DNA from: Gordonia polyisoprenivorans
Lineage (GTDB): Bacteria > Actinomycetota > Actinomycetes > Mycobacteriales > Mycobacteriaceae
NCBI RefSeq assembly: GCF_017654315.1
Contig: NZ_CP072203.1
Coordinates: forward strand, 2,542,001-2,606,000
Length of the DNA stretch: 64,000 nt
Direction of reading: 5' to 3'
Made by a program: the position numbers and the translations under genes
Notes under the pieces: generated by a model
What the model was told of the DNA's origin: nothing
Seen by the model: the letters and a program-made list of their open reading frames with translations, nothing else
The model's database searches: none
Shown here: positions 1 to 64,000 of the stretch, piece after piece
Position numbering within the stretch: position 1 is the stretch's first letter
Layout: every line of letters starts with the position of its first letter

Positions 1-219
1 AGCGTCGGGGAGCGGGTCGCCGGAGGCGATTCCCAGGGTGAACGGGTGGCCGGCACCTCGGACTCGTGGAGCGGAGGCGGCGTCGGTGGCGAACAGGGTG
101 GGGGCGGTGGCCAGCCCGGCGGACAGCGCGGTCCAGGTGAGGAATCGACGGCGGGTCGTGCCGGCGCGCAGCACCTTGTCCGGGGTGACACGTAGCGGAG
201 CGTGGTTGGGGGAGCGCAT
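1..219 (-). CDS. PhoD-family alkaline phosphatase/phosphodiesterase, N-terminal part
   Basis: The gene starts at 219 on the minus strand and runs off the left edge; 73 codons are visible. The product begins with a twin-arginine signal (R-R-R-F-L near residue 30, then a hydrophobic Ala/Leu/Thr stretch ending A-S-A), so it should be exported folded through Tat. After the signal comes H-P-F-T-L-G-I-A-S-G-D-P, the usual opening of the PhoD/PhoX-like metallophosphoesterase family, which hydrolyses phosphodiesters outside the membrane. The catalytic domain is outside the window, so substrate and completeness cannot be judged. It is divergent from the riboswitch-controlled importer. Confidence 0.8.
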   Translation of the reverse strand, partial: MRSPNHAPLRVTPDKVLRAGTTRRRFLTWTALSAGLATAPTLFATDAASAPRVRGAGHPFTLGIASGDPLPDA

Positions 220-334
220 GCGTCGAGGCGATCACCGCACGGTGTCGTCACGGACGACGACCGGCCACGAGTCGGTGATGCGGGAGTGAAGACCTGGGCG
301 ACGCCTCGGCGAGATGCCTGCTACGCTCAGCGCG
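220..334. other. Divergent intergenic leader before the riboswitch
   Basis: No gene is seen here. With the riboswitch and its expression platform this makes about 400 bases between the phoD-like start and btuC. A TACGCT at 322-327 sits where a -10 box for the riboswitch transcript would be; no good -35 is visible. Confidence 0.35.
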
Positions 335-516
335 CGTCGGTTCCGACCGGGCCACACGGGCCGGTCGGTGAAAAGGGAATCTGGTGAGAATCCAGAGCTG
401 CCCCGCAGCGGTGACGGAAACGACAGCGGCTCCTCGCACTGGACTTCACGGTCCGGGAAGCGGCCGCGGGTAGGTGGCATCTCGGTGCCGGGTCCGAAGT
501 CCGAAGACTTGCCGCC
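335..516 (+). promoter_or_regulatory. Cobalamin riboswitch
   Basis: The leader carries the conserved B12 aptamer elements in order: a paired region rich in CCGGTCGG, G-G-A-A-T-C followed by GGTGAGAATCC, the B12-box-like GCTGCCCCGCAGCGGT (about 393-412), a variable arm with ACTGG, GGGAAGCGG, then GGTCCGAAGTCCGAAGACTTGCC closing near 516. In this RNA family adenosylcobalamin binding represses the downstream gene. Roughly 100 bases separate the aptamer from the btuC start and must contain the expression platform; I cannot tell transcriptional from translational control by eye. Confidence 0.92.
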
Positions 517-619
517 GTGGCCATGGGCAACCGTGGTCGACACTTGCCTCGCGGGATATGGCCGGTGCGCCGATCTGTCGTGCGCGGCTGTCTTCCGCCC
601 GACGAGAGACCGTGCCACA

Positions 620-1693
620 GTGGATGATCACACCTCTCCGCAGGCCACCCCGGCCGCGCCGACCTGGACGCGTGTCGGCGTGTTCGCGGCGCTCGGTGTG
701 CTCGCGCTGTTCGTGGTCGCGTGGGCCGGTGTGGCGTTCGGTACCGCCGACGTCGGTGGTACCGACGTGCCGCGCTTCGTGTGGGCCGCGCTGACCGGCG
801 GCCCGATCTCCGCCGACGACGCCGCCGCGTACTGGATCGTCATCGATTCCCGGGTACCACGCGTGATCACCGGAGCGGTGGTGGGTGCCGGGTTGTCGGT
901 CGTCGGAGTGGTCGTGCAGGCGATGGTGCGCAACCCGCTCGCCGACCCCTACGTCCTCGGTATCTCGTCCGGCGCATCGGTGGGGGCCACGAGCGTGGTG
1001 CTCTTCGGCGTCCTGTCGGGCATCGGGCTCTACGCCATGCCGGTCGCCGCCTTCGCCGGAGCTCTGCTCGCCACCCTCATCGTGTTCGGGATGGCCTCCG
1101 GCGCAGGCGGATTGACACCGTTACGCCTCGTGTTGACCGGCACCGCGGTGGGCTACGGCTTCTCGGCGCTGACCACCGTGCTGGTGTTTCTCGCACCCAC
1201 CGGCGACGCCGCGCGCAGCGTGATGTTCTGGCTCCTGGGCAGTCTGGCCGCGGCCAGCTGGTATTCGGCGGTCCTCGTGGGCGTCGTGACCGTCGGCGGG
1301 GTGATCGCGGTGGCGAGCCTGGCGCGCTCGCTCAATGCGCTCGCCATGGGTGACGAGGTCGCCGCATCCCTCGGATTGTCGGCGTCGCGGTTCCGCGTCA
1401 TGGCATTCGCGTTGTCGGCGTTGATGACCGGCGTGATGGTGTCGGTGTGCGGGGCGATCGGCTTCGTCGGGCTCGTCGTTCCCCACGTCGCGCGGTTACT
1501 CGTCGGCGCCGACCATCGCCGACTCGTGGTGATCGCTCCGCTGATCGGCGCGGTGTTCCTCGTCGCGGCAGATCTCGTCGCCCGAACCGCCGTGCCGCCG
1601 CAGGAACTGCCGCTGGGCGCGATCACCGCCGCCGTCGGGGTGCCGATGTTCCTGATCCTCATGCACCGCCGGCGCAGCGTGGTCGATCGATGA
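620..1693 (+). CDS. btuC: Cobalamin ABC importer permease (FecCD family)
   Basis: Inner-membrane permease of the BtuC/FecCD type, 357 residues from a GTG at 620, close to the family's usual 330-350. About nine to ten hydrophobic helices are visible, with the family's N-P-L-A-D-P-Y-V-L-G-I-S-S-G-A segment and, near the C terminus, G-A-I-G-F-V-G-L-V-V-P-H, the cytoplasmic loop that contacts the ATPase. The reading frame stays open back through the riboswitch (an in-frame GTG also lies at 533), so the start is inferred from the first helix. The riboswitch and the following ATPase and binding protein indicate vitamin B12 or corrinoid uptake; a siderophore importer is the alternative the fold alone would allow. 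Confidence 0.88.
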   Translation: MDDHTSPQATPAAPTWTRVGVFAALGVLALFVVAWAGVAFGTADVGGTDVPRFVWAALTGGPISADDAAAYWIVIDSRVPRVITGAVVGAGLSVVGVVVQAMVRNPLADPYVLGISSGASVGATSVVLFGVLSGIGLYAMPVAAFAGALLATLIVFGMASGAGGLTPLRLVLTGTAVGYGFSALTTVLVFLAPTGDAARSVMFWLLGSLAAASWYSAVLVGVVTVGGVIAVASLARSLNALAMGDEVAASLGLSASRFRVMAFALSALMTGVMVSVCGAIGFVGLVVPHVARLLVGADHRRLVVIAPLIGAVFLVAADLVARTAVPPQELPLGAITAAVGVPMFLILMHRRRSVVDR

Positions 1694-1724
1694 AACGGGT
1701 TGACGGCCACCGGAGGTCGGGAAC

Positions 1725-2498
1725 ATGACCACAGCGGGGTATCACGGGGTCGGCGTCGACATCGGTTCGGTGACGCTGCTGCGTGAGGTGACCTTCACCG
1801 CCGCGCCGGGGAGTTTTCTCGGCGTGATCGGACCCAACGGCAGCGGGAAATCGACACTGCTGCGTTGTCTGTATCGCGCCCAGCGCCCCACCGTCGGCCA
1901 CGTCGAGGTCGACGGCGTCGACGTCACCGCGATCTCGATGCGCGACAACGCCCGTCAGGTCGCCGCGCTCACCCAGAGTTCCACGCTGGACTTCGATTTC
2001 ACCGCAGCCGAGGTGATCGCCAGCGGTCGGTTCCCGCATCGGTCGATCGCGCGGACATCCCGGGCGAGGGACGCCGCGGCGGTCGAGGAGGCCATGGGTG
2101 TCGCCGGAGTCGGCCATCTCGCCGACCGCGTCTTCACCTCGCTGTCCGGGGGTGAGGCGCAACGGGTGCTGATCGCGCGGGTACTCGCCCAGCAGCCGCG
2201 GGTGATGGTGCTCGACGAGCCGACCAACCATCTCGATGTGCGACACCAGTTCTCGGTGCTGGCCGCAGCCCGGGACTCCGGCGTCACCGTGGTCGCGGCG
2301 CTGCACGATCTGAACATCGCCGCCCAGTTCTGCGACACGCTGCTCGCCCTCGTCGACGGTCGCGTCGTCGGGACCGGCACTCCCGAGCAGGTGCTCGTCC
2401 CCGCGAATCTGCGCGCCTGGTTCGACATCGACGCCCACATCGTCCGGCATCCCCGACTCGACGTCCCCCAGATCCTCTTCGATGAAAGGCAACCATGA
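1725..2498 (+). CDS. btuD: Cobalamin ABC importer ATPase
   Basis: ABC ATPase of 257 residues, the normal length for BtuD/FecE proteins. Walker A is G-P-N-G-S-G-K-S-T (about residues 36-44), the signature L-S-G-G-E is near residue 140, Walker B with D-E-P-T near 165 and the switch histidine in A-L-H-D-L near 194. It should energise the permease encoded 31 bases upstream. Its stop overlaps the start of the binding-protein gene by four bases (ATGA), so the three genes form one riboswitch-controlled operon. Confidence 0.9.
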   Translation: MTTAGYHGVGVDIGSVTLLREVTFTAAPGSFLGVIGPNGSGKSTLLRCLYRAQRPTVGHVEVDGVDVTAISMRDNARQVAALTQSSTLDFDFTAAEVIASGRFPHRSIARTSRARDAAAVEEAMGVAGVGHLADRVFTSLSGGEAQRVLIARVLAQQPRVMVLDEPTNHLDVRHQFSVLAAARDSGVTVVAALHDLNIAAQFCDTLLALVDGRVVGTGTPEQVLVPANLRAWFDIDAHIVRHPRLDVPQILFDERQP

Positions 2499-3502
2499 GA
2501 AGACTCCCACTGCTCGCGCTGGTCTGCGCGGCGCTGCTGGCACTCGCCGGATGCGGCGCCGATGTGGCGTCGCCGTCACAGACGTCCGCCGGGGCCTCGG
2601 TGACCGTCGCCAACTGTGGTGCGCCACTGACGGTTCCCGGCGTACCGGCCCGCGTGCTCACCAACGACACCGGCATCACCGAGTTCATGTTCGCCCTCGG
2701 TCTCGCCGATCGGATGGTCGGCTACACGACCTACGCGGGCAAGGAACGTGACATCGCGTCCTCGCCGTGGAAGTCGGACTTCGCGACGACCAAGAACCTC
2801 GGCGACGCCTTCACCCGAGAGGTCATCGCGGCCGCACAGCCCGACTTCGTGTTCGCCGGATGGAACTACGGATTCAAGGAGTCCACAGGAGTCACCCCGG
2901 ACTGGATCCGCACGATCGGTGCGGTCCCGTACCAGCTGACCGAGGCGTGCCGGCAGGCCGGCAGCACCGCGCGCGGCATCATGCGGCCCTTCGATGCGCT
3001 CTATGCCGACATGAGCAATCTCGGTGAGATCTTCGGCGTGCAACGCCGCGCCGGTGACCTGGTGTCGCAGTACAAGTCGCAGGTCGTCGAGGCCGGGCGC
3101 GGAGCCCCGCAGGCCGGCTCCCGGGCCAAGGTGTTCCTCTTCGACAGCGCCGACCCGAGCCCGTTCACCTCCGGGCGCAACGCAGCTCCGGATCAGATCA
3201 TCGACGAGGCCGGCGGCACCAACGTATTCGGCGATCTCAACGACTCCTGGACCACCACGTCGTGGGAGGCCGCAGCGCAGCGCAACCCCGACGTCATCGT
3301 CATCGTCGATTACGGTGCCGGAGAGCAGAACACGGTCGACGCCAAGATCCGCCAACTCGAATCACAGCCGCTGATGGCCAACACCACCGCCGTGCGGGAG
3401 CGGCATTTCATCTCGTTCCCGTACGCCGCACTCGTCGAGGGCCCGCGGAATCCGGCGACCACGGTGGCGCTGGCGAAATACCTGCGCTCGATCGGTCGGT
3501 GA
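2495..3502 (+). CDS. btuF: Cobalamin-binding lipoprotein of the ABC importer
   Basis: Extracytoplasmic solute-binding protein of 335 residues. The N terminus is a lipoprotein signal with lipobox A-L-A-G-C, making Cys20 the lipidated residue that anchors it to the outer face of the membrane. The rest has the two-lobe FecB/BtuF-like pattern (T-N-D-T-G-I-T-E-F in lobe one; a loop naming A-R-E-R-H-F-I-S-F-P near the end). The ligand is inferred from the riboswitch to be a corrinoid. The start codon overlaps the btuD stop. Confidence 0.87.
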   Translation: MRRLPLLALVCAALLALAGCGADVASPSQTSAGASVTVANCGAPLTVPGVPARVLTNDTGITEFMFALGLADRMVGYTTYAGKERDIASSPWKSDFATTKNLGDAFTREVIAAAQPDFVFAGWNYGFKESTGVTPDWIRTIGAVPYQLTEACRQAGSTARGIMRPFDALYADMSNLGEIFGVQRRAGDLVSQYKSQVVEAGRGAPQAGSRAKVFLFDSADPSPFTSGRNAAPDQIIDEAGGTNVFGDLNDSWTTTSWEAAAQRNPDVIVIVDYGAGEQNTVDAKIRQLESQPLMANTTAVRERHFISFPYAALVEGPRNPATTVALAKYLRSIGR

Positions 3503-3528
3503 CGGCCCGGGGCTGACGAACTCGGGGA

Positions 3529-3582
3529 TGTGGTTGGTGGGGGTCCGGCACGGTGGGGCGTGTCAGGCCAGCACCAACCACA
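3529..3582. terminator. Long-loop inverted repeat between convergent genes
   Basis: TGTGGTTGGTG (3529-3539) and CACCAACCACA (3572-3582) are perfect 11-base arms separated by 32 bases. The right arm lies inside the last codons of the convergent gene. It may end both transcripts, but the loop is large and there is no U-tract. Confidence 0.35.
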
Positions 3583-4225
3583 CCGCGATGTAGTGCAGCA
3601 GTGCCGCGATCGCGGTGCACACGTGGAAGACCTCGTGGTGACCGAAGGTCGCCGGCCACGGGTTGGGGCGCCGCAGCGCGTAGAGGACTCCGCCGACGGT
3701 GTAGAAGACCCCGCCGAGGGCGAGGAGCACCATGACCGCGACGCCCGCGTGGGTCACCAGGCTCGGGGCGACGGCGACGATCACCCAACCGAGCAGCACA
3801 TAGAGCGCCACGCCGAGCCAGCGTGGTGCCGCCGGCCAGACGATCTTGAGCACCACTCCGGCGACCGCGCCGATCCAGACGATCCCGAGCACCCACCACC
3901 GCAGCGGGGACGGCAGGGCGACCACACAGAACGGCGTGTACGTGCCGGCGATGAACAGGAAGATCATCGAGTGGTCGGCGCGCTTCATGCGGATCTGCGC
4001 GCGGACGGTCTTCCAGTGCACCCGGTGATAGGTCGCCGACACGCCGAACAGGCCGACGATGGTGATCGCATAGACCGCGCACGCCGTGGACGCGGCCGCG
4101 CCGCGCAGGAGTGCCGCGCCGATCACCACGGCAATGCCGCAGGCCGCGGCCACGAAGGCCGCGTACTGATGGATCACGCCCCGCAACCTCGGGCGATCGG
4201 CCACCGGTGTCGTCAGTACGGTCAT
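3563..4225 (-). CDS. Hemolysin III / PAQR-family membrane protein
   Basis: Polytopic membrane protein of 220 residues with about seven hydrophobic helices and the family histidines and aspartate in A-T-Y-H-R-V-H-W and A-D-H-S-M-I-F, and H-H-E-V-F-H near the C terminus; these are the metal-site residues of PAQR proteins. The role of bacterial members is unsettled; lipid hydrolase (ceramidase-like) activity is known for eukaryotic relatives. Position next to the short-chain prenyl synthase matches M. tuberculosis Rv1085c-Rv1086. The ATG at 4225 is used here; a GTG directly before it is possible. A 20-base palindrome sits seven bases upstream of the start. Confidence 0.85.
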   Translation of the reverse strand: MTVLTTPVADRPRLRGVIHQYAAFVAAACGIAVVIGAALLRGAAASTACAVYAITIVGLFGVSATYHRVHWKTVRAQIRMKRADHSMIFLFIAGTYTPFCVVALPSPLRWWVLGIVWIGAVAGVVLKIVWPAAPRWLGVALYVLLGWVIVAVAPSLVTHAGVAVMVLLALGGVFYTVGGVLYALRRPNPWPATFGHHEVFHVCTAIAALLHYIAVWLVLA

Positions 4226-4231
4226 CACAGG

Positions 4232-4251
4232 AACCTACGGTACCGTAAGTT
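4232..4251. promoter_or_regulatory. Near-perfect 20-base palindromic operator candidate
   Basis: AACCTACGGTACCGTAAGTT reads the same on both strands except at one symmetric pair; its core TACGGTACCGTA is perfect. It lies between the divergent hemolysin III and uppS genes, immediately before the hemolysin III start, and looks like a TetR- or GntR-type site. No regulator gene is adjacent. Confidence 0.5.
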
Positions 4252-4333
4252 AGCTGCTGTGCGGGATCGTGTGGCGATCACCTCCCGTTCGTCGGGAGAC
4301 CGACGACCGCACACGCCCTCGACCGTGCGCGGC

Positions 4334-4339
4334 TAATCT
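4334..4339 (+). promoter_or_regulatory. Probable -10 box of uppS, leaderless
   Basis: TAATCT ends eight bases before the ATG at 4348 and no ribosome-binding site is present, which fits a leaderless transcript. No clear -35 is seen. Confidence 0.4.
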
Positions 4340-4347
4340 GGGTCGCG

Positions 4348-5157
4348 ATGAAACTGCTTCCCGATCGCCTGCGCGGCCCGATGCTCACCGTGTACGAGCG
4401 ACGTCTGGTCCAGCTGATGGACACCACCCGACTTCCGTGCCACGTTGCGATCATCTGCGACGGCAATCGGCGTTGGGCCCGCGAAGCCGGTTTCGAGGAC
4501 GTCAGCCACGGTCATCGGGTCGGCGCCCGGCGTATCGCCGACATGCTCGGGTGGTGTGCCGAGCTGGGGATCGAGACGGTGACCATCTACCTGCTGTCGA
4601 CGGAGAATCTGCAGCGCGAATCCGAGGAACTCGACGCGCTGATGGAGATCGTGCCCGACATCGTCGACGAGATCTCGCGGCCGGCCGACGACGCCGACCC
4701 CGAGGCGCCGGCCGGCGACTGGCAGGTGCGCATCGTGGGCACGCTCGATCAGCTGCCGGAGGAGGTGGCGCAACGGCTGCGCAGTGCCTCCGAACGCACC
4801 CGGGGCCGCAATGGCATGAACGTCAACGTCGCCGTCGGTTACGGCGGGCGCCAGGAGATCGTCGACGCCGTGCGCGCGCTGCTCGCGGAGTGCAAAGCCG
4901 ACGGCGGGACGCCCGAGCAGATGATCGACGCGGTCACCGTGGAGGCCATCGACCGCAACCTTTACACCAAGGGTCAGCCCGATCCGGATCTGGTGATCCG
5001 TACGTCCGGAGAGCAGCGGCTCTCCGGATTCCTGCTGTGGCAGAGCGCGTACTCCGAAATCTGGTTCACCGACGCGTACTGGCCGGAGTTCCGGCGGGTG
5101 GACTTCCTGCGCGCGCTACGCGACTACGCGGCCCGGAATCGACGATTCGGTAAGTAA
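4348..5157 (+). CDS. uppS: Short-chain cis-prenyl (Z-isoprenyl) diphosphate synthase
   Basis: Cytosolic UppS-family enzyme, 269 residues, that condenses isopentenyl diphosphate onto an allylic diphosphate with cis geometry. The active-site motif A-I-I-C-D-G-N-R-R-W places the catalytic Asp at residue 38; the downstream H-R-V-G-A-R, the S-T-E-N segment near residue 88 and the C-terminal R-T-S-G-E-Q-R-L-S-G-F are the other family blocks. Synteny with Rv1086 suggests the omega,E,Z-farnesyl diphosphate synthase of decaprenyl phosphate biosynthesis rather than the long-chain undecaprenyl enzyme, but chain length cannot be read from the sequence alone. Confidence 0.9.
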   Translation: MKLLPDRLRGPMLTVYERRLVQLMDTTRLPCHVAIICDGNRRWAREAGFEDVSHGHRVGARRIADMLGWCAELGIETVTIYLLSTENLQRESEELDALMEIVPDIVDEISRPADDADPEAPAGDWQVRIVGTLDQLPEEVAQRLRSASERTRGRNGMNVNVAVGYGGRQEIVDAVRALLAECKADGGTPEQMIDAVTVEAIDRNLYTKGQPDPDLVIRTSGEQRLSGFLLWQSAYSEIWFTDAYWPEFRRVDFLRALRDYAARNRRFGK

Positions 5158-5175
5158 CTCCGGGCCCTTCGTCGG

Positions 5176-6651
5176 TCAGCGGTACTCGGTGATCAGCGTG
5201 GCGAGGGCGTCGACGTCGCGGACGAAGGTCGAGTTGGCCGGACTTGCGAATCCGACGACCAGCCCGCCCTGAGCGACGCCGTTCTCGTCGACGGGCGGAT
5301 CGGCGTCGGGGTGGCGCATGGCGTCGAGGCCGCCGAAGGCGAAACCCCGTGCATGACAGTCTCGCAGGAGTCGGTGCTCGACGTCGACCGGCAGCGGGAT
5401 CACCGCGTGCAGACCGGCCGCGATCCCGGACACCTCGATCCCATCGGCGGCGAGTCGGGCGATGAGGTGATCGCGTCGGGCGCGATAGAACTGACGGCTG
5501 CGCCGGATGTGGGTGTCGTAGGTGCCGGCCGCGATCATGTCGGCGAGGACGAGCTGATCGACGATCGAGGCGTCCGGCTCGCGAACCCCTTTGGCCCACA
5601 TGACCGCCGACACCAGCCGCGGCGGCAGGACGAGCCAGCCGATGCGTACCGCCGGCGAGAGACTCTTGCTCACCGATCCGGTGTGGATCACCGAGTCGGG
5701 CGCGAGACCCTGCAGCGCTCCCACCGGGTCACGGTCGTAGCGCAACTCGCCGTCGTAGTCGTCTTCGACGATCACCGCGTCGGTACGCGCGGCCCACTCG
5801 ACGACCTCGGCGCGCCGATCCGGTGCCAGCGCCACGCCGAACGGATACTGATGACTCGGCGTCAGCACGACGGCGTCGGCGCCGGCGTCGGCCAGACGCG
5901 ACACGTCGGCACCCCGGGCATCGACGGGTAGCGGCGAGGTGGTGATACCGCGCCGGGCGATGACCTCCCGGTGGAACGGCAGGCCGTGGCTTTCGACCGC
6001 CACTTTTCTCCCGAACACGTTGCGCGCCAAGAGGTCCAGCGATCCGCTGACCGAGGTGGTCAACACGATGCAGTCCGGGCTGGTCCGGACGCCGCGGGCG
6101 CGGGCGAGGTAGGCGGCCAGTTCGGTGCGCAGCGCCACGCTGCCGTTGGGTGCCGATGGCGCGAAGACGGAATCGGCGGCCCCGCTCAGCGCACGTCGTG
6201 TCGAGGCGGCCCATGCCGACCGGGGAAACAGCGACGGATTCGGTTGCCCGAGAGCGAAATCGTGGTCCGCGGCGGGCAGGGTGACCGTCGGTGGCGCCAG
6301 ACCGGCCGGCTGTGGATGTATCCCGCCGGCGACCCGGGTGCCCGAGCCCTGACGCGCGGTGAGGCGGCCCTCGGCAACGAGTTCGGCGTACACGGCGGCC
6401 ACCGTGCCGCGGGCGAGTCCGAGATCGGCGGCCAGCGACCGATACGGAGGCACCATGGTTCCCGGGGGTAGCCGGCCATCGGAGATGGCGTCGCGCAGGG
6501 CGTCGGCGAGAGCGCGGCGCCGTCGGGCTCCGCGTCCCCGTGCCGTCGTCGACGGGTCCGGCTGGAGATCGAGGAACAGGTCGGCGCCCAAGCGTGCCGC
6601 CACACGCTCCCACGGGTCGCCCTCGCTTGAATTGACCTTCTTTTCGGCCAT
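5176..6651 (-). CDS. MocR/PdxR-type regulator (GntR HTH fused to aminotransferase fold)
   Basis: A 491-residue transcription factor with a winged-helix GntR domain (about residues 45-110, ending R-L-T-A-R-Q-G-S-G-T-R-V) joined to a class I aminotransferase-like domain. The PLP-binding lysine is K329 in S-V-S-K-S-L-S-P, and the E-D-D-Y-D-G-E-L-R-Y and R-I-G-W segments are intact. Family members sense PLP or amino-acid adducts and usually control a divergent gene. Here the divergent genes are a reductase and an AhpD-like protein, so vitamin B6 synthesis is not the obvious target. Confidence 0.88.
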   Translation of the reverse strand: MAEKKVNSSEGDPWERVAARLGADLFLDLQPDPSTTARGRGARRRRALADALRDAISDGRLPPGTMVPPYRSLAADLGLARGTVAAVYAELVAEGRLTARQGSGTRVAGGIHPQPAGLAPPTVTLPAADHDFALGQPNPSLFPRSAWAASTRRALSGAADSVFAPSAPNGSVALRTELAAYLARARGVRTSPDCIVLTTSVSGSLDLLARNVFGRKVAVESHGLPFHREVIARRGITTSPLPVDARGADVSRLADAGADAVVLTPSHQYPFGVALAPDRRAEVVEWAARTDAVIVEDDYDGELRYDRDPVGALQGLAPDSVIHTGSVSKSLSPAVRIGWLVLPPRLVSAVMWAKGVREPDASIVDQLVLADMIAAGTYDTHIRRSRQFYRARRDHLIARLAADGIEVSGIAAGLHAVIPLPVDVEHRLLRDCHARGFAFGGLDAMRHPDADPPVDENGVAQGGLVVGFASPANSTFVRDVDALATLITEYR

Positions 6652-6672
6652 CGGATTGGACCTCTTTTCCGG
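6631..6672. promoter_or_regulatory. Direct-repeat operator candidate of the MocR regulator
   Basis: Two related copies, ATTGACCTTCTTTTCGG (6631-6647) and ATTGGACCTCTTTTCCGG (6655-6672), lie head to tail, the first inside the regulator's first codons and the second just upstream. MocR proteins commonly bind direct repeats near their own promoter. A short palindrome CCTACCGTAGG follows at 6684-6694. Confidence 0.45.
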
Positions 6673-6735
6673 TGCAATTACTCCCTACCGTAGGTGATAC
6701 GACACTCGAGATGAGAGAACCGGAGGAGGCAGGGG

Positions 6736-7500
6736 ATGCGAACAGTCGTGTTCGGGGCGAGCGGAGAGATCGGACGCCGCCTGGGCGAAACGTTGCAGAA
6801 CAGAGGGATCGAGGTGGTCGCCGCGCAGAGGTCGGCCGGTGTCGATGTGTACACCGGCACCGGGGTGGCCCGGGCATGCGCGGGTGCCGACGTCGTCGTC
6901 GACTGCGTCAATGTCACGACCACTCGTGCCAAGGTCGCCGTCGACTTCTTCGGCACGGCCGCACGGCGGATCGCCGAGGGCGCGGTCACTGCCGGCGTGG
7001 GCCGGGTGGTCTGCCTGTCGATCATCAATGCCGCTGATCCGGCGGTCAACGCGAAGTTCGGCTACTACCGGGGCAAGGGTGAGCAGGAGCGGGTCTACCG
7101 CGAGCTGCTCGGGCCCGACGTGCTCAGGGTGGTGCACTCGGCGCAATGGTTCGAACTCGCCGAGCAACTGCTCGCGCGCACGAGTCTGGGGCCGGTGGCG
7201 GTGGTACCGCGCATGAGGTGTCGGCCCTTGGCGGCCGCCGACGCCGCCGACGCCGTGGCCGATGCGGCGCTCGAACCCGCGCGCGGCGATGTCGAGGTGG
7301 CCGGGCCGGAGGTGATCGATCTCGCCGATCTGGCGAAAGATGTTGCTCGTCAGGATCATTCCCCACGATGGGTGGTCCCGGTGCGGATCGGGGGTGCGGC
7401 GTTTCGGACGAACGGGTTGCTACCGCGCGGTGAGTTCGTGCAGGCCGCCACGACCGTCGAGAAATGGCTGGCCGGTCGCGGTGAGCAGGTAACGCGATGA
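6736..7500 (+). CDS. NAD(P)-binding NmrA-like/atypical SDR
   Basis: A 254-residue Rossmann protein with G-A-S-G-E-I-G at residues 6-12, the atypical-SDR glycine motif, followed by an NmrA-like body with W-F-E-L-A-E-Q near the middle. Members are NAD(P)H-dependent reductases or redox sensors; the substrate is unknown. A strong ribosome-binding site GGAGGAGG precedes the ATG. Its stop overlaps the start of the AhpD-like gene (ATGA), and the pair is divergent from the MocR regulator, which probably controls it. Confidence 0.8.
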   Translation: MRTVVFGASGEIGRRLGETLQNRGIEVVAAQRSAGVDVYTGTGVARACAGADVVVDCVNVTTTRAKVAVDFFGTAARRIAEGAVTAGVGRVVCLSIINAADPAVNAKFGYYRGKGEQERVYRELLGPDVLRVVHSAQWFELAEQLLARTSLGPVAVVPRMRCRPLAAADAADAVADAALEPARGDVEVAGPEVIDLADLAKDVARQDHSPRWVVPVRIGGAAFRTNGLLPRGEFVQAATTVEKWLAGRGEQVTR

Positions 7501-7976
7501 GCGCGGCAGCGCCCGACGGCGTGCGCTATTGGCTACCGACGGCCAACCCCGGTGTCTACAAGGCGCTCGTCGCCCTTCAGCGCGCATCGGCCGACGGGCT
7601 CGATCGAGAACTGTTGGAACTCGTCAAGATCCGCGCCTCGCAGCTCAACGGGTGTGCGTACTGTCTGCACATGCATCTCTCCGATGCGCTCGGTCTCGGC
7701 ATGGATCCGATCACCCTCGGGATGGTCGCGGTGTGGCGCGAATGTCTTTCGATGTTCGACGAGAAGACCAGAGCGGCACTGGAATTGACCGAGTATGTCA
7801 CACGGATCGGTGACGACGGGGTGCCCGACGAGGTCTACGAGCGGGTGCGTTCGGTGTTCGGTGACGAGGCCTTCGGTCAGGTGCTCGCATCGATCGCCAT
7901 GATCAATGTCTGGAACCGGATTGCCCTCACCGGAGGCTATCCGGCCGGTCTCGATGAGCGCGCGCCGCGTTCCTGA
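7497..7976 (+). CDS. Carboxymuconolactone decarboxylase/AhpD-like protein
   Basis: A 159-residue all-helical protein of the AhpD/CMD superfamily. The redox pair C53-A-Y-C56 followed by H-M-H at residues 58-60 is the AhpD peroxidase signature (C-x-x-C-x-x-x-H), so a thiol peroxidase role is more likely than decarboxylation. L-V-K-I-R-A-S-Q-L-N-G just before it is the usual lead-in. It is co-transcribed with the upstream reductase, suggesting response to peroxide or electrophile stress. Confidence 0.85.
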   Translation: MSAAAPDGVRYWLPTANPGVYKALVALQRASADGLDRELLELVKIRASQLNGCAYCLHMHLSDALGLGMDPITLGMVAVWRECLSMFDEKTRAALELTEYVTRIGDDGVPDEVYERVRSVFGDEAFGQVLASIAMINVWNRIALTGGYPAGLDERAPRS

Positions 7977-7993
7977 GCTCACGCCGACACAGG

Positions 7994-8446
7994 TCACCAC
8001 AGAGGCCGGGGAGTGGCGTCCGCGCCGAGCCGCTGCAAGGCGCCGACGACCGTCGCCATCGCGTCGTGCCCGATGTCACGCTCGAGGTCGGCGGCGACGT
8101 CGGCGGCGCTCTGCGCGGCCAGCCGGGTCACCGCCCGGCCGCGTTGGGTGAGTTCGACCAGCCGTGCCCGCCGATCGGTCGGATGTGGTCCGCGTGTGAC
8201 ATAGCCCTGATCCTCGAGCGTTTCCACGATCGCGGCGGCCGATTGCTTGGTGACCCCCAGGTGCGCGGCGATGTCGTTGACCGTCGCCCCGGCGGGGGCG
8301 ATCCGGGCGAACACCAGCCCGTGCACCGGGCGCAGGCCCGGGTGTCCGTGGGCCACGATCCGGGAGTTGATGTGTTCGGTGACCGCCGCCTGTGCGCGCA
8401 TCAACAAGAACGGGAGATCGGCCATCGGGGGACCCGGGGTTGACAT
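7994..8446 (-). CDS. MarR-family transcriptional regulator
   Basis: A 150-residue winged-helix repressor. The recognition region reads T-V-N-D-I-A-A-H-L-G-V-T-K-Q-S-A-A-A-I-V, followed by the wing G-P-H-P-T-D-R-R-A-R-L-V-E-L-T, the diagnostic D-x-R of MarR proteins. It is divergent from a small cupin, and the 58-base gap is filled with overlapping palindromes, so it very probably represses both genes. The ligand is unknown. Confidence 0.88.
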   Translation of the reverse strand: MSTPGPPMADLPFLLMRAQAAVTEHINSRIVAHGHPGLRPVHGLVFARIAPAGATVNDIAAHLGVTKQSAAAIVETLEDQGYVTRGPHPTDRRARLVELTQRGRAVTRLAAQSAADVAADLERDIGHDAMATVVGALQRLGADATPRPLW

Positions 8447-8449
8447 GTG

Positions 8450-8487
8450 GACAGTCTAGCTGTCTTATAAAGACAGTTTAACTGTCT
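8450..8487. promoter_or_regulatory. Overlapping MarR operator palindromes
   Basis: Three inverted repeats built from GACAG/CTGTC half-sites are packed together: GACAG-N5-CTGTC (8450-8464), TGTCTT-ATA-AAGACA (8461-8475) and AGACAGTT-T-AACTGTCT (8471-8487). They begin four bases upstream of the marR start and end four bases before the cupin ribosome-binding site, so bound repressor would block both promoters. Confidence 0.75.
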
Positions 8488-8504
8488 GATAAGGAGTGGT
8501 GGTC

Positions 8505-8873
8505 ATGTCTGTCGTCGTAGGGCCGGTGGTTCACGGAATGCACGGTGCGCGGTTCGAGTCCTTTGTGGCGCCGTCGCGCGGTAGCGCCGAATTATGCGCG
8601 TGGCGAACGGTTCTGGAACCGGAGCAATACGGCACGGCGCATCGGGTGGACCGTGAGGAGATCTTTCTCGTACTGGCCGGGGAGCCGGAGTGCGAGCTCG
8701 ATGGTCGGCGGCACACCTTGGCGGTGGGGTCGGTTGTCCATGTACCGGCCGGGTCGCGGGTGCGGCTGGACAACCCGGGATCGGCGGAGGCGGCGGTGTG
8801 GGTCACCGCGCCGGCCGGCCTGACCGCGGTCACCGACTCCGGGGAGACGATCACTCCGCCCTGGGCTCACTAG
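8505..8873 (+). CDS. Small cupin-domain protein
   Basis: A 122-residue single-domain cupin. The ATG at 8505 is chosen because AAGGAG lies eight bases upstream; an in-frame GTG at 8496 lies inside that site. The metal-site motifs are partly kept: H-R-V-D-R-E-E-I-F-L-V-L (His and Glu of motif 1) and V-V-H-V-P-A-G-S with one His in motif 2. Function is unknown; the divergent MarR gene and shared operator suggest induction by a small molecule. Confidence 0.72.
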   Translation: MSVVVGPVVHGMHGARFESFVAPSRGSAELCAWRTVLEPEQYGTAHRVDREEIFLVLAGEPECELDGRRHTLAVGSVVHVPAGSRVRLDNPGSAEAAVWVTAPAGLTAVTDSGETITPPWAH

Positions 8874-8897
8874 GGCGCGTCTCCCGTACCCGCGGGT

Positions 8898-9839
8898 TCA
8901 CAACTTGCGCAGGCGAACCCGATTGATCGAGTGGTCGGCGTCCTTGCGGAGCACCAGGCTCGCTCGGGGGCGGGTGGGCAGGATGTTCTCGCGCAGGTTG
9001 GGCAGGTTGATGGAGGTCCAGATGTCGCGCGCGGCGATCATCGCCTGATCGTCGGTCAACGACGCGTAGTGGTGGAAGTGCGAATTGGGGTCGGCGAACG
9101 ATGTCGACCGCATCTGCAGGAACCTCGAGATATACCATTTCTCGATGTCGTCGGTCTTGGCGTCGACGTAGATCGAGAAGTCGAACAGGTCCGACACCAT
9201 CAGGGTGGGCCCGGTCTGTAAGACGTTGAGCCCCTCCAGGATCAGGATGTCGGGCTGGCGGATGTAGTGGCGGACATCGGGAACGATGTCGTAGGTGAGG
9301 TGTGAATAGACCGGCGCGGTGACCTCCCGGGCGCCCGATTTCACCTCGGTGACAAAGCGCAACAGCGCCCGACGGTCATACGACTCGGGAAAACCCTTGC
9401 GGTGCATGATGGCCCGACGTTCCAGCTCCGCGGTCGGCAGCAAGAAGCCGTCGGTGGTGACCAGATCGACCTTCGGATGCGACTCCCAGCGGGCGAGTAG
9501 CGCCGCGAGCACACGTGCGGTCGTCGACTTGCCCACGGCGACACTGCCCGCGATACCGATCACGAACGGCACCTGCTTTGCTCCGTGACGATCGCCGAGG
9601 AAGGTCGAGGTCGCGGCGAACAGACGTTGCCGCGCGGCCACCTGCAGATGGATGAGTCGCGACAACGGCAGGTAGACCTCGGCGACCTCGGTCAGGTCGA
9701 TCTGTTCACCGAGGCCGACGAGCTGATCGAGTTCGTCCGAGGTCAACACCATCGGCATCGATTCACGCAGTTCACGCCACTGTTTGCGGTCGAGTTCCAT
9801 GTACAGACTTGGATCGCGATCACTGGAGTGGCGTGCCAT
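8898..9839 (-). CDS. coaA: Pantothenate kinase type I
   Basis: Phosphorylates pantothenate with ATP, the first and rate-limiting step of coenzyme A synthesis, in the cytosol. At 313 residues it has the length of the bacterial type I enzyme. The P-loop reads [10 protein letters not shown] and is followed by [16 protein letters not shown] and I-L-E-G-L-N-V-L-Q, all CoaA blocks. M. tuberculosis has coaA (Rv1092c) in the same orientation before glyA. Confidence 0.95.
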
Positions 9840-9995
9840 CAGCGCAGCACCGCACCCGTGACGGTCGCTGCAGGGGTGCTCGACATGCCACCCACCCTAT
9901 AAGCACCGCCGAATCGGTCGCGCCGGAGCCCTATCGGGACGAACGCGACATGATGGCGTGGCCGATGCGTGAGGTGGTGGGTAGCGTGTCCGACT

Positions 9996-11246
9996 ATGTC
10001 TCCTGCCCAGGCGAGTACCTCCTCGTCCGACGTGGTCACCGCATACCTCCGGCTCGGGCTGGCCTTCGATCGCATCGAGGAGGGATTCGTCGACGCCTAC
10101 ACCGGCGACCCGAACCTGCGTGCCGCGGTGGGCAATGCGCCGGCACCGCAACCCGCCGAACTCGCCGATGTCGCACGGGGACTGCTCGCCGACCTACCCG
10201 GCGACCTCGATCCGGACCGCGCCGCGTTCGTCGGCGCCCACCTGCGCGCGCTGGAGTGTTCGGCCCGCAAGTTCGCCGGCGACGACATCGGCTTCGTCGA
10301 CGAGGTACGCGCCTACTTCGACGTCGACATCGAGCCGGAGGACCCGGCAATCTACCGGGCAGCCCACGCCGAACTCGCTGCGGCCCTGGGTGTTCCGGGA
10401 AGTTCGGGAGAGGCGCTGGCAGCGGCTTATGCCCGCCATCGGCGTACCGACGAGATTCCGCCGGAACGGGTCGACGAGTGCGTACGTGCCTTCAGCGGCG
10501 CACTGCGTGAGCGGGTGCGCTCCACCTATCCGCTGCCCGACTCCGAGATCGTCGACTTCGAGGTGGTCACCGACAAGCCGTGGTCGGGATTCAACTACTA
10601 CCTCGGCGACTATCGCTCCCGGGTGGCGATCAACATCGATCTGACACAACACATGTCGAATCTGCCGCACCTGATCGCCCACGAGGCCTATCCGGGTCAT
10701 CACACCGAACACTGCCGCAAGGAGCAGCGACTCGTCGGCGGGGGACAGCAGGAGCAGACGATCTTTCTCGTGAACACCCCGCAATGCCTCATGGCCGAGG
10801 GTTTGGCCGACCACGCCCTGCACGCGATCGTCGGGCCCGAGTGGGGTGTGTGGGCGCAGGAGATCTACGCCGATCTCGGCCTGCGGTTCGACGGGCAGCA
10901 CGCACAACAGGTGGGTCGGGCGACCGCCGGGCTGCTCGGCGTGCGCCAGGACGCCGCCCTGATGCTGCACGATCAGCACCGCGACGCCGACACCGTCGCC
11001 GAATTCTTGCAGCGCTGGCTCCTCGCGCCACCCGAACGGGCGCGGCAGATGCTGCGCTTTCTCACCTCCCCGTTGTGGCGTGCCTACATCTCCACCTACG
11101 TCGAGGGCTATCGCCTGCTGCAGCGGTGGCTCGACTCCGATGCCCCCGGTATCGGCGGTGCCGATCGTGCCGCGCGCTTCGGGCGGCTGCTCGACGAGCC
11201 ATTGATCCCGGCGTCGTTGCGAGCCGAACTCGGCGAGACCGCCTGA
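9996..11246 (+). CDS. DUF885-like putative metallopeptidase
   Basis: A 416-residue protein starting at the ATG at 9996. The centre holds [10 protein letters not shown], the H-E-x-x-P-G-H-H motif of DUF885-type zinc peptidases, and E-G-L-A-D-H about 40 residues later could give the third ligand. No signal peptide is seen, so it is probably cytosolic. Family function is not established. It is shorter than typical 550-600-residue DUF885 proteins, so only a reduced version of the fold is present. Confidence 0.65.
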
Positions 11247-11251
11247 CCTCG

Positions 11252-11281
11252 CCCCGGAGGTCCGCAGCGGATGGTCCGGGG
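11252..11281 (+). terminator. Hairpin terminator after the DUF885-like gene
   Basis: CCCCGGA and TCCGGGG pair around an inner TCCGC-A-GCGGA stem, giving a 12-base-pair GC-rich hairpin with a small internal loop just after the stop. No U-run follows, as is common in this group. Confidence 0.5.
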
Positions 11282-11309
11282 AGGATTCGGTCCGCGGGCG
11301 CCGGGCCCA

Positions 11310-11315
11310 TAGACT
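11310..11315 (+). promoter_or_regulatory. Probable -10 box of glyA, leaderless
   Basis: TAGACT ends seven bases before the ATG, and no ribosome-binding site is present. Transcription would start at or next to the start codon. Confidence 0.45.
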
Positions 11316-11322
11316 TGCGGGC

Positions 11323-12654
11323 ATGACCGAGAACGCCTCGTCCGCACAGTCCGTGAACTCGACGTCGGTGAACGCGATGTCGCTGGTCGACGTCGACCCC
11401 GACGTCGCCGCCGCGATGAACGGTGAGCTGAGCCGGCAGCGCGACACCCTCGAGATGATCGCGTCGGAGAACTTCGTCCCGCGCGCGGTTCTGCAGGCGC
11501 AGGGCAGCGTCCTGACGAACAAGTACGCCGAGGGATATCCGGGTCGGCGCTACTACGGCGGCTGCGAGTACGTCGACGTCGTCGAGGACATCGCGCGTGA
11601 CCGGGCCAAGGCGCTCTTCGGCGCCGACTTCGCCAATGTGCAGCCACATTCGGGCGCGCAGGCCAACGCCGCGGTGCTGATGGCGTTGATGAACCCGGGT
11701 GAGACGATGCTCGGTCTCGACCTCGCACACGGCGGGCACCTGACCCACGGGATGCGACTGAACTTCTCCGGCAAGCTCTACGAGAACGCCTTCTACGGCG
11801 TGAGCAAAGAGGACTTCCGCATCGACATGGACGAGGTGCGCAAGATCGCCCTCGACACCCGCCCGAAGGTGATCGTCGCCGGGTGGTCGGCTTATCCCCG
11901 CACCCTCGACTTCGATGCATTCCGCTCGATCGCCGACGAGGTCGGCGCCTACCTGTGGACCGACATGGCCCACTTCGCCGGTCTGGTGGCCGCCGGGCTG
12001 CACCCCAACCCGGTACCCGCCTCCGACGTCGTGTCCTCGACGGTCCACAAGACCCTCGGCGGACCGCGCTCGGGCATCATCCTCGCCAAGCAGGAATGGG
12101 CCAAGAAGCTCAACTCGGCGGTGTTCCCCGGTCAGCAGGGTGGTCCGCTCATGCACGTCATCGCCGGTAAGGCCGTCGCATTGAAGATCGCCGGCACCGA
12201 AGAGTTCGCCGAGCGGCAGCGTCGCACCCTGTCCGGCGCGAAGATCCTCGCCGACCGGCTCACCGGCGCCGACGTCGCCAAGGCCGGTGTCTCGGTGCTC
12301 ACCGGCGGCACCGACGTGCACCTGGTGCTCGTCGACCTGCGCAACAGCCCGCTCGATGGACAGCAGGCCGAGGATCTGCTGCACGAGGTCGGCATCACCG
12401 TGAACCGCAACGCGGTGCCCTTCGATCCGCGCCCGCCGATGGTGACCTCCGGACTGCGGATCGGAACCCCCGCGCTGGCCACCCGCGGGTTCGGTGACGA
12501 GCAGTTCACCGAGGTCGCCGACATCATCGCGACCGCGCTGGCCGCCGGGACCGGCGCCGACACCTCGGCGTTGCGGGCACGCGTGTCGCGTCTCGCGCTG
12601 GATTTCCCCCTCTACGACGGTCTCGAGTCGTGGGGGCTGATGAGCCGCATCTGA
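11323..12654 (+). CDS. glyA: Serine hydroxymethyltransferase
   Basis: PLP enzyme that interconverts serine and glycine with tetrahydrofolate, the main source of one-carbon units. The 443-residue length is standard with a short N-terminal extension of about 20 residues rich in Ser/Asn. [17 protein letters not shown] and the PLP lysine K243 in [12 protein letters not shown] are intact. Synteny with coaA and desA2 matches the glyA1 copy of mycobacteria. Confidence 0.96.
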
Positions 12655-12696
12655 TCGGCGTCGCGGCGGCGGCGCGCCCCGCGGGGGATGTCCGGA

Positions 12697-12726
12697 TTGC
12701 CCCCGATGGTTACGCATCCGTATCCT
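12697..12726 (+). promoter_or_regulatory. Promoter of desA2, leaderless
   Basis: TTGCCC (12697-12702), an 18-base spacer and TATCCT (12721-12726) form a good sigma-70-type promoter. The -10 ends eight bases before the ATG and there is no ribosome-binding site. Confidence 0.55.
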
Positions 12727-12734
12727 CTTACGCG

Positions 12735-13607
12735 ATGAACGCACTCACCGAAGACGACCTGATCATTGCGCTCGAGAAGGCGCTTCCGGAGATCGCCGAG
12801 GATCACGCCGCGGCGGCCACGCCCTGGAACCCGCACGACTGGGTGCCGTGGGACGACGGCCGCAACTTCGCATTCCTCGGTGGCGACGACTGGGATCCGT
12901 CTCAGGCGACGCTGTCCGACGAGGCGCGCGCCGGCACCCTCGCGCTGCTGCTGACGAAGGACAACCTGCCGTCCTATCACCGGGTGCTCGCCAAGCACTT
13001 CCCGGCGTTCTCCGACTGGCGTCAGCTCGTCGGGGTGTGGACCGCCGAGGACAACCGGCACGCCATCGTGTTGCGTGACTACCTCGTGGTGCGGCGCGCG
13101 ATCGACCCGGTGGATGCCGAGGAGCGTCGTCGCGAGCACGTCACCAAGGGGTACCGCCAGCGTCCCGAGCTCGTTCGGGATCTCGGCCCGCTCGATGTCC
13201 TGGCATTGATGGCGGTGCACGAGTACCAGTGCGTGCACTACGTCAAGCGTCTGGCGACCGCGGTGACCGATGACGTCTACCAGACGATCCTCACCAAGAT
13301 CGTCGGTGACGACGAACTGCAGGCCCGGACCTTCACCAACTTCCTCGGTGCCGGACTCGTCGCCGATCAGGACGCCACCGTGATCGCCGTCGACGAGGCA
13401 CTGGCCCGACTGACCACCGAGCCCATCGGATTCGACATTGACGACTTCGACGCGGAGCGCGCGCTGATCGCCGACTACGAGGGCGGCGAGACGCACACGG
13501 CGATCGCTGCCGCCATCGCCGACGGCCTCAAGCTCGAGAGCTTGCAGGAACTCGGCGACGACGCCCAGGCCGCACGGCAGCGCATCCAGGCGCTCGCCGG
13601 CCGATAG
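12735..13607 (+). CDS. desA2: Acyl-[acyl carrier protein] desaturase, DesA2-like
   Basis: Soluble ferritin-like desaturase relative, 290 residues from the ATG at 12735. The first diiron motif is present as W-T-A-E-D-N-R-H-A. The second, which in active plant-type enzymes is D-E-x-x-H, reads D-D-E-L-Q-A here, so its histidine is absent; the early carboxylate sits in T-K-D-N-L-P-S-Y. Position between glyA and phoH2 equals Rv1094. It may be a desaturase with an altered metal site or a non-catalytic paralogue involved in mycolate precursors. Confidence 0.85.
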   Translation: MNALTEDDLIIALEKALPEIAEDHAAAATPWNPHDWVPWDDGRNFAFLGGDDWDPSQATLSDEARAGTLALLLTKDNLPSYHRVLAKHFPAFSDWRQLVGVWTAEDNRHAIVLRDYLVVRRAIDPVDAEERRREHVTKGYRQRPELVRDLGPLDVLALMAVHEYQCVHYVKRLATAVTDDVYQTILTKIVGDDELQARTFTNFLGAGLVADQDATVIAVDEALARLTTEPIGFDIDDFDAERALIADYEGGETHTAIAAAIADGLKLESLQELGDDAQAARQRIQALAGR

Positions 13608-13620
13608 ACCGCCGACTCAC

Positions 13621-13664
13621 CACACTCCCGGCACCCACGCGATCGCGTGGGTGCCGGGAGTGTG
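13621..13664. terminator. Perfect 44-base palindrome, terminator of desA2
   Basis: All 44 bases are self-complementary: arms of 20 bases starting CACACTCCCGGC close on GATC. As RNA it gives a 20-base-pair stem with a 4-base loop, 14 bases after the desA2 stop. There is no U-tract. It is by far the strongest hairpin in the window. Confidence 0.75.
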
Positions 13665-13890
13665 TGCATGAGCAGGTGCTGTGGTCTCGCGTCGCGGGCG
13701 GGTCCGGCCCGTTCCCGGGCCCCACCCACCGGCGGTGAGAACAGTTCCGGACGTGCCGATTGAGCACGGCTTTTCTCCCGGTGGCGACGCCATCGTCACT
13801 TCGCTCAAACGATACGTGCGTTTACGCGAAATTCACGCCGACACACCTTCTCCGGCGCGCCGCCACGCGCCACACCGCGTACGTTGACGA
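13665..13890. other. Intergenic, no gene recognised
   Basis: About 225 bases of non-coding-looking sequence between the palindrome and the candidate phoAT start; it is less GC-rich near 13775-13835. It presumably holds the phoH2 promoter, but I could not identify convincing boxes. Confidence 0.4.
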
Positions 13891-14091
13891 GTGACGGGCC
13901 GCGGGGAAGCGGTTCGTCCGGGAGGTTCTCATTCGTGGTTTGCAAGAGCAGCGCGAGGGGGCCGGCCCCGGTCCCCGTCCACTTCGGCTAAGCCGAAGCG
14001 GACCGAGACCCAGCCGGTCGACTTGAACTGGTTTGTGCGGGCGCCGCACAAATGTAGGAGCCCACGTGACCACACGCACCTACGTCCTTGA
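13891..14091 (+). CDS. Small ORF overlapping phoH2, PhoAT-antitoxin candidate
   Basis: A 66-residue basic reading frame from a GTG, ending 26 bases inside phoH2 in another frame. Mycobacterial phoH2 is known to be preceded by an overlapping short gene, phoAT, whose product counteracts PhoH2; this frame has that position and a codon pattern with GC-rich third bases in the part encoding [19 protein letters not shown]. No ribosome-binding site is evident. It could instead be a fortuitous frame across a structured leader, since two perfect hairpins lie inside it. Confidence 0.42.
13982..13998 (+). repeat. Leader hairpin 1 before phoH2
   Basis: CTTCGGCT-A-AGCCGAAG is a perfect 17-base inverted repeat. 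It lies inside the candidate phoAT frame. Confidence 0.5.
14032..14052 (+). promoter_or_regulatory. Leader hairpin 2 next to the phoH2 ribosome-binding site
   Basis: TTTGTGCGG-GCG-CCGCACAAA forms a nine-base-pair stem with a three-base loop. It ends three bases before AGGAG (14056-14060), the ribosome-binding site of phoH2, so its folding could affect phoH2 translation. Confidence 0.5.
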
Positions 14092-15373
14092 CACCTCCGT
14101 CCTGCTCTCAGATCCCTGGGCGGTCACCCGTTTCGCCGAACACCATGTGGTTCTTCCGCTGGTGGTCATCGGCGAACTCGAGGGCAAACGTCACCACCAC
14201 GAGCTCGGCTGGTTCGCACGTGAGGCCTTGCGGCTCCTCGACGATCTGCGGCTGGAATACGGTCGACTCGACATGCCGTTCCCCATCGGGGACGAGGGCG
14301 GCACGTTACAGGTGGAACTCAATCACACCGATCCGGCCGTGCTGCCTGCCGGATTCCGTACGGAGACAAACGATTCACGGATTCTCGCGTGTGCACTCAA
14401 CCTGCGGGCCGAGGGTAAGAACGTCACCCTGGTCTCCAAGGACACGCCGCTGCGGGTGAAGGCCGGCGCGGTGGGCCTGGCCGCCGACGAGTACCACGCC
14501 CAGGATGTCGTGGTCTCCGGATGGTCGGGGATGGCCGAACTCGACGTCGACCAGCCCGCCATCGACACCCTCTTCGCCGACGGCGTCGTGGACATCGACG
14601 CAGCCCGGGAACTGCCGTGCCACACCGGGGTTCGGCTGATCGGTCAGGGCTCGGCGAGTGCGCTGGGCCGGGTGAACGACGCCAAGCAGGTGCAGTTGGT
14701 GCGCGGTGATCGTGAGGCCTTCGGTCTGCACGGGCGCTCCGCCGAACAGCGTGTGGCGCTCGATCTGCTGCTCGACGACAGTGTCGGCATCGTGTCGCTG
14801 GGCGGCAAGGCCGGAACCGGCAAGTCGGCGTTGGCCTTGTGCGCCGGACTGGAGGCCGTCCTCGAACGCCGGACCCAGCGCAAGGTGGTCGTCTTCCGTC
14901 CGCTCTACGCGGTCGGCGGACAGCAGCTCGGTTACCTGCCCGGCGGCGCCGACGAGAAGATGGGTCCGTGGGCGCAGGCGGTGTTCGACACGCTGGAAGG
15001 CCTTGCCTCGCAAGAAGTCATCGAAGAGGTGCTGGCCCGCGGAATGCTGGAGGTCTTGCCACTCACCCACATCCGCGGTCGGTCACTGCATGACTCGTTC
15101 GTGATCGTCGACGAGGCGCAGTCGCTGGAGCGCAACGTCTTGCTGACCGTGCTCTCGCGCCTGGGGTCGGGGTCGCGGGTGGTGCTCACCCACGACGTCG
15201 CGCAGCGCGACAACCTGCGCGTCGGACGACACGACGGTGTGGCGGCAGTCATCGAAAAGCTCAAGGGGCACCCGCTTTTCGCGCACATCACGCTGACCCG
15301 CAGCGAACGATCACCGATCGCTGCGCTCGTGACCGAGGTGCTCGAGGAGTTCGCGCCGGGCGCGGCGTACTGA
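14066..15373 (+). CDS. phoH2: PhoH2: PIN-domain ribonuclease fused to PhoH RNA helicase/ATPase
   Basis: A 435-residue protein from the GTG at 14066, with AGGAG five bases upstream. The N-terminal PIN domain begins [11 protein letters not shown] (catalytic Asp9) and has the later acidic residues in N-D-S-R-I-L-A-C-A. The C-terminal PhoH domain has Walker [10 protein letters not shown] (K253) and Walker B I-V-D-E-A-Q-S-L. Family members unwind and cleave RNA. Length and order match mycobacterial PhoH2 (Rv1095). Confidence 0.93.
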
Positions 15374-15415
15374 TCGCCGATTGAAAGTCGGTATCCTCGA
15401 AATCTACTGATTCGC

Positions 15416-15453
15416 ACCGGGTGTCGGAGTTCAGGACCGACCCGACACCCGGT
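15416..15453. terminator. Bidirectional terminator hairpin
   Basis: ACCGGGTGTCGG (15416-15427) and CCGACACCCGGT (15442-15453) pair perfectly over 12 bases with a 14-base loop. The hairpin lies between convergent phoH2 and the FAD oxidoreductase and overlaps the latter's last codons. Confidence 0.7.
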
Positions 15454-16819
15454 CGGCCAGCCGTGCGATGGCATTCGTCCGCGATGAGCCATCGGCCAGT
15501 TCACGTCGATCGGCCGTGCGGTAGGCGGCGTACATCGTCGCCACGCCGAGCCAACGAAGCGGTTCTGGTTCCCAGTTGCGGGTGCGGTGCCCGACCCATG
15601 GTAGGTCGGTGAGATCGGTGCGGTCGCCGGCGACGAGGTCGCACAGCGTTCGCCCGGCCACGTTGGTGGTGGTCAGACCTGACCCCACATAGCCGCTGGC
15701 AGAACCGATTCCGGTGGTCGGGTCGTAGCGTATGGATGCCGACCAGTCCCGACTCACCCCCAGCACCCCACACCAGGTGTGGGCGATCGGGGTGTCCGCG
15801 GTGGCCGGGAACATCTCGTGCAATGCGGTCACCAGGGATGCTGTCGTCCGCTCCTGGGTCCGGCCGCGATCATCGATGCCGGAACCGAATCGATAGGGAA
15901 CGCCGCGCCCGCCCAGGGCAATCCGGCCGTCGGCGGTGCGCTGCGAGTACGTGTAGGCGTGAGCGGTCTCGCCCAGCAGCTCGCACCCGCCCCATCCGAT
16001 GCGCTCCCAGTTCTCGTCGTCGAGTGGCTCGGTGACGATCATCGATGAATTCATCGGTAGCAGCGTGCGGTGCGTATCGGCCATGGTGGCGGTGAAGCCC
16101 TCGAGGCAGACCAGGATCGATTCCGCCCGCACCACACCGCGATCGGTGTCGACCCGGCGCGGACTGATGCCGGTGACGGTGGTGCCCTCGAAGATCTGTA
16201 CGCCCCGGCGGGCCACCGCCTCGGCGACCCCGTGGGTCAGCTTCGCCGGGTTCACCCGGGCGCACTGGGACGAGTACATCGCCGATCGTGCGCCGGCAAT
16301 GGTGATCCGCTCGGCGAGGGCGACGTCGTCGAGATACTCCCATCGACCACCGAGATGCTCCTCGTGCTCGATCTCGGCGCGTAGTCGGGCGTCCTGTGCC
16401 GCACAACGCGCGATGTGCAGGACCCCCGACTTCACCGCGTCGCACTCGATGGACTCGCTGGTGATGCGGTCGAGGACCTCGTCGACGCCGGACCGCATGG
16501 TCGCGGTGAGACGGCGATTGGCGTCGAGACCGTCGCGCCCTCGAGACTCGGCGATCGCCGCATAGGTGCGACGATTGCCCGCGACCTCGGCCGAGAGCCA
16601 GCCACCGTTGCGGCCGCTGGCGCCGAACCCACAGAACTCGCGCTCGAGGACGACGATGCGCGCGTCGGGTAGTCGCTCGGCGAGGTAGTACGCCGACCAC
16701 AGGCCGGTGAGTCCGCCGCCGACGATCGCGATGTCCGCGTCGCGATCGCCCGGCAACGGCGGACGCGGGACCGACGGTCCGGTGGTGGAGTGCCAGTAGG
16801 AGACGTCACCGTTGCGCAT
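15431..16819 (-). CDS. FAD-dependent amine oxidoreductase (DAO/PuuB type)
   Basis: A 462-residue flavoprotein of the D-amino-acid-oxidase superfamily. The dinucleotide-binding motif is I-V-G-G-G-L-T-G-L near residue 25, followed by E-R-E-F-C-G-F-G-A-S-G-R-N-G-G-W-L, typical of gamma-glutamylputrescine oxidase relatives. The start at 16819 is preferred because TACGGT lies six bases upstream (leaderless); an ATG at 16855 would add 12 residues. It is divergent from a polyamine-type ABC importer, so oxidation of an imported polyamine or its derivative is the likely role. Confidence 0.78.
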   Translation of the reverse strand: MRNGDVSYWHSTTGPSVPRPPLPGDRDADIAIVGGGLTGLWSAYYLAERLPDARIVVLEREFCGFGASGRNGGWLSAEVAGNRRTYAAIAESRGRDGLDANRRLTATMRSGVDEVLDRITSESIECDAVKSGVLHIARCAAQDARLRAEIEHEEHLGGRWEYLDDVALAERITIAGARSAMYSSQCARVNPAKLTHGVAEAVARRGVQIFEGTTVTGISPRRVDTDRGVVRAESILVCLEGFTATMADTHRTLLPMNSSMIVTEPLDDENWERIGWGGCELLGETAHAYTYSQRTADGRIALGGRGVPYRFGSGIDDRGRTQERTTASLVTALHEMFPATADTPIAHTWCGVLGVSRDWSASIRYDPTTGIGSASGYVGSGLTTTNVAGRTLCDLVAGDRTDLTDLPWVGHRTRNWEPEPLRWLGVATMYAAYRTADRRELADGSSRTNAIARLADRVSGRS

Positions 16820-16986
16820 GTGCCCACCGTACGTTGCCGATTGTTGCGCGTGCATTAAGAATCAGTCGCTCAAGTGGAAATCGGAGACTGAATCCGTGAC
16901 GATTTCATCGAATGACCGACGTATTCGTAACTCCTGAGGTTGACTGACCCGCCCGCCGCCGGCGTGGTCGCCACGAAAGGCCCACC

Positions 16987-18102
16987 ATGACCACTGTCTC
17001 GCAGGCTCCGATCGCCGAGTCCGCGCCGACCACCCGCGGTGCGGTTGCCCTCCGGGCTATCCGCAAGGTGTATGCCAACGGCCACGTCGCGGTCACCGAC
17101 ATCGATCTCGACATCGCCGCGGGTGAGTTCGTCTCGCTCCTGGGACCGTCCGGGTGCGGTAAGACGACGCTGTTGCGCATGCTGGCCGGTTTCGAGCGGC
17201 CCACCGCCGGTGACATCACCCTCGACGGGGCCTCGATCGTGGATGTGCCACCCGAGCGTCGCCCGGTCAACACCGTGTTCCAGTCCTACGCGCTGTTCCC
17301 GCACATGACCGTGGCGCAGAACGTGGGTTTCGGTCTGCGTCAACGCAAGGTGGCCAAGAAGGAGATCGGCCAACGTGTCGCCGACGCGCTCGGGCTGGTG
17401 CAGATGACGCGCTTTGCCGACCGCAAGCCGGCGATGCTCTCCGGCGGCCAGCAGCAGCGTGTCGCGCTCGCCCGGGCGCTGGCGAACCGGCCCGACGTGC
17501 TGCTGCTCGACGAGCCGATGAGTGCGCTGGACCGCAAGTTGCGCGAGGAGATGCAGATCGAACTCAAACTGCTGCAAAAGGACCTCGGCACCACCTTCAT
17601 CTTCGTGACCCACGATCAGGAGGAGGCGTTGTCGATGAGCGACCGGATCGTGGTGATGAGCGAGGGACGCATCGCGCAGGTCGGCGTCGGCAAGGACATC
17701 TACGCTGCGCCGACCAGCCGGTTCGTCGCCGACTTCATCGGCAAGCAGACCTTCTTCGACGTCACCGGCGAGTACGAGGACGGACGCATCGCCACCACCG
17801 ACGGTCGTTTCGCCATCGCCGACACCCCGGTCGACACCACCGGTGGCCTGGTCGTCGCGGTACGCCCCGAGGCGATCTGGTTCGCCGAGAGCGACGCCGA
17901 CGTCGATGCCGCCGACAACGTCGTGTCCGGGACCGCCGCAGGGGTGTCGTTCCTCGGTGACCTGACGCAGGTGGTGGTCACCACCGACGCGGGTACCGAG
18001 GTGCTGGTGCGCGGCGCCACCCGCAACTTCCCGCCACTGCACGAGGGGCAGCGTGTGCGATGCACCTTCGCCGGCTCCGACACCCTGGTGTACGCCAAAT
18101 GA
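16987..18102 (+). CDS. potA: Polyamine-type ABC importer ATPase
   Basis: A 371-residue ABC ATPase with Walker [10 protein letters not shown] (about residues 51-59), signature L-S-G-G-Q-Q-Q-R and Walker B L-L-L-D-E-P near residue 177. The C-terminal 120 residues form a TOBE domain, as in PotA/UgpC/MalK-type importers. GAAAGG precedes the ATG. Its stop overlaps the binding-protein start (ATGA), making a three-gene operon. Confidence 0.88.
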
Positions 18103-19280
18103 TCGGGCGCGCACCATCGGCCGCGCCGGACGCGGTACGCGCACTGGTCCCGAAGCAATCCGTCGCGCGCATCACCCGTCGCAGCTTCCTCGCCGGAATC
18201 GGTGTGGCGGTGGCCGGGGTCACCGTGTCGGCGTGCGGTGGCAGTCACAAGATCGCGAGTTCGGCGCCGATGGGCACCGCCGCCGAGGGCAGGCTGAACT
18301 ACTACAGCTGGGGAGACTACGAGGACCCCAACGATCTCGACGGCTACGAGAACCGCTTCGGTGTCACGCTTCAAGTCGACTCCTTCGGCTCCAACGAGGA
18401 GATGATCGCCAAACTCGCTGCGGCCCGCGGAACCTCGGGGTATGACGTGGTGGTGCCCACCGGGGTATACATCCCGCAGATGGTGGAGCACGACCTGCTC
18501 GATCCGCTCGACCATGCGCGCGTGCCCAACCTTGCCAACCTCGAGGAGCGGTTCTTCGACCCGCCCTGGAATCCGCGCTCGCGCTACGGCGCCTGCAAGG
18601 ACTGGGGCACCACCGGATTCATGTATCTCAAGTCGCTGACCACGACGACCCCGACCACGTGGCGTGACTTCATCGAGTTGGCACAGGGCCCGGCCCGGGG
18701 CAAGGTCAGTGTCCTCGAGGATCCCTGGGAGGTGGTCTCGATTGCCATGGGGGCGTTGAACATCGACCCGAACACCACCGACGGGAAGGATCTCGCCGCG
18801 GCGCGCACGCTACTCGTCAACGAACTCGCGCCGACGCTGCAGGGGTACAACTCGTCGATCACCTCGGTGGTGTCGGGGGGTGCCTACAGCTTGCTGCAGG
18901 CGTGGAACGGCGACGCGCGTCTGACACTGACGAACGAGAGCGACCCCGACAAGTGGGGATTCGTCTACCCGTTGCCGACGGCCAACCTGTTCGTTGACAA
19001 CTTCGCGATCGTGCGCGGGACCCAACATCCGGTCGCCGCACACGAATTCATCAACTACATGCTCGACCCGGAGGTGTCGTACCGGGAGATGGAGTACATC
19101 GGCTACCAGACCGGGGTGAAAGGGATGGCGGAGAAGGGCCGGGCCGCCGACCTCGACTACCCCGACCTGTTGTTCCCACCCGACGAGGTGGTCGATCGGC
19201 TGGTGTCGGCCAATGTCGACTCGGCCACCCAGGAGCGCACCGAGATCCTGGGCCAGATGCAGGCGAGGAGCGCCCGATGA
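18099..19280 (+). CDS. potD: Polyamine-type substrate-binding lipoprotein, Tat-exported
   Basis: A 393-residue PotD/PotF-like binding protein. The N terminus has a twin-arginine motif R27-R28-S-F-L and then a lipobox V-S-A-C with Cys46, so it is predicted to be exported by Tat and lipidated. The mature part has the family features [17 protein letters not shown] and W-G-T-T-G. The ligand is inferred as putrescine, spermidine or a related amine. Starts within the potA stop and overlaps the permease start by four bases. Confidence 0.85.
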
Positions 19281-21118
19281 CCACCACCGTCGACACCCCG
19301 GCGATCACCCCAGAACCGATCACCCCGACCCCGAAACCGCCATGGCGGCAACGGTTGTTCGGTGCAGGCGGGCTCACCTTCCCGGCCTGGGCGTATCTGC
19401 TGTTCTTCTTCGTCGTCCCGGTGGCACTGGTGGTGTGGTACAGCTTCGGCTACAAACCCGACCAGTTCACCACCTATGCCACCGACCAACTGAGCTTCGG
19501 TCGCTATTCGGAAGCCTTCGGCGCGGACTACCGGTCGACCTTCTACAACACCCTCACCATCGCCGTCACCGGAGTGGTGATCGCGCTTGCCGTCGGTGTG
19601 CCGTTCGCCTATTGGCTTGCGGTCAAATCGAATCCGCGACGACGCCCGATCTATCTCGCCCTCATCATCATCCCGTTCTTCACCAACTTCCTGGTGCGCA
19701 CCATCGGCTGGCAGATCACCCTGGCCCCGTCGGGATGGCTCTCGGGTGCGATGCAGAGCATGGGGCTGGGCGAACTCGGCATCCTCTACACCCGCGCCGC
19801 GGTGCAGGTCGGCGTGGTCTACAACTACCTGCCGCTGATGATCTTTCCCCTGTACGTGGCGATGGATCGTGCGGGTCTGTCGCTGCGGGAAGCCGGGCGC
19901 GACCTCGGTGCCAACCGCTGGACGACGTTCTTCCGGATCACCCTGCCGCTGGCCTCGCCGGGCATCGTCTCGGGCACGCTTCTGGTGTTCATACCGTTGA
20001 TGGGCGACTACGTGACACCGTCGGTGCTCGGCGGTGCCAAGGGCACGATGGCCGGGCAGATGATCGCCGCGCAGTTCGAGACCGCCCAGAACTGGGCACT
20101 CGGCAGTGCCATGACCGTGTCGCTGATGGCGATGGTGCTCGTGTGCGTGGTGATCGCCGGTCTCGTCGTCAAAGGTATTGCGGTGCTTCTGGATCGACAG
20201 GTGTTCTCGGTGACCCTGCCCGACGGACAGCCGGCCGATCCCGGCCCGCTGCCGCGTCTGGTGATGACGCCGCTGCGCACCCGGCGGGATTGGTACTCGA
20301 TCTGTCTGAAGGCGTGGTCGGTCGTGGTCTATGCCTTCCTGTTCCTGCCGATCCTGGTGATCGTCGCCTACTCGTTCAACACCGGGCGTGTACTCGCGTC
20401 GTTCGAGGGATTCGGGTTCGGCGCCTACCGCGACGCGCTCACCGACGACACGATCCTGCACAGTGTGCGCATTTCCTTGGAGGTGGGCCTGCTGTCGGCG
20501 CTGCTGGCCACGCTCCTGGGGTCGCTGGCCGGCATCGCCATCGGGATGTCGCGGCGCCCGCGCTGGTGGTCGGTGGGGTTGCTGGCCCTGCTGACGGTCA
20601 CCCTGGTGACGCCCGACATCGCCGATGCCGTGGCCTTCCTGCCCTGGTATGTGACGCTCGGTGTCGACTGGAATCTGTTGCCGTTCAACAACGGTCTCGT
20701 GCGGTTGGTCATCTCGCACGCGGTGGTGTCGATGGTCGTGGTGACGTTCATCGTGCGAGCGCGGGTGTCGGCTCTCGATCCGGCACTCGAGGAAGCGGCC
20801 GCAGATCTCTACGCCTCGCCGCTCGCGCGGCTGCGCCACGTGATCCTGCCCGCCGCCGCCCCGGGCATCTTCGCCGGGATGATGCTCGCGTTCACGTTCA
20901 GTCTCGACGACGTCGTGATCTCGACCTTCGTCCAGCAGCCGGGTTACACGCCGTGGCCGGTGTACATCTTCTCCGCGGTGCGTATCGCCCTGCGGCCGGA
21001 GGTGGCCGCGATGTCGACGCTGATGCTGGTTCTGACCCTGGTCGTTTTGGCGCTGTCGGCGCTCGTGCTGCGCAGGTCCGGGGAGGATGCGACCTCGATG
21101 GCCAAGATGATCGGCTGA
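19277..21118 (+). CDS. potBC: Fused PotB-PotC permease of polyamine-type ABC importer
   Basis: A 613-residue protein made of two complete permease units that are usually separate. Residues 1-300 are PotB-like, with a first helix near W-A-Y-L-L-F-F-F and an EAA loop E-A-G-R-D-L-G-A-N; residues 330-610 are PotC-like, with a second set of about six helices and an EAA loop E-E-A-A-A-D-L-Y-A. Both EAA loops keep the invariant glycine-equivalent turn that docks onto the ATPase. The fusion fixes heterodimer stoichiometry. The reading frame is continuous, so it is not an artefact of a lost stop. Confidence 0.88.
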   Translation: MTTTVDTPAITPEPITPTPKPPWRQRLFGAGGLTFPAWAYLLFFFVVPVALVVWYSFGYKPDQFTTYATDQLSFGRYSEAFGADYRSTFYNTLTIAVTGVVIALAVGVPFAYWLAVKSNPRRRPIYLALIIIPFFTNFLVRTIGWQITLAPSGWLSGAMQSMGLGELGILYTRAAVQVGVVYNYLPLMIFPLYVAMDRAGLSLREAGRDLGANRWTTFFRITLPLASPGIVSGTLLVFIPLMGDYVTPSVLGGAKGTMAGQMIAAQFETAQNWALGSAMTVSLMAMVLVCVVIAGLVVKGIAVLLDRQVFSVTLPDGQPADPGPLPRLVMTPLRTRRDWYSICLKAWSVVVYAFLFLPILVIVAYSFNTGRVLASFEGFGFGAYRDALTDDTILHSVRISLEVGLLSALLATLLGSLAGIAIGMSRRPRWWSVGLLALLTVTLVTPDIADAVAFLPWYVTLGVDWNLLPFNNGLVRLVISHAVVSMVVVTFIVRARVSALDPALEEAAADLYASPLARLRHVILPAAAPGIFAGMMLAFTFSLDDVVISTFVQQPGYTPWPVYIFSAVRIALRPEVAAMSTLMLVLTLVVLALSALVLRRSGEDATSMAKMIG

Positions 21119-21137
21119 GGCACGACTCGACCCGAAC

Positions 21138-21167
21138 CTTGAAGGTGAAACCGGGTTCAAGTACGGT
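21138..21167 (+). promoter_or_regulatory. Promoter with embedded inverted-repeat operator for the SDR operon
   Basis: TTGAAG (21139-21144), a 17-base spacer and TACGGT (21162-21167) form a sigma-70-type promoter. CTTGAA and TTCAAG (21138-21143 and 21156-21161) are the arms of an inverted repeat spanning -35 and spacer. The ATG at 21174 falls at the expected transcription start, so the mRNA is probably leaderless. A closely similar element precedes the lactonase operon at 29164-29193. Confidence 0.65.
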
Positions 21168-21173
21168 CGGGTC

Positions 21174-21995
21174 ATGGAGATCCAGAACACAGTCGCCGTG
21201 GTCACCGGTGCCGGCGGCGGCATCGGTGGTGCGATCGCCCGCGCGCTCAGCGCCGCCGGCGTCCGGGTGGTGTTGACCGACCTCGATTCCGACGCCGTCG
21301 CGCGCACCGCAGAGGCGATCGTCGAGGCCGGCGGCCAGGCGATTGCGCTGTCCGGCGACGCCTCGGACAACGCCCACATCGACGACGTGGTCACCGCGGC
21401 CGGTGAGCATTTCGGACCGGTCGACCTGTATTTCGCCAACGCCGGGATCGGCGGCGCGGCGGGGCTGGATGCCACCGACGACGCCTGGGACACCGTCATC
21501 GACGTGAACCTGATGGCGCATATACGCGCCGCGCGTCGGCTCGTACCCGAGTGGAGCGAACGCGGTCGCGGATACTTCATCAGCACTGCGTCGGCGGCCG
21601 GCTTGCTCACCCAACTGGGGTCGGCGACCTACTCGGTGACCAAACACGCGGCGGTCGGGTTCGCCGAATGGCTCAGTGCCACCTACGGCGACGCCGGTAT
21701 CCGGGTCAGTTGCCTGTGCCCGATGGGCGTCGACACCAAACTGCTGCGTCCCGACCATGCGCCGGACACCGACGGCGAGCGCCTGATGCAGCGAGCGGTC
21801 GAGACCGCCGGCGCTGTGATCACGCCCGAGGAGGTCGCCGACCTCGTACTGGCCGCGATCGCCGATGAGCGGTTCCTGATCCTCCCGCATCCGGAGGTGC
21901 TCGAGATGTACCGCCAGAAGGGTGCCGACTACGACAGGTGGCTGCGCGGCATGCGGCGCTATCAGGCCGCGCTGCTCGCGCCGCAGGACGCCTGA
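21174..21995 (+). CDS. Short-chain dehydrogenase/reductase
   Basis: A 273-residue classical SDR. T-G-A-G-G-G-I-G at residues 11-18 binds NAD(P); N-A-G-I near residue 88 and Y-x-x-x-K in T-Y-S-V-T-K complete the site, with the catalytic Ser in I-S-T-A-S-A. It opens the operon with an acyl-CoA dehydrogenase, an APH-type kinase and TetR. In the levulinate pathway of Pseudomonas an SDR interconverts 4-keto and 4-hydroxyacyl-CoA, which is a plausible role here, but substrate cannot be read from sequence. Confidence 0.88.
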   Translation: MEIQNTVAVVTGAGGGIGGAIARALSAAGVRVVLTDLDSDAVARTAEAIVEAGGQAIALSGDASDNAHIDDVVTAAGEHFGPVDLYFANAGIGGAAGLDATDDAWDTVIDVNLMAHIRAARRLVPEWSERGRGYFISTASAAGLLTQLGSATYSVTKHAAVGFAEWLSATYGDAGIRVSCLCPMGVDTKLLRPDHAPDTDGERLMQRAVETAGAVITPEEVADLVLAAIADERFLILPHPEVLEMYRQKGADYDRWLRGMRRYQAALLAPQDA

Positions 21996-22052
21996 AGCGC
22001 CACCGCCGGCGAATCCGTCGAGACCACAACCGCTCTCATCGAGGAGACAACC

Positions 22053-23321
22053 ATGACCCTGTTCGAACCGTCACCGCGGGCCGAGGAATACCGGCAGAAG
22101 CTGCTGGCCTTCATGGATACCTACATCTATTCCAACGAGGCCGTCTACGACCAACAGATGCGGGAGTCGGCCAATCCACATGCCACCCCCGACATCCTGA
22201 TCGAACTCAAGGCCAAGGCGAAGGCCGAAGGACTGTGGAATCTGTTCCACCCCTACGCCGAATGGGGTCCGGGTCTGTCGAACCTGGAATACGCGCACCT
22301 CGCCGAGATCATGGGACGGGTCGGGTGGGCGCCGGAGGTGTTCAACTGCAACGCCCCCGACACCGGCAACATCGAGGTGCTGACCCTCTTCGGCACCGAC
22401 GAACACAAGCAGCGCTACCTCAAGCCCCTGCTCGATGGTGAGATCGCCTCGGCGTTCGCGATGACCGAGCCCGCAGTCGCCAGCTCCGACGCGACCAACA
22501 TCGAGTTGCAGATGGTTCGAGACGGTGACGACTACGTCCTCAACGGACGAAAGTGGTTCGCCTCCAACGCGGTGCGGCCCGACTGCAAGGTACTCATCGT
22601 GATGGGCAAGACCGATCCGACCGCTCCGACCCATCGACAGCAGTCGATGATGGTGGTGCCCACCGACGCCGATGGTCTCACCATCGTGCGCAACCTGCCC
22701 GTCTTCGGCTACGTCGACCGGGAGAGCCACGGCGAGTTGGTATTCGAGAACGTCCGGGTGCCCGCGACCGATGTCCTCAAAGGGGAGGGTGAGGGATTCG
22801 CGATCGCCCAGGCGCGTCTGGGGCCGGGCCGCATCCATCACTGCATGCGCACCATCGGGATGGCCGAGCGGGCACTGGAACTCATGTGTCGGCGAGCGGC
22901 CGCACGCTCGACCTTCGGACAGTCACTCGCCGATCGCGCCAACATCCAGGACTGGATTGCCGAGGCGCGCATCGACATCGAGATGGTGCGGCTGCTGACC
23001 CTCAAGGCCGCGTACATGATGGACACCGTCGGCAACAAGGCCGCGGCGACCGAGATCGCCGCCATCAAGGTGGCTGCGCCCAACATGGCGCTCAAGATCA
23101 TCGACCGCGCCATCCAGGTCCACGGTGGTGCCGGTGTCACCGACGACTTCCCGCTGGCCATGGCCTACGCGCACCTGCGGACGCTGCGCCTGGCCGACGG
23201 TCCCGACGAGGTGCACAAGCGCGCGATCGCCCGCCGCGAGTTGCGCAGCTACCGGGAAGCCGCCACGGTGCCGGAGACGGTGGCCGGCGTGTCCGACGAC
23301 GCGCTCTCGGCCCGGTACTGA
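22053..23321 (+). CDS. Acyl-CoA dehydrogenase family protein (ACAD10/11-LvaC type)
   Basis: A 422-residue FAD enzyme with the usual three-domain ACAD layout: [15 protein letters not shown] at about residue 140 in the FAD-binding sheet and [15 protein letters not shown] near residue 350. The T-E-P-x-x-A-S-S-D-A form and the immediately following aminoglycoside-phosphotransferase-like kinase gene are characteristic of the ACAD10/ACAD11 group, which processes 4-phosphoacyl-CoA from 4-hydroxy acids. A plain acyl-CoA beta-oxidation role is the alternative. Confidence 0.85.
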
Positions 23322-23379
23322 TCGAATCGGGAAGTCGTTGCAGCGCAGGAGGGTTCGGTGATCAAGTGGGGAGTGGGCG

Positions 23380-24441
23380 ATGAGTGAGACCGACGTGGCC
23401 GGGGCGGGCCTGACGGCGATCGCCGAGGTCGATCCCGTCGCCCTGCTCGGCTGGCTGCGCGGAGCGGGTATCGAGTGGGCCGGCACGGTGCGGTGTACGC
23501 GCGTCGGAGTCGGCCAGTCGAATCTCACCTATCTCCTCACCGACGACTCCGGCGGCCGATGGGTGCTGCGTCGTCCGCCGGTCGGCACCCTGCTGGCGTC
23601 GGCGCATGACGTGGTGCGCGAGGCGCGCATCCTCTCAGCGCTGGCCCCGACCGACGTGGCCGTTCCGGCCGTCCTCGGTGCGTGCACCGACGAGTCGGTG
23701 AGTCCTGTTCCGCTGGTGGTGATGGAGTTCGTGGACGGTGTCGTCCTGGATCGGCTGCCGGCGGCGCAGGCGCTCTCACCCGCGATACGGCGGGCGGTGG
23801 GGGAGTCGATGATCGACACCCTCGCCCGTATCCACGACGTGGACATCGAGCAGGTCGGCCTGGCCGACCTGGCGAGCCACAAGCCCTACGCGGCACGCCA
23901 ACTCAAGAGGTGGAGCGCGCAGTGGGAGAAGTCGAAGACCCGCGAGATCCCGGCGCTGGACGAGTTGACCCGCCGACTGTCGGCGAGTGCACCCGAACAA
24001 CGGGAGACACGACTGGTCCACGGGGACTTCCACATTCGCAACGTCATGATCGATCCGGACAGCGGAACGGTACGAGCGGCACTGGACTGGGAGTTGTCGA
24101 CCCTGGGTGATCCACTCGCCGACATCGGCAGCACCCTGGCGTACTGGCCGGCAGCCGGTGAACCGCCGCTCAGTGCTGCACCGGTGGAACTGCTCGAGGG
24201 GTTCCCGAGCCGCGACGACTTGGCCGCGATGTACCTCGACCGCACCGGCCGTGACGCGACGGCGCTGCGGTTCTGGCACGCACTCGGACTGTGGAAGGTC
24301 GCGATCATCGCCGAGGGTGTGCTCCGTCGTGCGCGGGACAACCCGGCGAACCGAGCCGCCGCCGGCGTCCCCACCGACGAAGTGATCGACGGTCTGGTCG
24401 CGCGGGCCATCGCCGTCGCCGACGCGGCCGGACTCGGATGA
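23380..24441 (+). CDS. APH/ACAD10-like phosphotransferase, putative hydroxyacyl-CoA kinase
   Basis: A 353-residue kinase-fold protein. The phosphotransferase loop L-V-H-G-D-F-H-I-R-N and the metal motif L-D-W-E-L-S-T-L-G-D-P are intact, as is the nucleotide-binding start G-Q-S-N-L-T-Y. Proteins of this subfamily, found next to or fused with ACADs, phosphorylate the 4-hydroxyl of acyl-CoAs (LvaA, ACAD10/11) rather than antibiotics. The gene lies in the same operon, 58 bases after the ACAD. Confidence 0.85.
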   Translation: MSETDVAGAGLTAIAEVDPVALLGWLRGAGIEWAGTVRCTRVGVGQSNLTYLLTDDSGGRWVLRRPPVGTLLASAHDVVREARILSALAPTDVAVPAVLGACTDESVSPVPLVVMEFVDGVVLDRLPAAQALSPAIRRAVGESMIDTLARIHDVDIEQVGLADLASHKPYAARQLKRWSAQWEKSKTREIPALDELTRRLSASAPEQRETRLVHGDFHIRNVMIDPDSGTVRAALDWELSTLGDPLADIGSTLAYWPAAGEPPLSAAPVELLEGFPSRDDLAAMYLDRTGRDATALRFWHALGLWKVAIIAEGVLRRARDNPANRAAAGVPTDEVIDGLVARAIAVADAAGLG

Positions 24442-24469
24442 CGACGCTGATGGGTGAGAAGATGTCGGC

Positions 24470-25213
24470 ATGACTGCACGTGATTCGCGCGCGGTGGGGA
24501 CACAGCCGTTGCAGACACCGCCGGTGGAGACACCGCCGGTGGGGGAGCAGCCGCTTCCCCCGCTGGCGGTGACCGACGGCGACAAGGCGCCGCCGGTGAC
24601 CGCGCGCGGCGAGCGTACCCGCTCCGCCCTGATTGCCGCCGCGCGCCGGATCTTCGAGCGCGACGGCTTCTCCGACGCACGACTGACCGACATCACGGCC
24701 GAGGCGAAGTGTTCGACGGGAACCTTCTACACCTATTTCGACAGCAAGGAAGAGGTCCTCGACGCCGTCCTCGCGCTCGCCCACGAGGACATGCTGCATC
24801 CCGGGCTCCCGCACATCGAGACCGATCCGCACGAGGATCCGTATGCGGTGCTCGAGGCCGCCAACCGCGCGTACTTCGAGGCGTACAAGCGCAACGCCGG
24901 ATTGCGGCTCGTTCTCGAGCAGGTGACCGCCAACATGCCGGAGTTCCGCGAGAAGCGGCGTCAGCGCGGGCTCGTGTTCGCGACCCGAAATGCCAGGCAC
25001 ATCAAGGATCTCCAGGACCGCGGCCTTGCCGATCCCGAACTCGATCCGCTGGCTGCGGCGAGCGCGCTCTCGGGCATGGTCTCGCGGATGGCCTACCAGG
25101 CCTTCGCACTCGGCGACGATGCCGATCTGGATCAGATGGTGTTCACCGCAACCCGGTTGTGGGCCAACGCCATCGGTTTACGGAGTGGTGATCGCCGACC
25201 GTCTCGACGGTGA
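24470..25213 (+). CDS. TetR-family regulator, candidate controller of the cluster
   Basis: A 247-residue repressor. A Pro-rich N-terminal tail of about 45 residues (with the repeated T-P-P-V) precedes the HTH, whose recognition part is L-T-D-I-T-A-E-A-K-C-S-T-G-T-F-Y-T-Y-F. The C-terminal ligand domain is wholly helical. Being the last gene of the SDR-ACAD-kinase operon, it is the natural candidate to bind the operators at 21138-21167 and 29164-29193, with an acyl-CoA or lactone-derived effector; QsdR of Rhodococcus is a TetR regulator of a comparable lactonase operon. Confidence 0.86.
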   Translation: MTARDSRAVGTQPLQTPPVETPPVGEQPLPPLAVTDGDKAPPVTARGERTRSALIAAARRIFERDGFSDARLTDITAEAKCSTGTFYTYFDSKEEVLDAVLALAHEDMLHPGLPHIETDPHEDPYAVLEAANRAYFEAYKRNAGLRLVLEQVTANMPEFREKRRQRGLVFATRNARHIKDLQDRGLADPELDPLAAASALSGMVSRMAYQAFALGDDADLDQMVFTATRLWANAIGLRSGDRRPSRR

Positions 25214-25219
25214 TCGCAC

Positions 25220-26470
25220 TCAGACCGGTCGGACGCCCATGAGCGCGGCCAGTTGCCGGGCCAGCGGGGTCAGGTCGAGGCGGTCGGGGTCCTTCTTAGG
25301 TGTCGAATCCCATGGCTGCGGCGTGTTCGGATTGGCGTAGACGGTTCGCGCGGCACTTCGGACGCCCGTCGGATTGCCTTGTGGAACAGCGCATCCGGCG
25401 CCGGTATTGAACGGGAAGTCGTCGTAACGGATGTCGAAATCCGGGTTTGCGCGTTTCATCTCGTCGATGATGCGGGTGGTGCCCTCGTATCCCTGAGTGC
25501 ATGCCGGTGGGTTGTTCGTCTCGAGCACGACACCGAAATGGATCTGCCCGTCGCCGGGGGCGGTGGAGTGGCCACCGGCCGAGAGGTTGGACAGCATCGA
25601 GAACGTCAGGGACGTGGTGTAGGTGGCAGGTCGGATCGTGCGCATCACCGACGCCAGGTCGTGGACGACCTTTGCGGCGTCACCACCGTTGCGCTGCAAC
25701 AGTTCCGAGAGCTGGCTGGCCGAGGCGCTCCCGGTGGTCAGCAGCCGGCGCAGGTCCGGATCGGACGCCGAGAGCGTTGCCGTGAGCACGTCGAGCCCGT
25801 GCGACCAGGTGAGAATGGCATCGGACTGGTCGGCCTGGGTGGCCAGTACCGAATTCGCGTCGCGGATCAGTCCGATGGTCGCGGGCAGATTGTCGGCGCC
25901 GTCGGCGGCCAGCGTCGACAACGAGTCGACGAGCCGGGACAGGTTGTCGCCCTGTCCGTTCAGCGCTTTCCCGAGTTCGGTGATCACGGTGTGTAGGTCG
26001 TCGAGCGGTATCGATTGTGCGAGTCGCACGGTGGAGGCCACCACCTCATCGAGAGGCGGTGGCACCGAGGACCTCGTGATCGTCGACCCGTCGTGGAGGT
26101 GCGCATCGTCATCGCCGCGGGTCGGCTGGAGGTCGATGAATTGTTCGCCGATCGCGGATCGGTTGGCGACGACCGCCATTGCCGACGCCGGGACCTTCGG
26201 CGCGTCCGAGTCCAACTGGAGTTCGACGTCGACGCCGTCGTGCGTGAGACGCAGGGGCCCGACGCGGCCGACGGGTATGCCGAGGTAGGTGACCTCAGCA
26301 TTGGTGAAGATGCCCCCGGAATCGGGGAGGTGTGCGGTCACCGTGTACACCCCGACGCCGACGACGCGGTTCACGTGGACCAGCCAGATCCCCGCGACCA
26401 CGCTGACCACCAGCCCGAGGACGAGGATCGCGGTGATCTGAAGTCGCGCAATCCGACTCAGCGGTGGCAT
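25220..26470 (-). CDS. Orphan MCE-family (MlaD-domain) protein
   Basis: A 416-residue protein with one N-terminal membrane segment (about residues 9-30) and an MCE/MlaD domain (about residues 38-120; G-G-I-F-T-N-A-E-V-T-Y-L-G-I-P-V-G-R-V is its core), then helical sequence and a Cys-containing tail (A-C-T-Q-G, A-G-C-A-V). In actinobacteria such proteins normally come as six consecutive genes behind two yrbE permeases; here there is a single gene and no permease. It ends 7 bases from the convergent tetR. A 7-base-pair hairpin (26493-26510) lies in its leader. Lipid shuttling to the neighbouring acyl-CoA enzymes is inference only. Confidence 0.85.
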   Translation of the reverse strand: MPPLSRIARLQITAILVLGLVVSVVAGIWLVHVNRVVGVGVYTVTAHLPDSGGIFTNAEVTYLGIPVGRVGPLRLTHDGVDVELQLDSDAPKVPASAMAVVANRSAIGEQFIDLQPTRGDDDAHLHDGSTITRSSVPPPLDEVVASTVRLAQSIPLDDLHTVITELGKALNGQGDNLSRLVDSLSTLAADGADNLPATIGLIRDANSVLATQADQSDAILTWSHGLDVLTATLSASDPDLRRLLTTGSASASQLSELLQRNGGDAAKVVHDLASVMRTIRPATYTTSLTFSMLSNLSAGGHSTAPGDGQIHFGVVLETNNPPACTQGYEGTTRIIDEMKRANPDFDIRYDDFPFNTGAGCAVPQGNPTGVRSAARTVYANPNTPQPWDSTPKKDPDRLDLTPLARQLAALMGVRPV

Positions 26471-26615
26471 GTGTGAGGACCCGACCCTTCCGCCTCGCGT
26501 GCTCGCGAGGCCGCTCGAACATTACTCGGGGGTAAGGTTCGGCAGCCAGGGCTCTGTGGTCAACGCCGCGCACAACCCCCGCTATGACTGACGACATAGC
26601 CGGCGGTCGGTGTGG

Positions 26616-28133
26616 TCAGTGCGGAACCGAGATCAGCGGTGCGCGGTCGATGGCCCGCTTGAGGATCTTTCCGGTTGCCCCCTTGGGCAGTTCGTCGACG
26701 ACGTGCACGATGCGCGGCACCTTGTAGGCCGACAGGCGTTCTTTTGCCCACTCGCGCAACGTGTCCTGCTCGATCGTGGCACCCGGGCGCACCGCGACGA
26801 CGGCGACGATCTCCTCGCCGTAATGGTCATCGGGTATTCCGATGACGGCAACCTCGACGATGCCGGGGTGGGTGTAGAGGACCTCCTCGACCTCACGGGG
26901 ATACACGTTGTAGCCGCCACGGATGATGAGGTCCTTGGCGCGATCGACGATGCGGACGTCGCCGTCGGCGTCCATCGAGCCCAGATCGCCTGTGCGCAAC
27001 CATCCGTCGACGAGTTCGGCCGCGGTGGCGTCGGGTCGATTCCAGTAGCCGGTCATCACCGTCGGACCATTGATGAAGATCTCACCGACCTCGTCGGCGG
27101 GCAGGACGGTGCCGTCGGGGTCGCGGATCTCGATCCGGAATCCGGGCAGAGCCGTCCCCACGGTCCCCACCTTGGGCGGCCCGTCGAGATTGCGGAAGGT
27201 GGCGGTGCCCGCGGTCTCGGTGAGGCCGTAGCCCTCGAGGATGGAGCAGCCGAACCGCTCCTCGAAGACGCGGATCACTTCACCGGGAAGGGAGGCGCCG
27301 CCCGAGCAGGCCAGGCGCAGGTCGGCGAAATCGCTCGGGGTGTAACCACCGGTGACCTGCAGCATGGCGTTCCACATGGTGGGCACCCCGCACGCGATCG
27401 TGATGTGCTCGTCGCGCAGGCGATCCATGAACTCGGTCGGCGTGAAGGGGCTCATCAGCGACAACGTGCCCGCCCAGGTGAGTGCGCCGTGCATGACGAC
27501 CACCTGACCGAAACAGTGGAACAGAGGTAGCGCGGTGGCCCAGCGCTCGGTGTCGTGCAGGCGCAATGCGTCGCGGAACGCCTGTGGCGCGGCGTTGACG
27601 TTCGCGATGCTCAGCTGTGCGCCCTTGGGTTTGCCGGTGGTACCGGAGGTGTAGAGGATCACCGCCGTCTGGTGCTCGTCACGCTCGATATACGTTGTCA
27701 CACCGTCGATCTCGGGGGAGTCGTCCTCGAAGGGCCCGATCTCGGTGAAGGGCAGCCCGCGCAACTCGGCGACCGCACGGGCATTGGTCGCACAGTCCTG
27801 CCAGGCGACGATCATCATCGTGCCCGAATCGTCGACGACGTAATCGATCTCGGGAACCGTCGACATCACGTTCATGGTGATGACGGTGGCGCCGAGGGTG
27901 TGCAGTCCGTAGTAGACGATCGGGAACTCGGGGATGGTCGGCGCGATGAGCAGGACTCGATCTCCGGGGGCCACCCCGGCGGCGGCGAACCGGGCCGCGG
28001 CCCGGGCGATGCGGGCCCGGAGGTCGGCGTAGGTCAGCGCACGCGACCCGCTGCGCACCGCGACGCGATCGGGGTGGTGCTCGGCATTGTTCCACAGGGC
28101 GGCAACGGGATTGGCTGTGACAGCAGTGTTCAT
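26616..28133 (-). CDS. Acyl-CoA synthetase (AMP-forming), QsdC-like position
   Basis: A 505-residue ANL-superfamily ligase that activates a carboxylic acid to its CoA thioester through an acyl-adenylate. The P-loop Y-T-S-G-T-T-G-K-P-K-G, the G-Y-G-L-T-E-T motif, G-W-L-R-T-G-D-L-G and the hinge R-A-K-D-L-I-I-R-G-G-Y-N-V-Y-P are complete, and the C-terminal lysine motif G-A-T-G-K-I-L-K is present. It starts 10 bases after the lactonase gene, so one transcript is expected. In Rhodococcus the lactonase qsdA is followed by a fatty acyl-CoA ligase, qsdC; this gene has the same place. Confidence 0.9.
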   Translation of the reverse strand: MNTAVTANPVAALWNNAEHHPDRVAVRSGSRALTYADLRARIARAAARFAAAGVAPGDRVLLIAPTIPEFPIVYYGLHTLGATVITMNVMSTVPEIDYVVDDSGTMMIVAWQDCATNARAVAELRGLPFTEIGPFEDDSPEIDGVTTYIERDEHQTAVILYTSGTTGKPKGAQLSIANVNAAPQAFRDALRLHDTERWATALPLFHCFGQVVVMHGALTWAGTLSLMSPFTPTEFMDRLRDEHITIACGVPTMWNAMLQVTGGYTPSDFADLRLACSGGASLPGEVIRVFEERFGCSILEGYGLTETAGTATFRNLDGPPKVGTVGTALPGFRIEIRDPDGTVLPADEVGEIFINGPTVMTGYWNRPDATAAELVDGWLRTGDLGSMDADGDVRIVDRAKDLIIRGGYNVYPREVEEVLYTHPGIVEVAVIGIPDDHYGEEIVAVVAVRPGATIEQDTLREWAKERLSAYKVPRIVHVVDELPKGATGKILKRAIDRAPLISVPH

Positions 28134-28143
28134 GAGGAGGCTC

Positions 28144-29103
28144 TCACTCGAAGTAGCGGCGGGGGACCTCGACGAGCATCGTGGTGATCTGCTCGTCGGT
28201 GACTCCGCGTTCGCGCAGGGTCGGCAGGACGTCTTCGCTGATATGGCGGTAATTCCACTTGGGCACCGCCTGCTTCTTGGCCTCGGGATCGAACCAGTCG
28301 ATGAAGCATGCGGCGTCGTGGGCGAGCCCGATGCGGTCGGCGTATCCGCGTTTGCACAGTTCGACGATGGTGTTGATGCGATCGTCGAAGGGCAACAAGA
28401 CGTCGAGCCCGAACCGATCCATGCCGAGGATCGACCCGGCGTCGGCGATCTTCATCAGGTAGTCGAGGTCGGTGCTGTCTCCGGAGTGTCCGATGACGAC
28501 CTTGCTCAGATCGGCACCCTCCTCGGCGAGCACACGCTGGGCGACGAGCCCGGATTCGGTGTGCGGATTGGTGTGCACGGTGATGGGCGCGCCGGTGGCG
28601 ACACTGGCCTGTCCGACCGCGCGCATCACCCGCTCGACGCCCGGTGTCAGTCCCTGTTCCTCGATGGCGCACTTCAGGAACGCCGCCCGGACGCCGGTGT
28701 CGGCGATGCCCTCGGTGAGGTCGCGCACGAAATAGGTGACGAGCGGTTCGTCGACGTCGAAAAGCAGGCCCGGGCCGGTGTAGTGGAACTGGAAAGGGAT
28801 CTCGTTGTAGGTGTAGAGCCCGGTCGCCACGACGATGTTGAGGTCGACCTGCTCGGCGATCTTCTGGATGCGGGGGATGTACCGACCGAGACCGAGGACC
28901 GTCGGGTCGAAGATGGTGTCGATGCCCAGGGACTTGAGTTCGTTGAGGTCGCGGACGGCCTCGGCGATCTTGCGCTCTTCGTCCCAATCGTCCTGATAAT
29001 TGATCCGATATTCCTCGCCGACGACGAAGACGTGTTCGTGGATCAGGGTGCGACCGAGTTCGTCCGAGGAGATCGGACCGGTGACGGTGGTGACGGTGGA
29101 CAT
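28144..29103 (-). CDS. qsdA: Phosphotriesterase-family lactonase, QsdA-like
   Basis: A 319-residue amidohydrolase-superfamily enzyme of the PTE-like lactonase group, which hydrolyses gamma-lactones and N-acyl-homoserine lactones. All metal ligands are visible: H22-E-H24, the carbamylated Lys144 in A-F-L-K, His177 in T-V-H-T, His206 in I-G-H-S-G-D, and Asp263 in A-H-D-A-A. Y-T-Y-N near residue 97 lies on the substrate side. GAAGGGA precedes the ATG by five bases. Opening a gamma-lactone gives a 4-hydroxy acid, which the downstream ligase could activate. Recognition of QsdA rests on family features and on memory of the rhodococcal protein; phosphotriesterase activity is less likely. Confidence 0.85.
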   Translation of the reverse strand: MSTVTTVTGPISSDELGRTLIHEHVFVVGEEYRINYQDDWDEERKIAEAVRDLNELKSLGIDTIFDPTVLGLGRYIPRIQKIAEQVDLNIVVATGLYTYNEIPFQFHYTGPGLLFDVDEPLVTYFVRDLTEGIADTGVRAAFLKCAIEEQGLTPGVERVMRAVGQASVATGAPITVHTNPHTESGLVAQRVLAEEGADLSKVVIGHSGDSTDLDYLMKIADAGSILGMDRFGLDVLLPFDDRINTIVELCKRGYADRIGLAHDAACFIDWFDPEAKKQAVPKWNYRHISEDVLPTLRERGVTDEQITTMLVEVPRRYFE

Positions 29104-29163
29104 GCGCTTCCCTTCGATGCGAGCGAAATCCGGTGATGCGCTGTGGTCTGCATCACTGCATGG

Positions 29164-29193
29164 ACCCTAGTTGAGGGTGAGTTCAGATTCAAG
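29164..29193 (-). promoter_or_regulatory. Promoter/operator of the lactonase operon
   Basis: On the minus strand TTGAAT (29192-29187), a 17-base spacer and TAGGGT (29169-29164) form a sigma-70-type promoter. CTTGAA at one end and CTCAAC at the other give an imperfect inverted repeat that aligns with the SDR-operon element at 20 of 30 positions, including -35, -10 and the TGAA inside the spacer. Confidence 0.6.
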
Positions 29194-29288
29194 GAGGGGG
29201 TGGTGATCGGATCCATGCCGCACCGTGACCATCGCGAGACTCATCGCCTCTTGCCTTTTGCCAGACTGGTGTGGTGCAGAAGTTACTG

Positions 29289-30287
29289 ATGAGGCGAATG
29301 AGGTTGTTGGGACTGATGGTGATTGCGGTGCTGGCCGCTTTCGCCGGTGGTGCCGGCATCGCGACTGCCGCCCCATCCACCACGCCGACGACCCCGACCA
29401 CACCGGCCACTCCAGGTGCGACGCTGCCCGGCGGCATCAGCATCCCGCAGACCGGTATCCCCGAACTCGACAAGGTCCTCGACACACTCTCGGGGGCCGG
29501 CTCGTCCGGCGGTGGGACGCAGTCGAGTCAGACGAGTCAGCTGATCGTGGTGACCGCGCCCAAGGCCAGCGACCAGAAGGCGACGCTCACGGCGTTCGAA
29601 CGCGACTCCACCAGTGGTAGCTGGAAGCCGGTGTTCGGGCCGACCCAGGCATTCCTCGGCGAAGTGGGTATGGGTGAGCCCGCCGACAACGTCTACCGCA
29701 CCCCGCAGGGCACCTTCGCCCTCGACCAGGCCTTCGGGCGGCTGGCCAATCCCGGCACCAAGATGCCGTACTTCCAGGTGACACAGCAGGATTGGTGGGA
29801 CTCCGACATGAAGTCGCCCACCTACAACACGCACGTGCACCAGGCGCAGAGCCCCGGCGGGGACAGTGAGAACCTCTACGACGCCGGACCTGCTTACGAC
29901 TACGCGGTGAACATCGCGTCCAATCCGCAGCGCATCCCCGGCAAGGCGTCGGCGATCTTCCTGCATGCCAGCACCGGCGAGCCGACGATGGGTTGTGTGG
30001 CGATCGACAAGGATGTGCTGCGCAACATCTTGACCTGGCTCGATCCGGCCAAGAGCCCGAAGATCACCATCGGCGTCAATCAGGCTGCGCCGACGGGTAG
30101 TGCGCCGGCGCTGACGACACCGCAGTCGACCACACCGCAATCAACGCCCCAGTCGGGCGCCCCACAGTCGGGCACCACGACGACCACGCCGGGTGCCACG
30201 AGTGGACTCCTCGACGACAATGCCCTGACCCAGTTGCTCAACCAACTGGTCGGCATCCTGCCGTCCATGCTGGGAGTCGGTGGCTGA
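29289..30287 (+). CDS. Exported L,D-transpeptidase-family (YkuD) protein
   Basis: A 332-residue protein with a signal peptide (hydrophobic helix ending I-A-T-A-A-P) followed by a Thr/Pro-rich stretch. The YkuD catalytic signature is H-A-S-T-G-E-P-T-M-G-C-V-A-I-D (His, Ser, Gly, nucleophilic Cys), preceded by T-P-Q-G-T-F. Such enzymes form 3-3 cross-links in peptidoglycan or attach proteins to it. The C terminus is a low-complexity Thr/Pro/Gln/Ser tail (T-T-P-Q-S repeats) ending in a hydrophobic segment. ATG at 29289 is taken; 29298 or a GTG at 29271 are possible. It is divergent from the lactonase operon and probably unrelated to it. Confidence 0.78.
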   Translation: MRRMRLLGLMVIAVLAAFAGGAGIATAAPSTTPTTPTTPATPGATLPGGISIPQTGIPELDKVLDTLSGAGSSGGGTQSSQTSQLIVVTAPKASDQKATLTAFERDSTSGSWKPVFGPTQAFLGEVGMGEPADNVYRTPQGTFALDQAFGRLANPGTKMPYFQVTQQDWWDSDMKSPTYNTHVHQAQSPGGDSENLYDAGPAYDYAVNIASNPQRIPGKASAIFLHASTGEPTMGCVAIDKDVLRNILTWLDPAKSPKITIGVNQAAPTGSAPALTTPQSTTPQSTPQSGAPQSGTTTTTPGATSGLLDDNALTQLLNQLVGILPSMLGVGG

Positions 30288-30314
30288 CAACCATATCCGT
30301 GAGGTGACGAGGCG

Positions 30315-30345
30315 ACGCCGTCGATCCGTGTGGGATCGGCGGCGT
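30315..30345. terminator. Bidirectional terminator between the transpeptidase gene and fumC
   Basis: ACGCCGTCGATCC (30315-30327) pairs with GGATCGGCGGCGT (30333-30345) over 13 positions with one G-U, around the loop GTGTG. Confidence 0.65.
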
Positions 30346-30406
30346 AGCCGTGTCGGTGGTCGGGGTGCAGCGTCCGGGATCTTCGTGGCGGGTCGGGATT
30401 CGCCGA

Positions 30407-31807
<1,401 letters not shown>

Positions 31808-31908
31808 GGTGCTGCGTCCTCCGATGGTCGACGGCGAGTTAGGACTACCTCAATTCACGCTACTCGTGGCCGTCGGAGCCCGGCGGGCAGGCCCGTCGAC
31901 AGCTCTGT

Positions 31909-31949
31909 GCCGTAGATCGGTGTCACAGGTGGTGGCATCGATCTACGGC
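31909..31949 (-). terminator. Terminator after the class I fumarase
   Basis: GCCGTAGATCG (31909-31919) and CGATCTACGGC (31939-31949) pair perfectly over 11 bases with a 19-base loop, just beyond the stop of the minus-strand gene. It separates its transcript from fumC. Confidence 0.55.
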
Positions 31950-31959
31950 GTGAGCCCGC

Positions 31960-33660
<1,701 letters not shown>

Positions 33661-33682
33661 GCGGAAATCCTAGCGTGGCACC

Positions 33683-34546
33683 TCAGAGCCCGAGTAGGGA
33701 GCGGAATGCCTGCGCGGCCGCCGACGGATCGCGACGCGAGACGACCCCGAGACTCGAGCGGGCTGCTGCGTCGGCCAGGGGCACCGCCACGATGCCGTCG
33801 AAGCCGGCCGCGGTGTTCTCGCTGAGTGCGCCGACGCCGATGCCGCGCCGGGCCAGCAGGCTCACCTGGGCGGGCGTGGTCACCTCCCAGCGTGGGGTTG
33901 CGGTCATCCCGATACGAGCAGCTGCGGCATCGAGTGCGGCGCGTGCCCCGGTACCGACCGGCAAGGAGATCAGATCGGCGGTCAACAGGTGCGCGGTGTC
34001 CAGGGTCGTCGACGACGCCCACGGATGATCGGGGGCGAGGACCGCGCACAATGCGTCCTCGACGATGACGCGGGTGAGCAGGTCGGCCGGGGCCTCGCCC
34101 GCCCATCCGGCGACGGCGACGTCGAGCCCGCCGTCACGCACCGCGCGTATCAGGTCGTCGGAGAGACCCTCGATCAGCCGGACGTCGATCCCCGGGTGAC
34201 TGTCGTGCATCACCGCCAGGGCGTCGACGAGCGGATCCCAGGTCAGTCCGGTGACGGCTCCGACACGCAGCGATCCGGTCATCACACCGCGGATCGCGTT
34301 GGCCGTGTCGGTGACGGCGTCGATGCCGCTCAGGGCCTGGCGGATCACCGGAAGCAGCGTGCGGCCCTCCGCGGTGAGCGACACCCGCCGCGATGTGCGA
34401 TCGAAGAGTGTCACGCCCAGTTCGCGTTCGAGCTTCGCGATCTGGGTGGACACCCCAGACTGGCTGACACGCACGGTCTGCGCGCCGGCGGTGAACGTGC
34501 CGGCGTCGACGACAGCGGTCACGTATCGCAGCTGGTGCAGTTCCAT
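33683..34546 (-). CDS. LysR-family transcriptional regulator
   Basis: A 287-residue LTTR. The HTH is at residues 1-60 (M-E-L-H-Q-L-R-Y-V-T-A-V start; V-S-Q-S-G-V-S-T-Q-I-A-K-L-E recognition region), followed by the two-lobe effector domain. It is divergent from a SnoaL-like gene and directly upstream of the class I fumarase gene on the same strand, so it could control either. A symmetric GATAG-N3-CTATC site lies in the divergent gap. Confidence 0.88.
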   Translation of the reverse strand: MELHQLRYVTAVVDAGTFTAGAQTVRVSQSGVSTQIAKLERELGVTLFDRTSRRVSLTAEGRTLLPVIRQALSGIDAVTDTANAIRGVMTGSLRVGAVTGLTWDPLVDALAVMHDSHPGIDVRLIEGLSDDLIRAVRDGGLDVAVAGWAGEAPADLLTRVIVEDALCAVLAPDHPWASSTTLDTAHLLTADLISLPVGTGARAALDAAAARIGMTATPRWEVTTPAQVSLLARRGIGVGALSENTAAGFDGIVAVPLADAAARSSLGVVSRRDPSAAAQAFRSLLGL

Positions 34547-34556
34547 TGCTGAAAAT

Positions 34557-34569
34557 GATAGATGCTATC
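34557..34569. promoter_or_regulatory. LysR-type operator candidate
   Basis: GATAG-ATG-CTATC, a perfect 5+3+5 inverted repeat, begins 11 bases upstream of the lysR start and 48 bases before the divergent gene, the normal place for LTTR autoregulation. Confidence 0.5.
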
Positions 34570-34616
34570 CGAAAGATCTGTTGGACGGATGGGCTCTCGG
34601 ACTCCACCATGGAGTC

Positions 34617-34985
34617 ATGACTGAGATGATCTCCACCACCGAGACCAGCCGTACCGTCGCCGAGACCTACTTCGATGCTTGGCGCACAAGAGATTTCGAT
34701 CGGCTGCGGTCGGTGCTCGCCCCCGACGTGAGCTTCGTCGGCGTCATGGGGGTCGCCGACGGCGCCGACGCCTGCCTCGCCGGACTGCAGGGCATGGCCG
34801 AATCGATCATGGATGACCTTGTCCTGCACGCCCGAGTGGCCGACGGCGACGACGTCATCACCTGGTTCGACCTGATGACCAAGGACGGCGCCACGTTGCC
34901 GACCGCCAACTGGAGCCACGTCGAGGACGGCCTGATCACCCGCATCCGGGTCACCTTCGATCCTCGGCCACTCGGAAACGGTTGA
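34617..34985 (+). CDS. SnoaL/NTF2-like small protein
   Basis: A 122-residue NTF2-fold protein. A-E-T-Y-F-D-A-W-R-T-R-D-F-D-R-L-R-S-V-L-A-P-D-V is the typical SnoaL-like N-terminal helix pair, and D-V-I-T-W-F-D-L-M and A-N-W-S-H-V-E-D-G-L-I-T-R are the later strands. Members include isomerases, hydrolases and binding proteins; no catalytic assignment is possible. The divergent LysR gene is the likely regulator. Confidence 0.75.
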   Translation: MTEMISTTETSRTVAETYFDAWRTRDFDRLRSVLAPDVSFVGVMGVADGADACLAGLQGMAESIMDDLVLHARVADGDDVITWFDLMTKDGATLPTANWSHVEDGLITRIRVTFDPRPLGNG

Positions 34986-35000
34986 GCCACAGGGGTAGTG

Positions 35001-35030
35001 GCGCACCGGCCTGAACTCGAGCCGGTGCGC
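35001..35030. terminator. Bidirectional terminator before glpX
   Basis: GCGCACCGGC and GCCGGTGCGC pair perfectly over 10 bases with a 10-base loop, in the 45-base gap between convergent genes, directly against the glpX stop. Confidence 0.75.
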
Positions 35031-36026
35031 TCAGATGCTCAGGCGCGCGTACTCGCGGAGCTTGGCCGTCTTGTGGACGGCCTCGATCCGGCGAATGGTG
35101 CCCGACTTGGAGCGCATGACCAGCGAACGTGTGGTGGCGCCGCCGGGTCGGTAGGTGACGCCGCGCAGCATGTCGCCGTTGGTGACCCCAGTTGCGCAGA
35201 AGAACGAGTTCTCACCGCTGACCAGGTCGTTGGTGCCGAGCACACGGTCGAGATCGTGGCCGGCGTCGAGTGCCTTCTTGCGCTCTTCCTCGTTGCGCGG
35301 CCAGAGCTTGCCCTGGATCTCGCCACCCATGCACTTCATCGCGACAGCGGTGATGATGCCCTCGGGGGTACCGCCGACACCCATCAGCATGTCGACGGTG
35401 CTGTAGTCGCCCGCAGCCGCGATCGACCCCGCGACGTCGCCGTCGGAGATGAGGCGGATCTTGGCGCCGGCCTGCCGGATCTCGCCGATCAGATCGGCGT
35501 GGCGAGGCCGGTCGAGGACGACGACCGTCAGGTCGGCGACGTCGATGCCCTTGGCCTTGGCGACCGAGTTGATGTTCCACTCCACCGACTCGTCGATGTT
35601 GATGGCGCCCTTGGCCTCCGGGCCCACGGCGATCTTGTCCATGTAGAACACCGCCGACGGGTCGTACATGGTGCCGCGCTCGGACACCGCGATCACCGCG
35701 ATCGAGTTCGGGCGGCCCTCGGCCATCAGGGTGGTCCCGTCGATGGGATCGACCGCGACGTCACAGTCGGGTCCGCTGCCGTCGCCGACCTCTTCGCCGT
35801 TGAACAGCATCGGGGCTTCGTCCTTCTCGCCCTCACCGATCACCACGACGCCGCGCATCGATACCGTCGAGAGCAGCTCACGCATCGCGTCGACGGCGGC
35901 ACCGTCGCCACCCTTCTTGTCGCCACGCCCCACCCAGCGTCCGGCGGCCAACGCGGCGGCCTCGGTGACTCGCACCAACTCCATCGCGAGGTTGCGGTCA
36001 GGGGCCTGGGGGGTGGCTTCGGTCAT
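35031..36026 (-). CDS. glpX: Fructose-1,6-bisphosphatase class II
   Basis: Gluconeogenic phosphatase, 331 residues from the ATG at 36026, which has GAGGAG eight bases upstream; an in-frame ATG at 36068 lacks one. Metal-site motifs [11 protein letters not shown] and D-P-I-D-G-T-T-L are intact, as are G-D-V-A-G-S-I and G-G-T-P-E-G. Synteny with fumC and the DUF4245 gene matches Rv1099c, the main FBPase of mycobacteria. Confidence 0.95.
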
Positions 36027-36194
36027 GTCTTGGACTCCTCGGCGTGCGGCGGTGCAACTGGCCTCCATCCTCGCATGTCACCCCGATGCGCTGGTCACCG
36101 CCCGGCGTGACCCATCCGGGCGGTTGCGTTCAGCCGGTAAACGGCGGATGGGCGATTTGCCGAACGGCGTGTGTCGGCTGGAATACTGAGCCCC

Positions 36195-36767
36195 ATGGCC
36201 CAGAAACCGCGCCATCTCGTCAACGGCAAGGACATGATCTGGTCGATCATTCCGCTGTTGGCGATCTGCGCGCTCGTCGCGATCGCCTCGGGGAACTGCT
36301 CGGTGGGGCTCACCGGAAGTGCCTCCGACGACCGGCGCAGCCCGTTCGACGTACAGGGCGCACTGCTCTCGGACTCGCAGACGCTGCCCTTCCCGATCCG
36401 CAAGCCGCCGGACCCCGCCGGCTGGAAACCGAGTTCGGGCAGCCGCGAGAACGTGGCCGGGCATGTGGTCAGCAACGTCGGCTGGATCACCAACAGCGGT
36501 AGCTACGTGCAGCTGACCCAGACCGACGCGTCCGAGGACGAACTCGTCGACCATCTCGCCGATGGTTCGACCGTGGCCTCGGGGACCGGCACCCGCGAGA
36601 TCGGTGGGCAGCGCTGGGTGACCTACAGCACCCACGACGGCAACAAATTCTGGATCACCGACCTCGGTTCGGTACGAATCGCGGTCATGTCCACCGGCTC
36701 CGACAGCGGGATGGCCACGATGGCCGAATCGGTGATCGAGCAGCAGCCGCTGCCGGGTAGGGGTTGA
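36195..36767 (+). CDS. DUF4245 membrane-anchored protein (Rv1100-like)
   Basis: A 190-residue protein with one N-terminal membrane helix (about residues 17-38, M-I-W-S-I-I-P-L-L-A-I-C) and an extracytoplasmic domain with W-K-P-S-S-G-S and V-G-W-I-T-N-S. DUF4245 has no known function. GAATACT ends seven bases before the ATG, suggesting a leaderless transcript. It is divergent from glpX, as in M. tuberculosis. Confidence 0.82.
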   Translation: MAQKPRHLVNGKDMIWSIIPLLAICALVAIASGNCSVGLTGSASDDRRSPFDVQGALLSDSQTLPFPIRKPPDPAGWKPSSGSRENVAGHVVSNVGWITNSGSYVQLTQTDASEDELVDHLADGSTVASGTGTREIGGQRWVTYSTHDGNKFWITDLGSVRIAVMSTGSDSGMATMAESVIEQQPLPGRG

Positions 36768-36781
36768 CGCGTACCGCGTCA
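36765..36781. terminator. Hairpin carrying both convergent stop codons
   Basis: TGACGCG-TAC-CGCGTCA is a perfect 7-base-pair hairpin with a 3-base loop. Its left end TGA stops the DUF4245 gene and its right end TCA stops the GNAT gene on the other strand. Confidence 0.55.
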
Positions 36782-37261
36782 GCTATGGCGAACCATCAGA
36801 TCGTTGTCAGTGCTGAATCCACAACGTGCGTATAGCGGAACGGATTTCGAAGTCGGGGACAGAACGACCTTGGTGTAGCCTCGCGCGTCGGCGAATCCGA
36901 GTACCGCTTCGATGAGGTCGTGGCCGATGCCGCGGCCTCGATGTTCGGCAGCGACGTAGAGATGCCCGAGATATCCCCACGATCCCGCGGCGACAGACCT
37001 GGGACTGGGCATGCGCGTGTATTCGGTCAGACAGACCATGCCCACCGCGGCCGACGTTGTGCGATCCGCTGCCACGACCTCCATAACGGCGGTCCACACC
37101 GACCGGTGCGAGGCAGTCATCCAGCGCTCAACCTCCGTGACGAACTCGGCATCGGCCGACCACTCCGGTATCTCCGGCGCGGTTTCCCGCGCCCAGGCCC
37201 ATCGCAGCATGGCCACGTCGGTAGGACTGGTGCACTCGGAGATCATCGTCGTTTCGGCCAC
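36779..37261 (-). CDS. GNAT-family N-acetyltransferase
   Basis: A 160-residue acetyl-CoA-dependent acyltransferase. The acetyl-CoA loop is A-A-E-H-R-G-R-G-I-G-H-D-L (R-x-x-G-x-G), and the C-terminal strand V-P-L-Y-A-R-C-G-F-S is standard. GTG start with GAGGAG five bases upstream. The acceptor is unknown. Confidence 0.85.
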   Translation of the reverse strand: MAETTMISECTSPTDVAMLRWAWARETAPEIPEWSADAEFVTEVERWMTASHRSVWTAVMEVVAADRTTSAAVGMVCLTEYTRMPSPRSVAAGSWGYLGHLYVAAEHRGRGIGHDLIEAVLGFADARGYTKVVLSPTSKSVPLYARCGFSTDNDLMVRHS

Positions 37262-37291
37262 TGTGCTCCTCGTCCTCTTCTGACTTCACGC

Positions 37292-37603
37292 TCAGTCGTC
37301 GAACTCGTCGTCATCCTCCGTGTCGTCCTCGTGATCGAGGTCCTCACCGTCGTTGAGCACCGCCTCGATGCGTTCGCGTGCGCCGGCGAGGTGGGCCTCG
37401 CAGCGATCGGCGAGCGCCTCGCCGCGTTCCCACAGCGCGAGCGACGCGTCGAGGTCGAGGCCTCCGCGCTCGAGGGTCGCGACCACCTCGGCGAGTTCGT
37501 CGCGGGCTTGTTCGTATCCGAGTTCGCCGACCGGGGTACGTTCGTCGTCGGAGGTGTCGGCCTTCTGTGAAGCCGACTTCTTTGCTGCCCGTTGGGGACT
37601 CAC
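37292..37603 (-). CDS. xseB: Exodeoxyribonuclease VII small subunit
   Basis: A 103-residue partner of XseA. The conserved helix pair [21 protein letters not shown] and [12 protein letters not shown] is followed by an acidic Asp/Glu tail. It starts from a GTG that overlaps the xseA stop (GTGA). A basic Lys/Ser-rich N terminus of 20 residues precedes the domain. Confidence 0.93.
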
Positions 37604-38910
37604 TGTTCCTCCTGTGCATGGTCGTCGGTGTCGTCGTGGTGGTGAGGGGCGTCGTGGTCGTGAGGGGAGTGCGCGGCGGGCTCGATCGAGGTGACGTCGG
37701 CGTGAATCGACCCGTCGCCCAACCGGATTCGTAGCCGCGCCGACGTCGGCAGACCGTCCACGGAGTCGAGCACGTGCGGCGGGTCGGTGTCGACGCGCTG
37801 CACGACGGCGTACCCGCGGGCCAGCGTCTGAGCCGGTCCCAACGTCGCGAGCCGGGCCGCGAGATGTTCGGTACGGCGGTCCTCGGTGTCGAGGCGGCCG
37901 ACGAGGGTGCGACGCAGGTCCGCTCGAAGCCGGTCGACGCGTTCGTTGTGTCGGTCGAGCACCGTGAACGGATCGGCGAGCACCGGGCGGGCACGAAGGC
38001 CGGCGATCACCCGGTCCTCGCGATGCACCCAGTTGCGTAGGGCATGCGCGCTGCGACGGCGCAGGGCGGCGATCCCGGCGAGTTCGGCCTCCACGTCGGG
38101 GACCACGCGTTTGGCCGCATCGGTGGGGGTGGCGGCGCGGATGTCGGCGACGAAGTCCAGGAGCGGATTGTCGGGTTCGTGGCCGATCGCGCTGATCACC
38201 GGTGTCGAGCACGCGGCGACCGCCCGCAACAGCGCCTCGTCGGAGAACGGCAACAGGTCCTCGACGCTGCCACCGCCGCGGGCGATGATGATGACGTCGA
38301 TGTCGGCGTGCGCGTCGAGCTCGCGAAGGTGGCCGATGATCCGCGGCACCGCCGTCGGGCCCTGCACCGGTGCATCACGGACATCGAATCGCACCGCGGA
38401 CCACCGCGCCGAGGCCACCGACACCACGTCGCGTTGCGCGGCACTGGCGCGGCCGGAGATGAGGCCGATGGTGCGCGGCAGGAACGGGATCGGACGTTTG
38501 AGACGTGCGTCGAAGAGTCCCTCGGCGGCCAGCAACTGCCGCAGCCGCTCGATGCGCAACAGCAGCTGACCCACGCCGATGGGTCGAATATCGCTGACGC
38601 GCAACGAGATCGTGCCGCGGCCGGTGTAGTAGCTGGGGCGACCGAGCATCACGACGTGGGCCCCGTCGGTGATCGGCACCTCGGAGCGGGCGAGCAGGTC
38701 GGGGCTGCACGTGACCGAAATGGAGATGTCGGCGGCGGGATCGCGCAGCTTCAGAAACGATGTGCGCGTTCCGGGGCGGCGGCTGATCTGGGTGACCTGG
38801 CCCTCCACCCAGATCTGGCCGAGCCGGTGAATCCAGTCGGCGATCTTGGTGTTGACGGTGCGCACCGGCCACGGGTTGTCGGCCGAATTCGCCGAACCGC
38901 CACCGCTCAC
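37600..38910 (-). CDS. xseA: Exodeoxyribonuclease VII large subunit
   Basis: Catalytic subunit of ExoVII, which degrades single-stranded DNA from both ends; 436 residues. The N-terminal OB fold ([11 protein letters not shown]) is followed by the catalytic domain with [15 protein letters not shown] and S-A-I-G-H-E-P-D, then coiled-coil sequence. GTG start overlaps the upstream stop by four bases, so it is translated with the genes on both sides. Confidence 0.95.
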
Positions 38911-39599
38911 TTCGATGGCGAGCGCTTGTTCTCGGCCGCGGTGATCCGATTGTCGATCATGGTGATGAACGGAGCGCGGTTGCGGTTGGCCTTCTCATAG
39001 GCGAGCAACTCGGAGAGTTCGCCGACACCGACCGACCTCAGCTTGGCGCGCAGCTGGGCCAGGGTGAGGTTGTCGTACTCGGTGTACTCGACGACCTCGG
39101 GCACCGGACCGGTGGGCGCCGGGGTGTCACTGCCGGGGCCGGTGGTCGAGGAGGTGATGACTTCTTCGGGGGCCGACGAGTACAGCGCGAATCGCCCGGC
39201 GTCGGCGCGCGGGGCCGGCGACTCGGCGGGGGATGTCTCGGAGGGCGCGGGCTCGGTGTGGTCGTCCGAGGCGGCGTCGTGCTCGTCATCCGGGGTGTCG
39301 GCGAGGGTTGCCCGCCCGGACTCGATCGGCACGACGGTATCGGCGACCTCGGTGTCGTCCTCGTCGAAGCGCGCCCACGCGGGCTCCTCGCTGGGGCGGT
39401 CGAAGATCATCTCCAGAGCGGTGTCGCCCTTGATGGCCAACTCGGCGATGCCCTGCTGGGCGCGCATCGCCAACTGCAGCGTCTCGCTGACCGCGGTCAC
39501 CGGAAGGGTGAACAGCAGAGTCGGCAACTTACGCGTCTCTTCGACGGCCGTGACGACGAGACCTGCGGCGATACGGGCCGGATAAGGAGCACGAACCAT
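38907..39599 (-). CDS. Lipid-droplet-associated-type protein (Rv1109c-like)
   Basis: A 230-residue protein conserved in mycolate bacteria. The N-terminal 70 residues form amphipathic or hydrophobic helices ([19 protein letters not shown]), the middle is acidic and Pro/Ala-rich, and the last 55 residues contain a SAP-like helix pair ([21 protein letters not shown]). Homologues are annotated as lipid droplet proteins; function is not proven. First gene of the xseAB operon. Confidence 0.7.
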
Positions 39600-39651
39600 G
39601 GGTTCACTCTGCCATCTCGCGGCGAGTGGTCCAACACGTACCCTTGGGGAC

Positions 39652-40605
39652 ATGACTGAATCCAAGCGCATCCTGCTCGCCGAACCGCGAGGATATTGCG
39701 CCGGCGTGGATCGCGCCGTGGAGACCGTCGAGCGTGCACTCGACAAGCACGGTGCGCCCGTCTACGTCCGCAAGGAGATCGTGCACAACCGGCACGTCGT
39801 CGACACCCTCGCCGAGCGTGGCGCGATCTTCGTCGGCGAGACCGACGAGGTACCCGAAGGCGCCATCGTCGTGTTCTCCGCGCACGGCGTCTCCCCGGAG
39901 GTGCACCGCACCGCCGCGCAACGCAACCTCAAGACCATCGACGCGACGTGTCCGCTGGTGACCAAGGTGCATCAGGAGGCCAAGCGCTTCGCCCGCGATG
40001 ACTACGACATCCTGCTCATCGGCCACGAGGGCCACGAGGAGGTCGAGGGCACCGCGGGGGAGGCGCCGGAGCACATCCAGCTCGTGGATGGTCCCGACGC
40101 CGTCGACACCGTGAGTGTGCGTGACGAATCGAAGGTCATCTGGCTCTCCCAGACCACGCTGTCGGTGGACGAGACGATGGAGACTGTGCGCCGCCTCCGT
40201 GAGCGATTCCCCGAGCTCAACGACCCGCCCAGCGACGACATCTGTTATGCGACCCAGAACCGTCAGGTCGCCGTGAAGGCGATGGCCCCGAAGTGCGACC
40301 TGGTGATCGTCGTCGGCTCGAAGAACTCGTCGAACTCCGTGCGGCTGGTCGAGGTGGCACTGCAGAACGGCGCGTCGGCCTCCTACCTGGTCGACTATGC
40401 GCGGGAGATCGATCCGGCGTGGCTCGACGGCGTCGAGACCGTCGGCATCACCTCAGGTGCGTCGGTGCCGGAGGTCCTGGTCCGTGGGGTCATCGACTTC
40501 CTCTCCGAGTACGGCTTCGATTCCGTCGAGAAGGTCACCACCGCCGAGGAAACGCTGACCTTCGCCCTGCCGCGTGAACTGCGGCCGGCTCGGACGGCCA
40601 AGTAA
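39652..40605 (+). CDS. ispH: 4-hydroxy-3-methylbut-2-enyl diphosphate reductase
   Basis: Last enzyme of the MEP isoprenoid pathway; a [4Fe-4S] protein of 317 residues that makes IPP and DMAPP. Cluster cysteines are in [16 protein letters not shown] and I-C-Y-A-T-Q-N; E-x-x-x-H substrate residues E-I-V-H-N and S-A-H-G-V are present. TACCCT seven bases upstream suggests a leaderless mRNA. Equivalent of Rv1110 (lytB2). Confidence 0.96.
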
Positions 40606-40608
40606 CCC

Positions 40609-40636
40609 GACCATCGGAGACGACGTACCGGTGGTC
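40609..40636. terminator. Terminator between ispH and mycP
   Basis: GACCATCGG and CCGGTGGTC pair over nine bases (one G-U) with a 10-base loop in the 34-base gap between the convergent genes. Confidence 0.55.
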
Positions 40637-40639
40637 CGG

Positions 40640-42076
40640 TCAGTACTCGTCCGGGTCGAGTCGACGGACCCGACGATGAGGCAGTGAGAGCGCCAGAACC
40701 GCCACCACGACGGCCGCGGCGAGCCCCACGCCCACCAGCGCGACGTTGCGCGGGGTGTGATCGGGTGCCGGCGCCACCGCGGGAGCCGCGATCGGTGCGG
40801 GCACCTCGGGATCGGCGAGCGGTCCGTCGGGCAGTTCGGCGGTCAGCGCCGCGACAGTGTCGATGACCCCGTGACCGATTGCCTGGTCGTGGCCGGTGCC
40901 CGGGGCGTGCGCAGTGCGGACGATGCGGTCCATCACCTCACCCGCCGACAACGCCGGATACCGCGCGCGGACCAGCGCCACCGTGCCGGCGACGAACGGG
41001 GTGGAGAAGCTGGTACCCAGCAACGGCTGCGGACCCGAATTGCTCCGCTGCGCGTTGACCAGTGCCGGACTCCGGGGAGTGCTGTCGAGACTGATGATCC
41101 CGGTACCCGGCGCCGCGACGTCTACCCACGGCCCGTGCAGGCTGAACGAACTCGGAGCCCCGGTGCCGGCATCGACCGAACCCACCGCGAGTACGTATGG
41201 CGAGAACCACGCGGGGCTCGCCACCGTCCGCACCGATCCCCATCCGTCGGGATCGCCGGGCACCGGCGCAGGATTCTGTTCGGCGCACGCCGACCCCTGT
41301 GACAGGTTGCCCGCCGCGACCACCACGACCACGTTGCGGTCGAAGGCATAGCGGATCGCGGCACCCAGCGAGCGGTCGGCGGGCCGGCCACCCGCCGGTG
41401 AACACGCCACCTCGGAGATGTTGATGACCGTGGCACCGAGGTCGACGGCGCGCACCACCGCGTTGGCGAGGGTGCTCACCGACCCGTATCCGCCGCCGAC
41501 GGCCGGGTCCGCGTCGTCGCGACGCCGATTCTTGGCGTCGAAGGCGCTGCTGGACTGGCGAATCGAGATGATCGAGGCATCCGGGGCGACCCCGGAGAAG
41601 GCGTCGTCGGACGACGGCGAGCCCGCGATGAGCCCGGCCACCAGCGTCCCGTGCGCATCACAGTCGGCGAGTCCGTCGCCGGTGGAGACGTAATCGCCTC
41701 CACCTCGCAACCGCGGGAGTCGGGGATGCGGCGTGACGCCCGTGTCGATCACGGCGACGCGTTGCCCCGCTCCGCGCGAAAAGCGCCAGGCCTCTTCCAG
41801 ATTCATCATCTGCTGAGCGGGGGAGGGGTGGCTCGCAGCGGTGACGGCGACGGGCCGCGCGCACAGTGTGCGTTGTTCGGTGGGTTCCGGCGGCGCCACC
41901 GGCGCCGACCGGTTCAACGCCCCCGGGTCGACCAGAGGAGGATTGAGCGCGAAGGCGGGCCCACCGCCCGAGACGGCGATGAGCGTGATGACGGCCAGTG
42001 CCACGGCGAGGCGGACAGGAAAGCGGCGACGACCGACACCGCCGGATGCCGGTTGCCCGGCTCCGTGACGGACCAC
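40640..42076 (-). CDS. mycP4: Mycosin (subtilisin-like protease) of the ESX-4-type system
   Basis: A 478-residue membrane-anchored serine protease of type VII secretion. A GTG at 42076 overlaps the eccD stop by one base. A signal sequence (about residues 21-43) leads to the protease; the triad is Asp111 (V-A-V-I-D-T-G-V), His142 (D-C-D-A-H-G-T) and Ser356 (G-T-S-F-S-T-P), with oxyanion Asn257 (A-A-G-N). The C terminus has a Pro/Ala linker, a membrane helix near residues 440-465 and a short basic tail. It caps and stabilises the ESX complex in known systems. Confidence 0.93.
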   Translation of the reverse strand: MVRHGAGQPASGGVGRRRFPVRLAVALAVITLIAVSGGGPAFALNPPLVDPGALNRSAPVAPPEPTEQRTLCARPVAVTAASHPSPAQQMMNLEEAWRFSRGAGQRVAVIDTGVTPHPRLPRLRGGGDYVSTGDGLADCDAHGTLVAGLIAGSPSSDDAFSGVAPDASIISIRQSSSAFDAKNRRRDDADPAVGGGYGSVSTLANAVVRAVDLGATVINISEVACSPAGGRPADRSLGAAIRYAFDRNVVVVVAAGNLSQGSACAEQNPAPVPGDPDGWGSVRTVASPAWFSPYVLAVGSVDAGTGAPSSFSLHGPWVDVAAPGTGIISLDSTPRSPALVNAQRSNSGPQPLLGTSFSTPFVAGTVALVRARYPALSAGEVMDRIVRTAHAPGTGHDQAIGHGVIDTVAALTAELPDGPLADPEVPAPIAAPAVAPAPDHTPRNVALVGVGLAAAVVVAVLALSLPHRRVRRLDPDEY

Positions 42077-43608
42077 TAGATGTCCCGAACCGTTTGGTAC
42101 AGATCGAGAATCCAGACGAGCAGCGGCACGATCACCACGATCAGGGCGTACTCGCCGAGCTCGGCGAGGCGTCGCATCACCGGCGAGAACTCGTGTCCGG
42201 GTGCGATCACACCGAGGACGAGCGCTACGACAAGAGCTGTCGCCGCGACGACGAATCCGACGAACGGCCACCACCCGTCGACCGCCGCCAACGAACCGAC
42301 GAGCGCGGCGAGGGTCAGCACGCCGCCGGAGATCAGGACACACGCCTGCACGAGATCGCTGTGCGAGCGCCCGCGCAGACACATCACAACGGCCAGGATG
42401 ACCGCCAATGCCATCGACTTGGTGTCGACCCCGGTCCACGGAGTGGCGGTGATGACCGCAGTGGGGCCGATCACCGCGGTGGCACCGGCCACGATGCCCG
42501 TAAGGTAGGCGTTCGCCAGATACGAACGACGCTCGAGCGCATCGGCTTTCGGAAGTGCCATCGCTCCGATCGCGCCGATGCCCTCGATGGTCGGGACGGG
42601 TTGGGCGTCGTCCGGATCGAGTGGGACACCGGCCGTCGGCACCGGCGGCAGAGGGAGCTTCGCCAGCACGATCGTCAGCCGCGGCGCCATCGCGACAACC
42701 AGTAACGCCGCGGCCGCGCCGACCGCGGCGACATTGCGCGTCGAGGTGTCGATGAGCAGAACCGCCACCGAGATCGCGCCACCGAGCACCGATGCGGTCA
42801 GCAGCGCGGCATGCATCACCGCGCCGACCGCGCTCAGCCGATAGGACACCACGCAGACGAGTACCACCACCGCGAAACCGAGCGAGAGATGCGCGGAGCC
42901 GAAATCGCCCGGGACGGTGAGCATGCCGGCCACGAACGCCGTCGGTGCGGCCGCGGCGGCCAGGACCGTCGCCGTGGTGTCGTCGCGATACCGATGGGCG
43001 ACGATGGCCGAGGCGGTGACCAACGCCAGCGTCATCGTCGCGGCCGGGATCGCCGGCCACCAGACGTCGGAATGCCACCGCATCCCGGCCAGGGCGACCG
43101 CGCCGACGATTGCCGCCAGGATCGCCGCCGCGAATCCGATCACCCGGGCTCCCGGCGCCGACCAGTTGGCGAAGCGTGATTCGTTCAGGCGCGCAACGGC
43201 ATCGACGACGTCGTCGAACAGAGCCGGTGAGTCGTCGGTACGTACCGAGGTGACCATCAGTAGATCGCCGTCACGTACCCCGGAGTCGGCGAGCGAACGA
43301 TTCACCGGCAGCGGCGGCTGCCCGATGCGCGACAGGGTCCATCGGGACCGCCGATCGAGCACGTTGTCGCCGCTCGGATCCGGCTCGGTGTCGTCGGGGT
43401 CGTGCCGGCGCGGGCTGCGGGACTCGATCTGGGCCACGAGATCGCCGATGAGGGCGGCCACCGGGATCGCAGCCGGAAGTGCGACGTCGAGCTGGGTGTT
43501 GCCGCCGAGTACCGACACCCGTACCAATGCGGGTTCGATCGACGGCGCCGACGCCCGCAGCGCACCGTTCTTGGCGGGTGCCGCTGGTCGGGTATCCACA
43601 GATGACAT
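42076..43608 (-). CDS. eccD4: EccD membrane channel component, ESX-4 type
   Basis: A 510-residue integral membrane protein. Residues about 27-125 form the ubiquitin-like cytosolic domain (V-R-V-S-V-L-G-G-N-T-Q-L-D-V-A-L-P), with a 25-residue acidic insert (D-D-T-E-P-D-P-S-G); about eleven membrane helices follow. EccD dimers build the membrane ring of type VII systems. GGAGG lies eight bases before the ATG. It is divergent from eccC and one base overlaps mycP, the arrangement of M. tuberculosis ESX-4. Confidence 0.92.
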   Translation of the reverse strand: MSSVDTRPAAPAKNGALRASAPSIEPALVRVSVLGGNTQLDVALPAAIPVAALIGDLVAQIESRSPRRHDPDDTEPDPSGDNVLDRRSRWTLSRIGQPPLPVNRSLADSGVRDGDLLMVTSVRTDDSPALFDDVVDAVARLNESRFANWSAPGARVIGFAAAILAAIVGAVALAGMRWHSDVWWPAIPAATMTLALVTASAIVAHRYRDDTTATVLAAAAAPTAFVAGMLTVPGDFGSAHLSLGFAVVVLVCVVSYRLSAVGAVMHAALLTASVLGGAISVAVLLIDTSTRNVAAVGAAAALLVVAMAPRLTIVLAKLPLPPVPTAGVPLDPDDAQPVPTIEGIGAIGAMALPKADALERRSYLANAYLTGIVAGATAVIGPTAVITATPWTGVDTKSMALAVILAVVMCLRGRSHSDLVQACVLISGGVLTLAALVGSLAAVDGWWPFVGFVVAATALVVALVLGVIAPGHEFSPVMRRLAELGEYALIVVIVPLLVWILDLYQTVRDI

Positions 43609-43659
43609 CTCGACGTTCCTCCCCCTTGATTCGCAGTTACCATAACCACACGTTCGGCT

Positions 43660-43671
43660 TTGGGTGAGATG
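43660..43671 (+). promoter_or_regulatory. 12-base element upstream of eccC
   Basis: TTGGGTGAGATG begins exactly 111 bases before the eccC GTG. The same 12 bases begin exactly 111 bases before the GTG of the 52794 gene. It may be a shared control site; no promoter boxes are evident around this copy. Confidence 0.3.
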
Positions 43672-43770
43672 TCCTATTCGTTCCGGTGGATAACACTGCG
43701 CCCAGGACGTCCCGGTGAGTCGACGGGGGACAACGCGCGAGGGGCAAGGTAGAGGGGACGAGGGGGACAG

Positions 43771-46700
43771 GTGAGCACAACCGACGGTTTTGTGCGGCGG
43801 CCGCGGATCACGCCACCGCGCGCGCCCGGTGGTGAACTGAACATCCAGCCGCCCCCCGATGTGCCGCGGGTGGTGCCGGGCGGGATGTTGTTGAAATTGC
43901 TGCCGGTGATCATGGTGGTCGCGGTCATCGGGATGCTGGCGATGATGTTCGCCACCGGCGGGCGCAACATCCTGACCAATCCACTGTTCATGATGTTCCC
44001 GCTGATGATGCTGATGTCGATGTTCGGCATGTTTGCAGCGGGAGGACGTGGGGGCGGCAAGAAGGCCGCCGAACTCAACGAGGAACGCAAGGACTACTTC
44101 CGTTATCTCGCCGGGCTGCGCACGCAGGTCGGTGACACCAGCGGTGCACAGCGTGCGGCGCTGGCCTGGAGCCATCCCGACCCGCGCGGCATTCCCGATC
44201 TGATCGGGACGCGCCGGATGTGGGAGCGGCGACCGGCCGACAACGACTTCGCACATGTGCGGGTCGGCCTGGGTACGCAGCGATTGGCCACCCGTCTGGT
44301 GCCACCGGAGACCGGGCCGCTGGAAGACCTCGAGCCGGTGTCGATGGTCGCGTTGCGGCGATTCGTCCGGACACATTCGGTGGTGCATCGATTACCGACT
44401 GCGATATCGCTGCGGGGCTTTCCCGCCATCAACATCGAGGGAGTTCGCCAGGAGACCCGAGAACTGTTGCGCGCCATGGTCATCGAGTTGTGTGCCTTCC
44501 ACGGACCGGACCATCTGCGGGTGGCCGTGGTGACCGCCGACCCGGCCGGTGAGGCCTGGGACTGGGCGAAATGGCTACCGCACGTCGGGCATCCCTCGCT
44601 GGCCGACGCCGTCGGACCGATGCGGATGATCTTCCCGACGCTGGCAGATCTGGAGACCGCGCTCGCCGCCGAACTGGCCGACCGTGGACGGTTCTCCCGA
44701 TCGGCGCCGCCGACACCCGGTCGGGTGCACCTGGTGGTGATCATCGACGACGGCAGGGTGACCGGGGCCGAACGCCTCGTCAACGACGCCGGCATGGAGG
44801 GCGTCACCGTGCTGGACCTGACCGCGCCGCCCGACGGGCTCGCCGCCAGACGCGGACTGCAGCTGGTGGTCTCCGACGGCACGGTCTCGGCGAGAAGCGC
44901 ATACGGCACCGAGGATTTCGCGACGATGGACGCGCTGGGTATCGCCGAATGCGAGGCTGTCGCCCGACGACTGGCTCGCTATCGGTTGGCGACGGCTGCT
45001 TCGCTGGCCAGCCTCGATTCCGAGGCCACCGCCCTCGATCCGGGATTGCCGGCGCTGCTGGGGATCGACGACGTGTCCCGCTTCGACACCGCGGTGCACT
45101 GGCGAGGGCGGACCGGGCGTGACCGTCTACGGGTTCCGATCGGCTACACGCCATCGGGTGGGACGGTCGAACTCGACATCAAGGAGAGCGCGCACGGCGG
45201 TACCGGTCCGCACGGGTTGTGCATCGGCGCAACGGGTTCGGGAAAGTCGGAGTTCTTGCGCACACTCGTGGTGGCGATGCTGGCCACCCACTCACCCGCC
45301 GAGCTCAATCTGGTCCTCGTCGACTTCAAGGGCGGCGCCACCTTCCTCGGGCTCGAGCGCAGCCCCCATGTGGCGGCGCTGATCACCAACCTCGAGCAGG
45401 AACTGGCGATGGTCGACCGGATGAAGGATGCGCTGTCGGGGGAATTGAATCGTCGTCAAGAGGTATTGCGCGCGGCGGGGAACTTCGCCAACGTCACCGA
45501 ATACGAACAGGCCCGTGCCGCCGGTGCTCCGTTGCAACCCCTGCCGGCATTGTTCATCGTCGTCGACGAGTTCTCCGAACTACTGGCCCAGAAACCGGAT
45601 TTCGCCGAACTGTTCGTCGCGATCGGACGGCTCGGGCGGTCGCTGCACATTCACCTGCTGCTCGCCTCCCAACGACTCGAGGAAGGCAAGCTGCGCGGTC
45701 TCGACAGTCACCTCTCGTATCGGATCGGTCTGAAGACGTTCTCGGCGAACGAATCCCGATCGGTACTCGGAGTGCCCGACGCGTACCACCTGCCCAGCGT
45801 GCCCGGTTCGGGATACCTCAAATGTGATGCGGGCGAGCCGATCCGGTTCAACACCTGCTACGTCTCGGGCCCGTATCACCCGCCCGCCGACGTGCGAGAC
45901 ACCGTGACCGGGGTCGGTGACGCACCGGGGTCACGGGGTGCGATGAAGATGTTCACCGCCCTGCCCGTCCCGTTCGACGCCGCCGACGATGCCTCAGGCC
46001 TGGACACGACGGGGGCGGATCGGATGCCGCCCGCCGCGTCCGTCGGTGCCGGTGGCTCGGTGCTCGACCAGGCGGCCGCACTGCTGTCGGTCATGCCGCC
46101 CACTGCGCCAACCCCTTCTGCGCCAACCTCTTCTGCGTCACCCCCTACCGCGTCCACCACCGCCTCCGACACCCCACCCGAGACGGCAGGCGTGACCGCC
46201 GGAACCGTGAGCGTTCCGTCCCTGCTGCAGACCCTCGTCGGACGGATCGCCGGTGCCGGGCCCAGCGCCCACGAGGTCTGGTTGCCGCCCCTCGACGAGT
46301 CGCCGACCGTGGACGGGTTGATCGGCGACCGCGACTTCTCGACACCGTCGGCCCCCGGCGATCTGCGGGTACCGGTCGGCATCATCGATCGCCCCTTCGA
46401 TCAGCGGCGTGACAAGCACGTCCTCGACCTGTCGGGTGCGGCAGGCAACGTCGCGATCGTCGGCGGCCCGCAGACCGGCAAGTCGACCGCGGTACGCACG
46501 CTGATCGTCGCCGCGGCCGCCACCCACACCCCCGAACAGGTGCAGTTCTACTGTCTGGACTTCGGCGGGGGTTCCCTTGCCGGTATCGCCGGCCTACCGC
46601 ATGTGGGTTCGGTCGCGACCCGCGGCGACATGGACGCGGTGCGACGCACTGTCGCCGAGGTGACCGCGGTCGTGCGGGCGCGAGAATTGCGGTTCGCCCG

Positions 46701-47997
46701 TCTGGGTATCGAGTCGATGTCCGATTACCGTGCGCGGCGCCAGGACTGGATGCGGACCGGCCGCACCCGGCCCGACGATCCGCTCGCCGACGACCCGCAC
46801 GGCGATGTGTTCCTGGTACTCGACGGGGTCGGCGTGTTGCGCGGGGAGATGGAGTTCCTGGAAGAACAGATCGGGATCATCGTCTCCCAGGGGCTGTCGT
46901 ATGGCGTCCACCTGATCGTGACGGCCACCCGGTGGGCCGAGGTCCGCCCGGCGATGCGGGACCTGATCGGCAGCCGACTCGAATTACGCCTCGGTGACGC
47001 CATGGATTCCGAACTCGGACGCAAAGCGGCCTCGCTGGTGCCGCACAATCGACCGGGGCGTGGGCTCAGCCCCGACGGCATGCATCTGCTGGTGGCATTA
47101 CCGCGCCTCGACGGCGACCCCGCTCCGGCAACACTGCCGATGGGCGGACAACTCGCCCTCGACGCGATCTCGCTGGCCTACCCCGATCGGCGCGCACTAC
47201 CGGTGCGCAAGCTCGGCACCGAGATCTCCGCGGCGCGGGTCGCAGAACTCGTCGCCGACGCCGAGATCGTCCTCGGTCCTCACCAGGTGGCCATCGGGGT
47301 GGGGGAGCTCGAACTCGCCCCGGTCATCCTGGATTTCGGTGTGCAGCCCCACTTCATGGCCTTCGCCGACGTCGAACACGGCAAGAGCACGCTGCTGAAG
47401 ACGATCGTCTCCGGTCTGGTCACCGGGTCGACGCCGGATCAGGTGAAGGTCGTGCTGATCGACTACCGCCGCACGATGCTCGGCATCATCACCGGAGATC
47501 ATCTCGCCGGGTACGCCAGTTCGGGAGAGAACGCGACGAAGATGATGCACCAGCTCGCCGCGTACTTCACCAAACGACTGCCGCCCGACGACCTCACCGT
47601 CGATGCGCTCAAGGCCCGCAGCTGGTGGTCGGGACCGGACGTGTACATCGTCGTCGACGACTACGACATGGTCGCCACCTCGTCGGGGAATCCGTTGCTG
47701 CCCTTGATCGATCTGGCATCCCACGCCCGTGACATCGGTATGCACATCGTGTTGGCGCGTCGCTCCGGTGGACTCGGGCGGGCGCTGTTCGACCCGGTGA
47801 TCGGGCGGCTCAAGGATCTCTCGTCGGACATGCTGCTGATGAGCGGTGACCGCGACGAGGGATACATCACCGGGCGAACCCGCATGCAGCGGTTGCTCCC
47901 CGGCCGCGGTGAACTCGTGTCCCGCACCCGGGCCCAGGAGATGATCCAGATCGCCACCTCCGACCCGACCGACCCGACCGGCCCGGACGACTCATGA
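43771..47997 (+). CDS. eccC4: EccC FtsK/SpoIIIE-type ATPase, ESX-4 type
   Basis: The motor of the secretion system, 1408 residues in one chain. Two N-terminal membrane helices (about residues 42-90) are followed by a cytosolic linker and three ATPase domains: Walker A G-A-T-G-S-G-K-S near residue 488, G-G-P-Q-T-G-K-S near 903 and a weaker D-V-E-H-G-K-S near 1203. Walker B is canonical in domain 1 (F-I-V-V-D-E) but lacks the Glu in domains 2 and 3 (L-V-L-D-G; I-V-V-D-D). An Ala/Pro/Thr-rich linker (about residues 740-820) with 15-base repeats makes it about 170 residues longer than the 1236-residue mycobacterial EccC4. Confidence 0.95.
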   Translation: MSTTDGFVRRPRITPPRAPGGELNIQPPPDVPRVVPGGMLLKLLPVIMVVAVIGMLAMMFATGGRNILTNPLFMMFPLMMLMSMFGMFAAGGRGGGKKAAELNEERKDYFRYLAGLRTQVGDTSGAQRAALAWSHPDPRGIPDLIGTRRMWERRPADNDFAHVRVGLGTQRLATRLVPPETGPLEDLEPVSMVALRRFVRTHSVVHRLPTAISLRGFPAINIEGVRQETRELLRAMVIELCAFHGPDHLRVAVVTADPAGEAWDWAKWLPHVGHPSLADAVGPMRMIFPTLADLETALAAELADRGRFSRSAPPTPGRVHLVVIIDDGRVTGAERLVNDAGMEGVTVLDLTAPPDGLAARRGLQLVVSDGTVSARSAYGTEDFATMDALGIAECEAVARRLARYRLATAASLASLDSEATALDPGLPALLGIDDVSRFDTAVHWRGRTGRDRLRVPIGYTPSGGTVELDIKESAHGGTGPHGLCIGATGSGKSEFLRTLVVAMLATHSPAELNLVLVDFKGGATFLGLERSPHVAALITNLEQELAMVDRMKDALSGELNRRQEVLRAAGNFANVTEYEQARAAGAPLQPLPALFIVVDEFSELLAQKPDFAELFVAIGRLGRSLHIHLLLASQRLEEGKLRGLDSHLSYRIGLKTFSANESRSVLGVPDAYHLPSVPGSGYLKCDAGEPIRFNTCYVSGPYHPPADVRDTVTGVGDAPGSRGAMKMFTALPVPFDAADDASGLDTTGADRMPPAASVGAGGSVLDQAAALLSVMPPTAPTPSAPTSSASPPTASTTASDTPPETAGVTAGTVSVPSLLQTLVGRIAGAGPSAHEVWLPPLDESPTVDGLIGDRDFSTPSAPGDLRVPVGIIDRPFDQRRDKHVLDLSGAAGNVAIVGGPQTGKSTAVRTLIVAAAATHTPEQVQFYCLDFGGGSLAGIAGLPHVGSVATRGDMDAVRRTVAEVTAVVRARELRFARLGIESMSDYRARRQDWMRTGRTRPDDPLADDPHGDVFLVLDGVGVLRGEMEFLEEQIGIIVSQGLSYGVHLIVTATRWAEVRPAMRDLIGSRLELRLGDAMDSELGRKAASLVPHNRPGRGLSPDGMHLLVALPRLDGDPAPATLPMGGQLALDAISLAYPDRRALPVRKLGTEISAARVAELVADAEIVLGPHQVAIGVGELELAPVILDFGVQPHFMAFADVEHGKSTLLKTIVSGLVTGSTPDQVKVVLIDYRRTMLGIITGDHLAGYASSGENATKMMHQLAAYFTKRLPPDDLTVDALKARSWWSGPDVYIVVDDYDMVATSSGNPLLPLIDLASHARDIGMHIVLARRSGGLGRALFDPVIGRLKDLSSDMLLMSGDRDEGYITGRTRMQRLLPGRGELVSRTRAQEMIQIATSDPTDPTGPDDS
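46105..46164 (+). repeat. 15-base tandem repeats in the eccC linker
   Basis: Four 15-base units starting GCGCCAACCCCTTCT, with drift in units 3 and 4, encode A-P-T-P-S, A-P-T-S-S, A-S-P-P-T and A-S-T-T-A between ATPase domains 1 and 2. Confidence 0.7.
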
Positions 47998-49328
47998 CGG
48001 GCACGCTGACCACAAACCGGGGTATCCCGAGCCCCGCGACGACGACACCGGCGAGACCGCTCGTGATCGATCTCGCATACGGGCACACCACGATCGGTGC
48101 CGTCGGCGGCCCGGACGTCACCGATCTGCTCGAGGACATCGACGCCGACGTCATCGTCGCGAGCGGGGTCCGGATCAGCACCGAACAACGCTGGCGTGAG
48201 GTGCTCGCGCAGATGATCGGCGGATATCGTGGGCCGGTCCTCGTCGGTCATCCCAGCACCTGGGGTGCCGTACGCCGAGGGGTGCTCACCGGGGCCGCCG
48301 GCTCGTTGCGCCCGGACATCACGCTGGTGCCCCGGGCGATCCTCATCGCCCGCAGTCATACCGACGTGACGGTCAGCAGGTGCGCCGTCGTCGAGACGAC
48401 CCACCGGCCCACCCACCGACGCGCAGCGGGGCCGCCGCGCTGGGACGTGCAGCGCCTGCGTCGTGGAGCCATCGGCTGGGAGATCGAGGATTCCGCGGTG
48501 CTCTGCCCGGTCGGCTCGGCGACCGAGGACGCCGCGGCCGTCGAGGAGGCGATCGACGACGGCATCGAGGCGGTCTACGTCGACGGTGATGATCCGGCGG
48601 AGGTGGGCCGGGCCGTAGAACTGATCCTCGACCACTCTGTGGCCGGTCGGGTCGTGGCCGTCGATCGCCGACTGGTCGCCCGCTGGGGTTCACGCGTCGC
48701 CCACATCGAGCCGCTGGATTTCGGTGACCTCGACGCGCAGATGGCCGCATCGTCGGCGCGCCGGCGGGTGGAGCTGACGCGAGGGCGGGTGCTCGCCGGG
48801 GTCCTGGCGGTGGTGGTGCTCGTCGTCGGCGTCGTCGCCGCGGTGGCGTCGACCCGACACGATCGGCCACCCGCGCCCGCCGACCACCTCGTCACCCAGG
48901 GGCGTACCAGCCTGCTGATCCCGTCCGACTGGCAGCAGACCGAACAGAACGCACCGAGTGGTGCGACGTCGTCGTCGGTGCAGTCGCGTACCGTGTTCGT
49001 CGCCCCCGAGGACGGCAGCCGCATCCTGCTGGTCCAGAGCACCGTGCGGGCGGGATCGACACCCTCGTCGGTGGCGCTCAGTCTGCGCAACCGGATCGCC
49101 CAGCGCGGTGACGACGTGGTCAGTGAGTTCTCAGCGGCGACCCGCTTCGCCGGGCGGGATGTGATCAGTTACCGCGAGGCCCCGGCGTCGGGTGCGCCGA
49201 TCCGCTGGTACGTACTCGTCGAGCACGATCTACAGGTGAGCGTCGGATGTCAGGCCGGTACCGGCGGCGACTCCGTCGACGAGCCGTGCGAGCAGGCGGT
49301 GGCCTCGGCGCGCATCACCCCGGCGTGA
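47994..49328 (+). CDS. Type VII secretion-associated protein (Rv3446c-like)
   Basis: A 444-residue protein whose ATG overlaps the eccC stop. The N-terminal 250 residues look like an actin/Hsp70-type nucleotide fold (L-V-I-D-L-A-Y-G-H-T-T-I-G and V-L-V-G-H-P-S-T-W), followed by one membrane helix (about residues 265-287) and an outside domain with P-S-D-W and two cysteines (V-G-C-Q, E-P-C-E). This matches the type VII secretion-associated family that travels with eccC4. Its biochemical role is unknown. Confidence 0.85.
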   Translation: MTGTLTTNRGIPSPATTTPARPLVIDLAYGHTTIGAVGGPDVTDLLEDIDADVIVASGVRISTEQRWREVLAQMIGGYRGPVLVGHPSTWGAVRRGVLTGAAGSLRPDITLVPRAILIARSHTDVTVSRCAVVETTHRPTHRRAAGPPRWDVQRLRRGAIGWEIEDSAVLCPVGSATEDAAAVEEAIDDGIEAVYVDGDDPAEVGRAVELILDHSVAGRVVAVDRRLVARWGSRVAHIEPLDFGDLDAQMAASSARRRVELTRGRVLAGVLAVVVLVVGVVAAVASTRHDRPPAPADHLVTQGRTSLLIPSDWQQTEQNAPSGATSSSVQSRTVFVAPEDGSRILLVQSTVRAGSTPSSVALSLRNRIAQRGDDVVSEFSAATRFAGRDVISYREAPASGAPIRWYVLVEHDLQVSVGCQAGTGGDSVDEPCEQAVASARITPA

Positions 49329-49374
49329 CGATGCGGATGCCGAGGTCCACTCCCGGCGACGCGGGCCGCGCGTT

Positions 49375-49404
49375 TTGACCCTGACCTGGGCTCTCGCGTA
49401 ACCT
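49375..49404 (+). promoter_or_regulatory. Promoter of the rplM-rpsI operon
   Basis: TTGACC (49375-49380), an 18-base spacer and TAACCT (49399-49404) form a strong promoter. It leaves a leader of about 140 bases before rplM, long enough for ribosomal-protein autoregulation. No esx-like gene fits in this gap. Confidence 0.65.
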
Positions 49405-49549
49405 GGATCGCTGGTGCGTGGCACCTTCTCGTCGTGCTCATCGGGCGCGGTGCGGGGAGGTAGTCGAGGCCCGGGTCCCCACTGGTCGCCGGAACAGCCT
49501 CTGCCGTCGTGCCCGACCAGCATCCATGACAAGAGTTGAAGGACCAACT

Positions 49550-49993
49550 GTGCCTACCTACACCCCGAAGGCCGGTGACATCACCCACGCGTGGCATGTC
49601 ATCGACGCCACCGACGTGGTGCTCGGCCGGCTGGCCGTGCAGAGCGCCAATCTGCTCCGCGGCAAGCACAAGCCGACCTACGCCCCGCATGTCGACGGTG
49701 GCGATTTCGTCATCATCATCAACGCCGAGAAGGTCGCGCTGACCAGCAACAAGGCCGAGCGCAAGCTGAACTACCGGCACTCCGGGCATCCCGGTGGCCT
49801 GAAGGTCCAGACGACCGCCGAGTTGCTCGAGAGCCACCCCGAGCGCGTGCTCGAGAAAGCGATCACCGGCATGCTGCCGCACACCAAGCTCGGCCGCGCC
49901 ATGGCGTCCAAGCTGAAGGTCTACGCCGGCCCGAATCACCCCCACGCGGCCCAGCGCCCCGTCCCCTTCGAAATCAAGCAGGTGGCCCAGTGA
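49550..49993 (+). CDS. rplM: 50S ribosomal protein L13
   Basis: A 147-residue ribosomal protein from a GTG with AAGGA seven bases upstream. [17 protein letters not shown] and H-P-H-A-A-Q-R-P near the end are the family landmarks. Its stop overlaps the rpsI start. Confidence 0.97.
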
Positions 49994-50586
49994 GCAACGA
50001 GAACATTTCCGACGAGGCCGTCGAGGCCGCCGTGGAGAACGCTGCCGAGGTCCAGGCCGCTGCCGGTGACGACACCGCAGCTGCCGAGAGCGCCGTCGAA
50101 GCCGCCGTCGAGGCCGTCGAGTCGGTCGAGCAGGCCGCCGACGACTACGACACCGACGCCGTCGCCGAGCCCGCCTTCGATCGTGGCCCGATCGTCATCG
50201 ACCGCCCGATCCAGACCGTCGGTCGCCGCAAGGAGGCCGTGGTCCGTGTTCGCCTGGTGCCCGGCTCCGGTCAGTTCGTCCTCAACGGCCGCACCATCGA
50301 GGACTACTTCCCGAACAAGGTGCACCAGCAGCTGATCAAGGCTCCGCTGGTCACCGTCGAGCGCACCGAGTCGTTCGACATCTACGCCAAGCTCGTCGGT
50401 GGCGGCCCCTCGGGCCAGGCCGGCGCGCTGCGTCTGGCGATCGCCCGTGCCCTCATCGAGGTCACCCCGGAGGATCGTCCGGCCCTGAAGAAGGCCGGCT
50501 TCCTCACGCGCGACCCGCGTGCGGTCGAGCGCAAGAAGTACGGCCTGAAGAAGGCCCGCAAGGCGTCGCAGTACTCCAAGCGCTGA
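49990..50586 (+). CDS. rpsI: 30S ribosomal protein S9 with long acidic N-terminal extension
   Basis: A 198-residue S9. The core from about residue 68 ([12 protein letters not shown], ending [12 protein letters not shown], the tail reaching the P-site tRNA) is standard. Ahead of it is about 65 residues almost wholly Ala, Glu, Val and Asp. M. tuberculosis S9 has a shorter extension (151 residues in all). The extension is in frame from the GTG that overlaps rplM, so it should be translated. Confidence 0.95.
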
Positions 50587-50587
50587 C

Positions 50588-51916
50588 TTGGCACGCCTTT
50601 TCGGAACCGACGGCGTCCGAGGCCTGGCCAACGCCGAGCTCACCACCGAGCTCGCGTTGCGCCTGGCCTCGGCCGCCGCGTTCGTTCTCGGTACCGGCCC
50701 CCGACCCCGCGCGGTCGTCGGCCGGGATCCGCGCGCCTCGGGCGAAATGCTGGAGGCCGCGGTCTGTGCCGGGCTGGCCGCCTCCGGTGTCGACGCGATC
50801 CGTGTCGGCATCCTGCCCACCCCGGCCATCGCCTTCCTCACCGCCGACTACGGCGCCGCCTTCGGCGTGATGATCTCGGCGTCGCACAACGCGATGCCCG
50901 ACAACGGGATCAAGTTCTTCGGCGCCGGTGGACACAAACTCGACGACGAGATCGAGGACCGTATCGCCGCGGCGATGGACACCGACTTGCCCCGCCCCAC
51001 CGGTGCCGGCGTCGGCCGACTGTCCGACGCGCCCGATGCGTCCCAGCGTTATGCCCGGCATCTGACCGAGGCGATCGACGTCCGGCTCGACTCGCTGACC
51101 GTGGTGGTCGACTGCGCCAACGGCGCAGCATCTCTCATCGCCCCGCAGGTCTACGCCGCCGCGGGGGCCACGGTCATCCCCATTCACGCCGACCCCGACG
51201 GCATCAACATCAACGAGGACTGCGGCTCGACCCACATGGGAAAGCTGCAGGCCGCGGTACTCGAACACGGCGCCGATCTCGGGTTGGCCCACGACGGTGA
51301 CGCCGATCGCTGTCTCGCGGTCGACTCGACCGGCCAGATCGTCGACGGCGACCACATCATGGCGATTCTCGCGGCCGCGCTGCACCGCCACGGACGCCTG
51401 CACGAGGGCGTGCTCGTCACCACGGTGATGAGCAACCTCGGTCTGCACATCGCGATGCGGGAAGCGGGAATCGCGTTGCGTACCACCGCCGTCGGCGATC
51501 GCTACGTTCTCGAGGAACTCCGCCGCGGTGGGTTCTCGCTCGGCGGCGAACAATCCGGGCACATCGTCGTCCCGACATCGGGCACCACCGGCGACGGCAT
51601 CCTCACCGGTCTGCTGCTGATGGCGGAGATGGTCGAGAGCTCCTCGCGACTGGCCGATCTCGCGGCCGTCATGACGGTGCTGCCGCAGGAACTGATCAAC
51701 GTGCGCGTCACCGACAAGCACGCGGTCGCCACTGCCGCGGCGGTCACCGAGGCGGTCTCGGCCGCTGCGGCCGAGCTCGGTGATCGAGGTCGAATTCTGT
51801 TGCGTCCGTCCGGAACCGAGCAGTTGGTTCGCGTGATGGTGGAGGCGCCGACCCCGGATCTGGCGCATGCGATCGCGGCGCGCGTCGCCGACGTCGTCGA
51901 GACCGCCGGCGCGTGA
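50588..51916 (+). CDS. glmM: Phosphoglucosamine mutase
   Basis: Converts glucosamine-6-phosphate to glucosamine-1-phosphate for UDP-GlcNAc and cell-wall synthesis. At 442 residues, it starts with TTG one base after rpsI. The phosphoserine is Ser99 in M-I-S-A-S-H-N-A; the metal loop is D-G-D-A-D-R and the sugar loop G-G-E-Q-S-G-H; the phosphate site R-P-S-G-T-E is near the end. glmS, which makes its substrate, lies 3.5 kb downstream. Confidence 0.96.
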
Positions 51917-51929
51917 CGCACACACGGTC

Positions 51930-52625
51930 ATGAGCGGTGTCCCGAAGGCGGTCCTGTTCGATTTCTCGGGCACGCTCTTCCGCTTCGAGGCACGTGACGA
52001 GTGGTTCGCCGGCCTCCACGATCAGCAGGGCCGGCCGCTGCACGTCGACGCGCAAGCCGAGTTGGTGCGCCGCATGACCCAGCCGGTCGGATTGCCCGCC
52101 GACATCCTCGACGACGACCGGATCGCCTGGGAGCGGCGAGATCTCGACCCCGTCCAACATCGGCGCGCCTATCTGGCGATGCTGCGCACCTCGGGGCTGA
52201 CCGTGCCCGGCCATGCGGAATCGCTGTACGAGCGGGTACTCGACCCGCACTCGTGGGTACCCTTTCCCGACACCGCTACGGTCTTGACCGCGCTGTCGGC
52301 CCGGCGGATTCCCGTGGGCGTCGTCAGCAACATCGCCTTCGACCTCCGAAAAGTGTTGTCGCTGCACGACCTCGCCGACACCGTCGGCGCGTACGCATTG
52401 TCCTACGAGGTCGGTGCGATCAAACCCAATCCCCGGATCTTCCATGCCGCACTCGATGTGCTCGGCGTGGCGGGCTACGACTGCCTGATGGTCGGCGACA
52501 GCGAGGAGGCCGACGGCGGGGCGCGGCGGATCGGTGCCGCCTTCGAACTCGTGCACGACCTCCCACCGCAGCAGCGGCCCACCGCGCTCGGTGACGCCGT
52601 CCGCGCGCACGGTATCGACCTCTGA
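51930..52625 (+). CDS. HAD-superfamily hydrolase with altered motif I
   Basis: A 231-residue HAD subfamily IA protein. Motif I is L-F-D-F-S-G-T-L: the nucleophile Asp is present but the second, acid-base Asp of phosphatases is Ser. Motif II is V-G-V-V-S-N, motif III Lys in A-I-K-P-N-P-R, motif IV V-G-D-S-E-E-A-D. A helical cap lies at about residues 20-95. Haloacid dehalogenases also lack the second Asp, so simple phosphatase activity is doubtful. It starts 13 bases after glmM. Confidence 0.8.
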   Translation: MSGVPKAVLFDFSGTLFRFEARDEWFAGLHDQQGRPLHVDAQAELVRRMTQPVGLPADILDDDRIAWERRDLDPVQHRRAYLAMLRTSGLTVPGHAESLYERVLDPHSWVPFPDTATVLTALSARRIPVGVVSNIAFDLRKVLSLHDLADTVGAYALSYEVGAIKPNPRIFHAALDVLGVAGYDCLMVGDSEEADGGARRIGAAFELVHDLPPQQRPTALGDAVRAHGIDL

Positions 52626-52682
52626 CGGTGCGACCGGTCCGGAGGAGAAAAGCCGCGCGCGTCGGCGCCCGATACGTGAGAC

Positions 52683-52694
52683 TTGGGTGAGATG
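52683..52694 (+). promoter_or_regulatory. 12-base element upstream of the helical-protein cassette
   Basis: TTGGGTGAGATG, identical to the copy upstream of eccC and at the same 111-base distance from the start codon. Confidence 0.3.
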
Positions 52695-52712
52695 GGTGAA
52701 ATCGGCGTGAGG

Positions 52713-52739
52713 GGAACCATGGGGACGTCGCGTGCGTCC
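52713..52739 (+). promoter_or_regulatory. ECF-sigma-type promoter
   Basis: GGAAC (52713-52717), a 17-base spacer and CGTCC (52735-52739) match the GGAAC-N16-18-CGTC pattern of ECF sigma factors such as SigM of mycobacteria. Transcription would start near 52746, giving a leader of about 48 bases that contains the GGAGGG ribosome-binding site of the 52794 gene. Confidence 0.55.
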
Positions 52740-52793
52740 AACCTCACGGTGGAGATCTCGAGACGAGTGTGGTCAGCAGGGGAGGGAGTCGGT

Positions 52794-53168
52794 GTGGAGC
52801 ACGAGAGTGTCTCGGCCGAAGAGGCGACCGGGGTGACGTCGCGGGCCGGGGTGTCGGTCGACATCGACGAGGTGATCGCCGTCGCCGACTTCTATCGCAA
52901 GACCTCGCAGGTACTCGCGGTGGCCGCCGGCGACCTCGACGAGCATCGGTTCGGGACCTGGGCCGCCGACGATGACGACCATGCCGAGCTCGCCGGTCGC
53001 TTCACCGCGATCAGCCGTGTGCTGACCGAACGGCTGCGAGATCAGTCGGAGTCGGCCGCGGCGCTCTCGAAACTCCTGACGCGCGGACTCGCCGCGATCG
53101 ATGCCGCCGACGACGAGGCGGCGCGAGGTGTGTCCGCCGCGGCTGCGGGAGCTGAGTCGGATGGCTGA
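52794..53168 (+). CDS. Small helical protein, EspC/WXG100-superfamily candidate (Rv3440c position)
   Basis: A 124-residue protein from a GTG with GGAGGG seven bases upstream. Three or four amphipathic helices fill it: V-D-I-D-E-V-I-A-V-A-D-F-Y-R-K-T, A-E-L-A-G-R-F-T-A-I-S-R-V-L and A-A-L-S-K-L-L-T-R-G-L-A-A-I. Size, helical hairpin and no signal peptide resemble EspC/DUF2580-type secretion-associated proteins, but no W-x-G or C-terminal Y-x-x-x-D/E is present. It overlaps the start of the next gene. The family is not firmly recognised; the ESX link is inference from shape and position. Confidence 0.6.
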   Translation: MEHESVSAEEATGVTSRAGVSVDIDEVIAVADFYRKTSQVLAVAAGDLDEHRFGTWAADDDDHAELAGRFTAISRVLTERLRDQSESAAALSKLLTRGLAAIDAADDEAARGVSAAAAGAESDG

Positions 53169-54207
53169 TCCGTCGGAAACGCTTGTGGCACTTCGTGATC
53201 GGGCGATCGCGGGTGTCGAGGACCTGATCTCGGTGCTCGGTGCCGGTCGCGTCGTCGGGGTGGCCGTTCCCCCCGACGACGAACTCCGGGCAGTGCTGGC
53301 GCGGACCGGACGGCTCGACATCCCCGGATTGGCCGCCGACGCACGCCGGCTGGCCGCCGTGCACCGGGTGGTCGCCGACCAGATGCATCGGCTGCCCGAA
53401 CAGCAGGTACGTCTCGACCATGGCTGGTCGTCGGGTGCCGGAGCCGTTGCCGTCGGTCTGGTGATCGAACACCAGCGCCGCGCCGAGGCCGATCTGACGG
53501 TGGTTCGCTCGGTGGCGGAGGCGACGAGTGCCGCGGCAGCGGGCATCGCTCAGATCCTGCGTACCTGGTATCGCACGGTGGCCCGGCTGTCGTCGCCGCT
53601 GGTCGCAGGCATGCCGTTGTCCGAGCTCCCCGTGGCGGTGCTGACCGGTCGCGTCCCGCCCGCGGTGGTCGCCGCCGACATCACCTCCCGGATCGCGCTG
53701 CTGACCACGACCGCACAAGCGACCCAGAGCGGTGTGCGGGCGATTCTCTCGATCCTTGCCCGATCCGCCGACGAGTGGGACCTGACGCAGCGCACCGAGG
53801 CACCGGCGCGGGTGCGAGTGCCGGACGGCGACGGCGGTCCACCCGCCGAGAGGCGCGATGTCCCCGTCGAGGACAAGGCACCGACGCCCGACGCCGCGCG
53901 ACCCGTGCCCGCCGGACACTCCGCGCACGTCCCGGTGACCGACGGGTCTCCGGCCGTCGAGCCGAAGTCGAGTCCGGCCCCGGAGGGCCCCGACGTACCG
54001 TTCACGCTCACCGCCGAGGAGGCAGGTACAGGTCAGGCCGGCTCGAGTACCCAGCCGGCGCCGTCACCGGACTCGGCCCCGTTGCCGCAAACCGACCCGT
54101 CGCCGCAAACCGACCCGTCATCGCAAGCCGCCTCGTCACCCCCAGCTGCCCCGAATCCGGGGCCGCGGGCCCCGGCGTCCGATCTGGCCCTGGCAGGTGA
54201 TCAGTGA
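53161..54207 (+). CDS. Helical protein with W-S-S-G turn and Pro-rich tail (Rv3439c-like), candidate ESX substrate
   Basis: A 348-residue protein. Residues 1-215 are helical, with a turn D-H-G-W-S-S-G-A-G-A near residue 92 between two long helices, like the W-x-G hairpin of ESX substrates. Residues 220-348 are low-complexity Pro/Ser/Ala/Asp with an 18-base tandem repeat in the DNA. No signal peptide or membrane helix is seen. The layout recalls EspB-type proteins (helical bundle plus disordered tail). It overlaps both neighbours, so the three genes form one translational unit. Function unknown. Confidence 0.62.
   Translation: MADPSETLVALRDRAIAGVEDLISVLGAGRVVGVAVPPDDELRAVLARTGRLDIPGLAADARRLAAVHRVVADQMHRLPEQQVRLDHGWSSGAGAVAVGLVIEHQRRAEADLTVVRSVAEATSAAAAGIAQILRTWYRTVARLSSPLVAGMPLSELPVAVLTGRVPPAVVAADITSRIALLTTTAQATQSGVRAILSILARSADEWDLTQRTEAPARVRVPDGDGGPPAERRDVPVEDKAPTPDAARPVPAGHSAHVPVTDGSPAVEPKSSPAPEGPDVPFTLTAEEAGTGQAGSSTQPAPSPDSAPLPQTDPSPQTDPSSQAASSPPAAPNPGPRAPASDLALAGDQ
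54085..54138 (+). repeat. 18-base tandem repeat in the Pro-rich tail
   Basis: CCGCAAACCGACCCGTCG (54085-54102) is followed by a copy with one change and a third, diverged copy to 54138, encoding repeats of P-Q-T-D-P-S. Confidence 0.75.
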
Positions 54208-54464
54208 ACGCGGCCGAGCAGATCGAACACCTCACCCGATCGACCATCGGGCGCCTGACCGCCGCCTCCCGCGAGTTCAGCGAGACCCAGCAGGCGCTGG
54301 TGGCCCGACTCGACGACCACCAACTCGCGCACCGCACCGAGGTGTCGCAACTGCGCACCGACCTGCAGACCGCGGCCGATGCCGCCGACAACGCCACGCC
54401 ACGGATCCTGCTGCCCGCCGACATCGCCGAGGCCAGTCCCCACGGCGCGGGCGCAACCGAATAG
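54204..54464 (+). CDS. Small coiled-coil protein of the same cassette
   Basis: An 86-residue protein from a GTG overlapping the previous stop. Residues 5-60 are a continuous amphipathic helix rich in Gln, Leu, Arg and Glu (T-Q-Q-A-L-V-A-R-L-D-D-H-Q-L) and should form a coiled coil; the tail is Pro/Ala-rich. No family recognised. Translational coupling suggests a partner or chaperone of the 53161 product. Confidence 0.6.
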   Translation: MNAAEQIEHLTRSTIGRLTAASREFSETQQALVARLDDHQLAHRTEVSQLRTDLQTAADAADNATPRILLPADIAEASPHGAGATE

Positions 54465-54474
54465 GCTGTTTCCC

Positions 54475-55416
54475 GTGTCCGGCAAGAAGCGATCCAGCAA
54501 GCCGTCCAAGCCACCTGCCAAGCAGTTCAAGGCGCTGACGAGGCGCGGTCCGCACCGTGTGCTCGCGGGCAATCTGGGCATCGTCGGAATCGAGGGGCGA
54601 GTGTTCACGCCCGCCGAGGGCACCCGGTTACCGGCCATCGCGTTCGGCCACACCTGGCTGTCCGGCGGCAACCGATACCGGGATCTGGCCTACCACCTGG
54701 CCTCGTGGGGTTTCGTCGTCGCACTCCCACAGGGGCAGCGCGGACTGATGCCCTCGGATGTGGGACTTGCCGCCGAGATGCGTTCGGCACTCGGTGTGGT
54801 CTGCAGTGCACCCCTCGGCGACGGTGGGATCACCGTCGACTCAGCGAAGGTCGGGTTCGCCGGACACGGCTTCGGCGCCGCGGCTGCGGTGCTCGCTGCC
54901 TCCGACGAGCTGTTGCTGGGTCAGGAACCGGTGCCGACGTCGGGTGTGGTGGCGATCTTCCCGGCCCCGACGACCGCATTGCTGCCGGCCGCCGCGCCAC
55001 GCGTCACCGCGCCCGGGCTCATCCTGGCGGCCGGGACCGAACTCGACACCTTCGACGCCAATGCCCGTCCGCTCGCGCGTGAGTACGGCGGTGATGTGGT
55101 GTTGCGCACTCTGCCTGCCGCAACCAGTCGCGGGCTTCTCGAACGCCGCACCTGGAAGACGATCCTCGGGGCGAACGGGGCCGACAAGACCACACATCGG
55201 CAGGTCCGCGCACTGATGACGGGATTCCTCCTGCACACCGTTGCCGGCGACACCGACTATGCCGGGTTTGGTGACCCGGAGGCCGTCATCGGCAAGAGCC
55301 TGGTTGTCGACCCCTCCGACGAGCCCGAACACGAGTTGGATCACATCTCTCGTCTGCTCGGCGCCAAGCCCCGCGAACAGCGTGGCCGGATCGCCCGCAG
55401 AATCCCGGTACCCTGA
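54475..55416 (+). CDS. Alpha/beta-hydrolase-fold protein (Rv3438-like)
   Basis: A 313-residue protein with a basic N terminus (K-K-R-S-S-K-P-S-K-P-P-A-K). F-G-H-T-W-L-S-G and A-S-W-G-F-V-V-A-L-P-Q are the early strands of a dienelactone-hydrolase-like fold; the nucleophile elbow reads G-F-A-G-H-G-F-G, so the usual Ser is His and activity is doubtful. TAGGCT seven bases before the GTG suggests a separate leaderless transcript. Conserved between glmM and glmS in mycobacteria. Confidence 0.75.
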   Translation: MSGKKRSSKPSKPPAKQFKALTRRGPHRVLAGNLGIVGIEGRVFTPAEGTRLPAIAFGHTWLSGGNRYRDLAYHLASWGFVVALPQGQRGLMPSDVGLAAEMRSALGVVCSAPLGDGGITVDSAKVGFAGHGFGAAAAVLAASDELLLGQEPVPTSGVVAIFPAPTTALLPAAAPRVTAPGLILAAGTELDTFDANARPLAREYGGDVVLRTLPAATSRGLLERRTWKTILGANGADKTTHRQVRALMTGFLLHTVAGDTDYAGFGDPEAVIGKSLVVDPSDEPEHELDHISRLLGAKPREQRGRIARRIPVP

Positions 55417-55422
55417 CCTTCT

Positions 55423-57285
55423 ATGTGTGGAATCGTCGGATATGTGGGAGGGCGTGACGCCCTCGACATCGTGGTCGAAGCGCTGCGGCGGATGGAGTAT
55501 CGCGGCTACGACTCGGCGGGTGTGGCGATCCTCGACGGCCACGGGCATACCGCGATCGAGAAGAAGGCCGGGCGGCTGGAGAACCTCGACAAGGTGATCG
55601 CCGGGGTCGGGCGGGAGACGTTGTCGGGCACCACCGGGATGGGCCACACCAGGTGGGCGACCCACGGTCAGCCGACCGACCGCAACGCACACCCGCACGC
55701 GAGCACCGACGGCAAGCTCGCCGTGGTGCACAACGGGATCATCGAGAACTACGCGCCGCTGCGTGACGAGCTCGAGGCCGAGGGTATCGAGTTCGCCTCC
55801 GACACCGACACCGAGACCGCGGTCCATCTCGTCGAACGCGAGTATGTTCACGGCCCCGACGCCGGTGACTTCGTGGCGAGTGCCTACCGCGCCCTGCGCC
55901 GCCTCGAAGGTGCGTTCACGCTGGTGTTCACCCACTCCGATCACCCGGGCACGATCGTGGCGGCACGCCGCTCGACCCCGCTCGTGGTGGGCGTGGGCGT
56001 CGGCGAGATGTTCGTCGCATCCGATGTGACGGCATTCATCGAGCACACCCGCGAAGCAGTGGAGCTCGGTCAGGACGAGGTCGTGGTGATCACCGCCGAC
56101 AGCTACGCCATCACCGACTTCGACCAGAATCCCCGGGCGGGTAAACCGTTCCACATCGACTGGGATCTCGCCGCCGCCGAGAAGGGCGGCTACGACTTCT
56201 TCATGCTCAAGGAGATCGCCGAGCAGCCCGCCGCGCTGGCCGACACCCTGCTCGGCCACCTCGAGGAGGGTCGCATCGTCCTCGACGAGCAACGCCTCAC
56301 CGATCAGGACCTGCGTGACGTCGACAAGGTCTTCGTCGTGGCCTGCGGTACGGCTTATCACGCCGGGATGCTCGCCAAGTACGCGATCGAGCACTGGACG
56401 CGCCTGCCCGTCGAGGTCGAACTGGCCAGCGAGTTCCGTTATCGGGACCCGGTGCTGGATCGCTCGACGCTGGTCGTGGCGATCTCACAGTCCGGCGAGA
56501 CCGCCGACACCCTCGAGGCCGTCCGGCACGCCAAGGACCAGAAGGCCCGCGTGCTGGCGATCTGTAACACCAACGGCGCGCAGATCCCGCGCGAGTCCGA
56601 CGCCGTGCTCTACACCCACGCCGGACCCGAGATCGGGGTGGCCTCCACCAAGTGTTTCCTCGCCCAGATCGCGGCGGCCTACATGGTCGGCCTGGCTCTG
56701 GCACAGGCTCGCGGGACGAAGTACGCCGACGAGGTCGCCCGTGAGTTCGCGGCGATGGAGCACATGATCGAGGCGGTCCGCGACGTCCTCGGCACGATGG
56801 AACCGGTGCGCGAGCTCGCCCACTCGCTGGCCCATCACAACACCGTGCTGTTCATCGGCCGTCACGTCGGGTATCCGGTGGCGCTCGAGGGCGCGTTGAA
56901 ACTCAAGGAACTCGCGTACATGCACGCGGAGGGTTTCGCGGCCGGCGAGCTCAAACACGGCCCGATCGCACTCATCGAGGACGGCTTGCCGGTGATCGTC
57001 GTGATGCCCTCACCCGACGGCCGTGCGGTCCTGCATTCGAAGATGGTCTCCAATATCCGGGAGATCCAGGCACGCGGGGCGGTCACCATCGTGATCGCCG
57101 AGGACGACGACGCATCGGCGAAATCCGTTGCCGATCACTTCATCCCGATCCCCAAGACGCCGACACTGTTGCAGCCGTTGGTGTCGACGGTGCCGTTGCA
57201 GGTGTTCGCCGCCAGTGTCGCGCAAGCCCGTGGCTACGACGTCGACAAGCCTCGCAACCTGGCCAAGTCGGTCACGGTCGAGTAG
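55423..57285 (+). CDS. glmS: Glutamine-fructose-6-phosphate aminotransferase (isomerising)
   Basis: Makes glucosamine-6-phosphate from fructose-6-phosphate and glutamine, the entry to UDP-GlcNAc. The 620-residue chain has the N-terminal glutaminase domain with nucleophile Cys2 (M-C-G-I-V-G-Y-V-G) and two SIS domains (C-G-T-A-Y-H; I-S-Q-S-G-E-T-A-D-T), ending K-S-V-T-V-E. TACCCT lies eight bases before the ATG, so a leaderless mRNA is likely; no glmS ribozyme is seen. Confidence 0.97.
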   Translation: MCGIVGYVGGRDALDIVVEALRRMEYRGYDSAGVAILDGHGHTAIEKKAGRLENLDKVIAGVGRETLSGTTGMGHTRWATHGQPTDRNAHPHASTDGKLAVVHNGIIENYAPLRDELEAEGIEFASDTDTETAVHLVEREYVHGPDAGDFVASAYRALRRLEGAFTLVFTHSDHPGTIVAARRSTPLVVGVGVGEMFVASDVTAFIEHTREAVELGQDEVVVITADSYAITDFDQNPRAGKPFHIDWDLAAAEKGGYDFFMLKEIAEQPAALADTLLGHLEEGRIVLDEQRLTDQDLRDVDKVFVVACGTAYHAGMLAKYAIEHWTRLPVEVELASEFRYRDPVLDRSTLVVAISQSGETADTLEAVRHAKDQKARVLAICNTNGAQIPRESDAVLYTHAGPEIGVASTKCFLAQIAAAYMVGLALAQARGTKYADEVAREFAAMEHMIEAVRDVLGTMEPVRELAHSLAHHNTVLFIGRHVGYPVALEGALKLKELAYMHAEGFAAGELKHGPIALIEDGLPVIVVMPSPDGRAVLHSKMVSNIREIQARGAVTIVIAEDDDASAKSVADHFIPIPKTPTLLQPLVSTVPLQVFAASVAQARGYDVDKPRNLAKSVTVE

Positions 57286-57299
57286 ATCCGGACACGCTC

Positions 57300-58736
57300 A
57301 TGCCGGTCAGTCACTTCACCGCCGAAGAGGTCCGGGCCGCAGAGCGCGCCACCGGACACCTGCTGACCGACGGCACGCTGATGCGCCGCGCCTCGCACGG
57401 TGTCGCGCAGGTCGTCATCGGTGAATTCGCTTCTACGGGCGGATGTTACGGACGCCGGGTGGGGCTCGTGGTGGGTGCCGGCGACAACGGCGGCGATGCC
57501 CTGTTCGCCGGGGCGGAGCTCGCCCGCCGCGGTGTCGACGTGACCGCCGTGCTCCTCGCCCCCGACAAGGCGCACCCGGCCGGACTGGCCGCGCTACGGC
57601 GTCGCGGTGGGCGTGTCGTTGCGGCACTGCCCACCGATCTCGACGCCGTCATCGACGGTGTGGTGGGCATCGGTGGGCGAGGCCCGTTGCGCGACAACGC
57701 CGCCGAGGTGTTCGCGGCGCTCGACCCGGGCGTGACCGTCGTCGCGGTCGATCTGCCCTCCGGCGTGGACGCCGACACCGGCGAGGTCCATCACCCCGCG
57801 GTGCGCGCCGATGTCACCGTCACCTTCGGGGTGCTGCGCAACGCGCATCTGCTCGCCGGGCCACAGTGTGGGCGAATCCACCTGGTCGACATCGGGCTGT
57901 CGGGAACCATCGGTCGTCAGGGCGGCCCCTTCTTGTACTCGTTGTCGGACACCGAGATCGCCGAGGCCTGGCCGATACCGGGTGCCCACGACGACAAGTA
58001 CACACAGGGTGTCGTCGGCGTGATCGCCGGCTCGCACCGCTATCCCGGCGCGGCGATCCTCGCCTCGGGCGCCGCCGTCACCGCCACGTCGGGCATGACC
58101 CGCTACGTCGGTTCCGCGCACGCCGAGGTCGTCGAACATTTCCCGGAAGTGGTTGCGGTGCCGGATCTCTCCGATGCGGGCCGGGTACAGGCCTGGGTGA
58201 TCGGGCCCGGCGCGGGCACCGACGCCGCCGCACTCGAGGTGCTGCGCACCGTGCTGGGCACCGATCTGCCCGTGCTCGTCGACGCCGACGCACTCACCCT
58301 CGTCGCCGACCACCACGATCTCGTCGTCGGGCGTGACGCGCCGACCCTGCTCACCCCGCACGCCGGCGAATTCGCCCGTCTCACCGGCGAACCGGTCGGA
58401 CCGGACCGGCTCGGCGCGGTCTCGTCGCTGGCCCGGCGATGGGGGGTGACCGTACTCCTCAAGGGCCGCATCACCCTCGTCGCCGACTCCGACGGCGTCG
58501 TCCATGGGAACGACGCCGGATCGTCGTGGGCGGCCACTGCCGGTGCGGGAGACGTGCTCTCGGGGATCGCCGGAGCACTGCTCGCTGCCGGGTTACCGCC
58601 GATCTGGGCCGGTGCCGCCGCCGCTCGGGTCCATGCACACGCCGCCGCGGTGGCGGCTCGGGGTGCCCCCATCGGCGCCTCGGCGCTCCTCGGCGCACTC
58701 CGACCGGCGATCCGAGAGTTGCTCGCCGGTTCGTGA
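57300..58736 (+). CDS. nnr: Bifunctional NAD(P)HX epimerase/dehydratase
   Basis: Repairs hydrated NADH and NADPH. At 478 residues, the N-terminal YjeF_N domain (G-A-G-D-N-G-G-D at about residue 60; L-P-S-G-V-D-A-D-T-G) epimerises, and the C-terminal ribokinase-like domain (N-D-A-G-S-S-W-A-A-T-A-G-A-G-D-V-L-S-G) is the ADP/ATP-dependent dehydratase. It lies 14 bases after glmS. Equivalent of Rv3433c. Confidence 0.93.
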   Translation: MPVSHFTAEEVRAAERATGHLLTDGTLMRRASHGVAQVVIGEFASTGGCYGRRVGLVVGAGDNGGDALFAGAELARRGVDVTAVLLAPDKAHPAGLAALRRRGGRVVAALPTDLDAVIDGVVGIGGRGPLRDNAAEVFAALDPGVTVVAVDLPSGVDADTGEVHHPAVRADVTVTFGVLRNAHLLAGPQCGRIHLVDIGLSGTIGRQGGPFLYSLSDTEIAEAWPIPGAHDDKYTQGVVGVIAGSHRYPGAAILASGAAVTATSGMTRYVGSAHAEVVEHFPEVVAVPDLSDAGRVQAWVIGPGAGTDAAALEVLRTVLGTDLPVLVDADALTLVADHHDLVVGRDAPTLLTPHAGEFARLTGEPVGPDRLGAVSSLARRWGVTVLLKGRITLVADSDGVVHGNDAGSSWAATAGAGDVLSGIAGALLAAGLPPIWAGAAAARVHAHAAAVAARGAPIGASALLGALRPAIRELLAGS

Positions 58737-58762
58737 CCCGATAAGCACCGGTCACCAGAACC
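58728..58762. terminator. Bulged hairpin between nnr and the membrane protein gene
   Basis: GGTTC-GTGACC pairs with GGTCAC-CA-GAACC, giving 11 pairs with a two-base bulge and an 11-base loop, across the nnr stop. Confidence 0.4.
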
Positions 58763-58767
58763 TCAGG

Positions 58768-59256
58768 TCACAGGAAGAACGGCAGCCACCACACGCCCGC
58801 TATCAGCACGGGCAGGGTGACCACACCACTCGCGATCGCCGCGCCGACGAATTCGCTCGTCGCGGGTAGCGGTCCGGTCGGATCGTTGCGCGCCGTTCGG
58901 TCCGGCGTCGCCGGGTGTCGCGTGGGACGCGAGACGAACGCCGTGATCACCAGCACCATCGATGTCCACGCGCCGAGGACCGCTTGCACCCCGTGAACGG
59001 CCGCCAGTACCAGGACCGGCCGCCACCACCGACCGCCGGAACCGGAGATCTCGGCGTCGAGCCCGCCGAGGCCGCCGATCATGAACAGGACGCCACCGAC
59101 GAGGTAGCAGACCCCGGCCGCGCCACAGGCGATCCACGCCCCGCGCAACAGCACCCTCGTGGCCGGCCGGCGGGGACTGTGACCGGCTGGGATTCCGGAC
59201 GTCGACGTGGCAGGCGCCATTGGCGGGTGCGGGGTGTGGAATCGGGGAGCGTGCAT
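58768..59256 (-). CDS. Hypothetical small membrane protein
   Basis: A 162-residue protein with three hydrophobic helices (A-C-G-A-A-G-V-C-Y-L-V-G-G-V-L-F-M; V-L-A-A-V-H-G-V-Q-A-V-L-G; G-V-V-T-L-P-V-L-I-A-G-V-W-W-L). The Pro/Ser-rich N terminus may be shorter, since an in-frame ATG lies at 59220. No family recognised. Confidence 0.62.
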   Translation of the reverse strand: MHAPRFHTPHPPMAPATSTSGIPAGHSPRRPATRVLLRGAWIACGAAGVCYLVGGVLFMIGGLGGLDAEISGSGGRWWRPVLVLAAVHGVQAVLGAWTSMVLVITAFVSRPTRHPATPDRTARNDPTGPLPATSEFVGAAIASGVVTLPVLIAGVWWLPFFL

Positions 59257-59463
59257 GCGCAGGGCCTTTCGGCGACGGGGTTTTCCCCAGTCAAGTGCCC
59301 GGATGGCCCGATGGCATGACCGAATTCCTCAGGTGTGGACAGATCGCCACCTGTGGACACCCGGCGTGCGCATCGACACGACGTGCGTTATGCGCGAGTC
59401 GGTGGAGGCAACGCCGGCAGACCGGACCGCGGCAGCTCTCGCAAATCTGGGACAATGGCGGCG

Positions 59464-60636
59464 ATGACCACCTCACCACCGCCCGGTTCCGGGCAGCACG
59501 GCTCGGCCCTGGCCGTCGTCGTCGACCTCGACGCGATCGCCCACAACGTGGGCGTGGTGCGCGAGGCATCGGGTGCGGGTGTGATCGCCGTGGTCAAGGC
59601 CGACGGGTACGGGCACGGTGCGGTGCCGGTGGCGCGTGCGGCCCTGGATGCCGGAGCGGCCGAACTGGGTGTCGCGGTGATCGGCGAGGGACTCGCGCTC
59701 CGGGCCGCGGGCGTCACCGAGCACATCACGTGCTGGCTGCACACCAACAGTGCCGATTTCGCCGCCGCCATCGACGCCGACCTCGACGTCGCGCTCTCGT
59801 CCCGCCGTCAGCTCGCGGCCGTCCTCGAGGCGGCCCGAGCACGGGGTAGCTCGGCCACGGTCACCGTCAAACTCGACACCGGCCTCGGGCGCAGCGGGGT
59901 GGCGCCGGATGAATGGGCGGATTTCGCCGACGATCTCGCGAAGGCCGTCGCCGAGGACGCCGTCCGGGTACGAGCGCTGATGTGTCACCTCGCCCGCGGC
60001 GACGAACCCGAGCACCCGTTGAACTCGCTGCAGGCCGAGCGTCTCGACGACGCGCGCGCCGACCTGGTCCGCCTCGGCGCGCCGCCGGAGGTGATGCACA
60101 TTGCGAACTCTCCTGCGGCACTGACTCGCCCGGACCTCGCGCGCGATCTCGTGCGGCCCGGTATCGCCCTCTACGGTGGGGTGCCGATCCTCGGACGGGA
60201 ATTCGGGCTGATCCCGGCGATGAGTCTGCGTGCCGAGGTGGCGCTGGTGAAGAGAATCCCGGCCGGACAAGGGGTTTCCTACAGTCACACCTGGACTGCC
60301 GAGCACGACACCACGATCGCGGTGATTCCGGCCGGATACGCCGACGGGGTACCACGACTCGCCTCGGGACGGCTGCGCGTCCGAATCGGTGATCGGCTCT
60401 TCGGTCAGATCGGCCGGGTGTGCATGGATCAGTTCGTGATCGACCTCGGCCCCGACGGTGGCGGCGTGAGTGAGGGCGACATCGCCGAGCTGTTCGGCAC
60501 CGGCGCCGACGGCGGACCCACCGCGGCGGAATGGGCCGAGACGATCGGCACCATCGACTACGAGATCCTCGCGCGGATCGGCGGACGAGCGCGCCGCGAG
60601 TACGTCTCGTCCCGGCGGCAGGAGGCGACGTGGTGA
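59464..60636 (+). CDS. alr: Alanine racemase
   Basis: PLP enzyme that makes D-alanine for peptidoglycan, 390 residues. PLP lysine is Lys45 in V-V-K-A-D-G-Y-G-H-G; the second catalytic base, Tyr, is in G-V-S-Y-S-H-T; R-V-C-M-D-Q-F-V-I-D-L follows. ATG at 59464 is used; one at 59455 is also in frame. GACAAT lies seven bases upstream, consistent with a leaderless start. Confidence 0.95.
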   Translation: MTTSPPPGSGQHGSALAVVVDLDAIAHNVGVVREASGAGVIAVVKADGYGHGAVPVARAALDAGAAELGVAVIGEGLALRAAGVTEHITCWLHTNSADFAAAIDADLDVALSSRRQLAAVLEAARARGSSATVTVKLDTGLGRSGVAPDEWADFADDLAKAVAEDAVRVRALMCHLARGDEPEHPLNSLQAERLDDARADLVRLGAPPEVMHIANSPAALTRPDLARDLVRPGIALYGGVPILGREFGLIPAMSLRAEVALVKRIPAGQGVSYSHTWTAEHDTTIAVIPAGYADGVPRLASGRLRVRIGDRLFGQIGRVCMDQFVIDLGPDGGGVSEGDIAELFGTGADGGPTAAEWAETIGTIDYEILARIGGRARREYVSSRRQEATW

Positions 60637-61757
60637 ACTCCACCGAGCGTGTCGGCCTGGCAGCGGGTCTCGCCGGGGTGGTGACCCTCGGCGGGCTGGC
60701 CGCCGCGGGAGCCGCGCGCAGCGCCACCCGGCGTCGTATCCGACGAGGCCATGATCCCTATCAGGGGATCGATTTCACCACGATGTATCAGGATCGGGCG
60801 TCGACGGTGACCGCGGCCGACGGCGTGGAGCTGGCGGTGCGCACCGTCGACCTCGGTGGCCTCGAGCCGGACGAGACCCCGGAATTGACCGTGATCTTCG
60901 TGCACGGGTTCAGCCTGCGGCTGGCGAGCTGGCATTTTCAGCGCTACGCCTTGGCGCAACGGTGGGCCGATCGCCGAATTCGCATGGTGTTCTACGACAA
61001 TCGGGGCCACGGTCGCAGCGGCGAGGCGCCGGCGGACACGTGCACGATGCAGCAACTCGCCGACGACGCGGTCGACATCCTCGATGCGACGGCTCCCGAG
61101 GGTCGGGTGGTGCTGGTCGGTCACTCGATGGGCGGGATGACGCTGATGGCGCTGGCGCGGCGGTATCCGCAGCTCTTCGCCGCCGATGGCCGGGTCGCGG
61201 GAGTGGCGCTCGTGGCGACCGCAGCCAGCGGTCTGACCGAGGCCGGACTCGGTCGGGGACTGCGCAATCCACTGCTCGACGGGTTCGCGGTGGCCGCCCG
61301 CAACACCCCGCGGGTCATCGAGGCCGGCCGCGACCTCACCCGGCTGCTCCTCGAGCCGGTGCTCGTGGCCGCCAGCTTCGGCCCGGACTTCCACAGCCCG
61401 GCTGCCGGACGGGCGGTGGAGAAGATGATTCAGAACACACCCATCGTGACGGTGGTCAACTTCCTCAACGCACTGGAGCGTCATGACGAATGGATGGGTG
61501 TTCCGGTGATCGCCCAGGTGCCCTCGGTGGTCGTGTGCGGCGACGAGGACCGGATGACGCCGTTGCCCAACTCGCTGCAGCTCTACGGCGAACTCGGCAC
61601 CGACTCGCGAATGGAGGTGGTCGTCGGCGCCGGGCACATGGTGCAGATGGAGGCACCCGACCGTGTCACCGACGCGATCGCCGACCTCGTCGAGCGTGCA
61701 CGCCCGGCGCGCGGAGCTCCGCGGCGCCGCTGGTGGCAACGGAGGCAACGCGCATGA
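60633..61757 (+). CDS. Alpha/beta hydrolase
   Basis: A 374-residue protein whose GTG overlaps the alr stop, with GGAGG seven bases upstream. An N-terminal hydrophobic segment (A-A-G-L-A-G-V-V-T-L-G-G-L) may anchor it. V-H-G-F-S-L is the oxyanion strand, V-G-H-S-M-G-G-M the nucleophile elbow, C-G-D-E-D the acid and G-A-G-H-M-V the histidine, so the triad is complete. Substrate unknown; esterase or lipase is likely. Same operon as alr and tsaE. Confidence 0.88.
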   Translation: MNSTERVGLAAGLAGVVTLGGLAAAGAARSATRRRIRRGHDPYQGIDFTTMYQDRASTVTAADGVELAVRTVDLGGLEPDETPELTVIFVHGFSLRLASWHFQRYALAQRWADRRIRMVFYDNRGHGRSGEAPADTCTMQQLADDAVDILDATAPEGRVVLVGHSMGGMTLMALARRYPQLFAADGRVAGVALVATAASGLTEAGLGRGLRNPLLDGFAVAARNTPRVIEAGRDLTRLLLEPVLVAASFGPDFHSPAAGRAVEKMIQNTPIVTVVNFLNALERHDEWMGVPVIAQVPSVVVCGDEDRMTPLPNSLQLYGELGTDSRMEVVVGAGHMVQMEAPDRVTDAIADLVERARPARGAPRRRWWQRRQRA

Positions 61758-62212
61758 GCACCCACATCGACGGTCCGCAGACCCGCGAACTCCCGGAGGT
61801 CGCCGACACCGAGACATTCGGAGAAGAACTCGCGCAGGGGCTTTCGGCTGGCGACCTGGTGATCCTGGACGGACCACTGGGGGCGGGCAAGACCGCCCTC
61901 GCCCGCGGCATCGGGCGCGGGCTGCACGTCGCGGGCCCGGTCTCCTCACCGACGTTCATCATCGCGCGCGAACACCGGCCGACCGCGGCCGGCCGGCCCG
62001 GCATGATTCACGTCGACGCCTATCGGCTCGGTGGGCTCGAGGAACTCGACGCACTCGACCTCGACACCGACCTCGCCGACGCCGTCGTGGTGGTCGAGTG
62101 GGGCGAGGGGGTGGCTGAACGTCTGGCCGAGCGACATCTGCTGGTACGTCTGGTCCGTGACCCCGACACCGACGTGCGGCACGCGAGTTGGGAATGGGTG
62201 AATCATCCATGA
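61754..62212 (+). CDS. tsaE: tRNA t6A biosynthesis ATPase
   Basis: A 152-residue P-loop protein with G-P-L-G-A-G-K-T (Lys46) and the V-D-A-Y-R-L and V-V-E-W-G-E motifs of TsaE. It drives the TsaB-TsaD complex that transfers threonylcarbamoyl to A37 of tRNAs. ATGA overlaps on both sides couple it to the hydrolase and tsaB. Confidence 0.95.
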   Translation: MSTHIDGPQTRELPEVADTETFGEELAQGLSAGDLVILDGPLGAGKTALARGIGRGLHVAGPVSSPTFIIAREHRPTAAGRPGMIHVDAYRLGGLEELDALDLDTDLADAVVVVEWGEGVAERLAERHLLVRLVRDPDTDVRHASWEWVNHP

Positions 62213-63015
62213 GCACACCGGAATCGACACCATCGGCGCAGACGGTCACCGGTACCGCGGCAGTTGGATGCACTCCAACCCGACGCACTCCGGCCGGGCG
62301 TACTCGGACCGTGCTCGTGATCGACACCGCCACCGACACCGTCGTCACCGGGATCGGCCGCATCACGACGACGTCCGGGGCACCCGAGTGCAGTGTGGCC
62401 GCCGCCCGCGCGGTGGCCGACGGGCGTCGCCACGCGGAGATCCTCACCTCGCTCATCGCCGAGGTACTCGAGGAGTCGGGCGTGCGCCGAGACGGCATCG
62501 ACGCGGTGGTCGTGGGAACCGGGCCCGGACCGTTCACCGGCCTACGGGTGGGAATGGCAACCGGCGCCGGATTCGGTGACGCCCTGGACATTCCGGTGTA
62601 CGGCGTCTGCTCGCTCGATGCCATCGCCCACGACGTGGGGCGTGTGAGCGCGTCGGGGGCGACGGTGCTCGCGCTCACCGACGCGCGTCGCCGTGAGGTG
62701 TATTGGGCGCTCTATCGCGACGGCGGGCTCACCCGCGCGCGTGGCCCGGAGGTGAGCGCTCCCGGTGTCGTCGCCGAGATCGTCTCCGACCCCGGTGTCG
62801 ACGCGGTCGGCGGGTCGGCTGCCCATCTACGCCAGAGTGGTTGGGGCGGAGCCGATCCCGTGATCACCGTTCCCTCGGCCGCCGGATTGCTCGGTGCGGC
62901 CGCGATCGCGGTGACCGATGGGCAGAGCCCGCCGCCGCTCGTCCCGCTCTATCTGCGCCGACCCGACGCGGTGGAACGAAAAGACCAGCAACCCAAGAAG
63001 GTCGGCGCATCATGA
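62209..63015 (+). CDS. tsaB: tRNA t6A biosynthesis protein TsaB
   Basis: A 268-residue ASKHA-fold protein that pairs with TsaD. V-L-V-I-D-T-A-T, G-T-G-P-G-P-F-T-G-L-R-V-G and Y-L-R-R-P-D-A near the end are diagnostic. It has an extra Thr/Ser-rich N terminus of about 35 residues. Overlaps tsaE and rimI by four bases each. Confidence 0.95.
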   Translation: MSTPESTPSAQTVTGTAAVGCTPTRRTPAGRTRTVLVIDTATDTVVTGIGRITTTSGAPECSVAAARAVADGRRHAEILTSLIAEVLEESGVRRDGIDAVVVGTGPGPFTGLRVGMATGAGFGDALDIPVYGVCSLDAIAHDVGRVSASGATVLALTDARRREVYWALYRDGGLTRARGPEVSAPGVVAEIVSDPGVDAVGGSAAHLRQSGWGGADPVITVPSAAGLLGAAAIAVTDGQSPPPLVPLYLRRPDAVERKDQQPKKVGAS

Positions 63016-63545
63016 CCGCCGGTGTGCCGATCATCGATGTGCTCGACTATCGCGACATCCCGCGTTGCGCCGCCCTGGAGAAGGAGATGTTCGCCGGCGA
63101 TTCGCCGTGGCCGGCAACGGCTTTCCGGGCAGAGCTGAATGCACCGTACAACCGCTATTTCGCGGCCCGGGACGAGCCCGGGGGTGAGGTGGCCGGCTAC
63201 GCGGGTATCTCCACCCTCGGATCCGAGGGCAGCTTCGACTGCGAGATCCACACGATCGCCGTCGCGCCGACCCACCGCGGACGCGGTTACGGCAGAGCGC
63301 TTCTCGATGCGCTGCTCGAGGTCGCCGACTCCGTCGACGCACCGGTCTTCCTCGAGGTGCGCGTCGACAACGTCACCGCGATCGCGCTCTACGAGCGCAA
63401 CGGCTTTGTGACGTCGGGGGTGCGGCGCGGCTACTACCAGCCCTCGGGTGCCGACGCCTACACGATGATCCGTCCGTCGGCCTCCGGTCGTGCCGGCGTC
63501 GACGAGTCACTGGATTCGGCAGGCAAGGGTGGGCAGCACACATGA
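63012..63545 (+). CDS. rimI: Ribosomal-protein-alanine N-acetyltransferase
   Basis: A 177-residue GNAT enzyme. The acetyl-CoA loop is [10 protein letters not shown] and the C-terminal signature [16 protein letters not shown] is that of RimI, which acetylates the N terminus of S18. Located between tsaB and tsaD with four-base overlaps, as in most actinobacteria. Confidence 0.92.
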
Positions 63546-64000
63546 TCGTGATGGGTATCGAGAGCTCCTGCGATGAAACCGGAGTCGGGATCGTGCGCTG
63601 GGAGCCGGGCACCGACGGGCCGGGTCGGGCGGTGCTGCTCGCCGACGAGGTGGCCTCCAGCGTCGACGAACATGCCCGATTCGGGGGAGTGGTCCCCGAG
63701 ATCGCCTCCCGCGCACACCTCGAGGCGATCGTGCCGACCATGCGGCGGGCTCGTGCGGCGGCCGGGATCGATCGTCCCGATGCCATCACGGTCACCATCG
63801 GCCCGGGTCTGGCCGGGGCGCTGCTGGTCGGGGTGGCCGCGGCGAAATCCTATGCGCTGGCCTGGGATGTCCCGCTGTATGCGATGAATCATCTCGGCGG
63901 ACATGTCGCGGTCGACACCCTGGAGCACGGACCGATGCCCGAATGTGTTGCTTTGCTGGTCTCCGGCGGGCACACGCACCTGCTGCACGTCACCGATCTC
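63542..64000 (+). CDS. tsaD: tRNA N6-adenosine threonylcarbamoyltransferase, 5' part
   Basis: The first 153 codons of TsaD; the gene runs off the right edge. G-I-E-S-S-C-D-E-T opens the fold, and the metal-binding pair His117 and His121 is in N-H-L-G-G-H. S-G-G-H-T-H follows near residue 141. It is the catalytic subunit of the t6A complex and overlaps rimI by four bases. Confidence 0.96.

Follow-up and report, generated by a model that had tools for sequence, protein, structure and literature searches.

A candidate two-operon regulon for the catabolism of gamma-lactones and 4-hydroxy acids in Gordonia polyisoprenivorans

How a bacterium deals with the hydroxyl group left behind when a gamma-lactone is opened is the question raised by a cluster in the soil bacterium Gordonia polyisoprenivorans. 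For the gamma-lactone pathway of Rhodococcus, the portion of the account available to us gives ring opening and CoA ligation followed by ‘a beta- or omega-oxidation step’ (PMC3689677). The cluster spans positions 21174-29103 of the analysed stretch of 64,000 nucleotides (hereafter the window), with genes for an SDR oxidoreductase, an acyl-CoA dehydrogenase (ACAD), an APH-type kinase and a TetR-family regulator on the plus strand standing opposite those for a PTE-type lactonase and an acyl-CoA ligase on the minus strand. We propose that the two operons form one catabolic regulon acting on gamma-lactones and 4-hydroxy acids, a reading of the sequence to which we assign a probability of roughly 0.73. 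Judging from its family, the lactonase would open the gamma-lactone, whereupon the ligase would convert the product to 4-hydroxyacyl-CoA. As similarity and key residues suggest, the kinase would then phosphorylate the 4-hydroxyl and the ACAD11/LvaC-type enzyme would eliminate the phosphate to yield an enoyl-CoA for beta-oxidation, a sequence of phosphorylation and elimination that has been demonstrated, in the parts of the literature available, for ACAD10/11 and LvaA/LvaC. The SDR may interconvert 4-oxo and 4-hydroxy forms, and the TetR protein would sit on a common operator ahead of both operons and let go when the lactone or acyl product is present. These genes point to specific functions for 4-hydroxyl removal, not only in Gordonia but also in R. 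erythropolis; if the route holds, the product of ring opening, once freed of its hydroxyl, could be degraded like any ordinary fatty acid.

The plus strand begins with the SDR gene (21174-21995; 273 aa), for which both a 4-oxoacyl-CoA reductase (an LvaD-like role) and a 4-hydroxy-acid dehydrogenase are candidate roles. It is followed, with intergenic gaps of 28-58 bp, by the genes for the ACAD10/11-LvaC-type acyl-CoA dehydrogenase family protein (22053-23321; 422 aa), the proposed phosphate-eliminating enzyme acting on 4-phosphoacyl-CoA, the APH-type kinase (23380-24441; 353 aa), a proposed 4-hydroxyacyl-CoA kinase of the LvaA/ACAD11 kinase-domain type, and the TetR-family regulator (24470-25213), the proposed repressor at both operators. 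On the minus strand the PTE-family lactonase (28144-29103; Pfam PTE, 1.2e-90), whose upstream neighbor is a YkuD protein gene, is separated by 10 bp from the AMP-forming acyl-CoA ligase (26616-28133; 505 aa). These gene calls bear out the six-gene, two-strand arrangement described in the initial annotation; all six named genes are present, and the inventory left out only a third gene on the lactonase strand, encoding an orphan MCE-family protein (25220-26470; 183.8 bits for NCBIfam MCE, whose cut-off is 140.5). The MCE gene appears to be optional: at the matching place it is full-length in L112 (96%) and L043 (76%), is represented by a short 48% match in L047 and has no counterpart in the other loci compared, and we rejected it as a core part because it is full-length only in the window and these two loci. 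The polyamine-type ABC genes at 16987-21118 were likewise rejected as members of the unit, since they adjoin the SDR gene only in some Gordonia.

The binuclear metal center of the PTE family is held by H, H, a carboxylated K, H, H and D. All six ligands are present in the window lactonase (H22, H24, K144, H177, H206 and D263), with the same residues in the alignment to 4if2, and all six are kept in 92/92 matches of at least 60% identity in the loci, some of which overlap. The protein is 74% identical over 319 residues to that of the R. erythropolis qsdA locus, which was assigned as qsdA by its neighbor genes, and by sequence it is a close relative of QsdA, in agreement with the initial annotation. 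The phosphotriesterase homology protein 4if2, which we take to be from M. tuberculosis, has the PTE-like lactonase family and metal ligands in common with the window enzyme but is more distant from it (404 bits; the R. erythropolis protein scores 541). Assignment as an organophosphate hydrolase was rejected, the OPH score of 132.9 lying far below the model cut-off of 500. In a plasmid search for the lactonase, the best rhodococcal match reached just 45.5%.

The ACAD and kinase are supported, by score and residues, as putative members of the ACAD10/11-LvaA/LvaC families to which they had been provisionally assigned. The window ACAD scores 443, 441 and 434 bits against ACAD11 chains and 427 bits against 4hr3, with the next ordinary ACAD at 147 bits. 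Its residues R255, H263, R266 and D382 correspond to R626, H634, R637 and D753 of mouse ACAD11, where, in the portion of the report available, D753 is the catalytic Asp and the other three bind phosphate (PMC12440821). The 98 fetched loci contain 53 ACAD matches of at least 60% identity, 47 of which reach all five diagnostic positions; R, R, H, R and D are kept in every one of these 47, the other six being cut short and several loci sharing one genome, and the set is lacking in two ordinary ACADs from the same loci. The kinase matches the ACAD11 kinase domain with an E value of 5e-41; its motif-placed residues D216, N221, R80 and R173, equivalent to the catalytic D220 and N225 and the CoA-site R86 and R176 of the LvaA/ACAD11 kinase domain, are kept in 36/36 matches in the loci. 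In the cases studied, such kinase/ACAD pairs work on 4-hydroxyacyl-CoA, according to the available parts of two reports (PMC12440821, PMC11342911). The window pair resembles mammalian ACAD10/ACAD11 in forming a kinase plus ACAD unit with identical diagnostic residues but consists of two separate proteins, and the literature examined, available in part, describes no lactonase partner for ACAD10/11, unlike the window cluster. A plasmid search for the ACAD led to C. necator pHG1 and R. koreensis, where an incomplete gene table lists no kinase gene beside it; in Deinococcus, ACAD, phosphotransferase and SDR genes are grouped.

New here is a predicted 25-bp operator, TTGAANNTGAAN7TCAANTA, shown by comparison to lie ahead of both operons, which makes the regulon testable. 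The first site, TTGAAGGTGAAACCGGGTTCAAGTA (21139-21163, plus strand), lies 10 bp upstream of the SDR start codon, and the second, TTGAATCTGAACTCACCCTCAACTA (29168-29192, minus strand), 64 bp upstream of the lactonase start codon. Because the motif was built from Gordonia promoters that include both window sites, their own match is by construction. With at most one mismatch the 6.03-Mb genome holds exactly these two sites, both in the cluster (reversed control, 0), and the chance expectation for two matching sequences in the window is 0.00 (100 shuffles). The proposal that the genes form one regulon gains independent support: both promoters carry this operator, which at this threshold occurs at no other place in the genome. 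The limits first drawn for the cluster, 21138 and 29193, each lie a single base beyond one of the two operators, which had been left undescribed.

The motif tracks the cluster TetR, the candidate binder of the common operator: among 59 Gordonia genomes, 26 have both motif and cluster TetR, 29 have neither, 3 have TetR only and 1 has the motif only. Motif and TetR are absent in 12/12 Gordonia genomes whose PTE reaches 80% identity or more but which have no ACAD (E up to 1e-180). In the 22 with such a PTE and ACAD, sites with at most one mismatch lie at both promoters in 17, at the SDR promoter only in 3 and at neither in 2 (G019, G048). The 59 genomes hold 58 motif sites, against 5 matches for the reversed control pattern; 18 lie at the lactonase promoter, 23 at the SDR promoter and two more (L139, L140) ahead of a ligase-TetR-lactonase operon, which places 43/58 and leaves 15 at other positions, including sites next to ligase, transporter or carboxylase genes. 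The operator ahead of SDR orthologues is conserved in Gordonia and has one mismatch in Rhodococcus; Nocardia L070 and Nonomuraea L090 each have it, with one mismatch, ahead of ACAD, and in L137 one such site is common to a lactonase of 60% identity and a divergent TetR of 52%. At up to one mismatch its only position in R. erythropolis is ahead of the SDR, and a search at up to three adds one weak match ahead of qsdD and none at qsdA. The fetched loci hold 88 sites, 82 near a cluster gene, a count that we set aside as evidence, since the presence of these genes was the reason for choosing most of the loci.

The levulinate (lva) operon of Pseudomonas putida, comprising LvaA, B, C, D and E, offers an alternative function. 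The window genes match its kinase, ACAD, SDR and CoA ligase by kind only, and differ in having a TetR in place of the sigma-54 type LvaR, an extra lactonase and two facing operons; the gaps separating the plus-strand genes are too short to hold an lvaB-like gene, and lvaB is also missing in P. citronellolis, according to the part of the source available (PMC6692424). The cluster might accordingly degrade 4-oxo acids, the SDR reducing 4-oxoacyl-CoA to the 4-hydroxy form for the kinase and ACAD while the lactonase merely clears lactones arising by side reaction. We consider this unlikely: ligase, SDR, kinase and ACAD do equal LvaE, LvaD, LvaA and LvaC in kind (PMC6692424, as available), but the same operator stands on the lactonase and the SDR operon, and in six loci (L042, L044, L045, L046, L048 and L089) that lack ligase, kinase and ACAD orthologues the lactonase still has an SDR orthologue next to it.

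The other comparison is the rhodococcal qsd system (qsdR, qsdA, qsdC, qsdD; in L073, qsdR, qsdC and qsdD are named by position, following PMC4640858), in which a QsdA-type lactonase is likewise followed by an acyl-CoA ligase, with a TetR regulator close by. Its proposed function, in which the lactonase opens N-acyl-homoserine lactones and neighboring enzymes burn the acyl chain, would make the window cluster chiefly one for quorum quenching. The 74% lactonase identity favors such a role, as does the part that QsdA and QsdC play in AHL degradation in the available portion of PMC6262395; we nevertheless think it quite improbable, since no match to qsdR of at least 45% was found in the Gordonia loci checked, the window cluster has no qsdC or qsdD orthologue, and 4-hydroxyacyl-CoA, the kinase/ACAD substrate in the cases studied, is not a direct product of AHL hydrolysis (PMC12440821, PMC11342911, each seen in part). 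The window ligase is 34% identical to QsdC versus 52% to the ligase beside the R. erythropolis ACAD operon, and the similarity of the window TetR (P0006) to QsdR is not significant (E 0.10); on the same grounds of TetR dissimilarity and missing qsdR matches, QsdR control of the window lactonase was rejected. With neither a divergent qsdR nor a qsdD, a ligase that is not QsdC and a TetR that is not QsdR, the cluster is therefore not the described qsd operon plus added genes, and the initial suggestion that it extends that system is not supported, although most of the initial interpretation is. Rather, the window lactonase shares the predicted operator of the ACAD/kinase operon, whereas R. erythropolis qsdA keeps qsdR alongside.

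The gamma-lactone regulon reading is further informed by distribution. A draw of 301 genomes from the family gave 55 whose PTE is at least 66% identical; ACAD was also placed in 39 of these, and in 28/39, from 8 genera by assigned labels, a single contig carries both genes no more than 30 kb apart. Because the genomes are related these are not independent trials, but the arrangement exceeds chance. Counting against the reading, ACAD was not placed in the other 16/55, PTE and ACAD are unlinked in 11/39, and for PTEs of 51-65% identity 22/33 are unlinked. ACAD lies within about 10 kb in only 26/52 full-length PTE loci, a figure lowered because some loci end just short of ACAD, as in R. erythropolis. 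A chance neighborhood of unrelated lipid genes is most improbable: the family is rich in such genes (one genome, for example, gave 148 first-look ACAD candidates) and the arrangement is variable, but the linkage extends over 8 genera, a single operator is common to both operons, and the 12 Gordonia genomes without ACAD have jointly lost TetR and motif. An ACAD orthologue is missing from these 12 of the 34 Gordonia genomes whose PTE reaches 80% identity or more, and the lactonase therefore has some use without ACAD. Also against the regulon reading, five Gordonia loci (L037, L039, L057, L115 and L121) keep PTE, SDR, ACAD and TetR in a cluster without kinase or ligase, the best kinase match in these genomes being only 37-40%.

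More tentatively, and at rather less than even odds, the QsdA-type lactonases of actinobacteria may have evolved mainly as a front end or repair arm of 4-hydroxyacyl-CoA beta-oxidation. Gamma-lactones, either taken up or formed by cyclization of the cell’s own 4-hydroxyacyl-CoA, would be reopened, re-thioesterified and passed to the kinase and ACAD; quorum quenching would be a by-product, and the Gordonia lactonase, without QsdR alongside, would have been brought under the ACAD operon's TetR operator. The data also offer a possible reason for the quorum-quenching lactonase carried by many soil actinobacteria: it may serve for feeding on lactones, the destruction of signals being secondary. The coupling of kinase/ACAD with a qsdA-type lactonase is not special to this genome: in R. 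erythropolis, the qsd model species, relatives of SDR, ACAD and kinase lie 9-13 kb from qsdA, with an enoyl-CoA hydratase, a MaoC dehydratase and more SDRs and ACADs flanking the ACAD and kinase, and in Skermania L071 and Jongsikchunia L099 qsdA, ligase, SDR, ACAD and kinase are consecutive on one strand.

The cluster lies on a 6,033,879-base contig and consists of two gene runs that face each other. The plus-strand run encodes an SDR (21174-21995), an ACAD10/11-LvaC-type acyl-CoA dehydrogenase (ACAD; 22053-23321), an APH-type kinase (23380-24441) and a TetR regulator (24470-25213), with intergenic gaps of 57, 58 and 28 bp, and the minus-strand run encodes a PTE-family, QsdA-like lactonase (PTE; 28144-29103) and an acyl-CoA ligase (26616-28133) separated by 10 bp. 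Gene calls and annotation bear out the genes named by the initial annotation, which overlooked an orphan MCE-family gene (25220-26470, minus strand) between TetR and the ligase, 145 bp from the latter. Among the loci compared, this gene is full-length at the cluster position only in the window, L112 (96% identity) and L043 (76%), and L047 has a short match (48%); the protein may point to import of a lipophilic substrate. A polyamine-type ABC transporter (16987-21118, plus strand), in which one 613-aa protein holds two permease domains, stops 55 bp upstream of the SDR and adjoins the cluster in some Gordonia only.

The simplest account of this arrangement is that the single TetR governs both operons of one regulon, presumably by binding an operator common to their promoters. 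Alignment of upstream regions gave one pattern before SDR and lactonase alike in most Gordonia loci examined; in the window this operator, TTGAANNTGAANNNNNNNTCAANTA, occurs at 21139-21163 (plus strand) and 29168-29192 (minus strand), and 100 dinucleotide shuffles of the window contain no occurrence. Because the pattern was built from Gordonia promoters including these two, the two matches are by construction; the absence of further genomic sites and the results in other genomes are not. With up to one mismatch allowed, these are the sole copies in the whole genome, in which the reversed pattern has no match.

Across 59 Gordonia genomes we found 58 operator sites, against 5 for the reversed control, and 43 of the 58 are at lactonase or SDR promoters, including two before ligase-TetR-lactonase operons. 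Of the 59 genomes, 29 have TetR relatives (E up to 1e-30); motif and TetR are found together in 26, TetR only in 3, the motif only in 1 and neither in 29. The lactonase (at least 80% identity to that of the window, as for the percentages below) is present in 34 genomes, 22 of which carry the ACAD (E up to 1e-180); the other 12 show a joint loss, with neither TetR (0/12) nor motif (0/12). Sites stand at both promoters in 17 of the 22, at the SDR promoter only in three (G009, G040, G050) and at neither in two (G019, G048). With one mismatch each, the operator also stands ahead of the SDR in Rhodococcus and of the ACAD in Nocardia (L070) and Nonomuraea (L090); in Janibacter it lies 0.8 kb upstream of the ACAD. 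In L137, another Gordonia locus, a single site with one mismatch is common to a 60% lactonase and the 52% TetR divergent from it. An identical extra copy was seen in three Gordonia genomes (L130:6263, L131:5939, G049:C1:5117248); in L130 it is directly followed by a luciferase-like monooxygenase gene, a possible further regulon member from its position, and an acyl-CoA ligase gene lies farther on. The regulon may also reach more genes in other Gordonia, in view of copies next to genes for a qsdD-like transporter, a TetR (76%) or an acyl-CoA carboxylase (L134:5660, L135:10054, L146:6106).

All six metal ligands are present in the lactonase, as had been claimed from the sequence, and they are kept in 92/92 matches of at least 60% identity from 98 fetched loci, some of which share one genome (this applies equally to the ACAD and kinase counts). 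The top solved relatives of the ACAD are ACAD11 chains (443, 441 and 434 bits) and 4hr3 (427 bits), after which the score drops to 147 bits. The 4-phospho group in mouse ACAD11 is bound by R626, H634 and R637, with D753 as catalytic base; these residues are described as common to ACAD10/11 and LvaC and absent from conventional ACADs (PMC12440821). The window protein has R255, H263, R266 and D382 at the aligned positions, and among 53 ACAD matches of at least 60% identity the R, R, H, R and D are kept in all 47 that reach all five positions; the other six end before them, as does one shorter 57% match. In two ordinary ACADs from the same loci, G replaces R626, V or I replaces H634 and E replaces D753; one of the two does carry R at the R637 position. 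Relatives of the kinase include 9o56, 3dxp and the ACAD11 kinase domain, and its catalytic D, N and two R are kept in 36/36 matches, both R being positioned by motif rather than structure. Under the TetR regulon, the minus-strand side would carry out ring opening and thioester formation on a putative lactone, and the plus-strand side would remove the 4-hydroxyl.

The chemistry of ACAD10/11 and LvaA/LvaC is already known (PMC11342911, PMC12440821, PMC6692424); the qsd operon, too, has been described, including the inducing effect of gamma-caprolactone (PMC6262395, PMC6476934, PMC3689677, PMC4640858). QsdR acts at qsdA (PMC6262395). The literature is divided on its inducers: AHL or gamma-caprolactone relieves QsdR repression (PMC6262395, PMC6476934), whereas lactones did not bind QsdR in the calorimetry of PMC4640858. 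The TetR ligand in Gordonia may be a lactone or an acyl product. Among the matches listed from the open-licence literature, a QsdA-type lactonase and the kinase/ACAD pair are not brought together in any title or opening abstract, and in one set (20 of 21 papers listed) none has qsdA together with any of LvaA, ACAD11 or 4-hydroxyacyl-CoA. Some of the enzymes in question may be named in the proteomics of Barbey 2012.

The lactonase has its closest named relatives in Gordonia (best 80 of 96 matches; G. oryzae 97%), and it is 74% identical to that of R. erythropolis NBRC 15567, whose neighbours qsdR, qsdC and qsdD are named here by the gene order in PMC4640858. In R. erythropolis (L113) qsdR is divergent from qsdA-qsdC-qsdD, followed by a TetR (54%), a HAD hydrolase, a ligase (52%), a TetR (57%), a MaoC dehydratase, an SDR (63%), an enoyl-CoA hydratase, an ACAD (78%), a second SDR, a kinase (62%), another SDR and two further ACADs; measured from the start of qsdA, the starts of SDR, ACAD and kinase are 9, 11 and 13 kb away. 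In this stretch the operator lies before the SDR, and none was found at qsdA even with up to three mismatches. The HAD-like hydrolase gene (L113:6125-6832, plus strand) falls between qsdD and the second ligase, so that L113 has, near each other, all three parts that mammalian ACAD10 combines: a HAD-like domain, a kinase and an ACAD. Skermania (L071) and Jongsikchunia (L099) carry one same-strand run of qsdA, ligase, SDR, ACAD and kinase, in that order, with qsdR divergent.

At the thresholds used, a 301-genome draw of the family contains the PTE in 123, the ACAD in 159 and the kinase in 171. A PTE of at least 66% identity occurs in 55 genomes, with an ACAD placed, among the matches listed, in at least 39 and within 30 kb in 28 of these 39, spread over 8 genera as labelled; in G053, one of the 11 unlinked genomes, both genes are near contig ends. 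A PTE of 51-65% occurs in 75 genomes, with an ACAD placed in at least 33 and linked in 11 of the 33 (3 genera, among the matches listed). Random placing in a 4-Mb genome would give about 1.5% linkage; since the genomes sampled are related, a binomial value carries no weight here. Counting against the regulon reading, five Gordonia clusters (L037, L039, L057, L115, L121) have ACAD, SDR, TetR and lactonase with intact ACAD residues, and neither kinase nor ligase was found in them. The top kinase relatives elsewhere in these genomes are only 37-40% identical, so either a distant kinase would serve or the ACAD would work otherwise. Of 52 full-length lactonase loci, only 26 contain the ACAD, which also counts against this reading. 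In a Gordonia subgroup (L042, L044, L045, L046, L048) lactonase and SDR converge, without the operator and without ACAD, kinase, ligase or TetR orthologues; retention of the lactonase beside the SDR alone suggests, from gene content, a direct lactonase-SDR step, which the route first proposed lacked. On a Deinococcus radiodurans plasmid (L129), an ACAD11-type ACAD is accompanied by phosphotransferase, histidine phosphatase, SDR and MaoC genes, and a histidine phosphatase likewise stands beside the lva genes of P. citronellolis.
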